Of a DNA stretch of 64,000 nucleotides, positions 1-64,000 are shown in pieces. The first letter of the stretch is position 1, and every line of letters begins with the position of its first letter. The notes beneath the pieces were generated by a model, which saw only the letters and a list, made by a program, of their open reading frames with translations, did not search any database and was not told the origin of the DNA. The position numbers and the translations under genes were made by a program. The DNA comes from Streptomyces durmitorensis (GTDB lineage: Bacteria; Actinomycetota; Actinomycetes; Streptomycetales; Streptomycetaceae), in assembly GCF_023498005.1 (NCBI RefSeq), contig NZ_CP097289.1:2728001-2792000 (forward strand), given 5' to 3'.

Positions 1-1437
1 GTGGATGACGCCGAGTACGCGCGCCCCCTTCTCGTCCTCCGCCGCGACCAGGAGCGGTGTGCCACCGGCCTGCGAGATGGTGTCGGTCAGGGCCTGGGCG
101 TCGTCGGAGACGGTGCCGCCGTTCTCGGTGACCCAGGCGACGACCGAACCGGTCGCGCCCTTGCGGACCTTGCGCCCGGTCCCGTCCTGGACGAGGTCGA
201 CACCCGACATCCGCGTCTGCGCGGTGAAGGCGACCCACTCGGCCCCCTCCAGCTCACCCTGGTGACGCTCGCGAAGCCCGTACTTCTCCTTCGCCAGTAC
301 GACGATGGAGCGGCCCTCGGGCGTCTCGTCGGCCAGCGACGAGAGCTGGGCGGCGTCCGCGAGCTCGGCCTCGGTCGTCCCGCGCACCGGCACGAACTCG
401 GCGGCCTGACGGTTGCCGAGCGTGATGGTGCCCGTCTTGTCGAGCAGCAGCGTCGAGACGTCACCGGCGGCCTCGACTGCACGGCCGGACATGGCAAGGA
501 CGTTGCGCTGGACCAGACGGTCCATGCCCGCGATGCCGATCGCGGAGAGGAGCGCGCCGATGGTCGTCGGGATCAGGCAGACCAGGAGCGCGGCAAGCAC
601 GATCATGGACTGCTCGGCACCGGCGTACACGGCGAACGGCTGGAGCGTGACGACCGCGAGCAGGAAGACGATGGTGAGGGACGCGAGAAGGATGTTGAGC
701 GCGATCTCGTTGGGCGTCTTCTGCCGTGCCGCGCCCTCGACCAGGTTGATCATGCGGTCGATGAACGTCTCGCCGGGCTTCGTCGTGATCTTGATGACGA
801 TCCGGTCGGAGAGGACCTTCGTGCCGCCGGTGACGGCGGACCTGTCACCGCCCGACTCCCGGATGACCGGGGCCGATTCACCGGTGATCGCCGACTCGTC
901 GACGCTCGCGACACCCTCGACGACGTCGCCGTCGCCGGGGATCACGTCGCCCGCCTCACAGACGACCAGGTCACCGATGCGCAGCTCCGTGCCCGGCACC
1001 GACTCTTCGGTGCTGCCGCTCAGACGGCGCGCGACGGTGTCGGTCTTGGCCTTGCGCAGGGTGTCCGCCTGCGCCTTGCCGCGGCCCTCGGCCACCGCCT
1101 CCGCCAGGTTCGCGAAGATCGTGGTGAGCCACAGCCAGGCGGCGATCGCCCAGCCGAACCAGTCCCCCGGGTCCTTGACCGCGAGGACCGTGGTGATCAC
1201 CGAGCCGACGAGCACCACGAACATGACGGGCGACTTGATCATCACCCGCGGATCGAGCTTCCGCACGGCGTCCGGGAAGGACTTCAGGAGCTGCTTGGGG
1301 TCGAACAGACCCCCGCCGACACGGCTGTCGCCCTTGGCGTCCTTGTGCCCGCCGGGCACGTCCTGGTGCGGCGCACGGGTGGGAGTGGCGGTGGACATGG
1401 AGCCGGGCTCCTCTGGCTTCTTTATGTCGGTGGTCAT
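1..1437 (-). CDS. kdpB: Potassium-transporting P-type ATPase, subunit KdpB (5' 479 codons; rest lies outside the window)
   Basis: Catalytic subunit of the high-affinity K+ pump KdpFABC: it hydrolyses ATP through a phospho-aspartate and drives K+ through KdpA in the cell membrane. The minus-strand frame is open from the ATG at 1437 to the window edge. Visible features are the actuator-domain motif TGES near residue 180, the phosphorylation motif DKTGTIT with the aspartate at about residue 333, and hydrophobic segments in between. The ATG overlaps the kdpA stop codon (ATGA), so translation is probably coupled. A second in-frame Met lies 13 codons in (MSTATPT), but the overlap favours the first. 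The protein is cut by the window edge, not broken; kdpC should follow outside. Confidence 0.96.
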
Positions 1438-3098
1438 GACGCAAGCCCCTCGGCCAGCGGCCCGAGGGCCAGTGCGGGGAAGTAGGTCAGACCGGTGATG
1501 ATCATGATGGTGCCGACCAGCAACCCGGTGAACAGCGGCTTCTCGGTGCGCAGGGTGCCCGCGGTCGCCGGGATCGGCTTCTGCTCGGCGAGCGAACCCG
1601 CAAGGGCGAGGACGAACACCATCGGCAGGAACCGGCCCAGCAGCATCGCGAGGCCGATCGTGGTGTTGAACCAGTTCGTGTCCGCGCTCAGGCCCGCGAA
1701 CGCCGAACCGTTGTTGTTGGCGCCCGAGGTGTAGGCGTAGAGGATCTCGGAGAAGCCGTGCGCGCCGGAGTTGAGCATCGAGTCCTTGGGCGTGGGCAGC
1801 GCCATCGACACCGCGGTGAATCCGAGGACCAGGGCGGGCGTGATGAGGATGTAGCAGGCCGCCAGCTTGATCTCGCGGGTGCCGATCTTCTTGCCCAGGT
1901 ACTCCGGCGTACGCCCCACCATCAGACCGGCGATGAACACCGCGATGATGGCCATGATCAACATGCCGTACAGACCCGACCCCGTACCACCCGGCGCGAT
2001 CTCGCCCAACTGCATGCCCAGCAGGTTGAGCCCGCCGCCGAAACCGGTGTTGGAGGAGTGGAAGGAGTTGACCGCACCCGTCGAGGTCAGCGTCGTGGCG
2101 ACCGAGAAGATCGCCGAACCGCCGATCCCGAACCGCGTCTCCTTGCCCTCCATCGCGCCACCCGCGACATCGAACGCGGGACCGCCGTGGTGGAACTCCG
2201 TCCACATCATCAGCGCGGTGAACCCGACCCAGATCGTCACCATCGTGGCGAGGATCGCGTACCCCTGCCGCACGCTGCCGACCATGCGGCCGAAGGTGCG
2301 GGTCAGGGCGAAGGGGATCACCAGGATCAGGAAGACCTCGAAGAGGTTGGAGAGGCCGTTCGGATTCTCGAAGGGGTGGGCGGAGTTGGCGTTGAAGTAG
2401 CCGCCTCCGTTGGTGCCCAGCTCCTTGATGACCTCCTGCGAGGCCACCGCACCGCCGTTCCACTGCTGACTGCCGCCCATGAACTGGCCGACCCCGTGGA
2501 TTCCGGAGAAGTTCTGGATCGCGCCACAGGCGACGAGGACGAGCGCGCCGATCACCGAGATCGGGATCAGGATGCGGACCGTGCCGCGCACCAGGTCGGA
2601 CCAGAAGTTCCCCAGCTCACCCGTGCGCGAGCGGGCGAAGCCCCGCACCAGGGCCACCGCGACGGCGATGCCCACGGCCGCGGAGAGGAAGTTCTGGACC
2701 GCGAGGCCGCCGGTCTGCACGACGTGGCCCATGGCCTGCTCGCCGTAGTACGACTGCCAGTTGGTGTTCGCCACGAACGACGCGGCGGTGTTGAACGCCT
2801 GGTCCGGATCGATGGCCTTGAAGCCGAGCGACCCGGGCAGCGAGCCCTGGAGCCGCTGCAGCAGATACAGGAACAGCACGCTCACGGCGGAGAAGGCGAG
2901 CACCCCGCGCAGATAGGCGGGCCAGCGCATCTCGGCGTTCGGGTTGGCGCCTATGCCCTTGTAGATCCACTTCTCCACGCGCAGATGCTTCTCGGAGGAG
3001 TAGACCTTGGCCATGTAGTCACCAAGCGGACGGTATGCCAGGGCCAGCGCCACGATCAGCGCCAGGAACTGGAGCACACCAGCAAGAACAGGGCTCAT
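1434..3098 (-). CDS. kdpA: Potassium-transporting ATPase, K+-binding subunit KdpA
   Basis: Membrane subunit that selects and conducts K+ in the Kdp pump. The 554-residue length is normal for KdpA. The four filter-like repeats are recognisable, for example TNWQSYYGE, the [18 protein letters not shown] region, the [13 protein letters not shown] region and [12 protein letters not shown]. About ten strongly hydrophobic segments alternate with them. It lies 8 nt after kdpF and overlaps kdpB by 4 nt, so the genes form one transcript read leftwards. The start ATG fits the beginning [11 protein letters not shown] typical of the family. Confidence 0.97.
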
Positions 3099-3106
3099 AT
3101 CCGTAC

Positions 3107-3196
3107 TCAGAACCTCTCCGGGAACACGAGAGCGAGGACGAGATAGCCCAGCAGGGCGACGGCCACGACGAGACCGACGATGTTCTCGGCAGTCAC
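3107..3196 (-). CDS. kdpF: KdpF, small stabilising subunit of the Kdp pump
   Basis: 29-residue single-span membrane peptide starting with GTG ([11 protein letters not shown]) and ending FPERF. Its size, single hydrophobic segment, charged C-terminus and place just before kdpA identify it as KdpF, which stabilises the KdpABC complex. The GTG overlaps the stop codon of the preceding 27-residue peptide gene (GTGA), and the kdpA start follows 8 nt after its own stop. Confidence 0.88.
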
Positions 3197-3276
3197 AGCT
3201 TCGCCACCCCCTTGGCGATGAACGCCACCAGCGCGAATACCGCGATCGTGGTGACGACGAAGGCCACGTCGGCCAT
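3193..3276 (-). CDS. 27-residue membrane peptide heading the kdp operon
   Basis: Short frame [19 protein letters not shown]..., ending in KGVAKL. It has a good Shine-Dalgarno (AGGAG, about 8 nt before the ATG), one transmembrane helix and a basic C-terminus. Its stop overlaps the kdpF GTG, so the two are probably translationally coupled. It looks like a second small Kdp accessory peptide or a leader peptide controlling kdpF translation; I know of no assigned function. Confidence 0.7.
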
Positions 3277-3347
3277 CGTGTGCTCCTAGATGAGATGCGA
3301 GTGATCTGACGTCTTGAGCAAACCCCCTCCGTGGCCGAAATCGACCG

Positions 3348-3399
3348 CCGTTGACGCCTCCCTTACGTCCCTTGGCGCCCCATTGACGACTCTCTTACG
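3348..3399 (-). promoter_or_regulatory. Pair of 20-bp direct repeats upstream of kdp
   Basis: Two copies (3348-3367 and 3380-3399) agree at 17 of 20 positions, with common core TTGACG(n)CT(n)(n)CTTACG read on the plus strand. They are spaced by 32 bp, about three helical turns, and lie 72-123 bp upstream of the first kdp ORF. Placement and phasing suggest a dimer-of-dimers site for the response regulator KdpE (inference). Confidence 0.55.
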
Positions 3400-3446
3400 G
3401 CTGCCTGCGCCCACCTGCCATCAACCGGCTCCCACCTGCGAAAACG

Positions 3447-3486
3447 CCGATGGGCCGCACTCCCGTCAGGGAGTACGGCCCATCGG
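3447..3486 (-). terminator. Hairpin after the DUF3710 gene
   Basis: Long inverted repeat with outer arm CCGATGGGCCG pairing with CGGCCCATCGG and inner arm CTCCC/GGGAG around a GTCA loop, with 2-nt internal mismatches. It lies about 100 bp past the DUF3710 stop and before the kdp promoter region, so it probably ends the dut transcript. Confidence 0.7.
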
Positions 3487-3507
3487 CCTGCAACTCGTGA
3501 GGCATCA

Positions 3508-3546
3508 GCGCCCCGTAAGGGGCGCGGGGAACTGCGCGACCAGCCC
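3508..3546. repeat. Streptomyces intergenic repeat element
   Basis: A hairpin GCGCCCC-GTAA-GGGGCGC (3508-3525) runs into GGGGAACTGCGCGACCAGCC. I recognise this string as one found many times between genes in Streptomyces genomes; the role is unknown. Copy number needs a genome search. Confidence 0.55.
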
Positions 3547-3587
3547 CCACCGACCCGAGGGTTCATCACCGCACTTCCAGCGGAGCG

Positions 3588-4361
3588 CTAGCGCACCTCG
3601 GTGATCTCAGGGCCCCGCTGGAGCTGGCCCATGCCGCCGGAGAAGCGCGAGCCCTCCTGCTGCTCCTGCTGGACAGCGCCCTCGGCGACCATCTGGGCGT
3701 CGTCGGGCAGCTTCAGGACGATCGGGTCACGGGGGGCCATCGGGCCGTCCCCGCGCACGATGACGGTGTCCCGGAAGATCTGCTCCAGGAGACCCGCGGC
3801 CTGCGGCTGCACCGCGCCCTGGCCGGAGATGACCCCGCGCAGGAACCACCGCGGGCCGTCGACACCGATGAAGCGCACGACCTGCACGCCACCCGTGCCG
3901 TCCGGCAGCTGCACCGGCACCTGCGCGCGCAGCTCCCAGCCGAGGGGGCCCTCGACCTCGTCGATGACACCGCCCTGCTGGGTGATGCCGGAGGCGATCT
4001 CCTCGCGGACCTCGCCCCAGATGCCCTGCTTCTTGGGGGCGGCGAAGCCCTGGAGCTGGATGGCGCTGTCCTGGAGCACGACGGTCGCGGCGACGATCGC
4101 GTCACCCGCGACCTCCACCCGCAGCTCCATGCCCTCGACACCCGGTACGAAGAGTCCGCCCAGGTCGACGCGGCCCTCGCCGGGCTCCCGGACCTCCGAG
4201 ACGTCCCAGGGACCGTCGGGGCGGGGCTCGGGCTCGAGCCTCACGCGCGAGGACGCGGCGGCCGTGTCATCACTGTCAGCACCGTCAGGGTCCCCGACGA
4301 CCTGCTCGGCCTCGCCCGCCGCGTCCTCGGCGGCACTGTCCTTCTTGCGACGTCCGAACAC
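3588..4361 (-). CDS. DUF3710 family protein
   Basis: Conserved actinobacterial protein of unknown function, 257 residues from the GTG at 4361. It opens with a basic stretch (FGRRKKD), then an acidic low-complexity linker of about 40 residues, then a folded domain (GPWDVSEVREPGEGRVDLGG through VRGDGPMAPRDPIVLKLP). The start is supported by GGAAGGA about 8 nt upstream. It begins 1 nt after the dut stop, which suggests co-transcription with dut and the thioesterase gene. No catalytic motif is visible. Confidence 0.85.
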   Translation of the reverse strand: MFGRRKKDSAAEDAAGEAEQVVGDPDGADSDDTAAASSRVRLEPEPRPDGPWDVSEVREPGEGRVDLGGLFVPGVEGMELRVEVAGDAIVAATVVLQDSAIQLQGFAAPKKQGIWGEVREEIASGITQQGGVIDEVEGPLGWELRAQVPVQLPDGTGGVQVVRFIGVDGPRWFLRGVISGQGAVQPQAAGLLEQIFRDTVIVRGDGPMAPRDPIVLKLPDDAQMVAEGAVQQEQQEGSRFSGGMGQLQRGPEITEVR

Positions 4362-4362
4362 G

Positions 4363-4899
4363 TCACTGTCCTTCCCGGTCAGATACGACCGATGCGTATC
4401 GATTCCCACCCGTTTGTTCACCCGGGCCTGTGCCCACGGCGGCATGGCCGCCGGTGGACCCGAAGCCCCCCTCGGCCCGCGCCGAGTCGGGAAGCTCCGC
4501 CACCTCCCGGAAGCGCACCTTCTCGACCTGCTGGACGACCAGTTGGGCAATCCGGTCGAAGCGCTCGAACCGCACGCGTTCGTGCGGGTCGAGATTCACC
4601 ACGATCACCTTGATCTCTCCACGGTACCCGGCATCCACCGTCCCTGGGGCATTCACCAGGGCGACACCGCAGCGGGCGGCGAGACCCGAACGAGGGTGCA
4701 CGAAGGCCGCGTACCCCTCGGGCAGCGCGACAGACACACCGGTGGGCAGCACCGCCCGCTCGCCCGGGGCGAGTTCGTGCGCTTGCGTGGTCCGCAGATC
4801 CGCTCCGGCGTCGCCGGGCTGCGCGTACGACGGCAGCGGCACTTCGGGGTCGACGCGACGGATCAGGACGTCGAGCTCCGGGCGGGGTGCGGGGGTCAC
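4363..4899 (-). CDS. dut: dUTP diphosphatase (dUTPase)
   Basis: Hydrolyses dUTP to dUMP and PPi, keeping uracil out of DNA and feeding dTMP synthesis; the family works as a homotrimer in the cytoplasm. All conserved motifs are present: PGDAGADL (motif 1), HPRSGLA (2), APGTVDAGYRGE with the catalytic Asp (3), RIAQLVVQ (4) and the P-loop-like GGFGSTG (5). The tail after motif 5 is longer than usual. The start is GTG, overlapping the stop of the upstream thioesterase gene (GTGA). The DUF3710 gene follows after 1 nt. Confidence 0.97.
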   Translation of the reverse strand: MTPAPRPELDVLIRRVDPEVPLPSYAQPGDAGADLRTTQAHELAPGERAVLPTGVSVALPEGYAAFVHPRSGLAARCGVALVNAPGTVDAGYRGEIKVIVVNLDPHERVRFERFDRIAQLVVQQVEKVRFREVAELPDSARAEGGFGSTGGHAAVGTGPGEQTGGNRYASVVSDREGQ

Positions 4900-5480
4900 G
4901 GGTTCACCTCGAAAGCGCGTGCGCGGCGGAGCTGGTCCGGGTCGTCCATGGCGGCCCGGATCTCCTCCGGGCGGCCGTTCTCGACGAAGTGGTCGACCTT
5001 GACCTCGATGAAGAGGGCCTTGGCACGGACGGCGACGGGCCCCTCGGGGCCGCCGATCCGCCCGGTGGCCCGGGAGTAGATCTTCCGTCCCGCGACGGCG
5101 GTCACCTCGGCCTCGAGGAAGAGCACGGTGCCGAGCGGCACGGGCAGCGCGAAGTCGGTCTCGAGCCGTCCGGTCACGGCGATCACCCGCAGCAGCCAGT
5201 TCAGCGAGCCGAGCGTCTCGTCGAGCGCCGTGGCGAGCACCCCGCCGTGGGCGAGGCCGGGAGCGCCCTGGTGGGCCTCGCGGACGGTGAACTCGGCGGT
5301 GACGGCGACGCCTTCACCGGCGTACGCCGCGAGGTGCAGCCCGTGGGCCTGCCCTTCGCCACAGCCGAAACAGTGCTCGTAATGGGCTCCGATGAGCTCC
5401 CCGGGGGCGGGCGCGTCGGGGTGGCGGACGGGCGCTATGGCGTCGGCCGGGGGCGTCAGAGCTGCAGAAGTACCACTCAC
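4896..5480 (-). CDS. PaaI-like hotdog-fold thioesterase
   Basis: 194-residue protein with the N-terminal CFGCG...HGL element and the LAHGGVLATALDE helix typical of PaaI/YbgC-type acyl-CoA thioesterases. Its substrate is unknown. It is the first gene of a tightly packed minus-strand group (thioesterase, dut, DUF3710), overlapping dut by 4 nt. The start codon is GTG at 5480, 58 bp from the divergent DUF3093 gene, so a shared promoter region lies between. Confidence 0.86.
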   Translation of the reverse strand: MSGTSAALTPPADAIAPVRHPDAPAPGELIGAHYEHCFGCGEGQAHGLHLAAYAGEGVAVTAEFTVREAHQGAPGLAHGGVLATALDETLGSLNWLLRVIAVTGRLETDFALPVPLGTVLFLEAEVTAVAGRKIYSRATGRIGGPEGPVAVRAKALFIEVKVDHFVENGRPEEIRAAMDDPDQLRRARAFEVNP

Positions 5481-5538
5481 AGCCGCAGACCTTACCCGCG
5501 AGTCCAGTGACTCAGCTCATCGTGCCAAGCTTGGCTGC

Positions 5539-5985
5539 ATGCAGCCTTACGAAGAACGCCTGACGGCGCCCCGTTCCTGGTGGCTTGTCTCGCTCCTGGT
5601 CGGCGTCGCGACGGCACTGATCATGCTCCCCTTCGGGACCCTGCCGCTGCTCGGCGGCCTGGTCGCCGGTACGGCGGTCGCCGCGGTCGTCACCAGTTCG
5701 TACGGCTCCCCCCGGATCCGCGTGGTGGCGGGCTCGCTCGTCGTGGGTGACGCGAAGATCCCGGTCTCCGCCCTGGGCGAGCCGGTGGTGCTCGACGCGG
5801 AGGAGGCGCGCGCCTGGCGCGGCCCGAAGGCCGACCCGCGCGCCTTCATGCTGCTGCGCGCCTACATCCCCACGGCGCTGCGCGTGGAGATCACGGACCC
5901 GCAGGACCCGACTCCGTACGTGTACGTGTCGACGCGGAACCCCGAGGCGCTCGCGGCAGCGCTGACGGCGGTGCGGACTTCTTAG
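5539..5985 (+). CDS. DUF3093 family membrane protein
   Basis: 148 residues starting MQPYEERLTAPRSWW. Two hydrophobic segments (about residues 15-50) are followed by a cytosolic beta-rich domain with SPRIRVVAG and TPYVYVSTRNPEAL, as in the actinobacterial DUF3093 family. The start is the first Met matching the family N-terminus; an upstream in-frame extension would run into the divergent thioesterase gene. Function is unknown. It is convergent with the next gene. Confidence 0.85.
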   Translation: MQPYEERLTAPRSWWLVSLLVGVATALIMLPFGTLPLLGGLVAGTAVAAVVTSSYGSPRIRVVAGSLVVGDAKIPVSALGEPVVLDAEEARAWRGPKADPRAFMLLRAYIPTALRVEITDPQDPTPYVYVSTRNPEALAAALTAVRTS

Positions 5986-6018
5986 GCTTCTCGGGGACCT
6001 GCTGCGGGGCCTGCCGCG

Positions 6019-6948
6019 TCAGCGCCCCAGCTCCTTGCGCAGGCCGCCGGGGTGCAGCGGGTCCAGAGGCCTCACGGGCTGCTCAAGGGGCGGCAGCTCG
6101 GGCAGGGCGTCCCAGGGCACCTGCGCCCTCCGCAGGTCCGCACGGACCCGCTCAGCGAGCTTCTTGGTGTCCCGGCGGTTCATGACCGCCCCCACTGCGG
6201 CGCCCACCATGAAGGGCATCAGGTTCGGGAGGTTCCGCACCATGCGCTTCATGATCTGCTGGCGCAGCTCGCGCTTCATCTGGCCGCCGAGCGCGGCGTT
6301 GATCGACGCGGGCTTCACCACGTCGATGCCCCGCTCCTCGGTCCACGCGGTGAGGTAGGCGGTGCTGCGCTCCTTGAGATTGCCCGGCGGACGCAGGCCG
6401 TAGACCTCGTGGAGTTCGGCGATCAGCTTCAGCTCGATGGCCGCTACGCCGGTGATCTCGGCGGCCATCTCCGCGGGCATCGCGGGCGGCACGGGCATCA
6501 TCGCCGCGGCGCCGACTCCGGCCCCGACCGTCGAGGTTCCGTTGGCCGCGCCGGAGATGAGTTTGTCCGCGAGCTGCTCCGGGTCGAGGCCCGGGAACTG
6601 CTTGCGGAGGGTGCCCAGGTCGCGGATCGGGACCCGCGGGGCGTTCTCGATGATCCGGTCGGCGAGATAGCCGATGCCGGCCTTGGCGCCGCGTCCGCTC
6701 ATGCGTACGCCCGCCTTGACTCCGTCCGTGACGGCGGCAACGCGGCCCTTGGACCCATTGGCCCTGGACGCCTTGTCGGCCGCCGTCTCGTCGTGTGCCA
6801 CCGCTGGTGCGTTCGCCGGTCCGAGCGAGGCTGTTCCTGTGGGGGAAGAGCCCCGCTCGTCGTCACGTACGCCGCCGTCGGCAGCGTTCGGTTGGTCCGC
6901 TCCGCGCTTGCGGAAGCGGCGCTTCCTCGGCGGGGTCGAGCCTGTCAC
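6019..6948 (-). CDS. Conserved hypothetical protein with glycine/alanine-rich hydrophobic core
   Basis: 309 residues from a GTG preceded by AGGGTCGG. It starts with a basic cluster (PRKRRFRKRG) and a disordered stretch to about residue 75. Next is a region with the 'GLDPEQLADKLISGAANGTSTVGAGVG' character, hydrophobic enough to touch membrane, then a helical region containing AAIELKLIAELHEVYGLR and a second hydrophobic patch (NLMPFMVGAAVGAVMNRR). It may be distantly related to EcsC-like proteins, but I cannot confirm a family. It sits 13 nt after the DUF4193 gene on the same strand. Confidence 0.72.
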   Translation of the reverse strand: MTGSTPPRKRRFRKRGADQPNAADGGVRDDERGSSPTGTASLGPANAPAVAHDETAADKASRANGSKGRVAAVTDGVKAGVRMSGRGAKAGIGYLADRIIENAPRVPIRDLGTLRKQFPGLDPEQLADKLISGAANGTSTVGAGVGAAAMMPVPPAMPAEMAAEITGVAAIELKLIAELHEVYGLRPPGNLKERSTAYLTAWTEERGIDVVKPASINAALGGQMKRELRQQIMKRMVRNLPNLMPFMVGAAVGAVMNRRDTKKLAERVRADLRRAQVPWDALPELPPLEQPVRPLDPLHPGGLRKELGR

Positions 6949-6961
6949 GGCCGACCCTGCC

Positions 6962-7258
6962 CTAGTCGCAGTCGCGGCAGATCGGCTGGCCGTTCTTCTC
7001 CCTGGCCAGCTGGCTGCGGTGGTGCACCAGGAAGCAGCTCATGCAGGTGAACTCGTCCTGCTGCTTCGGGAGCACCCGAACGGCGAGCTCCTCGTTCGAA
7101 AGGTCCGCGCCGGGCAGCTCAAGGCCCTCTGCGGCCTCGAACTCGTCGACGTCTACGGCCGACGTCGACTTGTCGTTCCGACGTGCCTTGAGTTCCTCGA
7201 TGCTGTCCTCGTTGACGTCATCGTCGGTCTTACGTGGGGTGTCGTAGTCCGTTGCCAT
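6962..7258 (-). CDS. DUF4193 zinc-ribbon protein
   Basis: 98-residue protein starting MATDYDTPRK, with an acidic N-terminal half and a C-terminal zinc ribbon built from CMSC and CRDC. GGGGGAG upstream supports this ATG. It is very conserved in Actinobacteria and of unknown function; the zinc ribbon suggests binding to nucleic acid or the transcription machinery (inference). Confidence 0.88.
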   Translation of the reverse strand: MATDYDTPRKTDDDVNEDSIEELKARRNDKSTSAVDVDEFEAAEGLELPGADLSNEELAVRVLPKQQDEFTCMSCFLVHHRSQLAREKNGQPICRDCD

Positions 7259-7651
7259 GTCGCTCTCCCCCTCTGGGTGTCTGCGGTGTCTCAGCGCTCG
7301 TAACGCGTGAGAGGCCGGACTTGTGCCCGACCTGAGGCGGAGATTTTGCCTCACATCAAGGTCTGTTACTCAATCGACACCCAACCGCACCCCTGAAGAG
7401 GTGATCGGTTTGGATGGCGATCGGGACCGTACACGGTCCGAATGTCGCACTTCACAGGCGCCACCCCGTGTACTTCCCGTGATCAAGACCCCTGAAAACC
7501 CGGATTTTCCCGGCTTTCCAACGACTTTCACGATCACGGAGAGTAGATGGCCGAAAATTCGCCCCTGTGATCGATCGCACATGGAGCCTCCAGGAACAGG
7601 TCCCGAAAATTCCGCGCAAAGCGAACACGTCGGCGCGTCCGCGGCAGCATC
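7259..7651. other. 393-bp intergenic region with a palindrome
   Basis: This gap lies between the DUF4193 start and the cutS stop, both on the minus strand, so it must hold the DUF4193 promoter and the end of the cutRS transcript. The clearest element is GGACCGT-AC-ACGGTCC (7424-7439), two perfect 7-bp arms, a plausible operator about 165 bp upstream of DUF4193. I see no convincing ORF and no strong terminator hairpin. Confidence 0.5.
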
Positions 7652-8884
7652 TCAGAGAGGAAGGGTGACTCGCATCACGAGCCCTCCCCCCTCGCGCGGC
7701 TCCGCGATGATACGGCCCCCGTGGGCCCTCGCCACCGACCGGGCGATCGACAGGCCGAGTCCGACGCCCTTGTCGCTGCCCGTGCGCTCGGTCCGCAGCC
7801 GCCGGAACGGCTCGAAGAGGTTGTCGATCTCGTAGGCGGGCACCACGGGGCCCGTGTTCGCCACCACCAGGACCGCCTGGCCGTGCTGGGCCTCCGTGGT
7901 GACCTCGACCCAGCCCTCGTCCGGCACGTTGTACCTGACGGCGTTCTGGACGAGGTTCAGGGCGATCCGCTCCAGGAGGACGCCGTTGCCCTGCACGACG
8001 GCCGGGCCGCGCTCACCGCGGATCTCCACGCCCTTCGCGTCCGCCTCGGTCAGCACCTGGTCGACGGCGCGGTCGGCGACCTCGGCGAGGTCGACCGGCT
8101 TGCGCTCCACGATCTGGTTGTCGCTGCGGGCGAGCAGCAGCAGACCCTCCACGAGCTGCTCACTGCGCTCGTTCGTGGCCAGGAGCGTCTTGCCGAGCTG
8201 ATGGAGCTCGGGGGGCGCCCCCGGGTCGGAGAGGTGCACCTCGAGCAGCGTGCGGTTGATCGCGAGCGGGGTGCGCAGTTCGTGCGAGGCGTTCCCGACG
8301 AACCGCTGCTGGGCGGTGAAGGCCCGCTCCAGACGGTCGAGCATCTCGTCGAAGGTGTCCGAGAGCTCCTTCAACTCGTCGTCGGGACCGTCCAGTTCGA
8401 TGCGACGGGACAGGTCCGTGCCGGCCACCCTGCGCGCGGTGCGCGTGATGCGGCCGAGCGGCGAAAGGACGCGGCCCGCCATCGCGTAACCGAAGGCGAA
8501 GGCGATCACCGCGAGCCCGAGCAGGGCGAGCAGCGAGCGGCTCAGGAGGTTGTCCAGGGCGTGCTGGCGCTGTTCGTTGACGCAGGCGTTCATGGCGTTG
8601 TTGAGCTCACCGGCCGACGGCGAGCTCGGGAAGTTGCACGTGTCGCTGGCCACCTGGCCGGAGACGATCTTGAACGGCAGGTCGCTGCCCACGTTCAGGG
8701 CCTGCGCGGCGAGCAGATAGATGATCGAGAGCAGCAGGATGCCCGCGATCAGGAACATGCCGCCGTAGAGCAGCGTGAGGCGTATACGGATCGTGGGACG
8801 CAGCCACGGGAAGGGCGCTTCGGCCTTCCTGGGGTCCCAGGTGGGTTTCGGAGGCGCTGCTGGTGGCGCCGGGGTCGCGGCCAC
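7652..8884 (-). CDS. cutS: Sensor histidine kinase CutS
   Basis: 410-residue membrane kinase: TM1 at about 37-60, an extracytoplasmic loop of about 55 residues, TM2 at about 117-136, a HAMP-like region, the phosphorylation site FVGNASHELRTPL (His201), and an ATPase domain with NLVQNAVRYN and DKGVGLGLSIA. The loop contains two cysteines, Cys83 and Cys101. Its partner CutR starts on the same transcript and ends 6 nt before this gene. The pair is known from Streptomyces lividans; as I recall, recent work links it to extracellular protein quality control with a role for the loop cysteines. Confidence 0.93.
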   Translation of the reverse strand: MAATPAPPAAPPKPTWDPRKAEAPFPWLRPTIRIRLTLLYGGMFLIAGILLLSIIYLLAAQALNVGSDLPFKIVSGQVASDTCNFPSSPSAGELNNAMNACVNEQRQHALDNLLSRSLLALLGLAVIAFAFGYAMAGRVLSPLGRITRTARRVAGTDLSRRIELDGPDDELKELSDTFDEMLDRLERAFTAQQRFVGNASHELRTPLAINRTLLEVHLSDPGAPPELHQLGKTLLATNERSEQLVEGLLLLARSDNQIVERKPVDLAEVADRAVDQVLTEADAKGVEIRGERGPAVVQGNGVLLERIALNLVQNAVRYNVPDEGWVEVTTEAQHGQAVLVVANTGPVVPAYEIDNLFEPFRRLRTERTGSDKGVGLGLSIARSVARAHGGRIIAEPREGGGLVMRVTLPL

Positions 8885-8890
8885 CGGGGA

Positions 8891-9544
8891 TCAGATCCGG
8901 TAGCCGGAGCCGGGCACCGTCACGATGACGGCGGGCTCGCCGAGCTTCCGCCGCAGGGTCATGACGGTCACCCGGACCACGTTCGTGAACGGGTCGGTGT
9001 TCTCGTCCCAGGCCTTCTCGAGCAGCTGCTCGGCGGAGACCACGGCACCCTCGCTGCGCAGCAGCACTTCGAGGACGGCGAACTCCTTGGGGGCGAGCTG
9101 GATCTCCTTGCCGTCGCGGAAGATCTCGCGGCGGTTCGGGTCGAGCTTGATCCCGGCGCGCTCCAGGACGGGCGGCAGCGGCACGCTCGTACGCCGGCCG
9201 AGGGCACGCACGCGTGCCGTGAGCTCGCTGAACGCGAAGGGCTTGGGGAGATAGTCGTCGGCGCCGATCTCCAGGCCCTCGACGCGGTCGCTGACGTCGC
9301 CCGACGCGGTGAGCATCAGGACGCGGGTCGGCATGCCGAGCTCGACGATCTTGCGGCAGACGTCGTCGCCGTGCACGAGCGGGAGGTCCCGGTCGAGCAC
9401 CACGACGTCGTAGTCATTGACCCCGATGCGTTCCAGGGCGGCCGCTCCGTCGTACACGACGTCGACGGCCATGGCCTCCCGGCGCAGTCCGGTGGCCACC
9501 GCATCGGCGAGCAGTTGCTCGTCCTCGACGACGAGTACGCGCAC
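8891..9544 (-). CDS. cutR: Response regulator CutR (OmpR/PhoB family)
   Basis: 217 residues from GTG (VRVLVVEDEQLLADA), with GGAAGGA upstream. The receiver domain has the acidic pair VEDEQ, the phosphorylation site VVLDRDLP and LPKPF with the conserved Lys. The C-terminal winged helix includes LAPKEFAVLEVLL, VVRVTVMTLRRKLG and the ending VPGSGYRI. The sequence matches what I remember of S. lividans CutR almost residue for residue. It is first in the cutRS operon. Confidence 0.95.
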   Translation of the reverse strand: MRVLVVEDEQLLADAVATGLRREAMAVDVVYDGAAALERIGVNDYDVVVLDRDLPLVHGDDVCRKIVELGMPTRVLMLTASGDVSDRVEGLEIGADDYLPKPFAFSELTARVRALGRRTSVPLPPVLERAGIKLDPNRREIFRDGKEIQLAPKEFAVLEVLLRSEGAVVSAEQLLEKAWDENTDPFTNVVRVTVMTLRRKLGEPAVIVTVPGSGYRI

Positions 9545-9651
9545 GGCGCTGTCCTTCCTCTGTGCCCCTGCGGGCAGGTCTGTTCGTGGGGTGTGGCCTC
9601 CATCCTGCCCCTTTCGGCCATAAACCGGCTGTAAGGCGGAGTCCTGGCAGG

Positions 9652-9677
9652 GGAATGCGGGATTTTCTCCGACGGTT
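9652..9677 (+). promoter_or_regulatory. Candidate SigR-type promoter (GGAAT-N18-GTT)
   Basis: GGAAT at 9652-9656 and GTT at 9675-9677 are separated by exactly 18 nt, matching the consensus of the Streptomyces thiol-stress sigma factor SigR. It points toward the 57-residue ORF at 9853, leaving a leader of about 170 nt, and lies antisense in the cutR upstream region. Confidence 0.45.
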
Positions 9678-9737
9678 GAGGTTTCCGTGGAAGGGAGCCC
9701 GGGGAGGACGACCTCACACCCGCGATCACGCTTTGTA

Positions 9738-9751
9738 TGTGGCGCGCCACA
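9738..9751. promoter_or_regulatory. Perfect 14-bp palindrome
   Basis: TGTGGCGCGCCACA lies in the divergent region between cutR and the 57-residue gene, downstream of the candidate SigR promoter. It could be an operator. No regulator is assigned. Confidence 0.4.
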
Positions 9752-9852
9752 ACCCGCTTTCCGCAGGGCGGGCGGCTTGAGACGTGATCGCCCCTTCCTT
9801 GAGGGCACACCCCCGTGCCATCGACCCACGACCCAGCCGAGGGGGCGCAACC

Positions 9853-10026
9853 ATGGACGCTTTTACCGCAGGACTGCTGCAGCGCATAAAGGCCACGGAG
9901 TCCGACCTCACGAAGGCCCGTGAGACGGGCGACGACTTCCTTGCCGAGGTCGAGCAGGCGGAGCTGGAAGATCTCCACCGCCTGGCCGCCGAGCACGGTG
10001 TGGAGGTCGGCGCACTGCACGCCTGA
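9853..10026 (+). CDS. Small conserved hypothetical protein (57 residues)
   Basis: Starts MDAFTAGLLQRI and is almost wholly helical, rich in Glu and Ala (SDLTKARETGDDFLAEVEQA), with a GVEVG turn near the C-terminus. The start has GAGGGGG upstream and fits the strand's codon bias. It is followed by a strong hairpin terminator. Proteins of this type occur widely in Streptomyces without assigned function; a cytosolic coiled-coil or helical-hairpin role is all that can be said. Confidence 0.72.
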   Translation: MDAFTAGLLQRIKATESDLTKARETGDDFLAEVEQAELEDLHRLAAEHGVEVGALHA

Positions 10027-10048
10027 CCCATTACGCGAGCCGCAAACC

Positions 10049-10089
10049 GAAGGGCCCCGGCATCTGTGGACGAGATGCCGGGGCCCTTC
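10049..10089. terminator. Bidirectional terminator
   Basis: Perfect 17-bp stem (10049-10065 with 10073-10089, arm GAAGGGCCCCGGCATCT) and a 7-nt loop. It sits between the convergent 57-residue gene and the inositol-monophosphatase-like gene. Confidence 0.9.
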
Positions 10090-10123
10090 TGTGTGCGGAT
10101 GTCCGGCGCGGCCGGTCTGCCGG

Positions 10124-10936
10124 TCAGTCGTGCCAGGCGCCGAGCTCCTCCAGGCGGCCCTGCAGGTCCTCGAAGAGGCCGGGCGGGGCCGCGACGGTCA
10201 GCTCGCCCGAGAGGGCCTGGCCGGGGCGTCCGCCGGTGAGCGCGCCCGCCTCCCGTGCGACGAGGTCGCCGGCCGCGAAGTCCCACGGGTTGAGGCCCCG
10301 TTCGTAGTACGCGTCCAGGCGGCCGAGCGCGACGTCGCACAGGTCGATCGCCGCGGAGCCGCCGCGGCGGATGTCCCGGACCAGCGGGATCAGCTGCCTG
10401 GCCACCTCGGCCTGGTGGGCGCGGCGCTGGGCGACGTACCCGAAGCCGGTGCCGACGAGGGCCTGTTCGAACGGGGGCGCGGGGCGGACGTGCGCGGGCC
10501 TGTCGTTGACGAAGGCACCCTCTCCGAGGACCGCGCGGTAGGTCTCGCCGCGCATCGGGGCGTGCACCACGCCGACGAGCGTCTCGCCGTCCTTGCGGGC
10601 CGCGATGGAGACGGACCAGTCGGGGCGTCCGTAGAGGTAGTTGACGGTGCCGTCGATCGGGTCGATCACCCACTGGACGCCGCTGCTGCCCTCGGAGCTC
10701 GCGCCCTCCTCGCCGAGCACGCCGTCGTCCGGCCTGCGCTCGGCGAAGAAGTCGGTGATCAGCTTCTCGGAGGCGATGTCCATCTCGGTGACGACGTCGA
10801 CCGCGCTGGTCTTCGTGGCGGCCACGCCCAGGTCGTCCGGGCGCCCGTCGCGCAGGAAGGCGCCGGCGCGGTGCGCGGCCTCCAGGGCGGCGCCGAGGAG
10901 TTCGGCCTTCAGCTGCTGGTCTGCGGGGTCGGTCAC
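10124..10936 (-). CDS. Inositol monophosphatase family protein
   Basis: 270 residues from GTG (VTDPADQQLKAELL), with AGGAG upstream. It carries the metal-binding motifs of the family: GEEG after the first helix pair, DPIDGTVNY, and WDFAAGDLVAREAGA near the C-terminus. Such enzymes remove phosphate from inositol-1-phosphate, histidinol-phosphate or related sugars with Mg2+. The substrate here is not given by the context. It lies 23 nt after cpfC and may be co-transcribed with it. Confidence 0.9.
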   Translation of the reverse strand: MTDPADQQLKAELLGAALEAAHRAGAFLRDGRPDDLGVAATKTSAVDVVTEMDIASEKLITDFFAERRPDDGVLGEEGASSEGSSGVQWVIDPIDGTVNYLYGRPDWSVSIAARKDGETLVGVVHAPMRGETYRAVLGEGAFVNDRPAHVRPAPPFEQALVGTGFGYVAQRRAHQAEVARQLIPLVRDIRRGGSAAIDLCDVALGRLDAYYERGLNPWDFAAGDLVAREAGALTGGRPGQALSGELTVAAPPGLFEDLQGRLEELGAWHD

Positions 10937-10959
10937 GGTGCTCCTGGTGCCTTCGTGAG

Positions 10960-12087
10960 TTACGCGTACGGGCTGTCGGCGCCCGCGGCCGCGGGCTTCG
11001 GGGCGCGCGAGGGGCAGCAGCCCACCGGGCACAGGTCGTGGCTCGCACCGAGCGCGCCCAGGGCGCAGGGCGCGACCTTGCGTCCGTTCTCCGTCGCGGC
11101 GCGCTCGAGGACCAGGTCACGCACCGCCGCGGCGAACCGGGGATCGGCGCCGACGGTGGCCGAGCGGCGGACCGGCAGACCCAGCTCCGCGGCCTTCGCG
11201 TCGGCCTCGGTGTCGAGGTCGTACAGGACCTCCATGTGGTCCGAGACGAAGCCGATCGGGACCATCACCACGGCGGGCGCGCCCGCGACGTGCCGCTCCT
11301 CCAGGTGATCGCAGATGTCCGGCTCCAGCCACGGGATGTGCGGGGCGCCGCTGCGCGACTGGTAGACGAGCTGCCAGGGATGCTCGACGCCCGTCTCCTC
11401 GCGCACCGCGTCGGCGATGAGCCGGGCCACGTCCAGGTGCTCCTCGACGTACGCGCCGCCGTCCCCGTGGTCCTCGGCGCGGCCCGAGCTGTCGGCGGCC
11501 GCGGTCGGGATCGAGTGCGTCGTGAAGGCGAGGTGCGCCCCTGCGCGTACGTCGTCCGGCAGCTCGGCCAGGGACTTCAGGACCCCGTCGATCATGGGGC
11601 GGACGAAGCCGGGGTGGTTGAAGTAGTGCCGCAGCTTGTCGACGCGCGGCACGTCGAGGCCCTCGGAGGCGAGCACGGCGAGGGACTCCGCCAGGTTCTC
11701 GCGGTACTGACGGCAGCCCGAGTACGAGGCGTACGCGCTGGTCGCCAGGACGAGCACGCGGCGGTGGCCGTCCTGGACGAGCTCGCGCAGGGTGTCGGTC
11801 AGGTAGGGCGCCCAGTTGCGGTTGCCCCAGTAGACCGGCAGGTCGAGGCCGTGCTCGGCGAAGTCCTTGCGCAGGGCGTCCAGGAGGGCGCGGTTCTGGT
11901 CGTTGATCGGGCTGACCCCGCCGAAGAGGAAGTAGTGCTGCCCCACTTCCTTGAGCCGCTCCGTGGGGATACCGCGGCCCCGCGTCACGTTCTCCAGGAA
12001 CGGGACGACGTCGTCCGGGCCTTCGGGGCCGCCGAACGAGAGCAGCAGCAGGGCGTCATAGGGAGAGGCATCAAGCGCATCGGACAT
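10960..12087 (-). CDS. cpfC: Ferrochelatase (coproporphyrin III type, Fe-S containing)
   Basis: Inserts Fe2+ into the porphyrin ring in heme synthesis; in Actinobacteria the substrate is coproporphyrin III. 375 residues beginning [24 protein letters not shown]. It has the catalytic His191 in FTTHSIP and Glu286 in [11 protein letters not shown]. The C-terminal cluster (Cys341, 353, 357, 358; [18 protein letters not shown]) marks the [2Fe-2S]-binding actinobacterial form. The start is the family Met; longer in-frame options reach into the divergent MFS promoter. Older name: hemH. Confidence 0.95.
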
Positions 12088-12242
12088 ACATCCGATCCTG
12101 CCACCCGCCGCTGACAGCCGAAAATCACGGTGCGGCCGGGCCTGTCGGAGCCGTAAGCTGTATTGGCCATCTTTACGCCTTACCGGAGCAGCTCCGCCCG
12201 TGGTCCGCACGGAGCCGCCCCGGCGCCTCAGCGGAGTCCCAC

Positions 12243-13490
12243 GTGCCAAGCCCCTACCGCGCCATCTTCGCCGCCCCCGGCACCAAGGGGTTCTCCACCG
12301 CAGGCCTCCTCGGCCGGATGCCGTTGTCGATGATGGGCATCGGCATCGTGACGATGGTGTCCCAGCTCACGGGGCGGTACGGACTCGCGGGCGCGCTCTC
12401 CGCGACCGTCGCGCTCTCCGCCGCCGCGATCGGCCCGCAGATCTCGCGCCTGGTCGACCGCCACGGCCAGCGCCGGGTCCTGCGGCCCGCGACCCTGGCC
12501 TCCCTGGCGGCGGTCGCCGGACTCCTGCTCTGCGCCAAGTACGCGGCCCCGGACTGGACGCTCTTCGCCTTCGCCGCGCTGGTGGGCTGCGTGCCGAGCG
12601 TGGGCTCGATGATCAGGGCGCGCTGGGCCGTCCTCTACCGGGACACCCCGCAGCTGCACACCGCGTACTCCTTCGAGTCCGTGGTCGACGAGATCTGCTT
12701 CATCTTCGGGCCGATCATCTCGATCGGGCTCTCCACCGTGTGGTTCCCCGAGGCCGGGCCGCTGCTCGCCGGGGTCTTCCTCGCCGTGGGCGTCTTCTGG
12801 CTGACGTCCCAGCGGGCCACCGAGCCCGTGCCGCACGGGCGTGAACACCACACCAAGGGTTCGGCGTTGCGCTCCGGAGGGCTCCAGGTCCTGGTCGCGA
12901 CGTTCGTGGCGACGGGGGCGATCTTCGGGTCCATCGACGTGGTGACGGTCGCGTACGCCGAGGACCAGGGGCACAAGGCGATGGCGAGCCTGGTGCTCGC
13001 GGTGTACGCGCTCGGCTCCTGTGTGGCCGGGGCCGCCTTCGGGCTCATGCACTTCAAGGGGGCGCCCGCCCCGAGGTGGCTGCTGGGTGTCTGTGCGATG
13101 GCCGTGAGTATGATCCCGCTTCAGTTGGTCGGGAACCTTCCGTTTCTGGCCGTGGCGTTGTTCATCGCGGGCCTCTCCATAGCGCCGACCATGATCACGA
13201 CGATGGCCCTCGTCGAACAGCACGTACCACGCGCGAAGCTGACCGAGGGCATGACCTGGGTGAGCACCGGACTCGCGGTCGGCGTCGCGCTCGGCTCCTC
13301 CGCGGCCGGCTGGGTCATCGACGCGGCCGGATCGGACGCCGGGTACGCGGTCCCCGGTCTCTCCGGGGCCGCCGCGGTGGCGGTCGGGTTCCTGGGGTAT
13401 CGCCGGCTGAAGAAGCCGGTTCCGCAACGGGGAGGGACCCATGAGCACGGCAGCGGGCAGCAGCGGGAAGAGCACAGCGGCGTGGCGTAA
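12243..13490 (+). CDS. MFS transporter
   Basis: 415 residues from GTG ([27 protein letters not shown]), with about twelve hydrophobic segments and the inter-helix [12 protein letters not shown], typical of the major facilitator superfamily. Substrate is unknown; a Streptomyces efflux pump for small molecules is the likely class. Its last 50 nt overlap the following FAD oxidase gene in another frame, so the two are translationally coupled. It is divergent from cpfC, with a 155-bp promoter region between. Confidence 0.88.
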
Positions 13491-14769
13491 CTGGGCGGGC
13501 AACGTCAGCGCCCGCCCGGCCAGGGAGGTCACCCCCGCGTCGGTCGACGAACTGAGCGCCGCGCTGCGTCAGGCCAAGGACGACGGCCTCAGGGTGAAGC
13601 CGGTCGGCACCGGCCACTCCTTCACGGCGGCGGCGGCCACCGACGGCCTCCTGATACGCCCCGAACTCCTCACCGGGATCCGCAGGATCGACCGCGAGGC
13701 CGGCACCGTCACGGTGGAAGCGGGCACTCCGCTCAAGCGCCTGAACGCGGCGCTCGCCCGCGAAGGTCTGTCGCTCACGAACATGGGCGACATCATGGAG
13801 CAGACGGTCTCCGGCGCGATCAGCACCGGGACGCACGGCACGGGCCGCGATTCGGCGTCGATCTCCGCACAGATCACGGCACTTGAGCTGGTCACGGCGG
13901 ACGGCACGGTCCTCACCTGCTCGGAGAAGGAGAATCCCGAGGTCTTCGCGGCGGCCCGGATCGGCATCGGCGCACTCGGCGTGATCAGCGCGATCACCTT
14001 CGCCGTGGAACCCGTCTTCTTCCTCACCGCCCGTGAGGAGCCGATGACCTTCGACAAGGTCACGAGCGAGTTCGACGCGCTCCACGCCGAGAACGAGCAC
14101 TTCGAGTTCTACTGGTTCCCGCACACCGGCAACTGCACCACCAAGCGCAACAACCGCAGCGTGGGCCCCGCCGCCCCTCCCGGCAAGGTGAGCGCCTTCG
14201 TAGAGGACGAAATTCTCTCCAACGGCCTCTTCCAGGCGGTCAACACCATCGGCAGGGCCGTCCCCGCGACCATCCCGGGCATCGCCAAGATCTCCAGCAA
14301 GGCGCTCTCCGCCCGCACCTACACGGACATCCCCTACAAGGTCTTCACAAGCCCGCGCCGCGTGCGCTTCGTGGAGATGGAGTACGCCGTTCCGCGGGCG
14401 GCCCTCGTCGAGACGCTGCGCGAGCTGAAGACGATGGTGGAGCGCTCGCATCTGCGGATCAGCTTCCCCGTGGAGGTCCGCACGGCTCCCGCGGACGACA
14501 TCACGCTCTCCACGGCCTCGGGCCGGGACAGTGCGTACATCGCCGTCCACATGTACCGGGGCACGCCCTACCAGGCGTACTTCACCGCCGCCGAGCGGAT
14601 CTTCACCGCGCACGAGGGCAGGCCCCACTGGGGCAAGATCCACACGCGGGGCGCCGACTACTTCGCGCAGGCCTATCCGCGCTTCGCCGAGTTCACGGCC
14701 CTGCGCGACCGCCTGGACCCGGACCGCCTGTTCGGCAACGACTACCTGCGCCGCGTCCTGGGCTACTGA
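13441..14769 (+). CDS. FAD-linked oxidase, D-arabinono-1,4-lactone/alditol oxidase type
   Basis: 442 residues. The N-terminal FAD-binding domain has NWAGNV and GTGHSFT, whose His corresponds to the covalent flavin attachment site of alditol oxidases, plus the STGTHGTG loop. The C-terminal ALO domain has HLRISFPVEVR and HWGKIHT and ends LFGNDYLRRVLGY. It probably oxidises sugar lactones or polyols with O2 or another acceptor. It overlaps the MFS gene by 50 nt, which suggests transport and oxidation of related compounds. Confidence 0.9.
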   Translation: MSTAAGSSGKSTAAWRNWAGNVSARPAREVTPASVDELSAALRQAKDDGLRVKPVGTGHSFTAAAATDGLLIRPELLTGIRRIDREAGTVTVEAGTPLKRLNAALAREGLSLTNMGDIMEQTVSGAISTGTHGTGRDSASISAQITALELVTADGTVLTCSEKENPEVFAAARIGIGALGVISAITFAVEPVFFLTAREEPMTFDKVTSEFDALHAENEHFEFYWFPHTGNCTTKRNNRSVGPAAPPGKVSAFVEDEILSNGLFQAVNTIGRAVPATIPGIAKISSKALSARTYTDIPYKVFTSPRRVRFVEMEYAVPRAALVETLRELKTMVERSHLRISFPVEVRTAPADDITLSTASGRDSAYIAVHMYRGTPYQAYFTAAERIFTAHEGRPHWGKIHTRGADYFAQAYPRFAEFTALRDRLDPDRLFGNDYLRRVLGY

Positions 14770-14796
14770 GGCGGCCCGGGTGAAGGGGACCGCCGC

Positions 14797-15972
14797 CTAC
14801 GGGGTGGCGGTCTCTCCGCGCTGTACGTCGTTTCCGCTGCCGGTGTCGCCGCTGGACGGGGTGGGCGTCGGGGTCGGGGTGGGGGTCGGCGTGGGAGTCG
14901 GGTCCGTCTTCGAACCGTCGTCGTCACCGGAGTCCGAGCCGGAGCCCGTGCCCTTGTCCGGGTCGTCCTTCGAACCGGCGCCCGAGTCGTTGCCGTTGTC
15001 CGGGGTCTGCGCGTCCGTGCCGTCCGGCTCCTGCGACGCGCCGCCGTCCTGCTGCGAACCGTCGTCCGTACCCGTGGAAGGGCCGTCAGACGGCTGCTCG
15101 GAGGGGTCGGTCGAGGGAGTGGAGGGCTGATTCCGCGAGCCGTTGTTGCCCGTGACGCCGTTGCTGATGGTGGTGCCCTTGCCCCCGCTGAAGTCCTCGC
15201 CGGAGACGATCTCGTACGTCGTGATGCCTGCCATGGCCACACCGAAGACGACCGCTGCCGCGACCAACGGCCGCTTCCAGCTTCGGATCTGCGTGCGATG
15301 CGTCATGCCCTCGGTGAACTCCTCCGAGGGGAGCGGCGGCTGCACGGGCTCCACCGGGGCCGCCTGGCGCAGCACGCGCGTCGCGTCGTCCCGGGGCACC
15401 AACTGCGTGGCGTCGACCGACCCCAGCAGCTGCGTCTTCTCGGCGTCGGCGTCGGCATCGGCCACTGGCAGCAGGGTCGTGCGGTCCGCGTCGGGATCCA
15501 CCACCGGCAACACGTTCGTGCGATCCGCGTCGACGGCAGGAGGCAGCACCGAGGTGGCGTCCGGCTCGACCGTCCGCCCCCATGTCGTCGTCACGGGTCC
15601 CCCGGACCCGGCGTGCGCCGTCGCTCCCGTGTACGCCGCCGCCCGGAACGTCTGGGCCACCGGCGCACCCGAGCCGTCGGTCAGCGGGACCTGCTGGGCC
15701 CGCGGCTTGGCCTGCACCGCGACGTCACGTATCTGCTCGCCCGTGCGCCGGAAGAAGTGCTGGAAGATCGTGCCGCCACAGGTCGCGACCACGCTCACCA
15801 AGCCGGCGCCCAGGATCGTGCCGTAGACGCCGAAGCTGGCGGCGAGCTTCGCCCCCACGACGGCGGCCACGGCGCTGCCCGCGACCTGCGGCAGACTCAG
15901 ATCAAGGCGCCGCTTCTCCGTCGGCTCCTCCTGGCCCTTGGATTCCTCGCCGGAATCCGGCTTTTCACGCAT
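14797..15972 (-). CDS. Membrane protein with acidic Ser/Thr/Pro-rich extracytoplasmic tail
   Basis: 391 residues from MREKPDSGEESK. A charged N-terminus is followed by a hydrophobic stretch (about 27-65, with FGVYGTILGAGLVSVVA), a long Asp/Thr/Val-rich linker with repeated 'DADRT.LLPV' units, and another TM at about 238-258 (PLVAAAVVFGVAMAG). The low-complexity tail ends in a run of Thr-Pro repeats. The tail resembles cell-wall-spanning linkers. No enzyme domain is visible. It is divergent from sepH. Confidence 0.8.
   Translation of the reverse strand: MREKPDSGEESKGQEEPTEKRRLDLSLPQVAGSAVAAVVGAKLAASFGVYGTILGAGLVSVVATCGGTIFQHFFRRTGEQIRDVAVQAKPRAQQVPLTDGSGAPVAQTFRAAAYTGATAHAGSGGPVTTTWGRTVEPDATSVLPPAVDADRTNVLPVVDPDADRTTLLPVADADADAEKTQLLGSVDATQLVPRDDATRVLRQAAPVEPVQPPLPSEEFTEGMTHRTQIRSWKRPLVAAAVVFGVAMAGITTYEIVSGEDFSGGKGTTISNGVTGNNGSRNQPSTPSTDPSEQPSDGPSTGTDDGSQQDGGASQEPDGTDAQTPDNGNDSGAGSKDDPDKGTGSGSDSGDDDGSKTDPTPTPTPTPTPTPTPSSGDTGSGNDVQRGETATP
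14858..14903. repeat. Hexamer tandem repeat encoding (Thr-Pro)n
   Basis: About eight imperfect GGGGTC/GGCGTG-type units within the C-terminal tail of the membrane protein gene encode alternating Thr and Pro. Unit number is likely variable between strains. Confidence 0.75.
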
Positions 15973-16434
15973 CTCCGACCCTTGCCTGCCTTTCTCGACT
16001 GACTGCACGAGAAAGGGACGTATGGGTGAAGGGGATAGTTCCGTTTCTGGAGATTCCGTGAAGTGTGCCACTCATGCACCACCCTGCCCGGGTATCCCGG
16101 GGCGCCAACTCCCGTCCCCCGCGAGAACTTCGGCGGCGCGGCGGACCACCCGCGTGGCCCGAATGGAGTACTGTTGCGAGCCCTGGGTCCGGTCTCCCAC
16201 CTGGGTGCCCGGGGCCTTCCAGGACCGCCGGGAGGGGGCTCGCTGCACAGGGTGACCAAAGTGGTCACTGAGAGTTGCGAAGAGGTAACCGTGCCATAAC
16301 GGCGACCTTGGGCCCATGCCCGACACGCCGGGCAACTCGGCAAGGTTGTGGCAGGCTGCACCCGGGCAGGCCACACTCGACTAGCGGAAGCAGCGACGCA
16401 CGTGACGTCGGCAGGCACCACCCGGGAGGTTCCC
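15973..16434. other. 462-bp divergent promoter region with an inverted repeat
   Basis: It lies between the Thr-Pro membrane protein gene (minus) and sepH (plus). A perfect inverted repeat GTGACCA-AAG-TGGTCAC (16252-16268) stands out about 170 bp upstream of sepH. Just before sepH, GGGAGG is a strong ribosome-binding site. I see no ORF supported by codon use. Confidence 0.5.
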
Positions 16435-17532
16435 ATGCCCGAACTGCGTGTCGTGGCCGTCAGCAACGACGGCACACGGCTGGTGCTCAAAGCTGCGGAC
16501 AGCACGGAGTACACGCTTCCGATCGACGAGCGGCTGCGCGCAGCAGTGCGCGGCGACCGTCCGCGTCTCGGCCAGATCGAGATCGAGGTGGAGAGCCACC
16601 TCCGCCCCCGCGACATCCAGGCACGGATACGTGCCGGTGCCAGCGCGGAGGAAGTCGCCTCGCTCGCCGGAATCCCCGTCGATCGCGTCCGCCGCTTCGA
16701 AGGACCCGTGCTCGCCGAGCGCGCCTTCATGGCCGAGCGGGCCCGGAAGACCCCCGTGCGCCGTCCCGGCGAGAACACCGGACCCCAGCTCGGCGAGGCC
16801 GTCTCGGAGCGACTGCTCCTGCGCGGCGCCGACAAGGAAACGATCCAGTGGGACTCCTGGCGCCGTGACGACGGCACGTGGGAGGTCCTGCTCGTCTACC
16901 GCGTCGCGACCGAACCGCACTCCGCGAGCTGGACGTACGACCCGCCACGGCGGCTCGTGCAGGCCGTGGACGACGAGGCGCGCTCGCTGATCGGCGAGAC
17001 GGACGACATCGCCGCGCCCGAGCCCAGCTTCCCGTTCGTGCCGCGCATCGCCCGGCTGCCCCGGGACAGGCCCTCGCTCGACCGGCCGCTCGACCGCGCC
17101 CTGGACCGGCAGTTGGAGCGCCCGAGCGCACCGATGCCCCCGGAGCCTCCGGAGGAGGGTGCGGCCACCGCCGCGACCGCGTCCGTGTCCGAGTCGGAGC
17201 GGGACTCGCTCACCAGCCTCCTGGAGGCGGTGCCGAGCTTCCGGGGCGACATGATCGTGCCGGAGCGCCCCGCGCTGCCGACCACGGATCTCCCGCCGTC
17301 GGAGGAGCCCGAGCAGGACCCGGAGGCCGAGGAGCCCCCCGCGGCGTCGGCCGGGGCGGGTTCCGCGTACGCGGACGTCCTGATGCCGCGCTCGGTGGCC
17401 AGCCACCGCGACCGCCTCGTCGGCACCACCGACCGCCAGGCGGAGGCCGACGGCGTCCGCCCCGGGCGGCGCGCGGCGGTGCCGAGCTGGGACGAGATCG
17501 TCTTCGGCACGCGCCGCAAGAAGCAGGAGTAG
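16435..17532 (+). CDS. sepH: SepH, activator of FtsZ assembly (DUF3071)
   Basis: 365 residues from MPELRVVAVSNDGTRLVL. SepH is a conserved actinobacterial division protein that promotes FtsZ polymerisation at septa. The N-terminal domain holds an HTH-like core (DIQARIRAGASAEEVASLAGIPVDRVRRF). A WDSWRRDDGTWEVLL segment follows, then a long disordered linker and the C-terminal motif SWDEIVFGTRRKKQE. This layout fits published SepH descriptions. The stop codon lies in a 9-bp tandem repeat and is followed by a 22-bp-stem terminator. Confidence 0.92.
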   Translation: MPELRVVAVSNDGTRLVLKAADSTEYTLPIDERLRAAVRGDRPRLGQIEIEVESHLRPRDIQARIRAGASAEEVASLAGIPVDRVRRFEGPVLAERAFMAERARKTPVRRPGENTGPQLGEAVSERLLLRGADKETIQWDSWRRDDGTWEVLLVYRVATEPHSASWTYDPPRRLVQAVDDEARSLIGETDDIAAPEPSFPFVPRIARLPRDRPSLDRPLDRALDRQLERPSAPMPPEPPEEGAATAATASVSESERDSLTSLLEAVPSFRGDMIVPERPALPTTDLPPSEEPEQDPEAEEPPAASAGAGSAYADVLMPRSVASHRDRLVGTTDRQAEADGVRPGRRAAVPSWDEIVFGTRRKKQE

Positions 17533-17544
17533 CCGGAGTAGCCG
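17527..17544 (+). repeat. 9-bp tandem repeat across the sepH stop codon
   Basis: Two copies of GGAGTAGCC (17527-17535, 17536-17544), followed by a partial third. The first contains the sepH stop TAG; the second puts another TAG in frame three codons later. Confidence 0.8.
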
Positions 17545-17559
17545 GAGCAGTACGTCGTC

Positions 17560-17608
17560 GTACGTGGTCGGGGCCCGCACCTGCACGGTGCGGGCCCCGA
17601 CCACGTAC
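17560..17608. terminator. Bidirectional terminator with perfect 22-bp stem
   Basis: Arms 17560-17581 and 17587-17608 (beginning GTACGTGGTCGGGG) pair without mismatch around the loop TGCAC. It separates the convergent sepH and sulfurtransferase genes. Confidence 0.93.
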
Positions 17609-17614
17609 AGCCCC

Positions 17615-18469
17615 CTACTGCGGATCCGGCCCCTTGGCCACCGGACGGGACTCGTCGGACGACCACTCCGACCACGAGCCGACGTACAGCGACGCCGGGA
17701 TCCCCGCCACCGCGAGCGCGAGCACCTCATGGGCGCCGGACACGCCGGAGCCGCAGTAGACGCCGACCTCGGAAGTCCCGGACGCGCCCAGGGAGTTGAA
17801 GCGCTCCGCGAGATCGGCGGCCGGCCTGAAGGTGCCGTCCTCCGTGACGTTCTCCGTGGTCGGCGCGGAGACCGCGCCCGGGATGTGGCCGCCGACGCGG
17901 TCGATCGGCTCGACGTCACCGCGGTAGCGCTCGGCCGCGCGGGCGTCCAGGAGCAGCCCGGAGCGGGCCAGGGCCGCCGCGGCGTCGGCGTCGAGGAGGT
18001 CCGTGGTGTTCGTCTCCGGGACGAACGAGCCCTCGGCCTCAGGACGCTCGTCCCCCGCCTCCAGCGGGCCGCTCCACGCCGCGAGCCCGCCGTCGAGCAC
18101 CCGCACCGAGGGATGCCCCGTCCAGCGCAGCAGCCACCATGCGCGTGCGGCGGCCCAGCCCTGCCCGCCGTCGTACACGACCACGTCCCGGTCCGCCGAG
18201 ACCCCGGCCGCCCGCATCACCGATCCGAAGCGCTCCACGTCCGGCAGGGGGTGCCGTCCGGCCGAGCCCGCCGGGCCCGCGAGATCGGCGTCCAGATCGA
18301 CGAAGACCGCCCCGGGGACATGGCCCTTCTCGTACTCGGCGCGCCCGTCGAAAGCGGGGGCGCCCGCCGCCTTGGCGGTGCTCAGCTGCCAGCGGATGTC
18401 CAGGAGCACTGGCGGGTTCTCGCCCGCCAGGTCGCTCGCGAGTTCGGATGCGGAGATGATGGCATTCAT
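17615..18469 (-). CDS. Thiosulfate/3-mercaptopyruvate sulfurtransferase (rhodanese)
   Basis: 284 residues with two rhodanese domains. The N-terminal domain (about 1-140) lacks a catalytic Cys and has VVYDGG at that place. The C-terminal one carries the active loop YCGSGVSG with Cys239, between DARAAERYRG and LYVGSWSEWSS. It moves sulfur from thiosulfate or mercaptopyruvate to acceptors such as cyanide or proteins. Start chosen at MNAIISASEL; an ATG three codons upstream has a poorer ribosome-site spacing. Confidence 0.9.
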   Translation of the reverse strand: MNAIISASELASDLAGENPPVLLDIRWQLSTAKAAGAPAFDGRAEYEKGHVPGAVFVDLDADLAGPAGSAGRHPLPDVERFGSVMRAAGVSADRDVVVYDGGQGWAAARAWWLLRWTGHPSVRVLDGGLAAWSGPLEAGDERPEAEGSFVPETNTTDLLDADAAAALARSGLLLDARAAERYRGDVEPIDRVGGHIPGAVSAPTTENVTEDGTFRPAADLAERFNSLGASGTSEVGVYCGSGVSGAHEVLALAVAGIPASLYVGSWSEWSSDESRPVAKGPDPQ

Positions 18470-18791
18470 GGGCCCCATCCTTGCGTACGGGGTGGCCGCA
18501 TCGGTCAGGTCCGGCTACCCTGCTCCGCCGGACGACCGCCGAACACGCGGCGTACGGAACCGGGCACGCCGTGTACTGCCGAACGACACCACTGTGCAAT
18601 CGCGCGTTAACGGATGAGAAACGGCAAACCGGGCATCCTCTGAGCGGAGCCGGGGCAAGCGGCGCGGCCGGAGCGCGCGGCGCCACAGGTGGTGCGAGCA
18701 TCTGCACGGGCGGGCAAACGCGCGACATAGGTACGCGCGTTCGAAAGCGGAAGCCGAGCGGCCACCATGACGGGCCGAGGAGAGAGTGACG
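18470..18791. other. 322-bp divergent intergenic region
   Basis: Promoter space between the sulfurtransferase gene and the VOC gene. I see no ORF with appropriate codon bias, no strong hairpin and no operator I can name. Confidence 0.4.
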
Positions 18792-19598
18792 ATGACGGAG
18801 GCACGGGGGTCGACGGGTCAGCGTGACGGCTTGGGGGCCGTCCGCCGCACGCCCGGCACACCCACCTGGGTGAGCCTGATGGCGCATGGCCTGGCCACGA
18901 CCCAGGAGTTCTACGGAGCGTTGTTCGGCTGGGAGTTCCAGCCCGGCCCCGAGCAGCTCGGGCCCTACGTACGGGCGCTGCTCGACGGCCACGAGGTCGC
19001 CGGGATCGGTCAGCTGCCGCCCGATCACCATCTGCCGATCGCCTGGACGCCGTACATGGCGTCGGACGACGTGGACGCGACCGCCGAGGCCGTGCGGCAC
19101 TGCTGCGGCACGATCGGCGTCGGCCCGCTGGACGCGGGCCCGGCCGGGCGGATGGCCATCGCGGTGGACCCCGCGGGCGCGGTGTTCGGCATCTGGCAGG
19201 CGGCGGAGCATCTGGGCAGTGCCCTCGTCGGGGAGCCCGGCGCGCCCGCCTGGAACGAACTGGTGACCCACGAGACGGCGGGCGTCGTCAAGTTCTACCA
19301 AGCGGTCTTCGGGTACACCGAGGAGGCGGTCGTCTCGGCCGACTTCGACTATGTGACGCTCCAGGTCGAGGGCCGTCCCGTGGCCTCGGTGCACGGCATG
19401 GGCCAGGCCCTGCCGCGGGACCGGGGCGCGCACTGGATGACGTACTTCGAAGTGGCCGACGTGGACGAGTCGGTGGACCGGGTCGTCGAACTCGGCGGCC
19501 ATGTCGTCAAGCCCGCGCGGGCCGGCACCCACGGGCGGGTGGCCACGGTCGCCGACCCGGAGGGCGCGGTCTTCACCCTCGTGCGCTCGGAGAGCTGA
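18792..19598 (+). CDS. VOC-superfamily (glyoxalase-like) protein
   Basis: 268 residues with two VOC half-domains: the first begins GTPTWVSLMAHGLATTQEFYGALFGWEF, the second AWNELVTHETAGVVKFYQAVFGY. Both end in the 'DPAGAVFGIWQ' / 'DPEGAVFTLVR' beta-strand. This architecture is common in Streptomyces 'hydroxylase/glyoxalase' proteins of unknown substrate. The ATG at 18792 is preferred over an in-frame GTG six bases earlier because GGAGAG then lies at normal spacing. It ends 1 nt from the convergent tdk gene. Confidence 0.86.
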   Translation: MTEARGSTGQRDGLGAVRRTPGTPTWVSLMAHGLATTQEFYGALFGWEFQPGPEQLGPYVRALLDGHEVAGIGQLPPDHHLPIAWTPYMASDDVDATAEAVRHCCGTIGVGPLDAGPAGRMAIAVDPAGAVFGIWQAAEHLGSALVGEPGAPAWNELVTHETAGVVKFYQAVFGYTEEAVVSADFDYVTLQVEGRPVASVHGMGQALPRDRGAHWMTYFEVADVDESVDRVVELGGHVVKPARAGTHGRVATVADPEGAVFTLVRSES

Positions 19599-19599
19599 C

Positions 19600-20259
19600 T
19601 CAGGCGCGGGTGGCCGCGTCGACCGGCAGCACGTCGGGCGACAGGGCGCCCGCGTGGGAGCTCGCCGCCGTCATCCTGCGCCTGTGGTGACGGCGGCACA
19701 GCACTTCGTAACCCACCTCGTCCGCCGCGTGGTTGACGTCCCCGACGACGACCTGGGCGCCTTCGACGACCATCGCACCGCCTATCGTGCGGGCGTTGTG
19801 GGTGGCACGTGCACCGCACCAGCACAGGGCCTCGACCTGCAGCACCTCGACGCGGTCGGCGAGTTCGACCAGGCGCTGCGAGCCGGGGAAGAGCTTGGAG
19901 CGGAAGTCCGTGGTGATGCCGAACGCGAAGACGTCCAGGCCCAGGTCGTCGACGACGCGGGCCAGTTGGTCGATCTGCCCGGGGGCGAGGAACTGCGCCT
20001 CGTCCGCGATCACGTAGTCGGCGCGGCCGCCCTGCGAGAGGTGGTCGACGAGATGGGCGTAGAAGTCGAAGTCGTCCGCGGCCTCGATCGCGTCCGTGAC
20101 GAGGCCGAGCCGCGAGGAGAGCTTGCCCTCGCCCGCCCGGTCGTCACGGGTGAAGATCATCCCCTTCAGGCCGCGGGTCGAGCGGTTGTGCTCGATCTGC
20201 AGAGCCAGCGTGCTCTTTCCGCAGTCCATCGTTCCGGAGAAGAACACCAGCTCGGGCAT
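19600..20259 (-). CDS. tdk: Thymidine kinase
   Basis: Phosphorylates thymidine with ATP (salvage route to dTMP). 219 residues with the Walker A loop GTMDCGKST, DEAQF (Walker B), a lasso region LFPGSQRL and a zinc site formed by CWCG and CRRHH. This is the type II, tetrameric kind. It lies 72 nt after the phosphodiesterase gene on the same strand and may share its transcript. Confidence 0.95.
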   Translation of the reverse strand: MPELVFFSGTMDCGKSTLALQIEHNRSTRGLKGMIFTRDDRAGEGKLSSRLGLVTDAIEAADDFDFYAHLVDHLSQGGRADYVIADEAQFLAPGQIDQLARVVDDLGLDVFAFGITTDFRSKLFPGSQRLVELADRVEVLQVEALCWCGARATHNARTIGGAMVVEGAQVVVGDVNHAADEVGYEVLCRRHHRRRMTAASSHAGALSPDVLPVDAATRA

Positions 20260-20331
20260 GGGGAGTTGAGGCCTTTCGAGGCGTACGGATTTCGGGGCGT
20301 ACGAGGGGACAGTGTGCGCCCGGGGGCGCGG

Positions 20332-21525
20332 TCAGGGGCGTACTTCGAGGAGCGGCACGAGCTGCTCGACGGCGGTCATCGAACCGTGCATGCCGACCAG
20401 GGCCGACTCCTTCGGTTCCTTCTCGGTGGCGATGATCGCCACGTCGTCGTGGGCCGCCGCCACGACGTCGCCGATGCGTCCGTACACCCGCTCGTCCATG
20501 GCTCCGGGCGGGCCGAACCAGCCCGCCGCGATCGCCTCGTCCCGGCTCGCCACCCAGAACTGCTCGCCGAGCACCTCGCGCCAGACGGTCAGGACGTCGT
20601 TCTCGGCGCCCGGCACCGCGTACACATGGCGGGCACGGCCCTCGCCGCCGAGGAGGGCGACGCCCGCGCGCAGCTCCCAGTCCTCGTCGAAGTCGATGCG
20701 GGACTGCTCGTCGAAGGGGATGTCGAGCATGCCGTGGTCGGCGGTGACGTACAGGGCGCTGCGCGGCGGGAGTTGCTCGGCCAGGCGCTGGACCAGGCGG
20801 TCCACGTACATGAGCTGGCCGCGCCAGGCGTCGGAGTCCACGCCGAAGCGGTGCCCCTTGCCGTCCACCTCCGCGTAGTACGTGTAGACCAGCGAACGGT
20901 CGCCCGCGCCCAGTTGCTCGGCCGCGAGGTCCATGCGGTCCTCGCCGGAGAGCTTGCCCCGGAAGCTGCCGCCGCTCAGCGCGATCTTGGTGAGCGGGGT
21001 CCTCTCGAAGGTCGGCGACGACACCTGGGCGGTGTGCACGCCGGCGGCGTGGGCCTGCTGGAAGACGGTGGGGTACGGCTGCCACTTGCGCGGGTCCGTC
21101 CACGGGTTCCAGCGGAGCTGGTTCATCAGCTCGCCTGTGGCGGGGTTGCGGACGGTGTAGCCCGGCAGACCGTGCGACGCGGGCGGCAGGCCCGTGCCGA
21201 CCGAGGCCAGGGAGGTCGCCGTGGTGGCGGGGAAGCCCGCGGTGATCGGACGTCCCGTACCGCCCCGCGAGGAGCTGATCAGCGAGGTCAGGAAAGGGGC
21301 TTCGTCCGGGTGGGCGCGGAGCTGCTCCCAGCCGAGGCCGTCGATCAGGAAGACGCAGTTCCGGTCGGCCGGGGCGAGTTCCGGGATGACGGGCGAGAAG
21401 CCCTCGACGCCCTGGTGGGAGACGAGCGTGGGCAGCAGGTCGGCGAGGGAGCCCGCGCCGTACTCGGGCAGGGGTGCGGAGTCGAGGGAGAGCGGCTGCA
21501 CGTCGTCCCAGGCGGGCAGCGGCAT
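20332..21525 (-). CDS. Alkaline-phosphatase-superfamily phosphodiesterase/nucleotide pyrophosphatase
   Basis: 397 residues of the PF01663 type. FLIDGLGW gives the first metal ligand, FPATTATSL holds the likely Thr nucleophile, VYTYYAEVDGKGHRFG and VTADHGMLDIP give further ligands, and VGMHGSMT is the last His. No signal peptide is seen, so it acts in the cytoplasm; substrate unknown. The ATG shares its A with the stop of the DUF5998 gene (TGATG), indicating coupled translation. Confidence 0.9.
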   Translation of the reverse strand: MPLPAWDDVQPLSLDSAPLPEYGAGSLADLLPTLVSHQGVEGFSPVIPELAPADRNCVFLIDGLGWEQLRAHPDEAPFLTSLISSSRGGTGRPITAGFPATTATSLASVGTGLPPASHGLPGYTVRNPATGELMNQLRWNPWTDPRKWQPYPTVFQQAHAAGVHTAQVSSPTFERTPLTKIALSGGSFRGKLSGEDRMDLAAEQLGAGDRSLVYTYYAEVDGKGHRFGVDSDAWRGQLMYVDRLVQRLAEQLPPRSALYVTADHGMLDIPFDEQSRIDFDEDWELRAGVALLGGEGRARHVYAVPGAENDVLTVWREVLGEQFWVASRDEAIAAGWFGPPGAMDERVYGRIGDVVAAAHDDVAIIATEKEPKESALVGMHGSMTAVEQLVPLLEVRP

Positions 21526-22112
21526 CAGCGGGCGGTCTCCGCGGTCGCCTCGGACAGCGCCTGCGCGAAGGCCAGGGTCTGGCGCACGGTGTCCGGGCCG
21601 TCGCCCGCCTCGCTGACCCGCAGGCTGAGGTCGTCGGCGGTGGAGCTGCCGGTGTAGCCGTGGTCGGCCTCGCAGTTGGGGTCGCCGCAGGCCGCGGGCT
21701 CCAGGTCGATGCGCGACACGGCGCCCCAGCCGATGGTCAGGACGACCTCGCGGGGCATCGAGCCCGGGACGTACTTCTCGGGGTTGGCGACGACACGGCT
21801 GACGACGACGGACGAGATTCGGCCGATCTTCACGGACTCCGTGGAGGTCGTCGCGTACGGAGTCGGCGACGTGCTGTCCGCCGCCTGCTCGTCCGTGTGG
21901 CTGACGATGAAGCGGGTGCCGGTCAGGACGAGGACCGTCACGTGCCTGCGCACTTCGTTCGCGTCGAACGTGGTCTCCTGGTGGACCAGGAACGACCCGA
22001 TGGGCTCGCCGCCGATCGCGGCCTCCACCGCCTCGGCCACGAGGGCCGGGTAGTAGCCACTGCGCTCGATCGCCGCGCGCAGCCCCTGGGTCGTCGTACC
22101 GGTCTTTGCCAT
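21525..22112 (-). CDS. DUF5998 family protein
   Basis: 195 residues from MAKTGTTTQGLRAAIERSGYYPALV. It is mostly beta-sheet, with VTVLVLTGTRFIVSHTDEQ and the short metal-site-like element CGDPNCEADH near residue 150. AGGATGG upstream supports this Met over the one three codons earlier. It is conserved and uncharacterised in Actinobacteria, and translationally coupled to the phosphodiesterase downstream. Confidence 0.83.
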   Translation of the reverse strand: MAKTGTTTQGLRAAIERSGYYPALVAEAVEAAIGGEPIGSFLVHQETTFDANEVRRHVTVLVLTGTRFIVSHTDEQAADSTSPTPYATTSTESVKIGRISSVVVSRVVANPEKYVPGSMPREVVLTIGWGAVSRIDLEPAACGDPNCEADHGYTGSSTADDLSLRVSEAGDGPDTVRQTLAFAQALSEATAETAR

Positions 22113-22163
22113 GCCGTCCATCCTACGACCCGGCGGAGGCCCCACGGTGCCCCACCGGCCGCC

Positions 22164-25016
22164 TCAGTACCCCGGCAGGGCCCGCGGGCCGAGGTCGCTG
22201 CGGGCGGGCGGGGGTGCGAGCCGCACGGAGGCGCCGAGCACGGAGAGGCCGCGCTGGGCGACGACCACGGGTTCCAGGGACACGGCGACCACCTCGGGGT
22301 GATCGTCCACGAGGCGCGAGACCCGCTGGAGCAGCTCCTCCAGGGCCGGGGTGTCCACGGGCGCCGAGCCGCGCCAGCCGAAGAGGAGCGGGGCGGTCCG
22401 GATGGATCTGACCAGGGAGCCCGCGTCGCGCTCGGTGACCGGGATCAGCCGGTGCCCGGTGTCGCCGAGCAGCTCGGACGCGGCGCCGGCGAGCCCGAAC
22501 GAGAGCACCGCTCCGGCCGCCGGGTCGATGACCGCGCGGACGACGGTGTCGACGCCGCGGGGTGCCATCGCCTGCACGACGGGCCGCAGCTCGGCGGGCT
22601 TGCCGAAGGCTTCGGTCAATTCGGCGTAGGCGCGGCGCAGTTGCTCCTCGTCCGCCAGGTCGAGCCGCACGCCGCCGAGGTCGGCGCGGTGGCGCAGGTG
22701 CGGGGCCGTGGTCTTGAGGGCCACGGGGTAGCCGAGGGTGTGGGCGGCCGCCACGGCCGCGTCGGGGTCGGGCGCGGGCCGGGCGTCCCGTACGTCGATG
22801 CCGTACCGCCCGAGCAGTTCGCGGGCGTCGTCCTGGGCGAGGGTGGCGCCGCGCGGGTCGTCCTGCTCGACGAGGAGCTCGCCGATCCGCCGGGCGGCAC
22901 CGCTCTCGTCGATGTCCTCGTACTCATGGACCTTCCCGGGCTCCCTGGCCTCGCGCCGCCACTGGGCGTACTTCACGGCTTCGGCGAGGGCACGGACGGC
23001 ACGCTCTGCGGCGGGGTAGGCGGGGATGCGGTAGGCCTCTCCTGCCGCGGTTTCTGTGGGCGCCTGTGCTGCGTGCGCGCCCTCCGTCGGCGTTGCTGTG
23101 AGCGTGCGTCCCGCGGGGCGATGGGGGCCTGCGGAAGCAGAGGCGGCGTCAGGGCGAGTACGCGTCGCGGCAGCCAACGCTTCGGCGAGGCCGCCGAGTT
23201 CCACGTGGACCACGGCCACCGGCTTCGCGGGGCAGCCGGCAGCCGCCTCCCGCAGCGCGGCGGCGAGCTCCTCGCCCTCGGGCGACCCCGTGGCCCCGTC
23301 CTCCCCCACCCAGGGAATCGCCGTGACGATCACGGCGTCGCAGGCGTCGTCCGACAGCGCATCGGCGAGCGCGGCCCGGAAGTCGTCCGGGGTGGCCCCC
23401 GTGGTCAGGTCCAGGGGCGGCAGCGGCCGGAGCCCGTCGGCGACGCACGCGTCGTACGTGAGAAGCCCGAGCGACTCGGAGTTGCCGAGGACGGCGACCC
23501 GCGGCCCGGAGGGCAACGGCTGCCCGGCGAGCAGCAGCCCCGCGTCCACCATCTCGGTGACGGTGTCCACCCGGATGACCCCCGCCTGGCGCAGCAGCGC
23601 CGACACCGTGGCGTACGGAAGCCGCGTGGCCTGCACCGTGTGCCCCGTGGGCGCGATCCCGCTGTGCCGCGCGCCCTGCACCACGACCAGCGGCTTCGCC
23701 GTCGCCGCGCGCCGGGCGAGCCGGGTGAACTTGCGCGGGTTGCCGATGGATTCGAGGTACATCAGGGCGACATCGGTGTCCGGGTCCTCGTACCAGTACT
23801 GGAGGACGTCGTTGCCGGACACGTCCGCGCGGTTGCCCGCGCTCACGAAGGTCGAAAGGCCCGCACCGCGCCGGTGCAGCCCGGAGAGGAGCGCGATGCC
23901 GATCGCGCCGGACTGGGTGAAGAGGCCGATCCGCCCGCGCTCGGGGGGATGCGGGGCGAGCGAGGCGTTGAGCCGCACGTCCGGCGACGTATTGATGACC
24001 CCGAAGGCGTTCGGGCCGAGGATGCGCGTGCCGTACGACCGCGCCTGGCGCACCAGTTCGCGCTGCCGCTCCCGCCCTTCGGGACCGCTCTCCGCGTACC
24101 CGGCGGAGATCACGACGAGCCCGAGCACCCCGCGCTCACCGCACTCGGCGACGGCCTGCGGCACCCGCTCGGCGGGCACGGTCACGACGGCGAGCTCGAC
24201 GGTCTCGTCGATGTCCCGCACGGAGCGGTACGCGGGCACCCCGTCGACCTCGGCCCCCTCGTCGAACGCGCTGTTCACCGCGTACAGCCGCCCCGTGAAG
24301 CCCGCCTCGCGCAGATTGCGCAGGACGCTGCGGCCCACGCCGCCCGGCGTGCGCCCGACGCCGATCACGGCGACCGACGCCGGTGTGAGCAGCCGCTGCA
24401 CCGACCGCGCCTCGGCGCGCTGCTCACGGGCGCGCTGCACGGCGAGCGAGCGGTCGGTCGGCTCCAGATCGAATTCGAGGCGGACGACGCCGTCCTCGAA
24501 GCTGCGCTTCTGCTGGTAGCCCGCGTCCGTGAACACCTTGATCATCTTGGTGTTGGCGGGCAGCACCTCGGCGACGAAGCGGCGGATGCCCCGCTCCCTG
24601 GCGACGGCGGCGATGTGTTCGAGGAGCGTGGAGGCGACGCCCCTGCCCTGGTGGGCGTCCTGCACGAGGAAGGCGACCTCGGCCTCGTCGGCGGGCGCGC
24701 TCGCGGACATGCCGCGGGAGTCGATGCGGTCGAAGCGCACGGTGGCGATGAACTCGCCGCCCACGGTGGCGGCCAGACCGACCCGGTCCACCTGGTCGTG
24801 ATGGGTGAAGCGGTGCACGTCCTTGGCGGACAGGCGGGGGTAGGGCGCGAAGAAGCGGTAGTACTTCGACTCGTCCGAGACCTGCTCGTAGAAGCTGACC
24901 AGGCGGTCCGCGTCCTCGGCCGTGATCGGCCTGATCCGGGCGGTGCCTCCGTCACGCAGGACGACATCGGCTTCCCAGTGGGAGGGGTATGCGTGCCGGT
25001 CCGACGGGGTCTGCAT
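22164..25016 (-). CDS. pat: Protein acetyltransferase Pat: N-terminal GNAT fused to NDP-forming acyl-CoA synthetase-like domain
   Basis: 950 residues. The GNAT domain (about 15-175) holds the acetyl-CoA loop HQGRGVAS and a C-terminal strand typical of lysine acetyltransferases. The rest matches NDP-forming acyl-CoA synthetases: CoA-binding (SVAVIGVGRTPGGVG), ligase (FTQSGAIGIALLSG) and ATP-grasp-like (YPVALKTTAPHLRHR, GVRLDLADEEQLR) parts. The place of the phospho-His reads GHTVQATRLP rather than the classic SHTGALAG, so ligase activity is doubtful. S. lividans PatA, with the same GNAT-first layout, acetylates acyl-CoA synthetases. A Pro/Ala/Thr-rich insert lies near residues 640-680. It is divergent from ptsH. 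Confidence 0.92.
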   Translation of the reverse strand: MQTPSDRHAYPSHWEADVVLRDGGTARIRPITAEDADRLVSFYEQVSDESKYYRFFAPYPRLSAKDVHRFTHHDQVDRVGLAATVGGEFIATVRFDRIDSRGMSASAPADEAEVAFLVQDAHQGRGVASTLLEHIAAVARERGIRRFVAEVLPANTKMIKVFTDAGYQQKRSFEDGVVRLEFDLEPTDRSLAVQRAREQRAEARSVQRLLTPASVAVIGVGRTPGGVGRSVLRNLREAGFTGRLYAVNSAFDEGAEVDGVPAYRSVRDIDETVELAVVTVPAERVPQAVAECGERGVLGLVVISAGYAESGPEGRERQRELVRQARSYGTRILGPNAFGVINTSPDVRLNASLAPHPPERGRIGLFTQSGAIGIALLSGLHRRGAGLSTFVSAGNRADVSGNDVLQYWYEDPDTDVALMYLESIGNPRKFTRLARRAATAKPLVVVQGARHSGIAPTGHTVQATRLPYATVSALLRQAGVIRVDTVTEMVDAGLLLAGQPLPSGPRVAVLGNSESLGLLTYDACVADGLRPLPPLDLTTGATPDDFRAALADALSDDACDAVIVTAIPWVGEDGATGSPEGEELAAALREAAAGCPAKPVAVVHVELGGLAEALAAATRTRPDAASASAGPHRPAGRTLTATPTEGAHAAQAPTETAAGEAYRIPAYPAAERAVRALAEAVKYAQWRREAREPGKVHEYEDIDESGAARRIGELLVEQDDPRGATLAQDDARELLGRYGIDVRDARPAPDPDAAVAAAHTLGYPVALKTTAPHLRHRADLGGVRLDLADEEQLRRAYAELTEAFGKPAELRPVVQAMAPRGVDTVVRAVIDPAAGAVLSFGLAGAASELLGDTGHRLIPVTERDAGSLVRSIRTAPLLFGWRGSAPVDTPALEELLQRVSRLVDDHPEVVAVSLEPVVVAQRGLSVLGASVRLAPPPARSDLGPRALPGY

Positions 25017-25184
25017 GGGGCCAGGGTACGGGTCGCGGGGGCGCCGCGGCCGGGGCAGGCTAGGAGTCGTCGAGGGCCGGGACGTGGGCCCCGTGGCACA
25101 AGGACGTACGGTCGACGGAGTACGGACCAACCGTCGACCGGGTGCGGACCGACGTCCCGCGGAGCACTCGCGACGGCATGAGAC

Positions 25185-25200
25185 ACTGGTCTAGACAAGT
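25185..25200. promoter_or_regulatory. DasR operator (dre site) before ptsH
   Basis: ACTGGTCTAGACAAGT matches the palindromic DasR consensus ACTGGTCTAGACCAGT at 15 of 16 positions, 28-43 bp before the ptsH start. DasR is the GntR-type repressor released by aminosugar phosphates; ptsH is a known DasR target in S. coelicolor. Confidence 0.9.
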
Positions 25201-25227
25201 GTGAAACACCTGGAAGGGCAGCAACAC

Positions 25228-25509
25228 ATGGCTGAGCGCCGCGTCAACGTCGGCTGGGCCGAGGGCCTCCACGCCCGACCCGCCTCCATCTTCGTCCGCG
25301 CGGCCACCGCCGCCGGCGTCCCCGTGACGATCGCCAAGGCTGACGGCAACCCCGTGAACGCCGGCTCCATGCTCGCCGTGCTCGGCCTGGGCGCGCAGGG
25401 CGGCGAGGAGATCGTCCTCGCCTCCGACGCCGAGGGCGCGGACGCCGCTCTCGACCGTCTGGCGAAGCTGGTCGCGGACGGCCTCGAGGAACTCCCCGAG
25501 ACCGTCTAG
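25228..25509 (+). CDS. ptsH: Phosphocarrier protein HPr
   Basis: 93-residue PTS phosphocarrier that passes phosphate from enzyme I to sugar-specific EIIA proteins, here mainly for N-acetylglucosamine uptake. The active-site motif GLHARPAS holds the phospho-His, and VNAGSMLAVLGLGAQ covers the region of the regulatory serine. GGAAGGG upstream of ATG (MAERRVNVGW) fixes the start. A DasR site precedes it and a strong terminator follows, so it is a single-gene unit. Confidence 0.97.
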   Translation: MAERRVNVGWAEGLHARPASIFVRAATAAGVPVTIAKADGNPVNAGSMLAVLGLGAQGGEEIVLASDAEGADAALDRLAKLVADGLEELPETV

Positions 25510-25527
25510 TAAAGACTGGCACTCATA

Positions 25528-25568
25528 CGCCGAAGGGCCCGCCCGAATTAGGGGCGGGCCCTTCGGCG
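25528..25568 (+). terminator. Terminator after ptsH
   Basis: Perfect 17-bp stem (25528-25544 with 25552-25568, arm CGCCGAAGGGCCCGCCC), followed by a short T-rich run. Confidence 0.93.
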
Positions 25569-25667
25569 TTTCTGCTCACATTCAGCGAATATCCAGAACT
25601 CCCGCCACATTCGGGCAGCAGAAATAATCCCCCGCCGAATAACACTTCTTTGTATACGGCGCCTCTG

Positions 25668-26378
25668 TTAATGCCGGAGGCCCACCGTGTTTACGGCATG
25701 TTGCGAATCCCTCACACGATCACGGTCGCGATCGCGGCCCCGATCAGCTCGCGAAGGAGCGCGCAGCCGGTGCACGGCCGTCGACCGCTCCGTGTGGGCC
25801 GCGGTGAGCGACCTGGCCCGCTCCGCGTCCCCGCGCGCCACCGCGTCGACGATCGCGGCGTGCTCCGCCCAGGCCTCAACGGGGGCTGCCGACGTCTCGA
25901 CCACGTACATCCAGGCGATCTTGTGCCGGAGCTGGGTGAGCAGCGCCGTGAGGCCGGGGCTGCCGGACGACTGGGCGAGCGTCTCGTGGAACCAGCCGCC
26001 CAGCGAGCGCAGATCCTCGCTCTGACCGCGCCTGGAGCGCTCCTGGCCCAACCTGACGAGGCCGCGCAGGACCTTCAGGTGAGCCTCCGTGCGGCGCTGT
26101 GCGGCGCGGGCGGCGCCCAGCGGCTCCAGGAGCGTGCGGATCTCCAGGAGGTCGGCCGCCTCCTGTTCGGTCGGCTCGGCGACGCACGCGCCCGCGTGCC
26201 GCCGTGTGACGACGAAGCCCTCGGCCTCCAGGGTGCGCAGTGCCTCGCGCACGGGGACGCGGGAGACCCCGTAGCGGCGGGCGAGCAGTTCCTCGGTGAG
26301 CCGGCCGCCCCGTTCGTAGACACCGGAGACGATGTCGTCCCGGATGGCCGTGCACACCGAGTGCGCGGGAATGCGCAT
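25668..26378 (-). CDS. GntR-family (FCD type) transcriptional regulator
   Basis: 236 residues. The N-terminal winged helix includes IRDDIVSGVYERGGRLTEELLARRYGVSRVPVREALRTLEAEGFV. The C-terminal all-helical FCD domain includes EIRTLLEPLGA and WAEHAAIVDAVARGDAERARSL, with His residues that normally hold a metal and bind a carboxylate ligand. GGAGGTC before the ATG confirms the start. The tail is very basic (ADRGRDRDRDRVRD), which is unusual. Target unknown; it stands next to ptsH but ends convergently with it. Confidence 0.9.
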   Translation of the reverse strand: MRIPAHSVCTAIRDDIVSGVYERGGRLTEELLARRYGVSRVPVREALRTLEAEGFVVTRRHAGACVAEPTEQEAADLLEIRTLLEPLGAARAAQRRTEAHLKVLRGLVRLGQERSRRGQSEDLRSLGGWFHETLAQSSGSPGLTALLTQLRHKIAWMYVVETSAAPVEAWAEHAAIVDAVARGDAERARSLTAAHTERSTAVHRLRAPSRADRGRDRDRDRVRDSQHAVNTVGLRH

Positions 26379-26514
26379 GACCTGACCTCCGCCTTAATCC
26401 CCGCGAAACGCGGTCGATCGACGCCTTTTCAGTGACTCTATTGCAGAGCGGCTGAATTTCCGACGGTCGGCCGAAATCCATGGATACTTTTGGCCAAAGG
26501 CGAGGCGGGAACGG

Positions 26515-26549
26515 CGAAAGCCCCGGCTCTCGACGAGCCGGGGCTTTCG
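26515..26549 (-). terminator. Terminator after the M23 peptidase gene
   Basis: Perfect 15-bp stem (26515-26529 with 26535-26549, arm CGAAAGCCCCGGCTC) with loop TCGAC, 45 bp past the M23 stop codon. Confidence 0.9.
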
Positions 26550-26593
26550 GTGAATCAGGTGCGCTTCGTGCGACCGCCTGGGTCCGGACCGGA

Positions 26594-27394
26594 TCAGACG
26601 TTGACGTCGTGCGAGCGGAGGTAGGCGATCGGGTCGATGTCCGTGCCGTAGTCCTCGCCGGTGCGGGCCTCGAAGTGCAGGTGCGGGCCGCTGGAGTTGC
26701 CCGTGGAGCCGGAGAGGCCTATCTGCTGGCCCGGAGTGACCGCCTGGCCGACGGTGACACCGAGGGACGACATGTGGCCGTACTGGGTGTACGTGCCGTC
26801 GTTCATCTTGATGACCACGTTGTTGCCGTAGGCGCCGCCCCAGCCGGCCTCGACGACGGTGCCGGAGCCGACCGCGTGGACCGAGGTGCCGGACGCGGCG
26901 TGGAAGTCGATGCCGGTGTGGCTGCCGGAGGACCACATGGCGCCGCCGGTCTGGTAGCCCGTGGAGACGTACGAGCCGGCGATCGGGGAGACGTAGCTGT
27001 TGAGGCGCTTGCGCTCGGCCTCGCGAGCGGCGCGCTCCTTGGCCTCGCGCTCCTTCTTGGCCTTGGCCTTCGCCTCGGCCTCCGCCTTGCGCTTGGCCTC
27101 CTCGGCCTTCTTCTTGGCGGCCTCTTCGGCCTTCTTGGCGGCTGCGGCGTCGTCGGCGGCCTGCTGCTGGGCCGCGGCCTGCGCGTCGATGCTCTGGGCG
27201 AGCGTGTCGCCGACGGAGATCGCCTGGGTGAGGCCGGTGTGCTCAAGGGCCGCGTCGTCGGCGGCGAGCGCCGGAGCGGCCAGGCCTCCGATGACACCGG
27301 TGGTGGTGAGGGCTGCGACGCCCGCCACGTTCGCGGTGGTACGCGTGAGGCGGCTCGGGCGACGGTGCTTCCCGGTGGCACGGGTGAACGCCAT
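26594..27394 (-). CDS. Secreted M23 (LytM-type) peptidoglycan endopeptidase
   Basis: 266 residues. The basic signal peptide ends around ALA-ADDAAL (about residue 45). A long Ala/Lys/Glu coiled coil (about 70-130) leads to the M23 domain with the zinc ligands HTGIDFH and HLHFEA and the typical GNNVVIKMNDGTYTQYGHMSSL. It probably cuts peptidoglycan cross-links, or activates another hydrolase, during growth or germination. GGAAAGGA lies before the ATG. The leader carries a c-di-AMP riboswitch, so expression should follow c-di-AMP level. Confidence 0.94.
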   Translation of the reverse strand: MAFTRATGKHRRPSRLTRTTANVAGVAALTTTGVIGGLAAPALAADDAALEHTGLTQAISVGDTLAQSIDAQAAAQQQAADDAAAAKKAEEAAKKKAEEAKRKAEAEAKAKAKKEREAKERAAREAERKRLNSYVSPIAGSYVSTGYQTGGAMWSSGSHTGIDFHAASGTSVHAVGSGTVVEAGWGGAYGNNVVIKMNDGTYTQYGHMSSLGVTVGQAVTPGQQIGLSGSTGNSSGPHLHFEARTGEDYGTDIDPIAYLRSHDVNV

Positions 27395-27420
27395 GAAGCG
27401 GCTGATCCTTTCCTTCCTTC

Positions 27421-27562
27421 TCGCCTACCGGGTTAGCTGACGGGTTCGGAGCAGGAAGGTCTCCTACGAGTCCCTCGCCTTGCGGCAAGGTGCCCGATTC
27501 ACCCCAAGGGGACATGTGGGTCCCCGGCTCCCCTGGCTCGCGCCGTACGGGGACTCGGCGAT
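27421..27562 (-). ncRNA. c-di-AMP riboswitch (ydaO/yuaA type)
   Basis: On the minus strand the leader of the M23 gene contains, in order, CCGGGGACCC (27519-27528), GGGGTGAATC (27496-27505) and the hallmark CGAACCCGTCAGCTAACCC, followed by GGTAGGCGA (27421-27448). These are the conserved elements of the ydaO class. In Streptomyces, members of this class precede resuscitation-promoting-factor and cell-wall hydrolase genes and reduce expression when c-di-AMP is high. The 5' limit is approximate. Confidence 0.9.
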
Positions 27563-27704
27563 GACTGTCCGGTGCCGCGGGTGCGGCGTACTGCATGACG
27601 AACAGCCGGACCGAACGCTAAGCGGGGCATCTTTCAATCGACAAACGGATCAACACTTTTGTAGCGCACGCCACAGGTCAGACACGTAACCTCCATACCA
27701 ATTC

Positions 27705-27758
27705 GGACATATGAGGACCCCAGGGGCCGATTTCGGCCCCTGGGGTCCCGATATGTCC
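27705..27758. terminator. Long two-part terminator hairpin
   Basis: Inner perfect 15-bp stem (27715-27729 with 27734-27748, arm GGACCCCAGGGGCCG, loop ATTT), extended by an outer 8-bp stem GGACATAT/ATATGTCC across a 2x2 internal loop. It lies just downstream of the M16 peptidase pair. Confidence 0.93.
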
Positions 27759-27779
27759 TGACTGTCACTCAGGCCGCAC

Positions 27780-29165
27780 TCAGCCCGTGACCACACTCAC
27801 TTCACCGATGCCGAGCGCCCTGACGGGCTCCTCGATCTGCGCGGCGTCACCGACGAGCACCGTCACCAGCCGGTCCACGGGGAAGGCACTCACCACGGCG
27901 GCGGTGGCCTCCACGGTGCCGGTCGCGGCCAACTGGCGGTAGAGCTGCGCCTGGAAGTCGTCCGGCAGGTGCTGCTCGACCTGGTCGGCGAGCGTGGCCG
28001 CGACGGACGCCGCCATCTCGTACTTGAGCGGGGCCACGCCCACCAGGTTCTGCACGGCGACATCGCGCTCGGCGTCCGTGAGGCCGTCGGCGGCGAGGGT
28101 GCGCAGGACCTTCCACAGGTCGTCGAGGGCCGGGCCCGTGGACTCCGTGTCCACGGAGCCGCTGATGGCGAGCATCGCGGCGCCCGTGCCGTCCGGGGCG
28201 GACCGCAGGACCTGGGCGAAAGACCGCACTCCGTAGGTGTATCCCTTCTCCTCGCGCAGGACGCGGTCCAGGCGCGAGGTGAGGGTGCCACCCAGGCAGT
28301 ACGTGCCGAGCACCTGCGCGGGCCAGACGCGGTCGTGCCGGTCCGGTCCCACGCGGCCGATGAGCAGCTGCGTCTGGACGGCGCCGGGGCGGTCCACGAT
28401 GACGACACGCCCGGTGTCGTCGGCGGTCACCGGGGGCACCGGGCGCGGCTCGGCCGTGCCACCTGTCCAGGCGCCGACGGTGTCGGCCAGGACGGCGTCC
28501 AGGTCGACGCCGGTCAGGTCGCCCACGACGACGGCGGTCGCCGTGGCGGGACGCACATGCTTCTCGTAGAAGGTGCGCACCGCCGCCGAGTCGATGGCCG
28601 TGACCGTCTCCTCGGTGCCCTGGCGGGGGCGCGACATGCGCGAGGTGGCCGGGAACAGCTGCCGGGAGAGTTCCTTGGCGGCGCGGCGCGCCGGGTTGGC
28701 GGCCTCGTGCGGGATCTCGTCCAGGCGGTTGCGTACGAGGCGTTCGATCTCGCTGTCCGCGAAGGCGGGGGCGCGCAGGGCGTCGGAGAGCAGGCCGAGC
28801 GCCTTCGGGAGGCGGGAGACCGGGACTTCGAGGGAGACGCGGACGCCGGGGTGGTCGGCGTGCGCGTCCATGCTGGCGCCGCAGCGGTCGAGTTCGGCGG
28901 CGAAGTCCTCGGCGGAGTGCTTGTCGGTGCCTTCGTTGAAGGCCCTCGCCATGATCGTGGCGACGCCGTCGAGGCCGGCGGGCTCGGCGTCGAGCGGCGC
29001 CTCCAGGTGGATCTCCACGGCGACGACCTGCTGGCCGGGGCGGTGGCAGCGCAGCACGGTGAGGCCGTTGTCCAGGGTGGCGCGCTCGGGCGCGGGGAAG
29101 GCCCACGGCCGTGCGGTGCCCGCCTGGGGCTGCGGGTGGAACTGCATCGTTGCGGCCTCGGTCAC
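27780..29165 (-). CDS. M16-family peptidase homolog, non-catalytic subunit
   Basis: 461 residues from GTG (VTEAATMQFHPQPQ). It has the M16 double-domain fold: LDNGLTVLRCHRPGQQVVAVEIHLEAPLD at the start and GTLTSRLDRVLREEKGYTYGVRS with the Arg/Tyr pair near residue 305. The zinc motif HxxEH is absent (MARAFNEGTDKHS at its place). It is therefore probably the substrate-binding partner of the active subunit encoded just upstream, as in heterodimeric M16B enzymes. The GTG overlaps the upstream stop (GTGA). Confidence 0.92.
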   Translation of the reverse strand: MTEAATMQFHPQPQAGTARPWAFPAPERATLDNGLTVLRCHRPGQQVVAVEIHLEAPLDAEPAGLDGVATIMARAFNEGTDKHSAEDFAAELDRCGASMDAHADHPGVRVSLEVPVSRLPKALGLLSDALRAPAFADSEIERLVRNRLDEIPHEAANPARRAAKELSRQLFPATSRMSRPRQGTEETVTAIDSAAVRTFYEKHVRPATATAVVVGDLTGVDLDAVLADTVGAWTGGTAEPRPVPPVTADDTGRVVIVDRPGAVQTQLLIGRVGPDRHDRVWPAQVLGTYCLGGTLTSRLDRVLREEKGYTYGVRSFAQVLRSAPDGTGAAMLAISGSVDTESTGPALDDLWKVLRTLAADGLTDAERDVAVQNLVGVAPLKYEMAASVAATLADQVEQHLPDDFQAQLYRQLAATGTVEATAAVVSAFPVDRLVTVLVGDAAQIEEPVRALGIGEVSVVTG

Positions 29166-30526
29166 TTCGCCGCCTCCTCTTCGTCCTCGTCGGTGGCTTC
29201 GGCACCGGCTGTGGCGGCTGAGTCGTCGATGGGCTCGTACACGAGCACCGCGCGGTTGTCGGGGCGCAGGCGGGCCGCCGCGGCCGCCTTGACCTCTTCC
29301 GCGGTGACGTCGAGCACGCGCCCGACGGCGGTGAGGGCGAGCTGCGGGTCGCCGAACAGGACGGCGTACCGGCACAGTTCGTCCGCGCGTCCCGCCACCG
29401 TGGAGAGCCGGTCGAGCCACTCGCGCTCCAGCTGTGCCTGGGCGCGCTCCATCTCCTCGGCGGTGGGGCCCTCTTCCGCGAAGCGGGCGAGCTCCTCGTC
29501 GACGGCCGCCTCGATGACGGGGACCTCGACGTCGCCGGACGTCTTCACGTCGAGCCAGCCGAGCGAGGGCGCTCCGGCCAGGCGCAGCAGGCCGAACCCG
29601 GCCGCCACCGCGGTGCGGTCGCGGCGCACGAGGCGGTTGTAGAGCCGGGAGGACTCGCCGCTGCCGAGGACCGTGAGCGCCAGGTCGGCCGCGTCGCACG
29701 CGCGCGTGCCGTCCTCCGGGAGGCGGTAGGCGGCCATCAGGGCGCGGGCCGGGACCTCTTCCTCGACGACCTCGCGCAGCTCCTTGCCGATCGTGTCGGG
29801 CAGCGAGCCGTCGCGCGGCGGCTGCTTGCCGTCGTGCGAGGGGATGGACCCGAAGTACTTCTCGACCCAGGCGAGGGTCTCCTGCGGGTCGATGTCGCCG
29901 ACGACCGACAGGACCGCGTTGTTGGGCGCGTAGTACGTACGGAAGAAGTTCCGCGCGTCCTCCAGCGTCGCCGCGTCCAGGTCGGCCATGGAGCCGATCG
30001 GGGTGTGGTGGTAGGGGTGGCCCTCGGGGTACGAGAGGGCGGTCAGCTTCTCGAACGCCGTGCCGTACGGAACGTTGTCGTAGCGCTGGCGGCGCTCGTT
30101 CTTGACGACGTCCCGCTGGTTCTCCATGGATTCTTCGTCGAGCGCGGAGAGCAGCGAGCCCATCCGGTCGGCCTCGAGCCACAGGGCCAGCTCCAGCTGG
30201 TGTGTGGGCATCGTCTCGAAATAGTTGGTGCGCTCGAAGCTCGTGGTGCCGTTGAGCGAACCGCCGGCGCCTTGCACCAGCTCGAAGTGGCCGTTGCCGT
30301 GCACCTGCTTCGAGCCCTGGAACATGAGGTGCTCGAAGAGGTGGGCGAGGCCCGTACGGCCCTTGACCTCGTGGCGCGAACCGACGTCGTACCAGAGGCA
30401 CACCGCGGCGACCGGGGTCAGGTGGTCCTCGGAGAGCACCACGCGCAGGCCGTTGGCCAGCCGGTGCTCGGTCGCTGTCAGGCCGCCGGAGCCGGCCTCG
30501 GCTGTGGCCGTGTGACCCATGGGCAT
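29162..30526 (-). CDS. M16-family zinc metallopeptidase, catalytic subunit
   Basis: 454 residues. The inverted zinc motif HLFEH (His62, Glu65, His66) lies in GRTGLAHLFEHLMFQGSKQV, and the distal Glu ligand is in SMENQRDVVKNERRQR. The second half lacks the strong RY element found in its partner. A C-terminal acidic tail (TDEDEEEAAK) ends the protein. It would act as an oligopeptidase in the cytoplasm, since no signal peptide is present. It forms an operon with the non-catalytic homolog. Confidence 0.94.
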   Translation of the reverse strand: MPMGHTATAEAGSGGLTATEHRLANGLRVVLSEDHLTPVAAVCLWYDVGSRHEVKGRTGLAHLFEHLMFQGSKQVHGNGHFELVQGAGGSLNGTTSFERTNYFETMPTHQLELALWLEADRMGSLLSALDEESMENQRDVVKNERRQRYDNVPYGTAFEKLTALSYPEGHPYHHTPIGSMADLDAATLEDARNFFRTYYAPNNAVLSVVGDIDPQETLAWVEKYFGSIPSHDGKQPPRDGSLPDTIGKELREVVEEEVPARALMAAYRLPEDGTRACDAADLALTVLGSGESSRLYNRLVRRDRTAVAAGFGLLRLAGAPSLGWLDVKTSGDVEVPVIEAAVDEELARFAEEGPTAEEMERAQAQLEREWLDRLSTVAGRADELCRYAVLFGDPQLALTAVGRVLDVTAEEVKAAAAARLRPDNRAVLVYEPIDDSAATAGAEATDEDEEEAAK

Positions 30527-30739
30527 GTACGTCCCTTCGATCGCGAAAAGCTGGAAATTCTGCCAGTCGTGCCACTGTATGCAAGCGTGCTGACAACCGG
30601 TGAAGTTCCCGCTCCGCGCTCGGCGTAGTCGCGGCCGAAGTCCGGGTCGTGGTCGGCGTTGTCAGTGGGACAGTCCACAATGGTCGGCGTCAGATCCCGT
30701 TGATGCCCTGGCAGACACCGTGAAGGAGCCGCAGCAGCG

Positions 30740-33193
30740 ATGGCCCGCCGCAGCACGAAGACCCCGCCGCCCGACGAGTCGTTCGAGGAGAAGATCCTCG
30801 ACATCGACGTCGTCGACGAGATGCAGGGCTCCTTCCTCGAGTACGCGTATTCGGTCATCTACTCGCGCGCCCTGCCGGACGCCCGCGACGGCATGAAGCC
30901 GGTGCACCGCCGGATCGTCTATCAGATGAGCGAGATGGGCCTGCGCCCCGACCGCGGCTATGTGAAGTGCGCCCGCGTCGTCGGCGAGGTCATGGGTAAG
31001 TTGCACCCGCACGGCGACGCGTCGATCTACGACGCCCTCGTGCGCATGGCCCAGCCCTTCTCCATGCGGCTTCCGCTGGTGGACGGCCACGGCAACTTCG
31101 GCTCGCTCGGCAACGACGACCCGCCGGCCGCCATGCGGTACACCGAGTGCAAGATGGCCGACGCGACCTCCCTGATGACGGAGTCGATCGACGAGAACAC
31201 AGTCGACTTCGAGTCGAATTACGACGGTCAGGAGCAGGAGCCGGTCACCCTGCCTGCGGCCTATCCGAACCTCCTGGTCAACGGCGCGTCGGGCATCGCC
31301 GTCGGCATGGCGACGAACATGCCGCCGCACAACCTCGGCGAGGTCATCGCCGCGGCCCGCCACCTGATCAAGCACCCCGGGGCCGACCTGGAGACGCTGA
31401 TGCGTTTCGTGCCGGGCCCTGACCTGCCCACGGGGGGCCGCATCGTCGGCCTGACCGGGGTCAAGGACGCGTACGAATCAGGGCGCGGCACCTTCAAGAT
31501 CCGCGCGACGGTGGCCGTCGAGAACGTGACCGCGCGCCGCAAGGGCCTGGTCGTGACCGAACTGCCCTTCTCCGTGGGCCCCGAGAAGGTCATCTCGAAG
31601 ATCAAGGACCTGGTCGGCTCGAAGAAGCTCCAGGGCATCGCCGACGTCAAGGACCTCACGGACCGCTCGCACGGCTTGCGCCTGGTCATCGAGATCAAGA
31701 ACGGCTTCGTCCCGGAGGCCGTCCTGGAGCAGCTCTACAAACTGACGCCGATGGAGGAGTCCTTCGGCATCAACAACGTCGCTCTGGTGGACGGCCAGCC
31801 CCTCACGCTCGGCCTCAAGGAGCTCCTCGAGGTCTATCTCGACCACCGCTTCAACGTCGTGCGCCGCCGCAGCGAGTTCCGCCGCGGCAAGAAGCAGGCC
31901 AGGCTGCACCTGGTCGAGGGGCTTCTGGTCGCACTCCTGGACATCGACGAGGTCATCCGCCTCATCCGCTCCAGCGACAACTCCGCGCAGGCCAAGGATC
32001 GCCTGATGGAGCGCTTCTCGCTGAGCGAGATCCAGACGCAGTACATCCTCGACACGCCGCTGCGCCGCCTCACCAAGTTCGACCGCATCGAGCTGGAGTC
32101 CGAGCGCGACAAGCTCAAGGCCGAGATCGACGAGCTGACCCGGATCCTGGAGTCGGACGCGGAGCTGCGCAAGCTGGTCTCCGCCGAACTGGCCGCCGTG
32201 GCCAAGAAGTTCGGCACGGACCGGCGCACGGTCCTCCTGGAGTCGGCGGGCACCCCGGCGCCCACGGTCTCGCTGCAGGTGGCGGACGACCCGTGCCGCG
32301 TGCTCCTCTCCTCGACCGGCCTCCTCGCGCGGACGGCCAACGGCGAGCCGTTCGCCGAGAGCGACACCAAGCGCGTCAAGCACGACGTGATCGTCTCCGC
32401 CGTCCCCGCGACCGCGCGGGGCGAGGTGGGCGCGGTGACGTCCGAGGGACGTCTCCTTCGCCTCTCCGTGGTGGACCTGCCGCAGCTTCCGGAGACGCAT
32501 GCGGCGCCGAACCTCTCCGGAGGCGCGCCGGTCTCGGAGCTGCTCTCCCTGGAGGCGGACGAGAGCCTGATCTGCCTGATGACCCTGGACGAGTCATCGC
32601 CGGGCCTCGCCCTCGGCACCGAACAGGGCGTGGTCAAGCGCGTCGTCCCGGACTACCCGTCCAACAAGGACGAGTTGGAGGTCATCACCCTCAAGGACGG
32701 TGACCGGATCGTCGGCGCGGCCGAGCTGCGCACGGGCGAGGAGGACCTGGTCTTCATCACGGACGACGCCCAGCTGCTCCGCTATCAGGCCTCGCAGGTC
32801 CGTCCGCAGGGCCGCCCGGCGGGCGGCATGACGGGCATCAAGCTCGCGGACGGCGTCAAGGTCATCTCCTTCGTGGCGGTGGATCCCGCCGTGGACGCCG
32901 TGGTCTTCACGGTGGCGGGCTCGCGCGGCACGCTCGACGACTCGGTGCAGACGACGGCCAAGGTGACGCCGTTCGACCAGTACCCCCGCAAGGGCCGGGC
33001 CACGGGCGGAGTTCGCGTCCAGCGTTTCCTCAAGGGAGAAGATTGCCTGAGCTTCGCGTGGGCGGGCCCGACGCCGCCGCTCGCGGCCCAGCGCAGTGGC
33101 CTGCCCGCGGAGCTGCCGGAGATCGACCCGCGCCGCGACGGCTCGGGCGTCTCCCTGGCGAAGCCGGTGGCGGCGGTGGCCGGCCCGGCGTAA
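30740..33193 (+). CDS. parC: DNA topoisomerase IV subunit A
   Basis: 817 residues. Together with ParE it decatenates and relaxes DNA. The winged-helix active site has [10 protein letters not shown] with Tyr134. The quinolone-determining region reads [17 protein letters not shown]. GyrA/ParC tower and coiled-coil regions follow, and the C-terminal domain has beta-pinwheel blades but no clear GyrA box (QRRGG-type), which supports ParC over GyrA. GAAGGAG precedes the ATG. parE lies about 13 kb away on the other strand. The 3' end meets the cobW-type gene with no gap. Confidence 0.93.
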
Positions 33194-34249
33194 TCAGTCG
33201 CCCTCCGGCTCCTGTACGTACCTCAGTACGCCCCACATGCTGTGCTCGTCTTCGGCACCGGCCTGTGGGGCGTACTCACGGCACGCCTCGAGCTCTTTCT
33301 CCAAGGCGGGTACGTCGATGCCCGCCCCGATGAGCACGAGCTGGGTGAGCCGGGACTCGCCCGGGGCCCACGGCTCGGGGTAGAAGCGCAGGAACCGCCC
33401 CACGGCGTGCACGGCGTACTTGTTGCGCGGGTCGGCGGCGCCGAAATCGACGTACCCCTTGATGCGGTAGAGCCCTTCGGGCCGACTGTCGAGGAGAGCC
33501 ATCAAGGGGCGGGGGCTCATGGGCACTTCGGAGGAGAAGGAGAGGCTCTCGTAGGCGGAGTGCAGGTGGTCGTGGTGCGCGTCATCCGGCTCATGGTGAT
33601 GCAGGTCGTCGAAGGACAGCTGCCCGACCCGCTCCCCCACGGGCTTGCGGTCGAGAAGCAGCTCGACGTCGACGCGTCCGTACGACGCGGCGACGACGGC
33701 CGCACGGTCGGTGAACCCCCGGACGACGCCGAGAATCCGCTCTCGCTCCGCGTCGGGAACGCGATCGACCTTGTTGACGACGACGAGATCGGCGATCCCC
33801 AGATGCCGGTCGACTTCGGGATGCCGCTCGCGGGTCGCGTCGAACTCAGCGGCATCGACGACCTCGACGAGCCCTCCGTACACGATGTGCGGATTCTCGC
33901 TGGCGAGCACCATCTTCACGAGCTCCTGCGGCTCGGCGAGACCACTGGCCTCGACGACGATGACGTCGATGCGAGCGGAGGGCCGAGCGAGTCGCTCCAG
34001 ATACTCGTCGAGTTCGCCGGCATCCACGGCACAGCAAAGACACCCGTTGCCGAGCGAGACGGTCGAGTCACCGAGCTGCCCGGCGACGGACATGGCATCG
34101 ATCTCGATGGACCCGAAGTCGTTGACGATGGCACCGATCCGGCTGCCGCCGCTGCGGTGGAGCAGATGATTGAGCAGGGTCGTCTTACCGGAACCCAGGA
34201 AGCCGGTCAGGACGACGACCGGGATTTGCCCGGCACACGGCTGAGTCAA
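33194..34249 (-). CDS. CobW/G3E-family GTPase (putative metal chaperone)
   Basis: 351 residues from TTG (MTQPCAGQIPVVVL), with AAAGGGG upstream. G1 loop is TGFLGSGKTT, the metal site GNGCLCC follows, and VVNKVDR gives base recognition. A His-rich loop (DLHHHEPDDAHHDHLHS) before the C-terminal CobW domain suggests zinc or another divalent metal. Family members hand metals to apo-enzymes using GTP. I see no Zur-type operator upstream, so the link to zinc is unproven. Confidence 0.9.
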   Translation of the reverse strand: MTQPCAGQIPVVVLTGFLGSGKTTLLNHLLHRSGGSRIGAIVNDFGSIEIDAMSVAGQLGDSTVSLGNGCLCCAVDAGELDEYLERLARPSARIDVIVVEASGLAEPQELVKMVLASENPHIVYGGLVEVVDAAEFDATRERHPEVDRHLGIADLVVVNKVDRVPDAERERILGVVRGFTDRAAVVAASYGRVDVELLLDRKPVGERVGQLSFDDLHHHEPDDAHHDHLHSAYESLSFSSEVPMSPRPLMALLDSRPEGLYRIKGYVDFGAADPRNKYAVHAVGRFLRFYPEPWAPGESRLTQLVLIGAGIDVPALEKELEACREYAPQAGAEDEHSMWGVLRYVQEPEGD

Positions 34250-34570
34250 CGTGCGACCCCTTTCACACTGACGCGTGCACCGGCGCGGGCGCCAGCTCTC
34301 GTACGACGAATGAATGCTGCCCCAGGATACGAGCGCGTAGAAACACCGCGAAGTGAACGATTGTTAGCGGCGCAGGCGGGGCACACATTGGGCACGGCGC
34401 CGGGACATGCGACCGCAGCTGCCTTCCGTGCGCCTCCTCTCCGCCTCCCTGCCGATCAGAGCCGCTCGGCATCCTGGAAGGCGGCAAGCGCGCCGCCCAT
34501 CGCTCGCCGGTCCTCTTCCTGTCGACCCGCATCCGACGACCGGCGGACGGTCGCCGATTCGGGGGTTGAC
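34250..34570. other. 321-bp divergent intergenic region
   Basis: It separates the CobW-type gene from the DUF6082 gene and must hold both promoters. I found no Zur- or iron-type box and no stable hairpin. GGGGG just before 34571 can serve as the DUF6082 ribosome-binding site. Confidence 0.4.
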
Positions 34571-35125
34571 ATGGCCACACAGAAATTTGGGATACGGGGG
34601 TTGGGGTCCGCAGCCGTCGCGGGCCTTGCTTTCACCGTCGGGGCTCTGACGGTCCTGACCGCTCAGCAACGCAAGCACGGGCCGCTGCGGCTGCGACTCG
34701 CGCGCACGGAACAGTCCGACCACCAGCACAACGCCAACCTGATCGCGCAACAGCGACTGCAGTTCGACATGCTCAGCAAGGCGATGGACGACCCCGACCT
34801 GGCGTCTGTCCTGGACACCTTCGACGTGACGCTCGACCCCAGAACACTCCGGCAGTACCTGTTCGCCAACGCGGTGTACACCAACGCACTGATGTTCTGG
34901 CGCGTCGGCAACATCAGCTGGGAAGAGGCGCACGGCCATCTGCGCCTGATCTGCCAGAACCCGACCTTCCGTAACTACTGGAAAGCCACACGGCCGCACC
35001 GGGCCAGCCTGCTGGACGCTTCTGACGAGGCCCGTCTGGGGCGAATGGTCGACAAGCTCGTCCAGGATCTCGAGGAAGCGGATACCGACGAATGGTGGGT
35101 CGTCGGCGAACCTCCTTGCGAATAG
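34571..35125 (+). CDS. DUF6082 family protein
   Basis: 184 residues: an N-terminal hydrophobic helix (GSAAVAGLAFTVGALTVLT) as membrane anchor, then a helical cytosolic domain with QQRLQFDMLSKAMDDPDLASVLD, ANAVYTNALMFWRVG and FRNYWKATRPHR. It ends DEWWVVGEPPCE. Such proteins occur in many paralogues in Streptomyces, often near small regulators; function is unknown. It is followed by a small gene with its own promoter. Confidence 0.8.
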   Translation: MATQKFGIRGLGSAAVAGLAFTVGALTVLTAQQRKHGPLRLRLARTEQSDHQHNANLIAQQRLQFDMLSKAMDDPDLASVLDTFDVTLDPRTLRQYLFANAVYTNALMFWRVGNISWEEAHGHLRLICQNPTFRNYWKATRPHRASLLDASDEARLGRMVDKLVQDLEEADTDEWWVVGEPPCE

Positions 35126-35171
35126 CCCCAGTTGGGTGACGGGAGGGCGCCACGCGGGCGGTCGGCCAAGT

Positions 35172-35200
35172 TTGTCTCAGGCAGCACCAGTCCCTAAGGT
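35172..35200 (+). promoter_or_regulatory. Housekeeping-type promoter for the 106-residue gene
   Basis: TTGTCT (35172-35177), 17-nt spacer, TAAGGT (35195-35200). The expected transcription start is about 7 nt later, leaving under 10 nt before the ATG at 35214, so the mRNA would be nearly leaderless. Confidence 0.55.
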
Positions 35201-35213
35201 AGGCGCGCGCGAC

Positions 35214-35534
35214 ATGCCCCAGAACGGCACTGCTCAAACCTCTGCCACGCCTCAGGCTGCGCTTCCCCTCTCCGCCGCTCCTAAGACTGGAATACCGTTG
35301 AAGATCGTGCGCCGCATCGGTGCCTCTCCCCAGCAGCGGGGAAGCACCTCAGGACAGTCATGTCCCGATGTATTCGAACTCAGCGATGGAAACTTCGCTG
35401 TCATCGGGACAGAAGCAACAGCGGCGCTCGAGAAAGAACTCCCGCCCGACGCCTCGCGGGCGGACTACGAACGCATCGTGATCGTGAGCCGCGACACGCT
35501 GGTTCGCGCCAAGGGCGACATCCCTGACGCCTGA
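35214..35534 (+). CDS. Small conserved Streptomyces protein (106 residues)
   Basis: Starts MPQNGTAQTSATPQ. A disordered N-terminus precedes a compact domain with KIVRRIGASPQQ, CPDVFELSDGNFAVIGTEAT and LPPDASRADYERIVIVSRDTLVRAKGDIPDA. I recognise this type as a common Streptomyces 'hypothetical' that recurs as paralogues, but know no function. No Shine-Dalgarno is visible; a near-leaderless transcript is likely. Its neighbour DUF6082 may be a functional partner (inference from adjacency). Confidence 0.75.
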   Translation: MPQNGTAQTSATPQAALPLSAAPKTGIPLKIVRRIGASPQQRGSTSGQSCPDVFELSDGNFAVIGTEATAALEKELPPDASRADYERIVIVSRDTLVRAKGDIPDA

Positions 35535-35599
35535 CGTCAGTTGGCGTACGCCGGACGGGCTCGGTCGCTCCAGGAGCCGAGCCCGTTTCGTATGCCGCC

Positions 35600-35647
35600 C
35601 CCTCTAGAGGACCGTCGGCCGCACCCTCTAGAGGACCGCCGGCACCG
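35600..35647 (-). repeat. 24-bp tandem duplication across the citrate synthase stop codon
   Basis: Two copies starting at 35600 and 35624 share CCCTCTAGAGGACCG, itself containing the palindrome CTCTAGAG. The copy at 35624 holds the stop codon of the citrate synthase gene; the second copy gives another TAG in the same frame eight codons later. Confidence 0.85.
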
Positions 35648-36803
35648 CTTGTGGCGCCGCCTCCCCCACATACCGCGCCGCAGGGCGAATGATCTTCGAG
35701 TCCTCCGCCTGCTCAAGGACGTTCGCGCCCCAGCCCACCACCCGCGCCGCGGCAAACGTAGGCGTGAACATCTCGCGCGGCAGGCCGCACAGTTCCATGA
35801 CGACTCCCGCGTAGAACTCCACGTTGGTGTGCAGCTCGCGGCCCGGTTTCAGTTCGGCGAGGATCGTCTCGACCTGGCGTTCGACCTCCACCGCGAACTC
35901 CACCATCCGGCCGCCGAATTCCTGCGCGATGCCCCGCAGCATGCGCGAACGCGGGTCCTCCGTGCGGTAGACGGGGTGGCCGAAGCCCATGATGCGGTCC
36001 CCCGCGAGGACCCGCTCGCGGATCCAGCCGTCGATGCGGTCGGGCGTACCGATGGCATCGAGCGTGTCGAGCGCGCGGCTCGGCGCCCCGCCGTGCAGCG
36101 GGCCCGACAGCGCCCCCACGGCACCCACCAGACAGGCCGCGACATCCGCACCGGTCGAGGTGATCACACGAGCCGTGAACGTCGACGCGTTGAAGCCGTG
36201 ATCAATGGTTGAGATCAAGTACTGCTCGATCGCCCGCGCACGCTCGGGTTCCGGCTCCGAACCCGTCAGCATGTAGAGGTAGTTGGCCGCGTACGACAAG
36301 TCGTCGCGCGGCTCCACGGGGTCGAGCCCCTGCCCCAGGCGGTACAGCGCCGTGAGCAGCGTCGGCACCACGGCGGACGCGGCGAGCGCATCGGCGCGAC
36401 GCTGGTCGCCGTCGATGTCGTAGACCGGACGGAAGCCCTTCGCCGCACCGAAGAGCGACAGCGCCGTACGCAGTCCGGACAGCGGCCCCGACAGGGCGCT
36501 GGCGCGGGCTATGGCGGGCAGCGCGGCGCGCACCTCGTCGGGCAGCCTGCGCAGGGGCGCGGTCCGCGCGGCGAAGGCGGACCGCTGCTCGGCGTCCGGC
36601 AGCGCGCCGTGGAACATCAGGTGCCAGACGTCCTCGAAGCTGCGGGTCTGCGCGAGCTCGACGGCCGAGTACTGGCGGTAGTGGTAGAAGCCCTCATATC
36701 CCCTGACGTCTCCGAGCCGGGTCTCGGTCACGACGACGCCCGCGAGCCCGCGGGGGACCTCCACGGGGGCGGTGGGGGCGGTGGTGGAGCCATTGATCGG
36801 CAT
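35628..36803 (-). CDS. Citrate synthase family protein (citrate synthase 2 type)
   Basis: 391 residues from MPINGSTTAP, with GAGGAAG upstream. Condenses acetyl-CoA with oxaloacetate (or propionyl-CoA in 2-methylcitrate synthases). Key residues: His202 (IDHGFNASTF), His237 (GPLHGG) and His276 (GFGHPVYRTEDPR). At the place of the catalytic Asp the sequence reads NVEFYAG (Glu329) instead of the usual NVDFYSG. The main Streptomyces citrate synthase is presumably elsewhere, so this is a secondary enzyme. It is divergent from an HTH-bearing homolog, with an inverted repeat between. Confidence 0.9.
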   Translation of the reverse strand: MPINGSTTAPTAPVEVPRGLAGVVVTETRLGDVRGYEGFYHYRQYSAVELAQTRSFEDVWHLMFHGALPDAEQRSAFAARTAPLRRLPDEVRAALPAIARASALSGPLSGLRTALSLFGAAKGFRPVYDIDGDQRRADALAASAVVPTLLTALYRLGQGLDPVEPRDDLSYAANYLYMLTGSEPEPERARAIEQYLISTIDHGFNASTFTARVITSTGADVAACLVGAVGALSGPLHGGAPSRALDTLDAIGTPDRIDGWIRERVLAGDRIMGFGHPVYRTEDPRSRMLRGIAQEFGGRMVEFAVEVERQVETILAELKPGRELHTNVEFYAGVVMELCGLPREMFTPTFAAARVVGWGANVLEQAEDSKIIRPAARYVGEAAPQAVPAVL

Positions 36804-36886
36804 GGTCTTCCTCGACTCTCTCGACTCTCTCGAGCCTTCCTCCCTGGACTTGATTCGACTGTCCATGCTTGACTGAACCCCTGTCA

Positions 36887-36905
36887 ATATTGATTGGATC
36901 AATAT
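36887..36905. promoter_or_regulatory. AT-rich inverted repeat between two citrate synthase genes
   Basis: ATATTGAT-TGG-ATCAATAT: perfect 8-bp arms around 3 nt, in a genome of about 70% GC. It lies 84 bp upstream of the minus-strand citrate synthase start and 27 bp upstream of the HTH-citrate-synthase start. Its placement suits repression of both. The HTH protein itself is the obvious candidate to bind it (inference). Confidence 0.7.
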
Positions 36906-36931
36906 CGGACGGAATGGATACGGTGATGCCC

Positions 36932-38194
36932 ATGACGGATCAAGAGGCCACGCCCAAAGAAGGCCGGCGCCTGAGCACCCGGGAAGCGGCCGAACTGCTC
37001 GGCGTGAAGCCGGAGACCGTGTACGCCTACGTGAGCCGCGGCCAGCTCAGCAGCCGCCGCGGCCCCGGCTCCCGGGGCAGCACCTTCGACGCCAAGGAGG
37101 TCGAGTCGCTCGCCCGCAAGAACCGCCGGGAACCCGCGGCCACCTCCGCGAGCAGCGAGCTCTCCGTCCGCACCCGCATCACACTCATCGACAAGGACCG
37201 CTACTACTACCGCGGCGTGGACGCGACGGACCTGTCCCTGGCGCACTCCTACGAAGAGGTCGCCGAGTGGCTGTGGACCGGCGTCATGCGCCCCGGAATC
37301 CGCTTCACCGCCCCCAAGGAGACCGCTGACGCCGCACGCCGCGCCGTCAGCGCGCTGCCCGAGCACAGCGGCCCGACCGACCGCCTGCGCGTGGCCGCCA
37401 TCTCCGCCGCCGCAGCCGACCCGCTCCGCTTCGACCTCTCCGAAGAAGCCGTCATCGGCACCGCGCGCACCCTCATCCCCACCCTCGTCACAGCGCTGCC
37501 ACCGGTCAGCCGCGCCCACCGGGACGGTGGCCCCCTGGCCCACCAGCTCTGGGCACGGCTGTCCGGGCAGCGGCCCCACGACGCCTCCCTGCACGCCCTG
37601 GACACCGCGCTCGCCCTGCTGGTCGACCACGACCTCGCCGCGTCGACGCTCGCCGTCCGCGTCGCCGCCTCCGCCCGCGCCCACCCGTACGCGGCGGTGT
37701 CGGCCGGCCTCGGCGTCCTGGAGGGCCCCCTGCACGGCGCCGCCAGCGGCCTCGCGCACCGCATGCTCCTGGACGTGCTCGACCGCGGCAGCGCGGCCCC
37801 CGTGGTGGCCGACGAGCTCCGCGCGGGCCGCCGCGTCCCGGGCCTCGGCCACCGGCTCTACCCCGGCGACGACCCGCGCGCGCAGGCCCTGTTCGCCCTC
37901 CTGGAGGTCATCCCCCAGGCCGGCCCCGCCCTGGCCGCCGCCCGCGACGTGGTGGCCACCACGGCCCGCCACACGGACCTGCACGCCAACGTCGACCTGG
38001 CTCTGGCCGTCCTGACCGCCTCGTCCGGGATGCCCGCCGAGGCGGGCGAGACGCTCTTCGCCGTGGCGCGCACGGCCGGCTGGATCGCGCACGCCCTGGA
38101 GGAGTACGGGGAACGGCCGCTGCGCATGCGTCCCAGCGGCCAGTACGTAGGGCTGCGCCCGCCCCAGCCGATGCCCGCGCCCGACGGCGGATGA
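36932..38194 (+). CDS. Citrate-synthase-like protein with N-terminal helix-turn-helix
   Basis: 420 residues. Residues 14-60 form a MerR/excisionase-like HTH (LSTREAAELLGVKPETVYAY then SRGQL...GSTFDAKEVESL). Residues 80-410 are a citrate synthase fold keeping His233 (VDHDLAAST), His268 (GPLHGA), His307 (GLGHRLYPGDDPR) and Asp355 (NVDLAL). The ligand pocket therefore looks intact. Either it is an enzyme that also binds DNA, or a regulator sensing oxaloacetate, citrate or acetyl-CoA. The start at 36932 has GGTGAT at proper spacing; an ATG at 36914 (six codons longer) is possible. Confidence 0.88.
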   Translation: MTDQEATPKEGRRLSTREAAELLGVKPETVYAYVSRGQLSSRRGPGSRGSTFDAKEVESLARKNRREPAATSASSELSVRTRITLIDKDRYYYRGVDATDLSLAHSYEEVAEWLWTGVMRPGIRFTAPKETADAARRAVSALPEHSGPTDRLRVAAISAAAADPLRFDLSEEAVIGTARTLIPTLVTALPPVSRAHRDGGPLAHQLWARLSGQRPHDASLHALDTALALLVDHDLAASTLAVRVAASARAHPYAAVSAGLGVLEGPLHGAASGLAHRMLLDVLDRGSAAPVVADELRAGRRVPGLGHRLYPGDDPRAQALFALLEVIPQAGPALAAARDVVATTARHTDLHANVDLALAVLTASSGMPAEAGETLFAVARTAGWIAHALEEYGERPLRMRPSGQYVGLRPPQPMPAPDGG

Positions 38195-38214
38195 ATCACC
38201 GCAGACCCGGCGCG

Positions 38215-38228
38215 GGTTAGGCTCACCT
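38215..38228. promoter_or_regulatory. Iron box (DmdR1/IdeR type)
   Basis: GGTTAGGCTCACCT matches the full 14-bp core of the actinobacterial iron box TTAGGTTAGGCTCACCTAA. It contains TAGGCT at -10 spacing from the GTG at 38231, so iron-bound DmdR would block a probably leaderless promoter. Confidence 0.8.
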
Positions 38229-38230
38229 CT

Positions 38231-39178
38231 GTGAGTAAGTGCGCCACCGCTTCGCGGGATCTGGACGAGCCTCTCGCGGGGACCGCGGCCACAGCCAGGA
38301 CCTGGCTGCTGCTTGAACAGCCGGGCCCGTGGGGCGCCAAAGCGCTCACTTCGAGCCACCTGGATCCGGAGATCGGCCGCGCCCTTGAGGCCGCCATCGA
38401 GGGAACGGGCGTACGCATCGCGCTCATCCGCCGCCCCGGCCGCCATGCCGACAGCCACGCCCCGGCGCGCCGCCGGGTCTACGTGGGCCACACCGCGCCC
38501 GGCAACACCTGGCTGCGCGGCCACGTCACGGACAGGCCCGAAGAGCTGCTCGACCTCGACTTCGCGGCACTCGGCGCGGGCGACCACGGCGGATTCGGCA
38601 CCCCGCACACGGGCGCCCCGCTCGCCCTGGTCTGCACGAACGGCAAGCGCGACCGCTGCTGCGCCCTCCTGGGCAGGCCGCTGGCCGCCTCGCTCGCCAC
38701 ATCCGGTGAACAAGGCGTCTGGGAAGTCACTCATCTGGGTGGTCACCGCTTCTCCCCCACACTGCTCGTCCTGCCCTACGGCTACGCGTACGGCCGCTCC
38801 GGACAGGTCGCCGTCAAGGAGATCCTCGAGGGCGTGCGCACGGGCCGTGTCGTCACCGAAGGCTGCCGGGGCAGTTCCGCCTGGGACCGCCCGGGACAGG
38901 CCGCCGAGCTCGCGGTGCGCGCCGCGACGGGCGAGGACGCCGCGGGGGCCCTGAGCGTCGTCCACACGGACGGCACGGCCCCGCGCTGGGACGTGACGGT
39001 CGCCCATACCGACGGACGGCACTGGCGCGTGACGGTCGCCCAGGGAGCTTCGCTGCCGCCACGGCCCGAGAGCTGCGGCGCGGAACTCGCGGCCCCGGCG
39101 CGCATGGATGTCGTGGCGGTGCGGCGGATCACGTACGACGCCGGACAGGAGATCCCCGCCACAGTGACTTCGGAGTAG
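38231..39178 (+). CDS. Sucrase/ferredoxin-like family protein (thioredoxin-fold Fe-S protein)
   Basis: 315 residues from GTG. The family motifs are LEQPGPWGAKAL near the start, CTNGKRDRCCALLGRPLA, and THLGGHRFSPTLLVLPYG, whose Cys and His residues can hold a [2Fe-2S] cluster as in yeast Apd1-type proteins. Redox carrier; partner unknown. An iron box overlaps its promoter, and no room for a Shine-Dalgarno exists, so the transcript likely starts at the GTG. It lies 28 nt before a CitA-type kinase gene in the same direction. Confidence 0.88.
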   Translation: MSKCATASRDLDEPLAGTAATARTWLLLEQPGPWGAKALTSSHLDPEIGRALEAAIEGTGVRIALIRRPGRHADSHAPARRRVYVGHTAPGNTWLRGHVTDRPEELLDLDFAALGAGDHGGFGTPHTGAPLALVCTNGKRDRCCALLGRPLAASLATSGEQGVWEVTHLGGHRFSPTLLVLPYGYAYGRSGQVAVKEILEGVRTGRVVTEGCRGSSAWDRPGQAAELAVRAATGEDAAGALSVVHTDGTAPRWDVTVAHTDGRHWRVTVAQGASLPPRPESCGAELAAPARMDVVAVRRITYDAGQEIPATVTSE

Positions 39179-39206
39179 CCCTCCGGTCGCCGTACCGTTC
39201 GTACAC

Positions 39207-40847
39207 ATGAGCCCGACCTCCCCTGCCCGAAGACTCCGCCTCGGCCTGCCGCGGCGCGTCTTCTCGCAGGTGCTGCTCATGCAGCTGGCGATCGCCGCCG
39301 GAGTCGCCGTGCTCGCCACGGGGCTCTTCCTCGCGCCGCTCAGCGATCAGCTGGACGACCAGGCGATGCGCCGCGCGCTCGCCATCGCGCAGACCACGGC
39401 CGCCCAGCCGCACATCGCCGACGACCTGCGCTCCTCGAAGGCAACGGTCGACGGGCCCGTGCAGGCGGAAGCGGAACGGATCCGGCGTGCCAGCGGCGCC
39501 GAGTACGTCGTGATCATGAACAAGGACGGCGTTCGCTGGTCGCACACCGACCACGACGAGATCGGCCGGGTCGTCTCGACCGACCCCAGCGACGCGCTCG
39601 CCGGGGACGAGGTCATGGAGATCGACGACGGCACTCTGGGCCGCTCGGCCCGCGGCAAGGTGCCGCTGCGGGACATCGACGGGGACATCGTGGGCGCCGT
39701 CTCCGTGGGCATCGAGTACGACAGCGTCCGCGCTCGGCTGATCCACGCGATCCCCGGGCTCTTCGCGTACGCGGGCGGGGCGCTCGCCGTCGGCGCCCTC
39801 GCCGCCTATCTGATCTCGCGCAGGGTGCAGCGGCAGACGCGTGACCTGGCCTTCTCCGATATCTCGGCGCTCCTTGCGGAACGCGAGGCCATGCTGCACA
39901 GCATCCGTGAGGGTGTCGTCGCACTGGATCGCGCGGGCCGCATCCGCCTCCTCAACGACGAGGCCCAGCGCCTCCTCAGCCTCGGGACCGAGGTGATCGG
40001 GCAACCGCTCGACACCGCGCTCGGCCCGGGCCGTACGACCGACGTGCTCGCCGGACGGGTCACGGGCACCGACCTGCTGACCGTCCGCGGCCAGCGCGTC
40101 CTGGTCGCCAACCGCATGCCCACGGACGACGGGGGCGCCGTCGCCACCCTGCGCGACCGCACCGAACTGGAACAGCTGGGCCGCGAGCTGGACTCCACCC
40201 GGGGCCTCATCGACGCCCTGCGCGCCCAGGACCACGAACACGCCAACCGCATGCACACGCTGCTCGGCCTCCTGGAGCTGGAGATGTACGAGGAAGCCGC
40301 GGAGTTCGTCGGCGAGGTGGCGGGAGCACACCGAGTGACCGCCGAGCAGATCACGGAGAAGATCGGCGATCCGCTGCTCGCCGCGCTCCTGGTGGGCAAG
40401 GCCACGGTCGCCGCGGAGCGTGGCGTCGTCCTCGCCGTGCCGCGCGACACCGCACTGCCCGACCGCCTGATCGACCCCGGCGGCCTCGTCACCATCGTCG
40501 GCAACCTGGTCGACAACGCGCTCGACGCGGCGGCGGGAACGCTCCACGCGCGCGTGGAGGTCGATGTGCGCACCGAAGGGCGCGCCGTCGTCCTCCAGGT
40601 GAGCGACACGGGCCCTGGCGTACCGCCCGAGCAACGCGAGACGATCTTCACGGAGGGCTGGTCCACCAAGGAGCCCCCGGCGCACGGCAAGCGCGGCATC
40701 GGGCTCGCCCTGGTCCGCAGGCTCGCCGAGCGGCAGGGAGGCAGCGCGCGGGCCGACGCGTCGCCCGACGGGGGCGCCGAGTTCACCGTCGTCCTGCCCG
40801 AAGCGCTCGCACAGGCCGAACTGGCCCCCACGGAGGAGACACGATGA
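39207..40847 (+). CDS. CitA/DcuS-type sensor histidine kinase
   Basis: 546 residues. TM1 (about 24-42) is followed by an extracytoplasmic PAS-like (sCache) sensor domain of about 130 residues ending VGAVSVGIEYD, then TM2 (about 175-195). A cytosolic PAS with EGVVALDRAGRIRLLNDEA comes next, then the phosphorylation helix DHEHANRMHTLLGLLE and an ATPase with NLVDNALDAA and KRGIGLALVRRLAE. The family senses citrate, fumarate, malate or other carboxylates outside the cell. It overlaps its regulator gene by 4 nt. Confidence 0.92.
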   Translation: MSPTSPARRLRLGLPRRVFSQVLLMQLAIAAGVAVLATGLFLAPLSDQLDDQAMRRALAIAQTTAAQPHIADDLRSSKATVDGPVQAEAERIRRASGAEYVVIMNKDGVRWSHTDHDEIGRVVSTDPSDALAGDEVMEIDDGTLGRSARGKVPLRDIDGDIVGAVSVGIEYDSVRARLIHAIPGLFAYAGGALAVGALAAYLISRRVQRQTRDLAFSDISALLAEREAMLHSIREGVVALDRAGRIRLLNDEAQRLLSLGTEVIGQPLDTALGPGRTTDVLAGRVTGTDLLTVRGQRVLVANRMPTDDGGAVATLRDRTELEQLGRELDSTRGLIDALRAQDHEHANRMHTLLGLLELEMYEEAAEFVGEVAGAHRVTAEQITEKIGDPLLAALLVGKATVAAERGVVLAVPRDTALPDRLIDPGGLVTIVGNLVDNALDAAAGTLHARVEVDVRTEGRAVVLQVSDTGPGVPPEQRETIFTEGWSTKEPPAHGKRGIGLALVRRLAERQGGSARADASPDGGAEFTVVLPEALAQAELAPTEETR

Positions 40848-41524
40848 TCGAGGTGCTCGTCGTGGACGACGACGTCCGGGTCGCGGACGTGAACGCCGCC
40901 TACGTGGCGAAGGTCCCCGGCTTCCGGGTGGCCGCGAAGGCCCACAGCGCCGCCGAGGCCCTGCGGCTCGTCGAGGAACTCCCCGTCGACCTGGTGCTCC
41001 TCGACCACTATCTGCCGGACGAGACGGGTCTCGCGGTGGTCCGTACGTTGCGTGAGCGCGGCCACCAGACCGACGTGATCATGGTGACCGCCGCGCGCGA
41101 CGTCGCCACCGTCCAGGCCGCGATGCGCCACGGCGCCCTGCAGTACCTGGTCAAGCCGTTCTCGTACGCGGGCCTTCGCGCCAAGCTCGACGCGTACGCG
41201 ACCTTGCGCCGCACCCTGGACGGCGGGGGCGAGGCCGAGCAGGCCGAGGTCGACCGGATCTTCGGCGCCCTCTCGGCGACTCCGGCGCCCGAGCTGCCCA
41301 AAGGGCACTCCCCCACCACGGCCGAGCTGGTCCGCAGGGCGCTGATGGGCGCTGAGGGGCCTCTTTCCGCCCAGGAGTTGGCGGACCGCACCCGGCTGAG
41401 CCGCCAGACCGCCCAGCGGTATCTGAAGCTCCTGGAGCGCTCCGGGCGGGTCCGACTCAGCCTGAAGTACGGCGACACGGGCCGCCCGGAGCACCGCTAC
41501 GAGTGGGCGTCCAGCGCCTCCTGA
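40844..41524 (+). CDS. CitB/DcuR-type response regulator
   Basis: 226 residues. The receiver domain has VVDDDVRVADVN, the phosphorylation site LVLLDHYLPDETG and YLVKPFSYAGLRAKL. The C-terminal winged HTH has LSAQELADRTRLSRQTAQRYLKLLERSGRVRLSL. It pairs with the CitA-type kinase through the ATGA overlap. The nearby convergent actP/DUF485 operon is the natural target, since this class usually controls carboxylate uptake (inference). Confidence 0.92.
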   Translation: MIEVLVVDDDVRVADVNAAYVAKVPGFRVAAKAHSAAEALRLVEELPVDLVLLDHYLPDETGLAVVRTLRERGHQTDVIMVTAARDVATVQAAMRHGALQYLVKPFSYAGLRAKLDAYATLRRTLDGGGEAEQAEVDRIFGALSATPAPELPKGHSPTTAELVRRALMGAEGPLSAQELADRTRLSRQTAQRYLKLLERSGRVRLSLKYGDTGRPEHRYEWASSAS

Positions 41525-41550
41525 CCGAGCCTCGCCCCGTCGTTCCTCTC

Positions 41551-41601
41551 CTGGAGGGCGATCAGACCTGGAGCGCGGTCAGACCTGGAGGGCGGTCAGA
41601 C
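41551..41601. repeat. Three tandem 17-bp repeats across the symporter stop codon
   Basis: Units 41551-41567, 41568-41584 and 41585-41601 (consensus CTGGAGGGCGGTCAGAC) differ at one or two positions. The last one contains the symporter stop codon (41596-41598). It fills most of the gap between the convergent regulator and symporter genes. Confidence 0.88.
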
Positions 41602-43188
41602 GGCTCCCGCCCCGGTGAGCGACCGCACTTCGGTCTCCGCGTGCTTGGCCTCGTCCGCGGACTCCGGCGAGGTCACGGTGCCCAGCCATCCGGCGAGGAA
41701 GCCCAGCGGGATGGAGACGAGCCCCGGGTTCTCCAGCGGGAAGTACTGGAAGTCCATCCCGGGGAAGAGGGAGCTCGGCCCTCCGGAGACCACGGGTGAC
41801 AGCACGACGAGCACCAGGGAGGGCACCAGGCCCCCGTAGACCGACCAGACCGCTCCCCGCGTGGTGAAGTTCCGCCAGAAGAGCGAGTAGAGCAGCACGG
41901 GCAGATTCGCGGACGCGGCGACCGCGAAGGCGAGACCCACCAGGAACGCCACGTTGAGGTCCCGGGCCAGCAGCCCCAGGCCGATCGCGACCACGCCGAT
42001 CCCGGCCGCGGCGAGCCGCGCCACCGCCACCTCACTGCGCGGCTTCGCGTGCTTGCGGCGCAGCGAGGCATACAGGTCGTGGGCCACGGAGGCAGAGGAG
42101 GCGAGCGTAATCCCGGCGACGACGGCCAGGATCGTGGCGAAGGCGATCGCGGCGACGATGGCAAACAGAACCGTTCCTCCTGTGGAGTCCGCGCCGCCGC
42201 CCAGATCGAGCGCGAGGAGCGGAACTGCCGTGTTCCCCGCGGCATTCGATCCCCGTACGGCATCGGAGCCCACGATCGCGGCGGCGCCGAAGCCGAGCAC
42301 GATCGTCATCAGGTAAAAGCTGCCGATGAGACCGATGGACCAGACGACGGAGCGACGGGCGGCGCGCGCGGTCGGCACCGTGTAGAAGCGGGAGAGGATG
42401 TGCGGCAGCCCGGCCGTGCCGAGGACGAGTGCGAGCCCGAGGCTGATGAAGTCCAGGCGCGAGGTCCAGTCCCCGCCGTACTTCAACCCGGGCGCGAGGA
42501 ACTGGCTGCCGTGTCCGCTGCGGTCGGCCGCGGTCCGCAGCAACTGGTCGAAGTCGCCGTGGAAACGCACCAGAACGAGCACGGTCAGCGCGATCGCGCC
42601 GCACATCAGCAGGACCGCCTTGACGATCTGGATCCAGGTGGTGGCCCGCATCCCTCCCAACGACACATAGATGACCATGAGCGCGCCGACGCCGATCACC
42701 GTCCAGGCCTGCGCCGCCCCGCTCGTCCCGCCCAGCAGCAGCGCGACCAGTGAGCCCGCCCCCACCATCTGCGCCACCAGATAGAGAACGGACACGGTCA
42801 CGGAGGAAGTTCCCGCCGCGATGCGCACGGGCCGCTCCTTCATCCGGGCGGCGACGACGTCGGCGAGCGTGAACCGGCCGCAGTTGCGCACCAGTTCGGC
42901 CACCAGGAACAGCACGACCAGCCAGGCGACGAGGAAGCCCACCGAGTAGAGCAGCCCGTCGTACCCGAAGAGCGCGATCAGTCCGGAGATGCCGAGGAAG
43001 GAGGCGGCCGACATGTAGTCGCCTGCGATGGCGAAACCGTTCTCCATGGGCGAGAAGAGCCGCCCGCCCGCGTAGAACTCCTCCGCCGAGCCGTGCCGGT
43101 TGCGGCTCACCCACGTCGTGATGGCGAGCGTGACGGCCACGAACACCCCGAACAGCAGGAGCGCGAGCGTCTGGTGGTCCCCGGTCAT
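41596..43188 (-). CDS. actP: Cation/acetate-type solute:sodium symporter (ActP family)
   Basis: 530 residues with about thirteen transmembrane segments. Features of the ActP/SSS family include SAEEFYAGGRLFSPMENGFAIAGDYMSAASFLGISG and GTAGLPHILSRFYTVPTARAARRSV. It takes up acetate or another short carboxylate with Na+. The ATG overlaps the stop of the DUF485 gene (ATGA), the usual two-gene unit. The convergent CitAB-type system probably regulates it. Confidence 0.93.
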   Translation of the reverse strand: MTGDHQTLALLLFGVFVAVTLAITTWVSRNRHGSAEEFYAGGRLFSPMENGFAIAGDYMSAASFLGISGLIALFGYDGLLYSVGFLVAWLVVLFLVAELVRNCGRFTLADVVAARMKERPVRIAAGTSSVTVSVLYLVAQMVGAGSLVALLLGGTSGAAQAWTVIGVGALMVIYVSLGGMRATTWIQIVKAVLLMCGAIALTVLVLVRFHGDFDQLLRTAADRSGHGSQFLAPGLKYGGDWTSRLDFISLGLALVLGTAGLPHILSRFYTVPTARAARRSVVWSIGLIGSFYLMTIVLGFGAAAIVGSDAVRGSNAAGNTAVPLLALDLGGGADSTGGTVLFAIVAAIAFATILAVVAGITLASSASVAHDLYASLRRKHAKPRSEVAVARLAAAGIGVVAIGLGLLARDLNVAFLVGLAFAVAASANLPVLLYSLFWRNFTTRGAVWSVYGGLVPSLVLVVLSPVVSGGPSSLFPGMDFQYFPLENPGLVSIPLGFLAGWLGTVTSPESADEAKHAETEVRSLTGAGAV

Positions 43189-43736
43189 CGCTCGCTCCCC
43201 CGGGCCAGTTCCTGCTCGCTCCGCTGGTCGTGCTCCCGCTGTTCCTGGATCCGTTTCTGGTCCTGCTCCCGCTTCTGCTCGAACACGGCCCAGCGCAGAT
43301 CGAGCGCCGCGCGATCCCTCCTCAGCCGGGCATGCCGGGCGTAAGCCCAGGTCAGCAGGAAGGTCGAGAGGAACTGCCCGAGGCCCGCGAGCATCGCGAC
43401 GTTCACGGATCCGGCGACGGGCCGCGCCATGAGACCGGGCGCCGTCGTCGCGGCTACTACATACGCGACGTACCAGGTGAAGAAGACGGCCACCCCAGGG
43501 ACGACGAACCGCCGATAGCGGCCGCGCACCTCCTGGAAGGCAGCACTGCGCTGGACCTCCAGATAGATGTCGGCCGCGCTCGCGCTCCGCTCCGGCGCGG
43601 CTCGGGGCGGCACCACGGGCGCCGGCGCACCCGTGCCGTCCAACTCGCCCCAGCCGGACGCAAGCGCGTCGTACCAGGGATCCCTCGGATCACCGGTCCG
43701 CGCCTGCCCGGCATCGCGCCCGTCGTGCTTCTCCAC
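43185..43736 (-). CDS. DUF485 membrane protein, partner of the symporter
   Basis: 183 residues from GTG, with AAGGAG upstream (VEKHDGRDAGQ); a TTG 14 codons earlier has no such site. A disordered N-terminal 60 residues is followed by FRRFVVPGVAVFFTWYVAYVV-type TM1 and LGQFLSTFLLTWAYARHAR TM2, the DUF485 signature. A charged Gln/Glu/Arg coiled tail (KREQDQKRIQEQREHDQRSE) ends it. DUF485 proteins always accompany ActP-like symporters; the exact role is unknown. Confidence 0.88.
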   Translation of the reverse strand: MEKHDGRDAGQARTGDPRDPWYDALASGWGELDGTGAPAPVVPPRAAPERSASAADIYLEVQRSAAFQEVRGRYRRFVVPGVAVFFTWYVAYVVAATTAPGLMARPVAGSVNVAMLAGLGQFLSTFLLTWAYARHARLRRDRAALDLRWAVFEQKREQDQKRIQEQREHDQRSEQELARGSER

Positions 43737-43821
43737 CGAACTCTCCTTGTCCGCAGCCTTGTTCGGCTGCGTGCCCAAGGATGGACAGAACGGGAAGATC
43801 CCTGACTCTTCTCTCCCTTCT

Positions 43822-43841
43822 CTTCACCCCATCAGGTGAAG
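43822..43841 (-). terminator. Short hairpin after the NarL-type two-component operon
   Basis: CTTCACC/GGTGAAG stem with loop CCATCA, 21-40 bp downstream of the response regulator stop. It is weak, but the only hairpin in the gap. Confidence 0.45.
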
Positions 43842-43861
43842 GACCTCGTGGAAGAACCCAC

Positions 43862-44554
43862 TCAGGTGGGCCGGGCGGTCGGGGGCTTGGAGAGTCCGTG
43901 TCCATAGGCGTAACGGACCGCCTGCGCGCGGTCCTTGAGCCCCGTCTTGGCGAAGAGGTTGTTGATGTGCGTCTTCACCGTCGCGGTGGAGACATGCATC
44001 GCGCGGGCGATCTCCTGGTTCGTCATCCCCTCGGCAATCAGGACGAGCACCTCGGTCTCACGCGTGGTCAGGCCGTCGGGCGGCTCCGGTGCGGGCGCGG
44101 GCAGCTCGGACTCCGAAAGCCGCTCCAGCAAGCGCCGTTGGATCTGCGGCGAGAGCCCCGCGTCGCCCGAGAGCACGTCCTCCACGGCCCGCACGATCTC
44201 CTCCCCACCGGCGTCCTTGGTCAGATAGCCGCGCGCGCCTGCCCTCAGCGCGGGGAACAGGGAGTCGTCGTCGGCGAAGGTCGTCAGCACGACAACCTGC
44301 GTTCCCGGGTACTCGGCACGGATGCGACGGGTGGCCTCCGCGCCGTCGACCCGGGGCATGCGCAGGTCCATCAGGACGACATCCGGGGCGAGTTCGGCGA
44401 CGAGCCGAACGGCCTCCTCGCCGTCGCCCCCGGAACCGACGACCTCGATACCGGGCAGCAGTCCCAGCAGCATCACGATGCCCTCGCGCACTACGGTCTG
44501 GTCGTCGACCACGATCACCCGCGCCGGCACCTTGGCGCCGCTCTCCGTCGTCAT
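43862..44554 (-). CDS. NarL/FixJ-family response regulator
   Basis: 230 residues. Receiver: IVVDDQTVVREGI, phosphorylation site VVLMDLRMPRVDG and GYLTKDAG. LuxR-type HTH: LTTRETEVLVLIAEGMTNQEIARAMHVSTATVKTHINNLFAKTGLKDRAQAV. It overlaps the kinase gene by 4 nt (ATGA), giving a DUF1453-kinase-regulator operon. Target unknown. Confidence 0.93.
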   Translation of the reverse strand: MTTESGAKVPARVIVVDDQTVVREGIVMLLGLLPGIEVVGSGGDGEEAVRLVAELAPDVVLMDLRMPRVDGAEATRRIRAEYPGTQVVVLTTFADDDSLFPALRAGARGYLTKDAGGEEIVRAVEDVLSGDAGLSPQIQRRLLERLSESELPAPAPEPPDGLTTRETEVLVLIAEGMTNQEIARAMHVSTATVKTHINNLFAKTGLKDRAQAVRYAYGHGLSKPPTARPT

Positions 44555-45693
44555 GTGGGCACCTTCAGCGTCACGATGAAGCCTTCCTCACCAGGACCGG
44601 CCGTCAGGGAGCCGCCCAGCAGCTCGGCCCGCTCCCGCATTCCGAGCAGACCGTACCCGGCCCCGGAGGCGGCGAGTTCGCCCGGCGCCCCGCCCGAATC
44701 CCGTATGTCCAGCGTCACTTCCCTCTCTTCGTACGCGAGGCGCACGAGCACCTTGGCGCCGGGCGCGTGCTTGCGGACGTTCGTCAGGGCCTCCTGCGCG
44801 ACGCGGCGCACCGCCTGTGACGCCTCGGCGGGCAGAGCGCGCCGCGCCCCCGTCACGGACACCGATGCCCTGTCCGAGGCGACCAGTTCCCGCAGGAAGT
44901 CCTCGACCGGCGTCATCTCGCCGCGCAGCGCGGAGAGTGCCTGCCGGGTCTCCTCGAGCCCTTCGCGGGCCATGGACCGCGCCGCCACCACGCGCTCGAG
45001 AATCTGATCGCGTGTCGCCTCCCCCTCGATCAGCAGACGCGCCGCCTCCAGGTGGACGAGCTGCGCTGAGAGGCTGTGCGCGAGCACGTCGTGGATCTCC
45101 CGGGCGATGCGGGCCCGCTCCGCCAGCGCGGCCGTCTCGGCCTCCGCGGTGCGGGCGGCCCGCTCCTGGGCGAGCAGCCGCTGGGCGTTGCCCCGCGCGT
45201 CGGCGTCGAGCCGCAGGGTGTACCCGGCCAGCGCGAGCCCGACGACGACGAGGCCCGTGACGAGCCAGTTGTCGTTGTTGTACGCGGCGAACGCCGCCAT
45301 CGCCAAGGGCACACAGACCGCAGCCGCCAGCAGCGGCAACCGCTCCAGGGACAGGACTGCCGTTCCGCACCAGAGGACGAGCGCCAGCACCCTCCAGTCG
45401 CCCACCTGCGCGGCATAACCGCACCCCATCAGCAGGACCAGCAGAGTGACGGAGAGCCACAGCCGATGGTCGAACGAGGTGCGCAGGAACGCCCAGACAA
45501 GCCCGGCGCAGAGCACGACCAGGCCGATCCCGGCCGCCAGGCGCCAGCCCCTGTCGTGATGGAACGCGTTCCACAGCAGGCTGCCCGCGATCACCACCCG
45601 TAGGACCCTGACGAACCACAGCCGCGCGAGGCTCTGCCCTTCCCTGGTGAGCACTTCCCGGGAGGGCCATCTCATCCACCGGTCCGAGATCAC
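44551..45693 (-). CDS. NarL-partner sensor histidine kinase (HisKA_3 type)
   Basis: 380 residues from GTG (VISDRWMRWPSREVL). Five or six membrane helices (about 30-165) replace an extracellular sensor domain. The dimerisation/phosphorylation region is RARIAREIHDVLAHSLSAQLVHLEAA, and the ATPase has AQEALTNVRKHAPGA and GAGYGLLGMRERAELLGG. Such intramembrane-sensing kinases often respond to envelope stress or antibiotics. GTGA overlap with the DUF1453 gene and ATGA overlap with the regulator. Confidence 0.92.
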   Translation of the reverse strand: MISDRWMRWPSREVLTREGQSLARLWFVRVLRVVIAGSLLWNAFHHDRGWRLAAGIGLVVLCAGLVWAFLRTSFDHRLWLSVTLLVLLMGCGYAAQVGDWRVLALVLWCGTAVLSLERLPLLAAAVCVPLAMAAFAAYNNDNWLVTGLVVVGLALAGYTLRLDADARGNAQRLLAQERAARTAEAETAALAERARIAREIHDVLAHSLSAQLVHLEAARLLIEGEATRDQILERVVAARSMAREGLEETRQALSALRGEMTPVEDFLRELVASDRASVSVTGARRALPAEASQAVRRVAQEALTNVRKHAPGAKVLVRLAYEEREVTLDIRDSGGAPGELAASGAGYGLLGMRERAELLGGSLTAGPGEEGFIVTLKVPT

Positions 45694-46202
45694 ACGGGGT
45701 CCTTCCGCATCGGCTCGTACGCCGCGTCCGCAACACCGTACGCCGGGCGGAGCAGGCCGGCCCGCTGCGCCAGCATGCCGCTGCGCACCAGGAGCGTGGC
45801 CGCGAGAGCCAGCATCAGAGCGGCGCTGCCCTGCCGCACCCCCATCAGCGCACCGATACCGAACAGACCGAGCCGCAACGCAATCCCGACGCCCCAGACG
45901 ATGGCGGTGGCCTTGGTCCCCTTGCCCCACATGGAACCGTCCGGCGCTGTCCACACATGCGTGGTCCGCGCCCAGCCGAAGCCGATGGCCAGACCGACCA
46001 GCAGCTCCGCACCGAGCAGGACGACGGCCGCCGCCTGGTGGTGGGGATCCAGCACGTCGGGCTCACGCACGGCAAGGAAGACCAGCACAGCTGGTATGAC
46101 CCACCAGCGCCTGTCCGAGGTGATCTGCTGCACCTTGAACTGACGCACGATCACCAGCGCGACGACGGCGCAGACCACCAGAACATTGGCGAGCCCAGAC
46201 AT
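45690..46202 (-). CDS. DUF1453/CcdC-like membrane protein
   Basis: 170 residues with five hydrophobic segments: MSGLANVLVVCAVVALVIV at the start, then QFKVQQITSDRRWWVIP and a repeat of TM stretches ending PAYGVADAAYEPMRKDPV. It is translationally coupled to the sensor kinase, so it may modulate signal sensing (inference). The family is uncharacterised in Streptomyces. Confidence 0.82.
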   Translation of the reverse strand: MSGLANVLVVCAVVALVIVRQFKVQQITSDRRWWVIPAVLVFLAVREPDVLDPHHQAAAVVLLGAELLVGLAIGFGWARTTHVWTAPDGSMWGKGTKATAIVWGVGIALRLGLFGIGALMGVRQGSAALMLALAATLLVRSGMLAQRAGLLRPAYGVADAAYEPMRKDPV

Positions 46203-46306
46203 GACGGCCTCCGTGGGACGAGGAAGTGCGGAGCCGATCCGAGGAGGATCGACGCCTTCGACGCTACGGAAAAGACCTGGTCAGAACATCGGAGCAGGGG
46301 TGGAAC

Positions 46307-46333
46307 GTGGGTGGAGCAGTGGGCTCCACCCAC
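46307..46333 (-). terminator. Terminator after parE
   Basis: Perfect 11-bp stem GTGGGTGGAGC/GCTCCACCCAC (46307-46317 with 46323-46333), about 90 bp past the parE stop. It also lies upstream of the DUF1453 operon. Confidence 0.75.
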
Positions 46334-46423
46334 GGGTGGAGTCCGGTCCGCATCGGCGGAACGGACGGCGTCACGCGAGCCGGCGCGTCCGTACGAGCGG
46401 AACGCACCGGCGTCACGCGAGGG

Positions 46424-48547
46424 CTACGCGTCGATGCGCGAGCGGTCCAGCGTCGCGGCTGAGCTGGTGATGAATTCCTTGCGGGGTGCCACGTCGTTGC
46501 CCATCAGGAGATCGAAGACCTGCTCGGCGGCGTCCAGGTCACCGATGTTGACCCGCCGCAGCGTGCGATAACGCGGATCCATCGTCGTCTCCGCGAGCTG
46601 GTCCGCGTCCATCTCACCCAGACCCTTGTAACGCTGAATGGAATCCTTGAACCGGATCCCCTTGCGCTGATACTCAAGGAGCGTCTCGCGCAGCTCATTG
46701 TCCGAGTACGTGTAGACGTACTTGTCCTGGCCCTTCTTCGGCTGCACCAGCTCGATCCGGTGCAACGGCGGCACCGCCGCGAAGACCCGGCCCGCCTCCA
46801 CCATCGGACGCATATAACGCTGGAAGAGGGTGAGCAGCAGGATCCGGATGTGCGCGCCGTCCACATCGGCGTCCACCAGAAGAATGATCTTCCCGTAGCG
46901 GGCCGCGTCGATGTCGAAGGTCCGCCCCGACCCCGCCCCTATGACCTGGATGATCGCCCCGCACTCGGCGTTCTTCAGCATGTCCGACACGGACGCCTTC
47001 TGAACGTTGAGGATCTTCCCCCGGATCGGCAACAACGCCTGGAACTCCGAGTTCCGCGCCAGCTTCGCCGTGCCCAGCGCCGAGTCACCCTCCACGATGA
47101 ACAGCTCGCTGCGCTCCACATCATCACTGCGGCAATCCGCCAGCTTCGCGGGCAACGAGGAGGACTCCAGGGCCGTCTTACGGCGCTGGGCATCCTTGTG
47201 CTGACGCGCCGCGATCCGCGTACGGGCCGCGGCCACCGCCTTGTCCATCACCGCCCGCGCCTGCGCCTTCGCATCACGCCTGGTCGACGTCAAAAACGCC
47301 TTGAGCTCCTTGGCGATCACCTGGGCGACAATCCGGTTGGCCGCCGAGGTGCCCAGCACCTCCTTGGTCTGCCCCTCGAACTGCGGCTCCGCCAGACGCA
47401 CCGTGACCACCGCGGTCAGCCCCTCCAGGGCGTCGTCCTTGACGATGTCGTCCTCGGCCACCCGCAGCACCTTCTGACTGCGCAGCACCTCATTCATCGT
47501 CTTCGTCAGCGAGCGCTCGAAGCCCGACACATGCGTGCCGCCCTTGGGCGTGGCAATGATGTTCACAAAGGACCGCAGCGTCGTGTCGTAGCCCGTGCCC
47601 CAGCGCATCGCCACATCCACCACGAGATCACGGGTCACCTCGGTGGGCGTCATCTGCCCGTGATCATCCAGGACCGGCACGGTCTCCTTGAAACTGCCCT
47701 GCCCCGACAGCCGCAGCACATCACACACCGCCTTGTCCTGCGCCAGATACTCACAGAACTCACTGATCCCGCCGTCGAAACGGAAGGACTCCTCCCCCTT
47801 GGTACCGCCCTCCCCCAGACCGTACTCATCACGCACCACAATCGTCAGACCCGGCACCAAAAACGCCGTCTGCCGGGCACGCTGATGCAGCGTCTCCAAA
47901 TTGAGCTTGGCATCCTTGAGGAAGATCTGGCGATCCGCCCAGTACCGCACCCGCGTACCCGTACGCGTCTTGGGGATCTTCTTGGCCTTGCGCAGCTTGG
48001 CCGACGAGTCGAAGTCGGCGTCGGGGCCGGGCTTGGCGAAGGCTCCGGGAACACCACGACGGAAGCTGATCGCGTGGGTGTGCCCCGCGCGGTCCACCTC
48101 TACGTCGAGGCGCGCGGACAGGGCGTTCACCACGGAGGCACCCACGCCGTGCAGGCCGCCGGAAGCGGCGTACGAGCCACCGCCGAACTTGCCGCCCGCG
48201 TGGAGCTTCGTCATGACGACCTCGACTCCGGAGAGGCCGGTCTTGGGCTCGACATCCACCGGGATGCCTCGGCCGTTGTCCCGGACCTCTACCGAGGCGT
48301 CGTCGTGGAGGATGACTTCGATGTGGTCGCAGTAGCCTCCCAGGGCCTCATCGACGGAGTTGTCGATGATCTCCCAGAGGCAGTGCAGCAGGCCACGGCT
48401 GTCCGTCGACCCGATGTACATGCCCGGACGCTTGCGAACGGCTTCGAGCCCCTCCAGGACGAGCAGGTGCCGCGCGGTGTAGTTGGAACCGTCCCGGTCT
48501 GCTCCGGTCAGCAATGCTGTGGACGGCACGGACGTCTCGGCGGTCAC
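46424..48547 (-). CDS. parE: DNA topoisomerase IV subunit B (GyrB-like)
   Basis: 707 residues. The ATPase domain has WEIIDNSVDEALGGYC, DNGRGIPVD, and GGKFGGGSYAASGGLHGVGASVVNALS. The transducer domain and TOPRIM follow: LFIVEGDSALGTAKLARNSE and LLVDADVDGAHIRILLL, then the C-terminal YKGLGEMDADQL. The parC gene in the same region and the separate expected gyrB elsewhere support ParE. It is the target of novobiocin-type antibiotics as a family. Confidence 0.93.
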   Translation of the reverse strand: MTAETSVPSTALLTGADRDGSNYTARHLLVLEGLEAVRKRPGMYIGSTDSRGLLHCLWEIIDNSVDEALGGYCDHIEVILHDDASVEVRDNGRGIPVDVEPKTGLSGVEVVMTKLHAGGKFGGGSYAASGGLHGVGASVVNALSARLDVEVDRAGHTHAISFRRGVPGAFAKPGPDADFDSSAKLRKAKKIPKTRTGTRVRYWADRQIFLKDAKLNLETLHQRARQTAFLVPGLTIVVRDEYGLGEGGTKGEESFRFDGGISEFCEYLAQDKAVCDVLRLSGQGSFKETVPVLDDHGQMTPTEVTRDLVVDVAMRWGTGYDTTLRSFVNIIATPKGGTHVSGFERSLTKTMNEVLRSQKVLRVAEDDIVKDDALEGLTAVVTVRLAEPQFEGQTKEVLGTSAANRIVAQVIAKELKAFLTSTRRDAKAQARAVMDKAVAAARTRIAARQHKDAQRRKTALESSSLPAKLADCRSDDVERSELFIVEGDSALGTAKLARNSEFQALLPIRGKILNVQKASVSDMLKNAECGAIIQVIGAGSGRTFDIDAARYGKIILLVDADVDGAHIRILLLTLFQRYMRPMVEAGRVFAAVPPLHRIELVQPKKGQDKYVYTYSDNELRETLLEYQRKGIRFKDSIQRYKGLGEMDADQLAETTMDPRYRTLRRVNIGDLDAAEQVFDLLMGNDVAPRKEFITSSAATLDRSRIDA

Positions 48548-48987
48548 GCGGTTCGCTCCTCGCTGAATTTCAAAAGGGGTCCTTTGGGGTAAGGACCCGG
48601 CTTCGGTTGCCGCTCAGAGGGTACCGAGGCCTGGTAGAGCCGTTGTCACGCCACCCTCGTCTCAACTCACACTAGTCCAGTGTCGCACGCTTGTTCGATC
48701 CCTCGATGGAGTGAAGCGCACGTCACGTTCCCTTCCAGGCATGAACCATTTAGGCTCCGGGCACGTCCTCATGAACAACCGGCAACCCAGCCGGCGGACG
48801 ACCGACCTGACAGACAGCGCGAAACCGTAAGACACGTAAGAGACGTAATACGGCACATTCGCCGCCAACCGGCAGCAGACAGCCGCCTCGGAAAAAACTT
48901 CGAGGAAAAGCCACGAGCGGGAACGTTTTCGGCCTGGTTGGATGTTGACCCTGGTACGACAGCTCGTCGAGCTAGAGAAGAGGCGAC
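48548..48987. other. 440-bp divergent intergenic region
   Basis: Promoter space between parE (minus) and the DUF7455-type gene (plus). A TTGACC at 48945 looks like a -35 element, but no -10 hexamer lies at proper distance. A locally repetitive 'GTAAGACACGTAAGAGACGTAA' stretch near 48825-48850 is the only other visible pattern. No ORF with good codon bias. Confidence 0.4.
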
Positions 48988-49215
48988 GTGACTACTGTTC
49001 TGACCCCCGCGAGCCCCCTGACGGCCGCTGATCGCTGCGACCGCTGCGGCGCCCAGGCATACCTGCGCGTCGTCCTGTTGAGCGGCGGTGAACTGCTCTT
49101 CTGCGCCCACCACGGCCGCAAGTTCGAGCCGGAACTCAAGAAGATCGCCGCTGAGATACAGGACGAGACGGAGCGGCTGACGGCCGTCCCGGAGACCAAC
49201 GACGAGGAACGCTGA
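48988..49215 (+). CDS. Small zinc-ribbon protein (DUF7455 type)
   Basis: 75 residues from GTG (MTTVLTPASPLTAADRC). The metal site is made of CDRCGAQA and, 20 residues later, FCAHHGRKF, followed by a helical tail with EIQDETERLTAV. It is widely conserved in Actinobacteria next to hrdB and parE. Function unknown; the fold suggests a rubredoxin-like or transcription-associated zinc protein. Confidence 0.85.
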   Translation: MTTVLTPASPLTAADRCDRCGAQAYLRVVLLSGGELLFCAHHGRKFEPELKKIAAEIQDETERLTAVPETNDEER

Positions 49216-49384
49216 CGCCTCGCACCCACGACGAGCCATCCGGCGCACGCCAGGCCGGTGACCGGGCGGCCGACCCTGCCAACCCCAGGGGCGGCCGCCC
49301 GCTCGCGTTAGACGGGCGCCCAGGTGCCTCCTCGGCGGTCCCCCGCGGCGCCGCACACTCGCCACGCGGACAACTCCCGCACTT

Positions 49385-50215
49385 TCAGCCGCGCAGAGGC
49401 ATGTCCCGCGCGACGCCCGAGATCCGCGTATAGACCCCCGGACTCCCGGCCCGCCCGCAGCCGCTCCCCCATGACACCAGGCCGATGAGCCGCCCGCGCG
49501 CGACAAGCGGACCGCCGCTGTCCCCCTGGCAGGCGTCCCGCCCGCCCTCAAGTTCCCCCGCGCACAGCATGGATGCGGCCGCATACGTTCCGTCAGAATT
49601 TCCCGGATAGGCCTCCTCGCATGTCGCATCAGGGAGTACTCGCACCTGTGCGGAGCGCAACGAACGCGCGTAATCACCCCCTCCCGTTGTGTCACCCCAC
49701 CCGTAGACAGCCGCGCGCGTGCCGGGTTCGTACGCCTGATCGCCCTCCCCGGCCATGGGGATCGCGTAGCCCTTCGGAAGCGGGCTCGCCAGCGACAGCA
49801 CCGCGACGTCACCGGAGTTCGAGTAGCTGTCGTACTCCGGATTGACCGACGCCTCGCGCACCGGAATCTCACGCCCCTTGGACGTACCCAGATCTTCCCG
49901 GCCGACGATCACCTTCAGATCTCTCATCTCGCGCAGCGGCACTCCCAGGACTTCCTCACCGAGGCAGTGCGCCGCCGTGAGGACCGTCGAGCGCCCGACC
50001 ACCACGCCTCCGCAGAACTGTCCCGAGCGCGTACCCCCGAACCGGTCACGACTGGACAGCGCCACCACCCAGGGACTGTCGGCCACCCGGACGGGACTGC
50101 CCCCGATGACGACGCTGTCGGCAGCCGCGGGGGTCGGAGAGGCCAGCGGCAGCACCCCCACCGGGGCGACAAGGGCCAATGCCGCCGTAAATGTTCGGGC
50201 GAAAGGACGAGGCAT
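49385..50215 (-). CDS. Secreted trypsin-like serine protease
   Basis: 276 residues. Signal peptide about 1-32 (LALVAPVGVLPLASPTPAAA), short propeptide, then the mature N-terminus VIGGSPV. The catalytic triad is His in LTAAHC, Asp in SGDVAVLSL and Ser in CQGDSGGPL. The specificity pocket region DACQGDSGGP points to cleavage after Arg/Lys. Six Cys form the expected disulfides. GAGGAGATCGC precedes the ATG. It lies just beyond the hrdB terminator on the same strand. Confidence 0.95.
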   Translation of the reverse strand: MPRPFARTFTAALALVAPVGVLPLASPTPAAADSVVIGGSPVRVADSPWVVALSSRDRFGGTRSGQFCGGVVVGRSTVLTAAHCLGEEVLGVPLREMRDLKVIVGREDLGTSKGREIPVREASVNPEYDSYSNSGDVAVLSLASPLPKGYAIPMAGEGDQAYEPGTRAAVYGWGDTTGGGDYARSLRSAQVRVLPDATCEEAYPGNSDGTYAAASMLCAGELEGGRDACQGDSGGPLVARGRLIGLVSWGSGCGRAGSPGVYTRISGVARDMPLRG

Positions 50216-50324
50216 GCGATCTCCTCACTCTGGGTTGCCATGGCACACCCACAGTGATCCAGCGCGGCGCGCCCCGCACCCGCGCCACGCGCGTCCGCGC
50301 CAGGGCGAACACATCGGACAAACA

Positions 50325-50360
50325 GAAGACCCGAAGCCTCGCGTGAGGCTTCGGGTCTTC
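50325..50360 (-). terminator. hrdB terminator
   Basis: Perfect 16-bp stem (50325-50340 with 50345-50360, arm GAAGACCCGAAGCCTC), loop GCGT, 19 bp past the hrdB stop codon. Confidence 0.95.
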
Positions 50361-50378
50361 CTTGTGGAGCGCTGGTGA

Positions 50379-51917
50379 CTAGTCGAGGTAGTCGCGCAGG
50401 ACCTGCGAACGCGACGGGTGACGCAGCTTCGACATCGTCTTCGACTCGATCTGGCGGATGCGCTCACGCGTCACTCCGTAGACCTTGCCGATCTCGTCGA
50501 GGGTCTTCGGCTGGCCGTCGGTGAGACCGAAGCGCATGGAGACCACGCCCGCCTCACGCTCGGACAGGGTGTCGAGCACGGAGTGCAGCTGCTCCTGAAG
50601 AAGCGTGAAGCTGACCGCGTCGGCCGGAACGACCGCTTCGGAGTCCTCGATGAGGTCACCGAACTCGCTGTCGCCGTCCTCACCCAGGGGGGTGTGGAGG
50701 GAGATCGGCTCACGGCCGTACTTCTGGACCTCGATGACCTTCTCCGGGGTCATGTCGAGTTCCTTGGCCAGCTCCTCCGGGGTGGGCTCACGGCCCAGGT
50801 CCTGGAGCATCTGGCGCTGCACGCGCGCGAGCTTGTTGATGACCTCGACCATGTGCACCGGGATACGGATGGTGCGGGCCTGGTCGGCCATGGCGCGGGT
50901 GATCGCCTGACGGATCCACCAGGTGGCGTACGTGGAGAACTTGTAGCCCTTGGTGTAGTCGAACTTCTCGACCGCGCGGATCAGACCGAGGTTGCCCTCC
51001 TGGATGAGGTCCAGGAAGAGCATGCCGCGGCCGGTGTAGCGCTTGGCCAGCGAGACCACCAGACGGAGGTTGGCCTCCAGGAGGTGGTTCTTGGCGCGGC
51101 GCCCGTCCTCGGCGATGATCTCCAGCTCACGCTTGAGCTTCGGCGCGAGCTTGTCGGCGTTCGCCAGCTTGTCCTCGGCGAACAGGCCGGCCTCGATGCG
51201 CTTGGCGAGCTCGACCTCCTGCTCCGCGTTGAGGAGCGGGACCTTGCCGATCTGCTTCAGGTAGTCCTTGACGGGGTCGGCGGTGGCACCGGCCGCGGCA
51301 ACCTGCTGGGCCGGGGCGTCGTCCTCGTCCTCGTCGGACAGTACGAAGCCTGCCTGAGGGCCCTCTTCCGTGGACTCGCCCTCACCGGGCTTGCCCTTGG
51401 CGGGAGTCTCCTCGGTGGCCTCGTCGTCCACCATCTCGTCGTCCTGCTTGGACGACTTCTTTGCCGTCGCCTTCTTGGCGACGGTCTTCTTGGCGACGGC
51501 CTTCTTTGCCGTCGTCTTCTTGGCTGCGACCTTCTTCGCGGGCGCGTCCTCAGCTGCGACATCTGCGGCCGGCGCCTCGGGGGCGGCGGTCGCGGTGGCC
51601 TGCTTAGCCGTGGCCGTCTTGACCGCGACGGTCTTGGTCGCGGTGCGCTTGGCCGGGCTCTTCGCTGCGACGCTCTTGCGGGGGCGTTTCGGCTCCGCGG
51701 CACTGACCATCAGCGTCACACCCTCTTCCTCGAGGATCTGGTTGAGGCTGCGCAGAACGTTCTTCCACTGAGTGGCCGGAATCTGGTCAGCTTCGAAGGC
51801 ACGACGCACGTCATCGCCGGCGATCTGCCCATCAGCCTTTCCCCGCTCGATGAGCGCCATGACAGAGACGGATTCGGCGATCTCCGGCGGGAGCGTACGG
51901 GATGTGCTGGCCGACAC
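50379..51917 (-). CDS. hrdB: Principal RNA polymerase sigma factor HrdB
   Basis: 512 residues from GTG ([20 protein letters not shown]), matching the S. coelicolor HrdB N-terminus I remember. Region 1.1-like, then an Ala/Lys-rich linker with repeated AKKT units (about 110-190), [11 protein letters not shown] (region 1.2), the core [20 protein letters not shown] (region 2.3-2.4), region 3, and region 4.2 [19 protein letters not shown]. It directs RNA polymerase to housekeeping promoters. AGAGG lies before the GTG. Two candidate promoters lie in the long leader. Confidence 0.98.
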
Positions 51918-52032
51918 GAACAACCTCTCGGAACGTTGGAAAACGGCTTCCGGCCCCGTCCATTGTGGACCAGGACCGACGACCGACGACTGGGGATGGG
52001 CCGACGGCGCAGGCGGGGCCGGGGAGCTACAC

Positions 52033-52058
52033 AGCGCCGCGAACGACTGCTGTATTCC
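52033..52058 (-). promoter_or_regulatory. Candidate SigR-type promoter in the hrdB leader
   Basis: GGAAT (52058-52054, minus strand) followed after 18 nt by GCT where the consensus has GTT. SigR-dependent transcription of hrdB is known in S. coelicolor. One mismatch keeps confidence modest. Confidence 0.45.
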
Positions 52059-52081
52059 CTCCTCGGCTATCACCTCTTAGG

Positions 52082-52108
52082 TCATCGCGCTGCCCCGACG
52101 AGCGTTAC
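52082..52108 (-). promoter_or_regulatory. Candidate ECF-type promoter for hrdB
   Basis: GTAAC (52108-52104) and CGATGA (52087-52082), 16 nt apart. The 'AAC' and 'CGATGA' pair fits ECF-sigma promoters; in Streptomyces the ECF factor ShbA drives the main hrdB promoter. Confidence 0.45.
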
Positions 52109-52343
52109 GCCCAATCTACGTGGCCCGAGTCACACCCCGTAAGCGCTCAAAAGCAGCTAGATACGGTCAGAACAGTCCAGACCTAGGCCGTAATGGCCCT
52201 CCAGACGGCAACGGCCGCGTCGCCGGGTCCCTGCCGGATCCCCGAGGAACCCGCAGAAGCCCGGCGACGGTACCGCGCCAACGGAGTGATGAGGTCGGGC
52301 CGCGAGGCGCATGAGCGGGCCGTACGGACGCAGACCAGGCCCG

Positions 52344-53231
52344 TCAGTGCTCGCGGGGGGCGGGCACGACGCGCTCCACCTCAGGGTGGACGGTGAGCAG
52401 CTGACGCATGGCGGCCTCGGCACCGGGGCCGTCGCCCGCCGCGAGGGCGTCGACGATCCGCGAGTGGTGGACCAGGGACGCCTCGGTGGGACGGTCGCAG
52501 CCGGTGACCGGGCCGCCCGACACCTGGAGCGCCGCCGAGACGATGCCGGACAGGTGCTCCAGCATGCGGTTGCTCGCGAGCTGGATGAGCAGCGAGTGGA
52601 ACTCCGCGTCGGCACGGGAGAAGGTGATCCCGTCGCCCTGGCTCAGGGAGTGGCCCATGATCTCGACCATGTCGGCGAGCCGCTGCTGCACCTCCTCACG
52701 GCCGTGGCCCGCGGCGAGCCGGGCGGCGAGGGGCTCGATCGTCCAGCGCAGCTCGCTGAGTTCGCGGCGCTGGTCGTCACGCTGCGGCCCGAACGCACGC
52801 CACTCGATGATGTCCGGGTCAAGGAGGTTCCAGTCGCTGACGGGCCGCACGCGCGTCCCGACATTGGGCCTGGCGCTGACCAGGCCCTTGGCTTCAAGTA
52901 CACGCAGCGATTCCCGGACGACGGTGCGGGAGACCTCGAAACGCTGGCCGATCTCCTCGGGCACCAGCGGGCGGTCGGCACCCAGATCGCCGGAGACGAT
53001 CATCTGGCCGAGCTGCTGGACGAGTTGGCCGTGCAGGCCGCGGCCGCGGCTGCCTGCGGTGCGCCGGCCCACGCGGCCGAGATCGTGGTCGGCGCTGTCC
53101 CACGAGGGCGCGACGACGCGGTCGGCACCGGGGGCCTCGGCGTAGGGGTAGCGGTCGAGTTCGCCCGGGCCGGCGAGGCCGGAGTCTGCGGAGCGGGCGG
53201 CGGTCATCATGGTGTGCGCAAGGGTACTCAC
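52344..53231 (-). CDS. FCD-domain GntR-family regulator
   Basis: 295 residues from GTG (VSTLAHTMMTAARSADSG), with AAAGGATCC upstream. An unusual 70-residue N-terminal extension precedes the winged HTH (GDLGADRPLVPEEIGQRFEVSRTVVRESLRVLEAKGLV), and RPNVGTRVRP is the wing. The FCD domain has SELRWTIEPLAARLAAGHG, DAEFHSLLIQLASN and HHSRIVDALAAGDG, with the Asp/His metal set. A FadR/UxuR-type carboxylate sensor; target unknown. Confidence 0.9.
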   Translation of the reverse strand: MSTLAHTMMTAARSADSGLAGPGELDRYPYAEAPGADRVVAPSWDSADHDLGRVGRRTAGSRGRGLHGQLVQQLGQMIVSGDLGADRPLVPEEIGQRFEVSRTVVRESLRVLEAKGLVSARPNVGTRVRPVSDWNLLDPDIIEWRAFGPQRDDQRRELSELRWTIEPLAARLAAGHGREEVQQRLADMVEIMGHSLSQGDGITFSRADAEFHSLLIQLASNRMLEHLSGIVSAALQVSGGPVTGCDRPTEASLVHHSRIVDALAAGDGPGAEAAMRQLLTVHPEVERVVPAPREH

Positions 53232-53392
53232 GGATCCTTTGTCGGCGTGGCTCCCAACTCCCTTGAGGTCTTTGGTGAAAAGCACACGAAAGGGTGATCG
53301 CTTACCCCGCCGCAATTGACGCCTTATCGGAAAGAAATGGGCGTTCTCCGGGGAGTTGCGCGCAGCTCGCGAACAGAAGTGCCGGACGGTCG

Positions 53393-55363
53393 CTATCGGG
53401 CCCTGCCGCGCATCCCCGTGAGCAGATATGCGCAGAGCAGAGCGGTAACGGACAACATCAGTGCACTGCCCACAGGTTGGGCCACCATCCGGACTCCGCC
53501 GGCCAGATACCGCTCGACACCGAACGGCCACTGCACCAGCGCGAGATCACGCAGCCTCCCCGGCAGCCCCGCCGCCGATCGCACAGATGGTCCCTCCAAG
53601 GCCTTCTGTACGAGGGGTACGACGACGATCGGCACCGCGAGAACCGCGGCGAGGCCGGCGGTCGTGGACCGGAAGACGCCTCCGGCGAGTACCCCCGCCC
53701 AGGCGCACCCCGCCACCAGAGCGATCCAACTCGCGCTCAGCGAAAGCCAGTCAGCGGGAACCTTCGCGACCTCCTCTCCGTATACGAGGTGGAGCAGCGC
53801 GGCGTCGGAGGCCAGGACGAGCAGGCTCAGCAGGAGCGCGGTGACCGCCGCCACGAGCAACTTGGCACAGAGCAGCCCCAGGCGGCGGGGGACGGTGCCC
53901 CAGTCGGCGGCAAGGGCGGGATGGCGGAACTCCTCACCGAAGGCGAGGGCGCCGAGCAGCCCGGCGCCGAGCGCCGCGGGCGGCAAGGGGAGTTCCTGCG
54001 GCCAGGCCGCAAGCAGGAGCGGCTGCGGCGTGTGACCGCTCCTGGCGAGGAAGACGCAGAGGACGGCGGATACGGCGAGCACGGCGGCCGTGGTGAGGTA
54101 CCCGGTGCCGACACCGGCGGCGCGGCGCAGTTCGTAGCGCAAGGGGCGAAGGGGGCTGCGGGCGGGCCGGACCGAGATGGGGGGCGGCAAGGGGGACGGG
54201 GTCGCGGGAGGCCGCGGGGCGGTGACAGCGGCCGAGTCGGCGGTGGCGAGCGGGTCCGTGATGATGAGCCGGTCCGTGGTGACGGGCCGGTCCGTGGTGG
54301 CGAGCGGGATGAGGTTCTTCGTCGTGGACATGGCCCCGGGCTCGGGCTCCGCCTCGGTCCCGATCTCGGCCCCGGGCTCGGGCAGCACGTCCCCTGCCGC
54401 GGCCTGCTGCTCACCAGAGGCTCCGATTCCGGGCACGGGAGAGGGCGTCGGCTCGGGTTCCGGCGACGGCTCCGGCGCCGCGGCAGCGGGCCCCGCATCC
54501 CCGATCTCGTCGGCGAGTTGATGGACGAGGATTCCGTGACGGAACGCCGTCTCCCCGATGTCGGCGCAGTTGCTGCCGTACACCGAAAGCCGGTTGCCGT
54601 CCTCCTTCACCACCTCGATGGAGCGCTGACCGGCACGAGCCTCTTTGGACAGGAGCGCGCCGAGGCGTGCGGCGTGCGGACTGCGCACCGCGACCCGGGG
54701 GCGCAGCCGGGTGCGGGCGAAGTCCCCGGCCTCCTGGTCGGCGACCAGGCGGCCCGCCTCCAGCGTGACGACCCGGTCCGCGGTCCGCGCGGCCTCCTTG
54801 GCATCGGCCGTGGAGAACAGGACGGTTCCCCCCTGCGCGGCGTGCGCGCGCAGAATGCCGCGCAGCCACCCGCCCTCACGGGCCGAGAGCCCGTCGGCGG
54901 GATCGTCGAGGACCAGTGTGTGCGGGTCGGCGAGCAGCGCGCCGGCCAGGCCGAGACGGCGGTCCATGCCGCGCGAGAGCGTGCCGAGCCGCTGATCGCG
55001 GAGGCTGACGAGACCGACGACTTCGAGTACGTCGTCGGCTCGCTGAACGGGCACACCGGCGGCGGCGCACAGCATGCGCAGCTGGCCGCGGACCGTGCGG
55101 CCGGGGTGTCCCGGAACCTCGCCCAGCAGGACGCCCACCTCGCGCGACGGATGGGTGATGCGGTGCAGCGGACGCCCTCTGAAGTAGGTGACTCCTCGGC
55201 CCTGTTGGATTTCGAGCATGAGCCTCAGCGCCGTCGTCTTGCCGGCGCCCTGCGCGCCGAGCAGCGCCGTGACACGGCCTGTTCGCGCCTCGAAGGACAC
55301 GTCGTCGACGGCGGGCGGCAGCTCCTGGCGGGGATTGCTGGTCAGTCCGATGGCCTGGATCAT
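53393..55363 (-). CDS. ABC protein: ATPase fused to a permease, with degenerate catalytic motifs
   Basis: 656 residues. The ATPase domain (about 1-215) has Walker A GAQGAGKTT, signature LSRGMDRRL in place of LSGGQ, and Walker B LVLDDPADGL with Asp instead of the catalytic Glu. The switch region reads STADAKEAAR with no His. A Pro/Glu/Ala-rich linker (about 290-420) leads to six hydrophobic segments (to about 650). ATP hydrolysis is doubtful; it may be a regulated or inactive exporter subunit. No partner gene is adjacent. Confidence 0.85.
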   Translation of the reverse strand: MIQAIGLTSNPRQELPPAVDDVSFEARTGRVTALLGAQGAGKTTALRLMLEIQQGRGVTYFRGRPLHRITHPSREVGVLLGEVPGHPGRTVRGQLRMLCAAAGVPVQRADDVLEVVGLVSLRDQRLGTLSRGMDRRLGLAGALLADPHTLVLDDPADGLSAREGGWLRGILRAHAAQGGTVLFSTADAKEAARTADRVVTLEAGRLVADQEAGDFARTRLRPRVAVRSPHAARLGALLSKEARAGQRSIEVVKEDGNRLSVYGSNCADIGETAFRHGILVHQLADEIGDAGPAAAAPEPSPEPEPTPSPVPGIGASGEQQAAAGDVLPEPGAEIGTEAEPEPGAMSTTKNLIPLATTDRPVTTDRLIITDPLATADSAAVTAPRPPATPSPLPPPISVRPARSPLRPLRYELRRAAGVGTGYLTTAAVLAVSAVLCVFLARSGHTPQPLLLAAWPQELPLPPAALGAGLLGALAFGEEFRHPALAADWGTVPRRLGLLCAKLLVAAVTALLLSLLVLASDAALLHLVYGEEVAKVPADWLSLSASWIALVAGCAWAGVLAGGVFRSTTAGLAAVLAVPIVVVPLVQKALEGPSVRSAAGLPGRLRDLALVQWPFGVERYLAGGVRMVAQPVGSALMLSVTALLCAYLLTGMRGRAR

Positions 55364-55553
55364 CGCTTCTCTCGCAGGATGTGCGACCGCTCGGCGGCCA
55401 GGGTTCGTCCGCCGGGTCGGGGACGGACGAACCCCGTGGGTACATCAGCAAGATAACGCGATATTTCCGTCATTTCGGTCAGGGTGTGGGCCGCGGGTGT
55501 CCATCACGCGGCCGGACCGACAGGTGACCAGCGCGTGGTCCGTGGCGCGGGCC

Positions 55554-56315
55554 TCAGACCTCGGGGCGCAGCATCGGCGGGTTGAGCAGCGTCGCGCCGC
55601 CCGCGCGGAAGAGCTGGGCGGGGCGGCCGCCCTGGCGGGTGGTGGTACCGCCGGTGGGGACGAGGAAGCCCGGCGTGCCGGTCACCTTGCGGTGGAAGTT
55701 GCGCGGGTCGAGCACGACGCCCCACACGGCCTCGTACACCCGGCGCAGCTCGCCGACGGTGAACTCGGGCGGGCAGAAGGCCGTCGCCAGCGAGGAGTAC
55801 TCGATCTTCGAACGGGCGCGCTCCACGCCGTCCGCCAGGATCTGCGCGTGATCGAAGGCGAGCGGCGCCGCCTGCTCGTCCTCGCGGCCGTACCCGCTCT
55901 GGTGGAGCAGCGCCTCGACCGGCGCCCAGCGCGCGCTGTGGGCATCACCACCGGCCCGCGGTGCGGGCAGATCGGGAGCGAGCGCGAGATGGGCGACGCT
56001 GACGACCCGCATCCGTGGATCGCGCTTGGGGTCGCCGTACGTGGCGAGCTGCTCCAGGTGCGCGCCGTTCACCTGGACCGGGGTGTCCGGAGCATGGGCA
56101 CACAGCCCCGTCTCCTCGACCAGCTCCCGCGCGGCGGCGGCCGACAGGTCCTCGTCGTCGCGCACAAATCCGCCGGGGAGCGCCCAACGGCCCTGGAACG
56201 GTGCCTCACCCCGGCGTACCGCAAGCGCGCAGAGCGCGTGGCGGCGCACGGTCAGCACGACCAGATCGACGGTGACAGCAAAGGGCGGGAAGGCCGACGG
56301 GTCGTAGGGCGACAT
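55554..56315 (-). CDS. NrtR-like Nudix regulator
   Basis: 253 residues. The N-terminal Nudix fold keeps the box GGFVRDDEDLSAAAARELVEETG without a break, so pyrophosphohydrolase activity is possible. The C-terminal winged HTH (FTVGELRRVYEAVWGVVLDPRNFHRKV) is that of NrtR, the ADP-ribose-responsive repressor of NAD synthesis genes. No nad or pnc genes are nearby. An inverted repeat just upstream of the start could be its own operator. Confidence 0.9.
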   Translation of the reverse strand: MSPYDPSAFPPFAVTVDLVVLTVRRHALCALAVRRGEAPFQGRWALPGGFVRDDEDLSAAAARELVEETGLCAHAPDTPVQVNGAHLEQLATYGDPKRDPRMRVVSVAHLALAPDLPAPRAGGDAHSARWAPVEALLHQSGYGREDEQAAPLAFDHAQILADGVERARSKIEYSSLATAFCPPEFTVGELRRVYEAVWGVVLDPRNFHRKVTGTPGFLVPTGGTTTRQGGRPAQLFRAGGATLLNPPMLRPEV

Positions 56316-56325
56316 GCCGCGATCA

Positions 56326-56345
56326 TAGTCGTCTGCCTGACGATA
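56326..56345. promoter_or_regulatory. Inverted repeat at the NrtR-like gene start
   Basis: TAGTCGTC and GACGATA face each other around TGCCT, 11-30 bp upstream of the start codon, overlapping the expected -10 or ribosome-binding region. It is near-palindromic (one base slip) and fits an autorepression site. Confidence 0.5.
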
Positions 56346-56435
56346 AACAGCTCCTCCGGCATCCGATCCCGGCTCGATTCACCGGGATCGGGGTCAGGTT
56401 CACGCCACATCCGCCGCAGCCACTCCTCCCGTGGG

Positions 56436-58544
56436 TCACACCCCCAGCTGCAGCCCGTCGGCCGCCTCCTCGACCATGGCGAGGCCGAGCCTGCTGACAC
56501 GTACGGAGAAGGGGGCACCCGCGACGCGCAGCGCCGTCAGTCCCAGCTCCCCCAGGGGTGCGCTGCTGACCGGCCGCAGCGTCACCGTGCCCGAGGGGGC
56601 ATCGGGCCGGATCCCGGCGAGCGCCGTGAGGAGCTGCACCCCGGCGGCCGCGGCGGTGGCCGCCGGGCGGCATGCAGCGGGGTGCGGCAACGGAGCACCG
56701 CCCTCCGTGCGCTGCTCCCCCGCGTACATCTCAGGCAGCCGGTGACCGAACGTCTCGGCCGCCGCCATCACCCCGCGCAGCAGTGCGCTCGCCTCCTTCT
56801 CGTACCCGGCGGCGGCCAGACCCGCGACGGCGACCGCCGTCTCATGGACACGGACCGCCCCGGCACGATGTCCGAAAGGGTTGTACGCGGCTTCCCTGAC
56901 GCCCAGGCTCCGCAGCCCCCAGCCCGAGTCCACGGCGGGCCCGCCAAGCAGCCGGGCGAGCTGCTCGGTCTGCACCTTGTCGAGAAGCCCCGGCGCGAGC
57001 ACGCCCGACCCGAGCAGACCTGTGTCGAGGAGGTGGGCGGCACCGCCGGTGAACAGCGGCACGGGGCGGCCGTCGGCCAGGCAAGCCGCGGCGGGCCTGC
57101 CACCCGTCCGGTCCTCCACCCAGAATTCCTCCCGGAACGTGCCCCGCAGCCGCTCCGCCCACTGCCGCAGGTCGGTGCCGCCCGAACGGCCGTGCGCCTC
57201 GAGCAGGTCGGCGCCCAGCAGCGCGGCCCGGTGGGCATGGGCCTGGGTCTCGCAGCGCGCGGGGCCACCTGGATACGGGTCCGGCAGGCTCCCTCCGTCG
57301 TCGGCCGCCGCGAGCAGCCACCGCAGGCAGCGCTCGGCCGCCGGCAGCAACTCCTCGGTCTCCTGCGCCGACAGCCCCCAACGCCACGCCTCCGCCAGCA
57401 GCGCCGGGAAGAGCAGCGTGGCCTCGACTCCCGTGCACCCGGGCGGCAGATGCGGCCCCGCGTTCCGCAACGGCCCGGGGATCATGCCCGCCCGCGGCCC
57501 CTTGCCCACCAGTTGACGGCGGGCGAGCGTGCGCAGCGTCCCCGCGGCGATCCGCGTACCGAGCGGCAAGGCCATCCGGGCGGCCGCGAGCGCCTCGGCC
57601 GGTGCGAGACCACAGCGCCATGGCGCCCCCGCGGCCAGGTGGACGTCGGTCGGGTGCTCGGGGTCCCGCAACAGCAACGCCTGCAGATCCTCCACGGACC
57701 GGTCCAGCAGGGCCCGGGCCCTGGGGTCGTCGCCGGCGGCCGACGCCGTGGCGAGGGACTGCGACATCCCGCGCCCGACCGCCCTCACCGGGCCCGCCCC
57801 CTCCGGCCGCACCCGCAGCTCCAGGCTCCAGGTGCCGCCCGGCGGCAGCTCCACCTCCCAGCGCAGCAGCCCCGCGGAGGCCAGCGCGTCCGCGGGTGCC
57901 GGATGCGCGGTGACCGCACAGTGGCCCGCGGGCGATGACCAGCGCATGCCGGAGTCGTGGACACTGGCGGGCAGTTCGGGGCCGGTGGTGCCGGACGCGA
58001 CCGCACCGAGCTCCGCCAGATCCGTGCCGAGCGACACCTCCACAGGCAGCCGGAGGGGGCGTGCCGCGGCGCTGCGCAGGATGATCCGCTCCGTGCCGTC
58101 CGCGTACCGGGTCCGCTCGACGATCACGTCCGGGTCCGGGCCGCCGTCCGCGGACGGACGCAGCGTCGCGACGAAGCGGGCACGGTCGGCCGAGAGCATC
58201 CGCGCCTGCACGGCGACCGGCTCGCGCCCCGCCACCCGCAGTTCGCAACGGGACAGCAGCCTGCGCCCCGCGCGGTAGAACCCCTCGAGCCCGCGGCCGG
58301 TCAACTGCCCCTGGTCCGTGGAGATCGCCAGTGCGGGCATGGCGACACAGATCAGCGTGGCGTGCGCGGGCGGCAGCTGTGCGGGGCGCCGCGGCGCGGG
58401 AGCCGGGGCCTGCCCGCCGGGCAGCCGCGGTGGAGTCGGCGTGGGCCGCTGGGGACCCTCTCTGCCGGAGACAGGAGACGGGGCGGGCAGGGGCATGAGG
58501 CGGCTTCTTCTGCGCTGTCCGCGCGGCGAGGAGTGGGAGGGCAT
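56436..58544 (-). CDS. Glycogen debranching enzyme-like protein (GDE_N plus amylo-alpha-1,6-glucosidase-like domain)
   Basis: 702 residues from MPSHSSPRGQ, with GGTGGAG upstream; MPLPAPSP (58496) is an alternative start. A Pro-rich N-terminal 70 residues is followed by the GDE N-terminal domain (LAISTDQGQLTGRGLEGFYRAGRRLLSRCELRVAG). The alpha/alpha-barrel has WRCGLAPAEALAAARMALPLGTRIAAG, RNAGPHLPPGCTGVEATLLFPALLAEAWRWG and GWGLRSLGVREAAYNPFGHRAGAVRVHETAVAVAG. It probably acts on alpha-1,6-linked glucans or related sugars; the catalytic residues were not confirmed. Confidence 0.82.
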   Translation of the reverse strand: MPSHSSPRGQRRRSRLMPLPAPSPVSGREGPQRPTPTPPRLPGGQAPAPAPRRPAQLPPAHATLICVAMPALAISTDQGQLTGRGLEGFYRAGRRLLSRCELRVAGREPVAVQARMLSADRARFVATLRPSADGGPDPDVIVERTRYADGTERIILRSAAARPLRLPVEVSLGTDLAELGAVASGTTGPELPASVHDSGMRWSSPAGHCAVTAHPAPADALASAGLLRWEVELPPGGTWSLELRVRPEGAGPVRAVGRGMSQSLATASAAGDDPRARALLDRSVEDLQALLLRDPEHPTDVHLAAGAPWRCGLAPAEALAAARMALPLGTRIAAGTLRTLARRQLVGKGPRAGMIPGPLRNAGPHLPPGCTGVEATLLFPALLAEAWRWGLSAQETEELLPAAERCLRWLLAAADDGGSLPDPYPGGPARCETQAHAHRAALLGADLLEAHGRSGGTDLRQWAERLRGTFREEFWVEDRTGGRPAAACLADGRPVPLFTGGAAHLLDTGLLGSGVLAPGLLDKVQTEQLARLLGGPAVDSGWGLRSLGVREAAYNPFGHRAGAVRVHETAVAVAGLAAAGYEKEASALLRGVMAAAETFGHRLPEMYAGEQRTEGGAPLPHPAACRPAATAAAAGVQLLTALAGIRPDAPSGTVTLRPVSSAPLGELGLTALRVAGAPFSVRVSRLGLAMVEEAADGLQLGV

Positions 58545-58712
58545 ACGGCGGCTCCACCCAGGCACGGGTACCGCCACTCAGGTGAACGGACCTGCCCCGC
58601 CCCAAGTCACGCCCACGGGACGGGAAGCCACCCGGCCGGCCCCGGTCTTGCGCGTACGGCGTCCCGGCAAGCGCCCGTCTCTCCCCATGCCTCCGGCGCG
58701 GGGCTCCCGCGT

Positions 58713-60095
58713 TCATGTGTCGTTCCTCGCTGCGCGCCGGATGGTGCGGCGGCGGTTCTGCGGCCCGGTGCTCGGCCTGTCGGCGGCCCGCGACCCCGTG
58801 CCGCCCTTCGGGCGCGCGGGGCGGCGGCGCCGTGGGGCGACATCCAGCGGCTCCGCCGCGGGGTCCACGGGCTCCGCCGGGAACGGCAGTTCGGGCTGGA
58901 CCGCCGTCGCGCCACGGTCGGTGCGCTCCCTGCGGAGGCAGCGGCGGATCGGCTCGGGGTCCAGGCCTCCGGCGCAGGCATGGCGCAGGAGTTGCGCGAA
59001 GGTGTAACCGGGATCGGCGCACAGCGCCATGTCCAGGGCTTCCTGGCCCTCCGTGGTGTCTCCGAGGGACCACGCGACCCAGCCCGCGAGGGACAGCGGC
59101 GCGGCGGCGTGCTCTCCGTAGGCACCGACGCAGCGGCGTGCCAGGGCCCTCCAGAGGCGAAGTGCCGGTGGCGCGGCGTCGCCCTCCATCCATTCCGCGG
59201 CCTGATCACGCGTCGTGCGGTCCTGCAGGCCGAGGATGAGCGCCGCGGCTTCGTCGTGCGCGAGGAGGTCGTCGTCCTGGAGATCCGCCTCCAGCCTGTC
59301 GCTGACCGGCGGCGCGGCAGTCATCCGCGCCATGATCCTGCGGGCCAGGTCGAGCGTGTCAGCAGCGACCTCGGAGTGCCCGTCCTCCTTCAGGATCCGG
59401 TGCACGATCGCCAGTCCCGCGGCGTCGAGTGCCGCCTCCTGGTCCGTCACGGCGGCGGATTCCCATGGGGTGAGACGCGCCCGCATCTCCCGTGGGGTGA
59501 CGCCCACTTGGACACCGGCGTAGGCCGTGGCCGCGGCAAGGACCGACGTGCCGGGCCGCGGCAGCGGGACGCCTTCCGGTGGGCAGCACTGCTTGTTCGG
59601 GCAGCAGTAGGTCCAGAAATGTCCCGCAGAGATGCACACGACCTCGAACACGGGGACGTCGAGGCTTCCACAGGCGGTGCGGAGCACTTGTGCCAGCGGT
59701 CGCAGGCGCTCCATGACCTGCTGCCCTGATTCGGCGCCGACGGGCTCCGCGCACAGGAAGGCGACAATGCCGTCGGGCCGGCCTCCCCGCCGCTCGCAGC
59801 CGCCCACAAGACACTGCGCGAGCTGCTCCGCGATGGGTGGCCAGTCCTCCTCTCGTCCGGGGATGCCGAGGCGCACCCGCCCCCCGAACCGCCCTCGTTC
59901 GCCGTGCAGTGCGATGAGGACGACGCTTTCCTCGGGCCGGAACCCGAGCAGGTACGGCAGGGCATCCGCGAGTTCGGCCGGAGTGCGCAAGGTGACCAGG
60001 GTCTCGTCGATGGAGTCGAGGGAGTTGACGGAGTCGATGGGATCGGTGGAGTCGGTGGAGTCGATCGGATCGTTTTGTTCGCTGTGGTTCGCCAT
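58713..60095 (-). CDS. DUF4192 family protein
   Basis: 460 residues from MANHSEQNDPIDSTDS, with GGGAGAG upstream. The first 35 residues are Asp/Ser/Ile repeats encoded by a DNA tandem repeat. The DUF4192 domain follows (LVTLRTPAELADALPYLLGFRPEESVVLIALHG ... VFEVVCISAGHFWTYCC then CCPPEGVPL), with a Cys-rich strip that may bind metal. The C-terminal part is basic (RRRRPARPKGG, NRRRTIRRAARNDT). Function unknown. It is divergent from a RecQ-type helicase gene, with DnaA boxes between. Confidence 0.86.
   Translation of the reverse strand: MANHSEQNDPIDSTDSTDPIDSVNSLDSIDETLVTLRTPAELADALPYLLGFRPEESVVLIALHGERGRFGGRVRLGIPGREEDWPPIAEQLAQCLVGGCERRGGRPDGIVAFLCAEPVGAESGQQVMERLRPLAQVLRTACGSLDVPVFEVVCISAGHFWTYCCPNKQCCPPEGVPLPRPGTSVLAAATAYAGVQVGVTPREMRARLTPWESAAVTDQEAALDAAGLAIVHRILKEDGHSEVAADTLDLARRIMARMTAAPPVSDRLEADLQDDDLLAHDEAAALILGLQDRTTRDQAAEWMEGDAAPPALRLWRALARRCVGAYGEHAAAPLSLAGWVAWSLGDTTEGQEALDMALCADPGYTFAQLLRHACAGGLDPEPIRRCLRRERTDRGATAVQPELPFPAEPVDPAAEPLDVAPRRRRPARPKGGTGSRAADRPSTGPQNRRRTIRRAARNDT
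60001..60075 (-). repeat. 9-bp-based tandem repeat encoding Asp/Ser/Ile
   Basis: Units like GGAGTCGAT/GGATCGGTG repeat about eight times and encode (I/T/V)D(S/P) in the DUF4192 N-terminus; likely disordered and length-variable. Confidence 0.7.
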
Positions 60096-60135
60096 GCGCC
60101 GACTCTCCCGCGGATCACAATGTTCCGGTTTCCCC

Positions 60136-60177
60136 TGTGGATAACTGCAGTCAGGGGCATGCCAAGAGTTGTCCACA
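60136..60177. promoter_or_regulatory. Two DnaA boxes
   Basis: TGTGGATAA (60136-60144, reverse of TTATCCACA) and TTGTCCACA (60169-60177) are perfect forms of the E. coli and Streptomyces DnaA boxes, in opposite orientation, 33 bp apart start to start, in the gap between the DUF4192 gene and the helicase gene. Confidence 0.7.
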
Positions 60178-60228
60178 GCTCGGCGGACTCGTTCGCCTAA
60201 TGTCAGACCCATCGGGTTGCATGGGGGC

Positions 60229-62418
60229 ATGAGCAACGAAGATCTGCGCACGGCGGCCGATTCCGTACTCGCCCGCCTCGTCGGCGGCCCCGCGCCCGCA
60301 AGCGGCGAAGTGCCACCGTCGGACGGTCCACGACTGCGCGAGGACCAGTGGCGCGCGATCGAAGCTCTGGTCGCCGACAAACGCCGGGCTCTGGTCGTGC
60401 AGCGCACGGGCTGGGGAAAGTCCGCCGTGTACTTCGTCGCCACCGCGCTGCTGCGGGAGCGCGGCAGCGGTCCCACCGTGATCGTCTCCCCACTGCTCGC
60501 GCTCATGCGCAACCAGGTGGAGTCGGCGGCGCGGGCCGGAATCAGCGCCCGCACGATCAACTCCTCGAACACGGAGGAGTGGGAGACCATCCAGGCCGAG
60601 GTGGCCTCCGGCGACGTGGACGTCCTCCTCGTCAGTCCGGAGCGGCTGAACAACCCGGACTTCCGCGACCAGGTTTTGCCCAAGCTCGCCGCGGCGACCG
60701 GCCTGCTCGTGGTCGACGAGGCGCACTGCATCTCGGACTGGGGCCATGACTTCCGGCCCGACTACCGACGGCTGCGCACCATGCTCGCCGAACTGCCGCC
60801 GGGCGTCCCCGTCCTGGCCACCACCGCGACGGCCAACGCCCGCGTGACGGCCGACGTGGCCGAGCAGCTGGGCACCGGCGGCAGCTCGGACGCGCTCGTG
60901 CTGCGCGGGCCCCTCGACCGCGAGAGCCTGAGCCTGAGCGTGCTCCAACTTCCCAACGCCGCACACCGGTTGGCCTGGCTCGCCGACCACCTGGCGGAGC
61001 TGCCGGGCTCCGGGATCATCTATACGCTCACCGTGGCAGCCGCCGAGGAGATCACCACCTTCTTGCGGCAGTGCGGGCACACCGTCACCTCGTACACAGG
61101 AAAGACGGAGAACGCGGACCGCCAGCAGGCCGAGGAGGATCTGCTCGCCAACCGCGTGAAGGCCCTGGTCGCCACCTCCGCCCTGGGGATGGGCTTCGAC
61201 AAGCCCGACCTCGGCTTCGTGGTGCATCTCGGCTCCCCCTCCTCCCCGATCGCTTACTACCAACAGGTCGGCCGCGCGGGCCGCGGTGTCGATCACGCGG
61301 AGGTGCTGCTTCTTCCGGGCAAGGAGGACGAGGCGATCTGGAACTACTTCGCCTCGCTCGCCTTCCCGCCCGAGGAGCAGGTCCGGCGCACGCTGGACGT
61401 CCTCGCACAGGCGGGAAGGCCGCTGTCGCTGCCCGCCCTGGAGCCTCTGGTCGAGCTGCGCAGGTCACGGCTCGAGACGATGCTCAAGGTCCTCGACGTG
61501 GACGGCGCGGTCCGGCGCGTCAAGGGCGGCTGGATCTCCACGGGGATGCCCTGGGCGTACGACGCCGAGCGCTATGCCTGGGTCGCCAAGCAGCGCCAGG
61601 CGGAACAGCAGGCGATGCGTGATTACGCCACGACGACCGGCTGCCGGATGGAGTTCCTGCGACGACAGCTGGACGACGAGGCGGCGACGCCCTGCGGGCG
61701 CTGCGACAACTGCGCGGGCGCGCGCTTCACCGACGCCGTGTCCTCCGGAGCACTGGACACGGCCCAGGGCGAGTTGGTCCGCGCGGGTGTCGATGTCGAA
61801 CCCCGGAGGATGTGGCCGACCGGGCTCGCCGCGGTCGGCGTCGACCTCAAGGGACGTATCCCCGTGGGGGAACAAGCGGCCCAGGGCCGGGCCCTGGGGC
61901 GGCTCTCGGACATCGGGTGGGGCAACCGGCTCCGGCCGATGCTCGCCCCGCAGGCCCCCGACGGGCCGGTGCCCGACGACGTGGCCAAGGCCGTTGTCGG
62001 CGTCCTCGCGGACTGGGCGAAGGGACCCGGCGGTTGGGCCTCAGGCGGCGCCGACGCCCAGACGCGGCCGGCAGGCGTCGTGACCATGTCGTCGCACACC
62101 CGGCCCCAGCTGATCCAGTCGCTGGGCACAAGGATCGCCGAGATCGGCCGTCTTCCGCTCCTCGGCTCCATCGAGTACGCCGCCGGAGCCGATACGGCAC
62201 ATGTGCCGAGGAGCAACAGCGCCCAGCGCCTGCGCGCCCTCGACGGAACGCTGACCGTGCCCCCCGAGCTCGCCGCGGCGCTCCAGGAAGCGGGCGGTCC
62301 CGTTCTGCTCGTCGACGATCTGACGGACAGTGGCTGGACCCTGGCGGTAGCCGCGCGCATGCTCCGCCGGGCCGGAGCCAAGGGGGTGTTGCCGCTGGTC
62401 CTGGCCGTGCAAGGCTGA
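60229..62418 (+). CDS. RecQ-family DNA helicase with C-terminal phosphoribosyltransferase-like domain
   Basis: 729 residues from MSNEDLRTAADSV. Helicase core: QRTGWGKSAVYF (Walker A, about 58-69), VVDEAHCISDWGHDFRPDY (DEAH), ATTATANARVTADV, VATSALGMGFDKPDLGFVVH and YYQQVGRAGRG. A Zn site of the RecQ type follows (CGRCDNCAG). After about residue 510 come RALGRLSDIGWGNRLRPML and, at 692-704, VLLVDDLTDSGWT, the PRPP-binding loop of phosphoribosyltransferases (ComF-like). No RQC or HRDC domain is seen. It may couple helicase action to nucleotide signalling (inference). Confidence 0.92.
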   Translation: MSNEDLRTAADSVLARLVGGPAPASGEVPPSDGPRLREDQWRAIEALVADKRRALVVQRTGWGKSAVYFVATALLRERGSGPTVIVSPLLALMRNQVESAARAGISARTINSSNTEEWETIQAEVASGDVDVLLVSPERLNNPDFRDQVLPKLAAATGLLVVDEAHCISDWGHDFRPDYRRLRTMLAELPPGVPVLATTATANARVTADVAEQLGTGGSSDALVLRGPLDRESLSLSVLQLPNAAHRLAWLADHLAELPGSGIIYTLTVAAAEEITTFLRQCGHTVTSYTGKTENADRQQAEEDLLANRVKALVATSALGMGFDKPDLGFVVHLGSPSSPIAYYQQVGRAGRGVDHAEVLLLPGKEDEAIWNYFASLAFPPEEQVRRTLDVLAQAGRPLSLPALEPLVELRRSRLETMLKVLDVDGAVRRVKGGWISTGMPWAYDAERYAWVAKQRQAEQQAMRDYATTTGCRMEFLRRQLDDEAATPCGRCDNCAGARFTDAVSSGALDTAQGELVRAGVDVEPRRMWPTGLAAVGVDLKGRIPVGEQAAQGRALGRLSDIGWGNRLRPMLAPQAPDGPVPDDVAKAVVGVLADWAKGPGGWASGGADAQTRPAGVVTMSSHTRPQLIQSLGTRIAEIGRLPLLGSIEYAAGADTAHVPRSNSAQRLRALDGTLTVPPELAAALQEAGGPVLLVDDLTDSGWTLAVAARMLRRAGAKGVLPLVLAVQG

Positions 62419-62629
62419 CGGAGGCGTCGATGCGGGGCGCCCTGGGCAGGGATATAGGCGGCGCATCGCCAGATACCGGTCGGCAGTCCCAATTGCTCGT
62501 TGCCGCAAGGCAGTACGACGGGAAGAATTGGTACCGCTCCCGCGCGGCTTTCCGTGGCCCGGCATGACTGTGCCGCGGTGCGCTCCCCAGCCCACCCCGC
62601 CCTCTGGGCGCGTAGCCGAAGGGAGGACC

Positions 62630-63268
62630 GTGACCTTCGGATTTCCTCTGTCCGCTGCGGCATCGATGTCGGAGTCTTCGACGTCGGCTGAGATGTCCGC
62701 CGATTCCGCCAACGGACTGGCCCGGATGCTCGAGCCCGCGGAGTGGTCAGCCGCGGGAATTCCCCTGCTGCGCAATCCGCGTGAGGTCGTCAGCGGCCTG
62801 CATGCTCGGCACCGTCCGACGCCCGCGACAGCCGTCGTCGCGGTTCTCGATCCGGAGGAACGGCTTCGGGCGAGCGCTTCGTTCACCCGGCGGCCGAGCG
62901 CGGCGGACGGCTGGGTCTTCCGCAACGCGCTGCTCGCGCAGTTGCGCCGCGTCATCCCGCACGACCTGCGGCGCCGCACCCCGGTGCGCACCGCAGTCCT
63001 GCTCTACTGCCGTGACGGTGACGCGCGTTGGACGCAGGAGGACGGGGCGTGGATGTGGGGCCTTCGGGACGCCTGCACGCTGCACGGGCTGCGGTGCGGC
63101 GCCTACATCACGCTGACCCGTGACGGCTGGCAGGTGCTCGGCGAGAACCGCGGCGGCCGTCGGCCCAGCTCCGGCTCGAGCCCCGAGGCCTTCGCCGAAA
63201 CCGATCCGCCGCCACCGCGCACCGGCGGTGCCGCATCCGACGTACTGCGCCGAGCGGCGGCACGCTGA
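62630..63268 (+). CDS. Conserved Streptomyces protein of unknown function
   Basis: 212 residues from GTG (VTFGFPLSAAASMSE), with GAAGGGAGGACC just upstream as an excellent ribosome-binding site. An N-terminal Ser/Ala-rich part is followed by a compact domain with MLEPAEWSAAGIPLLRNPREVVSGLHA, TPATAVVAVLDPEERLRASASFTRRP, AVLLYCRDGDARWTQEDGAWMWGLRDACTLHGL and AYITLTRDGWQVLG. I do not recognise the family. It lies 211 bp after the helicase gene and may be independently transcribed. Confidence 0.75.
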   Translation: MTFGFPLSAAASMSESSTSAEMSADSANGLARMLEPAEWSAAGIPLLRNPREVVSGLHARHRPTPATAVVAVLDPEERLRASASFTRRPSAADGWVFRNALLAQLRRVIPHDLRRRTPVRTAVLLYCRDGDARWTQEDGAWMWGLRDACTLHGLRCGAYITLTRDGWQVLGENRGGRRPSSGSSPEAFAETDPPPPRTGGAASDVLRRAAAR

Positions 63269-63493
63269 GGCGTCCGCCGTCCCCCGCCGCAAGGCGGGCC
63301 CCAGGCATGGGCCGACGGGCGTCGCCGCTTGCGCGTCGCGCGGTGCGCAACGCACGCGGCGCGAGGCTCACCCGGCCATGCCACGGACACCGGCCACCCG
63401 ACGCCGACCACCCGACACCCGGCCTCAGCAGGGCCTGCCGGACAACGGACGTCGGACAGCGGCAGCCGGAGCGCAGATGTCAGACGGCGAACG

Positions 63494-64000
63494 TCAGACG
63501 CCCGCGCCCAGCATCGCGTTGATCCGCTGCGGGTCACCGCAGACGATCAGCAGGGCTCCGGCCCGGGTGAGCGCCGTCGGCAGCGCGCCGACCGCGGTCT
63601 CCTCGCTGCCGCCGTTGAGGGCGACGACGACCACGGGGCGGGACACGGCACGGTCCAGGGCGGCGGCGTCCGCGTAGAAGACGTCGTCGCCCGCGTCGTG
63701 CTGAGCCCAGTAGGAGGCATCGCCGAACGACAGCTCGTGCGTGGCCCACGGGTGCGGGTCGCCGGTGGTGACCACCAGGACCTCACCCGGAGCACGGCCC
63801 GAGTCGAGCAGCAGGTCGACGGCTTCCTCGGCGGCGTCGAGCGCCCCCTCGGCGGAAGCCGGGATCAGCTGGATCTGCGGAACCGAAGCACCGGCATCCG
63901 TGGCGGAACCCGCAGGCGGACCAGCGGGTGCGGCAGGAGCGGTGGAGGGTCCGGAAGCAGCCGGGGCGGGCACCCCGGGCTTGGCGGCCGGCTCATGCGG
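63494..64000 (-). CDS. C-terminal part of an unassigned protein (continues beyond the window)
   Basis: The minus-strand frame is open from the window edge to a TGA at 63494 (168 residues visible). A Pro/Ala-rich linker leads to a compact domain with QIQLIPASAEGALDAAEEAVDLLL, GEVLVVTTGDPHPWATHELSFGDASYWAQ, RPVVVVALNGGSEETAVGALPTAL and ALLIVCGDPQRINAML. The pattern recalls the last domain of superfamily I helicases or related ATPases, but the motor part is outside the window, so no function is claimed. The stop region shows a repeated GTCAGACG. Confidence 0.72.
   Translation of the reverse strand, partial: PHEPAAKPGVPAPAASGPSTAPAAPAGPPAGSATDAGASVPQIQLIPASAEGALDAAEEAVDLLLDSGRAPGEVLVVTTGDPHPWATHELSFGDASYWAQHDAGDDVFYADAAALDRAVSRPVVVVALNGGSEETAVGALPTALTRAGALLIVCGDPQRINAMLGAGV

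Follow-up and report, generated by a model that had tools for sequence, protein, structure and literature searches.

The window, a 64,000-nucleotide stretch of Streptomyces durmitorensis DNA, contains a divergent gene pair whose products both have a citrate synthase (CS) fold. In one of the two, this fold follows an excisionase/MerR-like helix-turn-helix (HTH) domain; this fusion protein is referred to as HTH-CS, or as REG where genomes are counted. The features of the locus are as follows.

35628–36803, minus strand: companion citrate synthase, 391 amino acids, divergent (PF00285 6.7e-109; NF009005 340.8 bits, cut-off 332).
36850–36874, no strand assigned: CS-side conserved block TTGATTCGACTGTCCATGCTTGACT, from anchored conservation in 118 loci, at a constant distance from the operator.
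36882–36887, minus strand: putative -35 box TTGACA of the CS gene, identified by eye, overlapping the operator.
36883–36902, plus strand: putative tripartite operator GTCAATATTGATTGGATCAA, of the form RTCAAYNTTGAY-N2-8-RTCAA, conserved across phyla.
36887–36905, no strand assigned: perfect inverted repeat ATATTGAT-TGG-ATCAATAT with 8-bp arms, the right part of the operator.
36919–36924, plus strand: putative -10 box TACGGT of the HTH-CS gene, identified by eye and found before the start in many orthologues.
36932–38194, plus strand: HTH-CS, putative one-component regulator, 420 amino acids (Pfam HTH_17 and Citrate_synt).
36971–37123, plus strand: HTH_17 domain, residues 14–64 (Pfam).
37016–37042, plus strand: TVYAYVSRG, residues 29–37, presumed DNA-recognition segment, from conservation.
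37163–38134, plus strand: citrate synthase fold, residues 78–401 (PF00285 8e-61).
37628–37996, plus strand: pocket residues His233 (37628–37630), His268 (37733–37735), His307 (37850–37852), Arg316 and Asp355 (37994–37996), from alignment.

The divergent citrate synthase gene described in an earlier note on this DNA is borne out by its PF00285 match, and the best PDB match of its product is ‘citrate synthase 1’ (2c6x), presumably a Bacillus protein. That note had placed the beginning of the fusion at 36887, which is not a start codon, and its own residue numbers fit a methionine 1 encoded by the ATG at 36932. This ATG is the probable start, because the starts of orthologues align there and the TACGGT box lies 7 nt 5′ of it; the short distance from box to ATG also suggests a leaderless transcript. 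A single open frame encodes the HTH_17 domain (33.4 bits, cut-off 27) and the Citrate_synt domain (206.5 bits). The former has only weak sequence matches in the PDB, namely Gp37 (4j2n, E 0.14), which we take to be a phage excisionase, and AlpA (8c3t, E 0.83). Each position of the TVYAYVSRG segment is identical in 123–124 of 124 Streptomyces orthologues; T29, Y31, Y33, S35, R36, and G37 are invariant in a 51-row alignment, and T29, Y31, and R36 in one of 16 rows. The citrate synthase fold is assigned from the PF00285 score together with the PDB sequence matches, which are citrate synthases (best 2c6x, 3.4e-34). The 9.86-Mb genome holds three other matching CS-type genes, that of the companion included.

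Membership in the MerR family was considered and rejected. The HTH, which reaches the cut-off of HTH_17, falls below those of PF00376 (25.7 of 28.2) and PF13411 (20.3 of 21.6), although some HTH-CS relatives are listed with one or the other. MerR regulators bind operators inside promoters with a 19–20-bp spacer, and this placement was not found here, as the distance from the operator to the -10 box of the HTH-CS gene differs among orthologues. The arrangement is that of an enzyme-fold one-component regulator, in which a DNA-binding domain is fused to an enzyme fold and a putative cognate operator, recognized by comparison, lies beside the regulator's own gene and its likely target.

The fusion had been described as keeping all of the pocket residues of citrate synthase, whose roles are presumably those given in the citrate synthase literature. 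The four residues named, His233, His268, His307, and Asp355, are present when counted from the ATG at 36932, as are Arg316, Arg380, and Arg400, but the Asn of the ‘NAST’ motif is Ala236. The four and Arg316 and Arg380 are identical in all 124 aligned Streptomyces orthologues, and Arg400 in 123, one being unreadable at this position. Ala236 is likewise found in 124 of 124, while among 42 distant members of the family the position is Asn in 16 and A, T, P, or S in 26. The pocket is therefore, as judged by alignment, nearly but not wholly that of an enzyme.

Catalysis by HTH-CS appears possible, because the catalytic residues are intact in the window member and in the 124 Streptomyces orthologues. 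Some proteins, such as PutA, are both enzyme and repressor, and HTH-CS might similarly be a trigger enzyme, one that catalyzes the synthesis of citrate (or a related product) and also regulates by binding DNA. The invariance of the pocket residues favors such a dual role, as does Asp355, which HTH-CS keeps where the companion has Glu as the catalytic residue. Its scores, however, lie below the cut-offs of all NCBIfam citrate synthase models listed (TIGR01800, 158.9 vs. 421.3; NF009005, 152.2 vs. 332), the NAST Asn is replaced as described above, and between one and three of the four catalytic residues are missing from 5 of the 42 distant members (L382, L385, L393, L396, and L397; L399, only part of which lies in the sequence examined, was left outside this count). 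In addition, Caulobacter CitC, encoded beside the active CitB, fails to complement an Escherichia coli gltA mutant according to the available part of the report (PMC7083601), CitC being only a candidate HTH-CS protein. A dual role thus seems doubtful, albeit worth keeping in view. That HTH-CS is an ordinary citrate synthase isozyme whose HTH is vestigial or structural is very improbable. The intact pocket and the database name ‘citrate synthase’ agree with this explanation, and the C-terminal CS core is as well conserved as the HTH (residues 13–62), with mean identities to the window protein of 0.846 and 0.848 among Streptomyces orthologues; yet a vestigial HTH should drift, and this one is far steadier than the linker (0.47) or the N-terminal CS part (0.68). 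Furthermore, the operator accompanies the gene across genomes, and the site is conserved in other phyla, as described below.

The perfect inverted repeat reported between the two genes was found at 36887–36905 and belongs to the larger site GTCAATATTGATTGGATCAA at 36883–36902. In the form ATATTGATNNNATCAATAT, the repeat is the only match at three or fewer mismatches in the 9.86-Mb genome. A chance repeat was ruled out by this uniqueness and by conservation across loci. The earlier note had made its regulator reading depend on conservation of the repeat at orthologous loci, and the part of it that concerns a regulator with its operator survives this test, since TTGATNNNATCAA (≤1 mismatch) was found upstream in 119 of 122 Streptomyces loci having both genes and in none of the 122 coding control stretches. 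These loci are the ones, out of 127 with an HTH-CS gene, that show a companion, defined as a CS match of ≥60% identity in the stretch, whole or in part (L108 has only a CS piece, and in L009 the CS gene is on the same strand); duplicates of the window's own locus and of G032, G087, and G095, as well as L134–L137, were dropped beforehand. One of the five loci with no companion in view, L047, has the repeat, with 1.5 kb visible there. The arms of the repeat covary in places, e.g., AACATTGAT-CTA-ATCAATGTT in L023.

When 118 loci were anchored on the repeat, conservation was seen to extend in a fixed register toward the CS gene (TTGATT, GACTGTCCA, TTGACT, TGTCAA) and to drop to background toward the HTH-CS gene, from which the site appears to be wired to the CS side. 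The conserved block at 36850–36874 probably represents the CS promoter together with extra half-sites (TTGATT, TTGACT). As a separate observation, TTGATT and TTGACT form direct repeats ~20 bp apart that run from the operator into the CS side and are perhaps additional binding sites. Autoregulation is less well supported than control of the CS gene, because the distance from the operator to the HTH-CS -10 box varies. The proposal that the protein governs both genes is supported for the CS gene, given the constant spacing and the absence of the site in G027, G013, G107, and G110 (see below), with L047 as an exception, and less so for its own gene. In G032, following a rearrangement, each of the two genes has its own copy of the repeat. 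In G012 (L152 and L151), the companion CS is split, apparently by chromosomal rearrangement, its N-terminal part lying by the operator and the rest ~4.5 Mb away.

Co-conservation of the fusion and the repeat, suggested earlier as a check, was found in whole genomes as well. Among 150 Streptomyces genomes, 93 contain both REG and the companion CS, 4 REG only (one of these, G102, being a fragmented assembly), 1 CS only, and 52 neither. REG+ and REG- status was assigned by E-values, whereby a fragment in G144 was taken as REG- and genes split or cut at contig ends in G102 and G112 as REG+. The exact repeat ATTGATNNNATCAAT occurs in 58 of 97 REG+ and 0 of 53 REG- genomes (reversed control, 1 of 150), and the tripartite pattern TCAAYNTTGAYN2-8RTCAA in 89 of 97 and 3 of 53, respectively (reversed control, 7 of 150); Fisher values for this co-occurrence overstate it, as the genomes are related and shared ancestry is ignored. 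The pattern is missing from eight REG+ genomes and occurs somewhere in the REG- genomes G025, G089, and G096. In G027, which has the CS gene and no REG, the site is absent before the CS gene, and the three genomes with REG and no companion, G013, G107, and G110, have no site at REG and one copy elsewhere. A repeat copy in G001:C208, which has a different spacer and lies between aconitase-like and GntR-type genes (by eye), was rejected as a further target and is probably the site of another regulator.

These distributions also bear on whether the repeat is the site of a different regulator such as MtrA, of which the HTH-CS gene would be merely a target. In Streptomyces coelicolor, MtrA bound a SCO5831-SCO5832 intergenic probe, and its printed site resembles the CS-side block at 36850–36865 in 13 of 16 bases, in the part of the study available (PMC12323332). 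The operator itself, however, departs from the consensus that the study prints for MtrA, the exact repeat is missing from 53 of 53 REG- genomes, the site is missing before the CS gene of the REG-less G027, and copies of it accompany HTH-CS genes in other phyla. This explanation of the repeat is accordingly most unlikely, while MtrA may act on the block next to the operator.

The single copies in G013, G107, and G110 lie upstream of a class III CoA-transferase gene (assigned by Pfam CoA_transf_3 for two of the three), beginning 30 nt ahead of its start codon; this gene adjoins a subtilisin-type protease-like gene (by eye). The site (≤1 mismatch) precedes CoA-transferase orthologues of ≥70% identity in 24 of 35 REG+ and 0 of 14 REG- genomes, a comparison whose Fisher value overlooks the shared ancestry of the genomes and which omits genes in pieces (G101, G075, G112, G019) and matches of ≤42%; it precedes 0 of 20 and 0 of 23 homologues below 70% identity. 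Two REG- genomes (G022, G067) show a two-mismatch likeness before the gene. The window's own genome has the CoA-transferase gene (73% identity) with no site before it and is one of the 11 of 35 REG+ genomes in which the orthologue is without the site. The CoA-transferase gene is therefore a candidate second target in many Streptomyces, the window genome excepted.

HTH-CS proteins were found in Actinomycetota, Pseudomonadota, and Deinococcota. The combination of HTH_17 and Citrate_synt is listed in Streptomyces, Actinomadura, Nonomuraea, Acidimicrobiales, Polyangiaceae, Caulobacteraceae, Bryobacteraceae, Burkholderia, and others; HTH_17 is carried by all of the best 120 matches listed, and in a scan of species genomes at least 591 stretches with the HTH signature also encode a relative. 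A scan of genome contigs gave at least 80 loci, nearly all from Streptomyces. A tree of 47 sequences is divided by a branch with 100/99 support into 34 HTH-CS domains and 13 CS enzymes. A recent duplication of the neighboring CS gene was rejected as the origin of HTH-CS, as the sampled HTH-CS domains all fall on one side of this branch. One Streptomyces genome has an additional HTH-CS paralogue (L137, G003:C22), which is 35% identical and has lost two pocket His residues; no CS match was found within its 4.3-kb stretch.

The same operator accompanies the distant members. In 42 distant loci, which were picked by hand from the listings and include pairs from one genus, the core TCAAYNTTGA occurs within 310 nt upstream of 35 of the HTH-CS genes (local shuffle expectation, 0.06), and the tripartite form RTCAAYNTTGAY-N2-8-RTCAA precedes 33 of 42 (shuffle expectation, 0.000; in-gene control, 0 of 42), so that the idea of a regulator with its operator extends to other phyla. 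The 342 kb of these loci, read on both strands, contain 41 core sites; 38 of them lie upstream of the HTH-CS gene, and the remaining three at the heads of the upstream genes or operons in Burkholderia and Caballeronia and beside the CS start in L401. The site is absent from the distant loci L380, L382, L396, and L397. The site was found in 22 of 24 genomes or records, and all but one of its 26 matches (25) lie at the HTH-CS locus; the reversed control gave none.

The genes beside HTH-CS recur in kind, although they are not always CS genes. Eighteen of 21 plasmid stretches are annotated (L378–L380 are not), and 16 of these 18 have a divergent neighbor: CS in Ensifer, Agrobacterium, and Chelatococcus; ‘pyruvate carboxyltransferase’ in two Deinococcus; a CoA-transferase in Azospirillum and Ewingella, 41 and 38% identical to the Streptomyces CoA-transferase; 2-hydroxyacid dehydrogenase or transport genes in Comamonas (two), Paraburkholderia, and Thioclava; and, in others, DUF2332 (two), a Rieske dioxygenase, a porin, or a cupin/aldolase operon. 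The plasmid HTH-CS genes of Burkholderia and Caballeronia follow genes on the same strand. Some 29 non-Streptomyces loci had a match spanning the HTH, and 20 were taken with their flanks; in these further actinobacterial loci, the upstream gene is a CS in 15 (with a broken frame in L403 and not directly adjacent in L401), an HMGL-type synthase in 3, and another gene in 2. HTH-CS genes adjoining HMGL-type (homocitrate/isopropylmalate synthase-like) genes were seen in L135, L398, L399, L417, L381, and L395, which belong to Actinomycetota and Deinococcota. A strictly citrate-specific role was dropped because the partner gene is not always a CS. All four pocket residues are kept in 16 of 16 proteins encoded beside an intact adjacent CS gene, in 2 of 2 beside a CoA-transferase gene, in 5 of 6 beside an HMGL-type synthase gene (L399 being incomplete), and at other loci beside 2-hydroxyacid or DUF2332 genes. 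The five members that lack catalytic residues adjoin Rieske, transport, or aldolase operons, and loss near such operons fits a role in sensing rather than catalysis.

The reading preferred here, with high confidence, is that HTH-CS is a one-component regulator whose HTH binds the operator and whose CS fold is a dimerizing sensor, and that it controls the divergent CS gene. The N-terminal HTH would bind the putative operator at 36883–36902, with two HTHs of a CS-type dimer on the inverted TCAA/TTGA core and a further subunit contacting the third half-site. The protein would thereby control the CS gene, whose putative -35 box overlaps the operator, and probably also its own leaderless promoter; in many Streptomyces, the distant class III CoA-transferase gene would be controlled as well. 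The partner genes point to an acyl-CoA or to a 2-oxo or 2-hydroxy acid, oxaloacetate for example, as the likely signal. In citrate synthases the fold closes on bound oxaloacetate, and such a closure on a ligand could alter the spacing of the two HTHs and so release or reposition the protein. Repression relieved by the ligand is the favored sign of control, as suggested by the overlap of the operator with the putative CS -35 box; ligand, allostery, and dimerization are, like DNA binding, predictions of this model.

On a broader scale, HTH-CS probably represents an unrecognized family of regulators, widespread and annotated as citrate synthases in at least three phyla, with one operator code and a single fusion origin, in which the pocket and closing of the CS fold would sense 2-oxo or 2-hydroxy acids or acyl-CoAs and some branches would have been retuned to other ligands after losing catalysis. 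If so, regulators stand behind many of the database entries called citrate synthase, with consequences for metabolic models and annotation, and a TCA-cycle enzyme fold becomes one more sensor domain of bacterial regulators. Because the operator is short and shared, DNA binding could be tested straight away in many species, and such proteins could yield biosensors for oxaloacetate-like metabolites.

No description of a characterized HTH-CS regulator was found in searches of the open-access PMC literature, outside of which most subscription papers lie. Several regulators are known to be derived from enzymes, including MocR/GabR, NrtR, PutA, BirA, and NadR, which similarly join a DNA-binding domain to a metabolic enzyme fold as sensor but employ other folds; no member with a citrate synthase fold was found among such regulators in the same open-access literature. 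In the citA-citR pair of Bacillus subtilis, the LysR-type CitR is encoded beside a minor citrate synthase. The locus resembles this pair in that a regulator gene and a citrate synthase gene face away from each other, and in the best PDB match of the companion, 2c6x; it differs in that the regulator itself has the citrate synthase fold. CcpC and CcpE are of the LysR type. They likewise couple a TCA metabolite to transcription, through a LysR effector domain rather than a CS fold, and CcpE is described as citrate-sensing in the available part of its report (PMC11315280).

Caulobacter CitA, which is 65% identical to E. coli GltA, is a citrate synthase with a regulatory role independent of catalysis, and in this non-catalytic role it parallels the proposed HTH-CS; an E. 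coli gltA mutant is complemented by CitB but not by CitC, the paralogue at the next locus tag (PMC7083601, as far as available, in whose main text ‘helix-turn-helix’ does not appear). The S. coelicolor genes SCO5831 and SCO5832 (citA3/citA4), with the MtrA site between them, are probably orthologous to the window pair, the two being likened by description only. Both are called putative citrate synthases, and the accessible part of that study differs from the present reading in describing no HTH or regulatory role for either (PMC12323332).

Close to the CS pair, a sensor kinase with sCache_3_2, PAS, and SPOB_a domains and a response regulator are encoded at 39207–41524 on the plus strand. This two-component system presumably resembles those of the CitA/DcuS type. 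It is adjoined at 41596–43188, on the minus strand, by a Sodium:solute symporter (SSF) gene whose product is possibly an organic-acid carrier.
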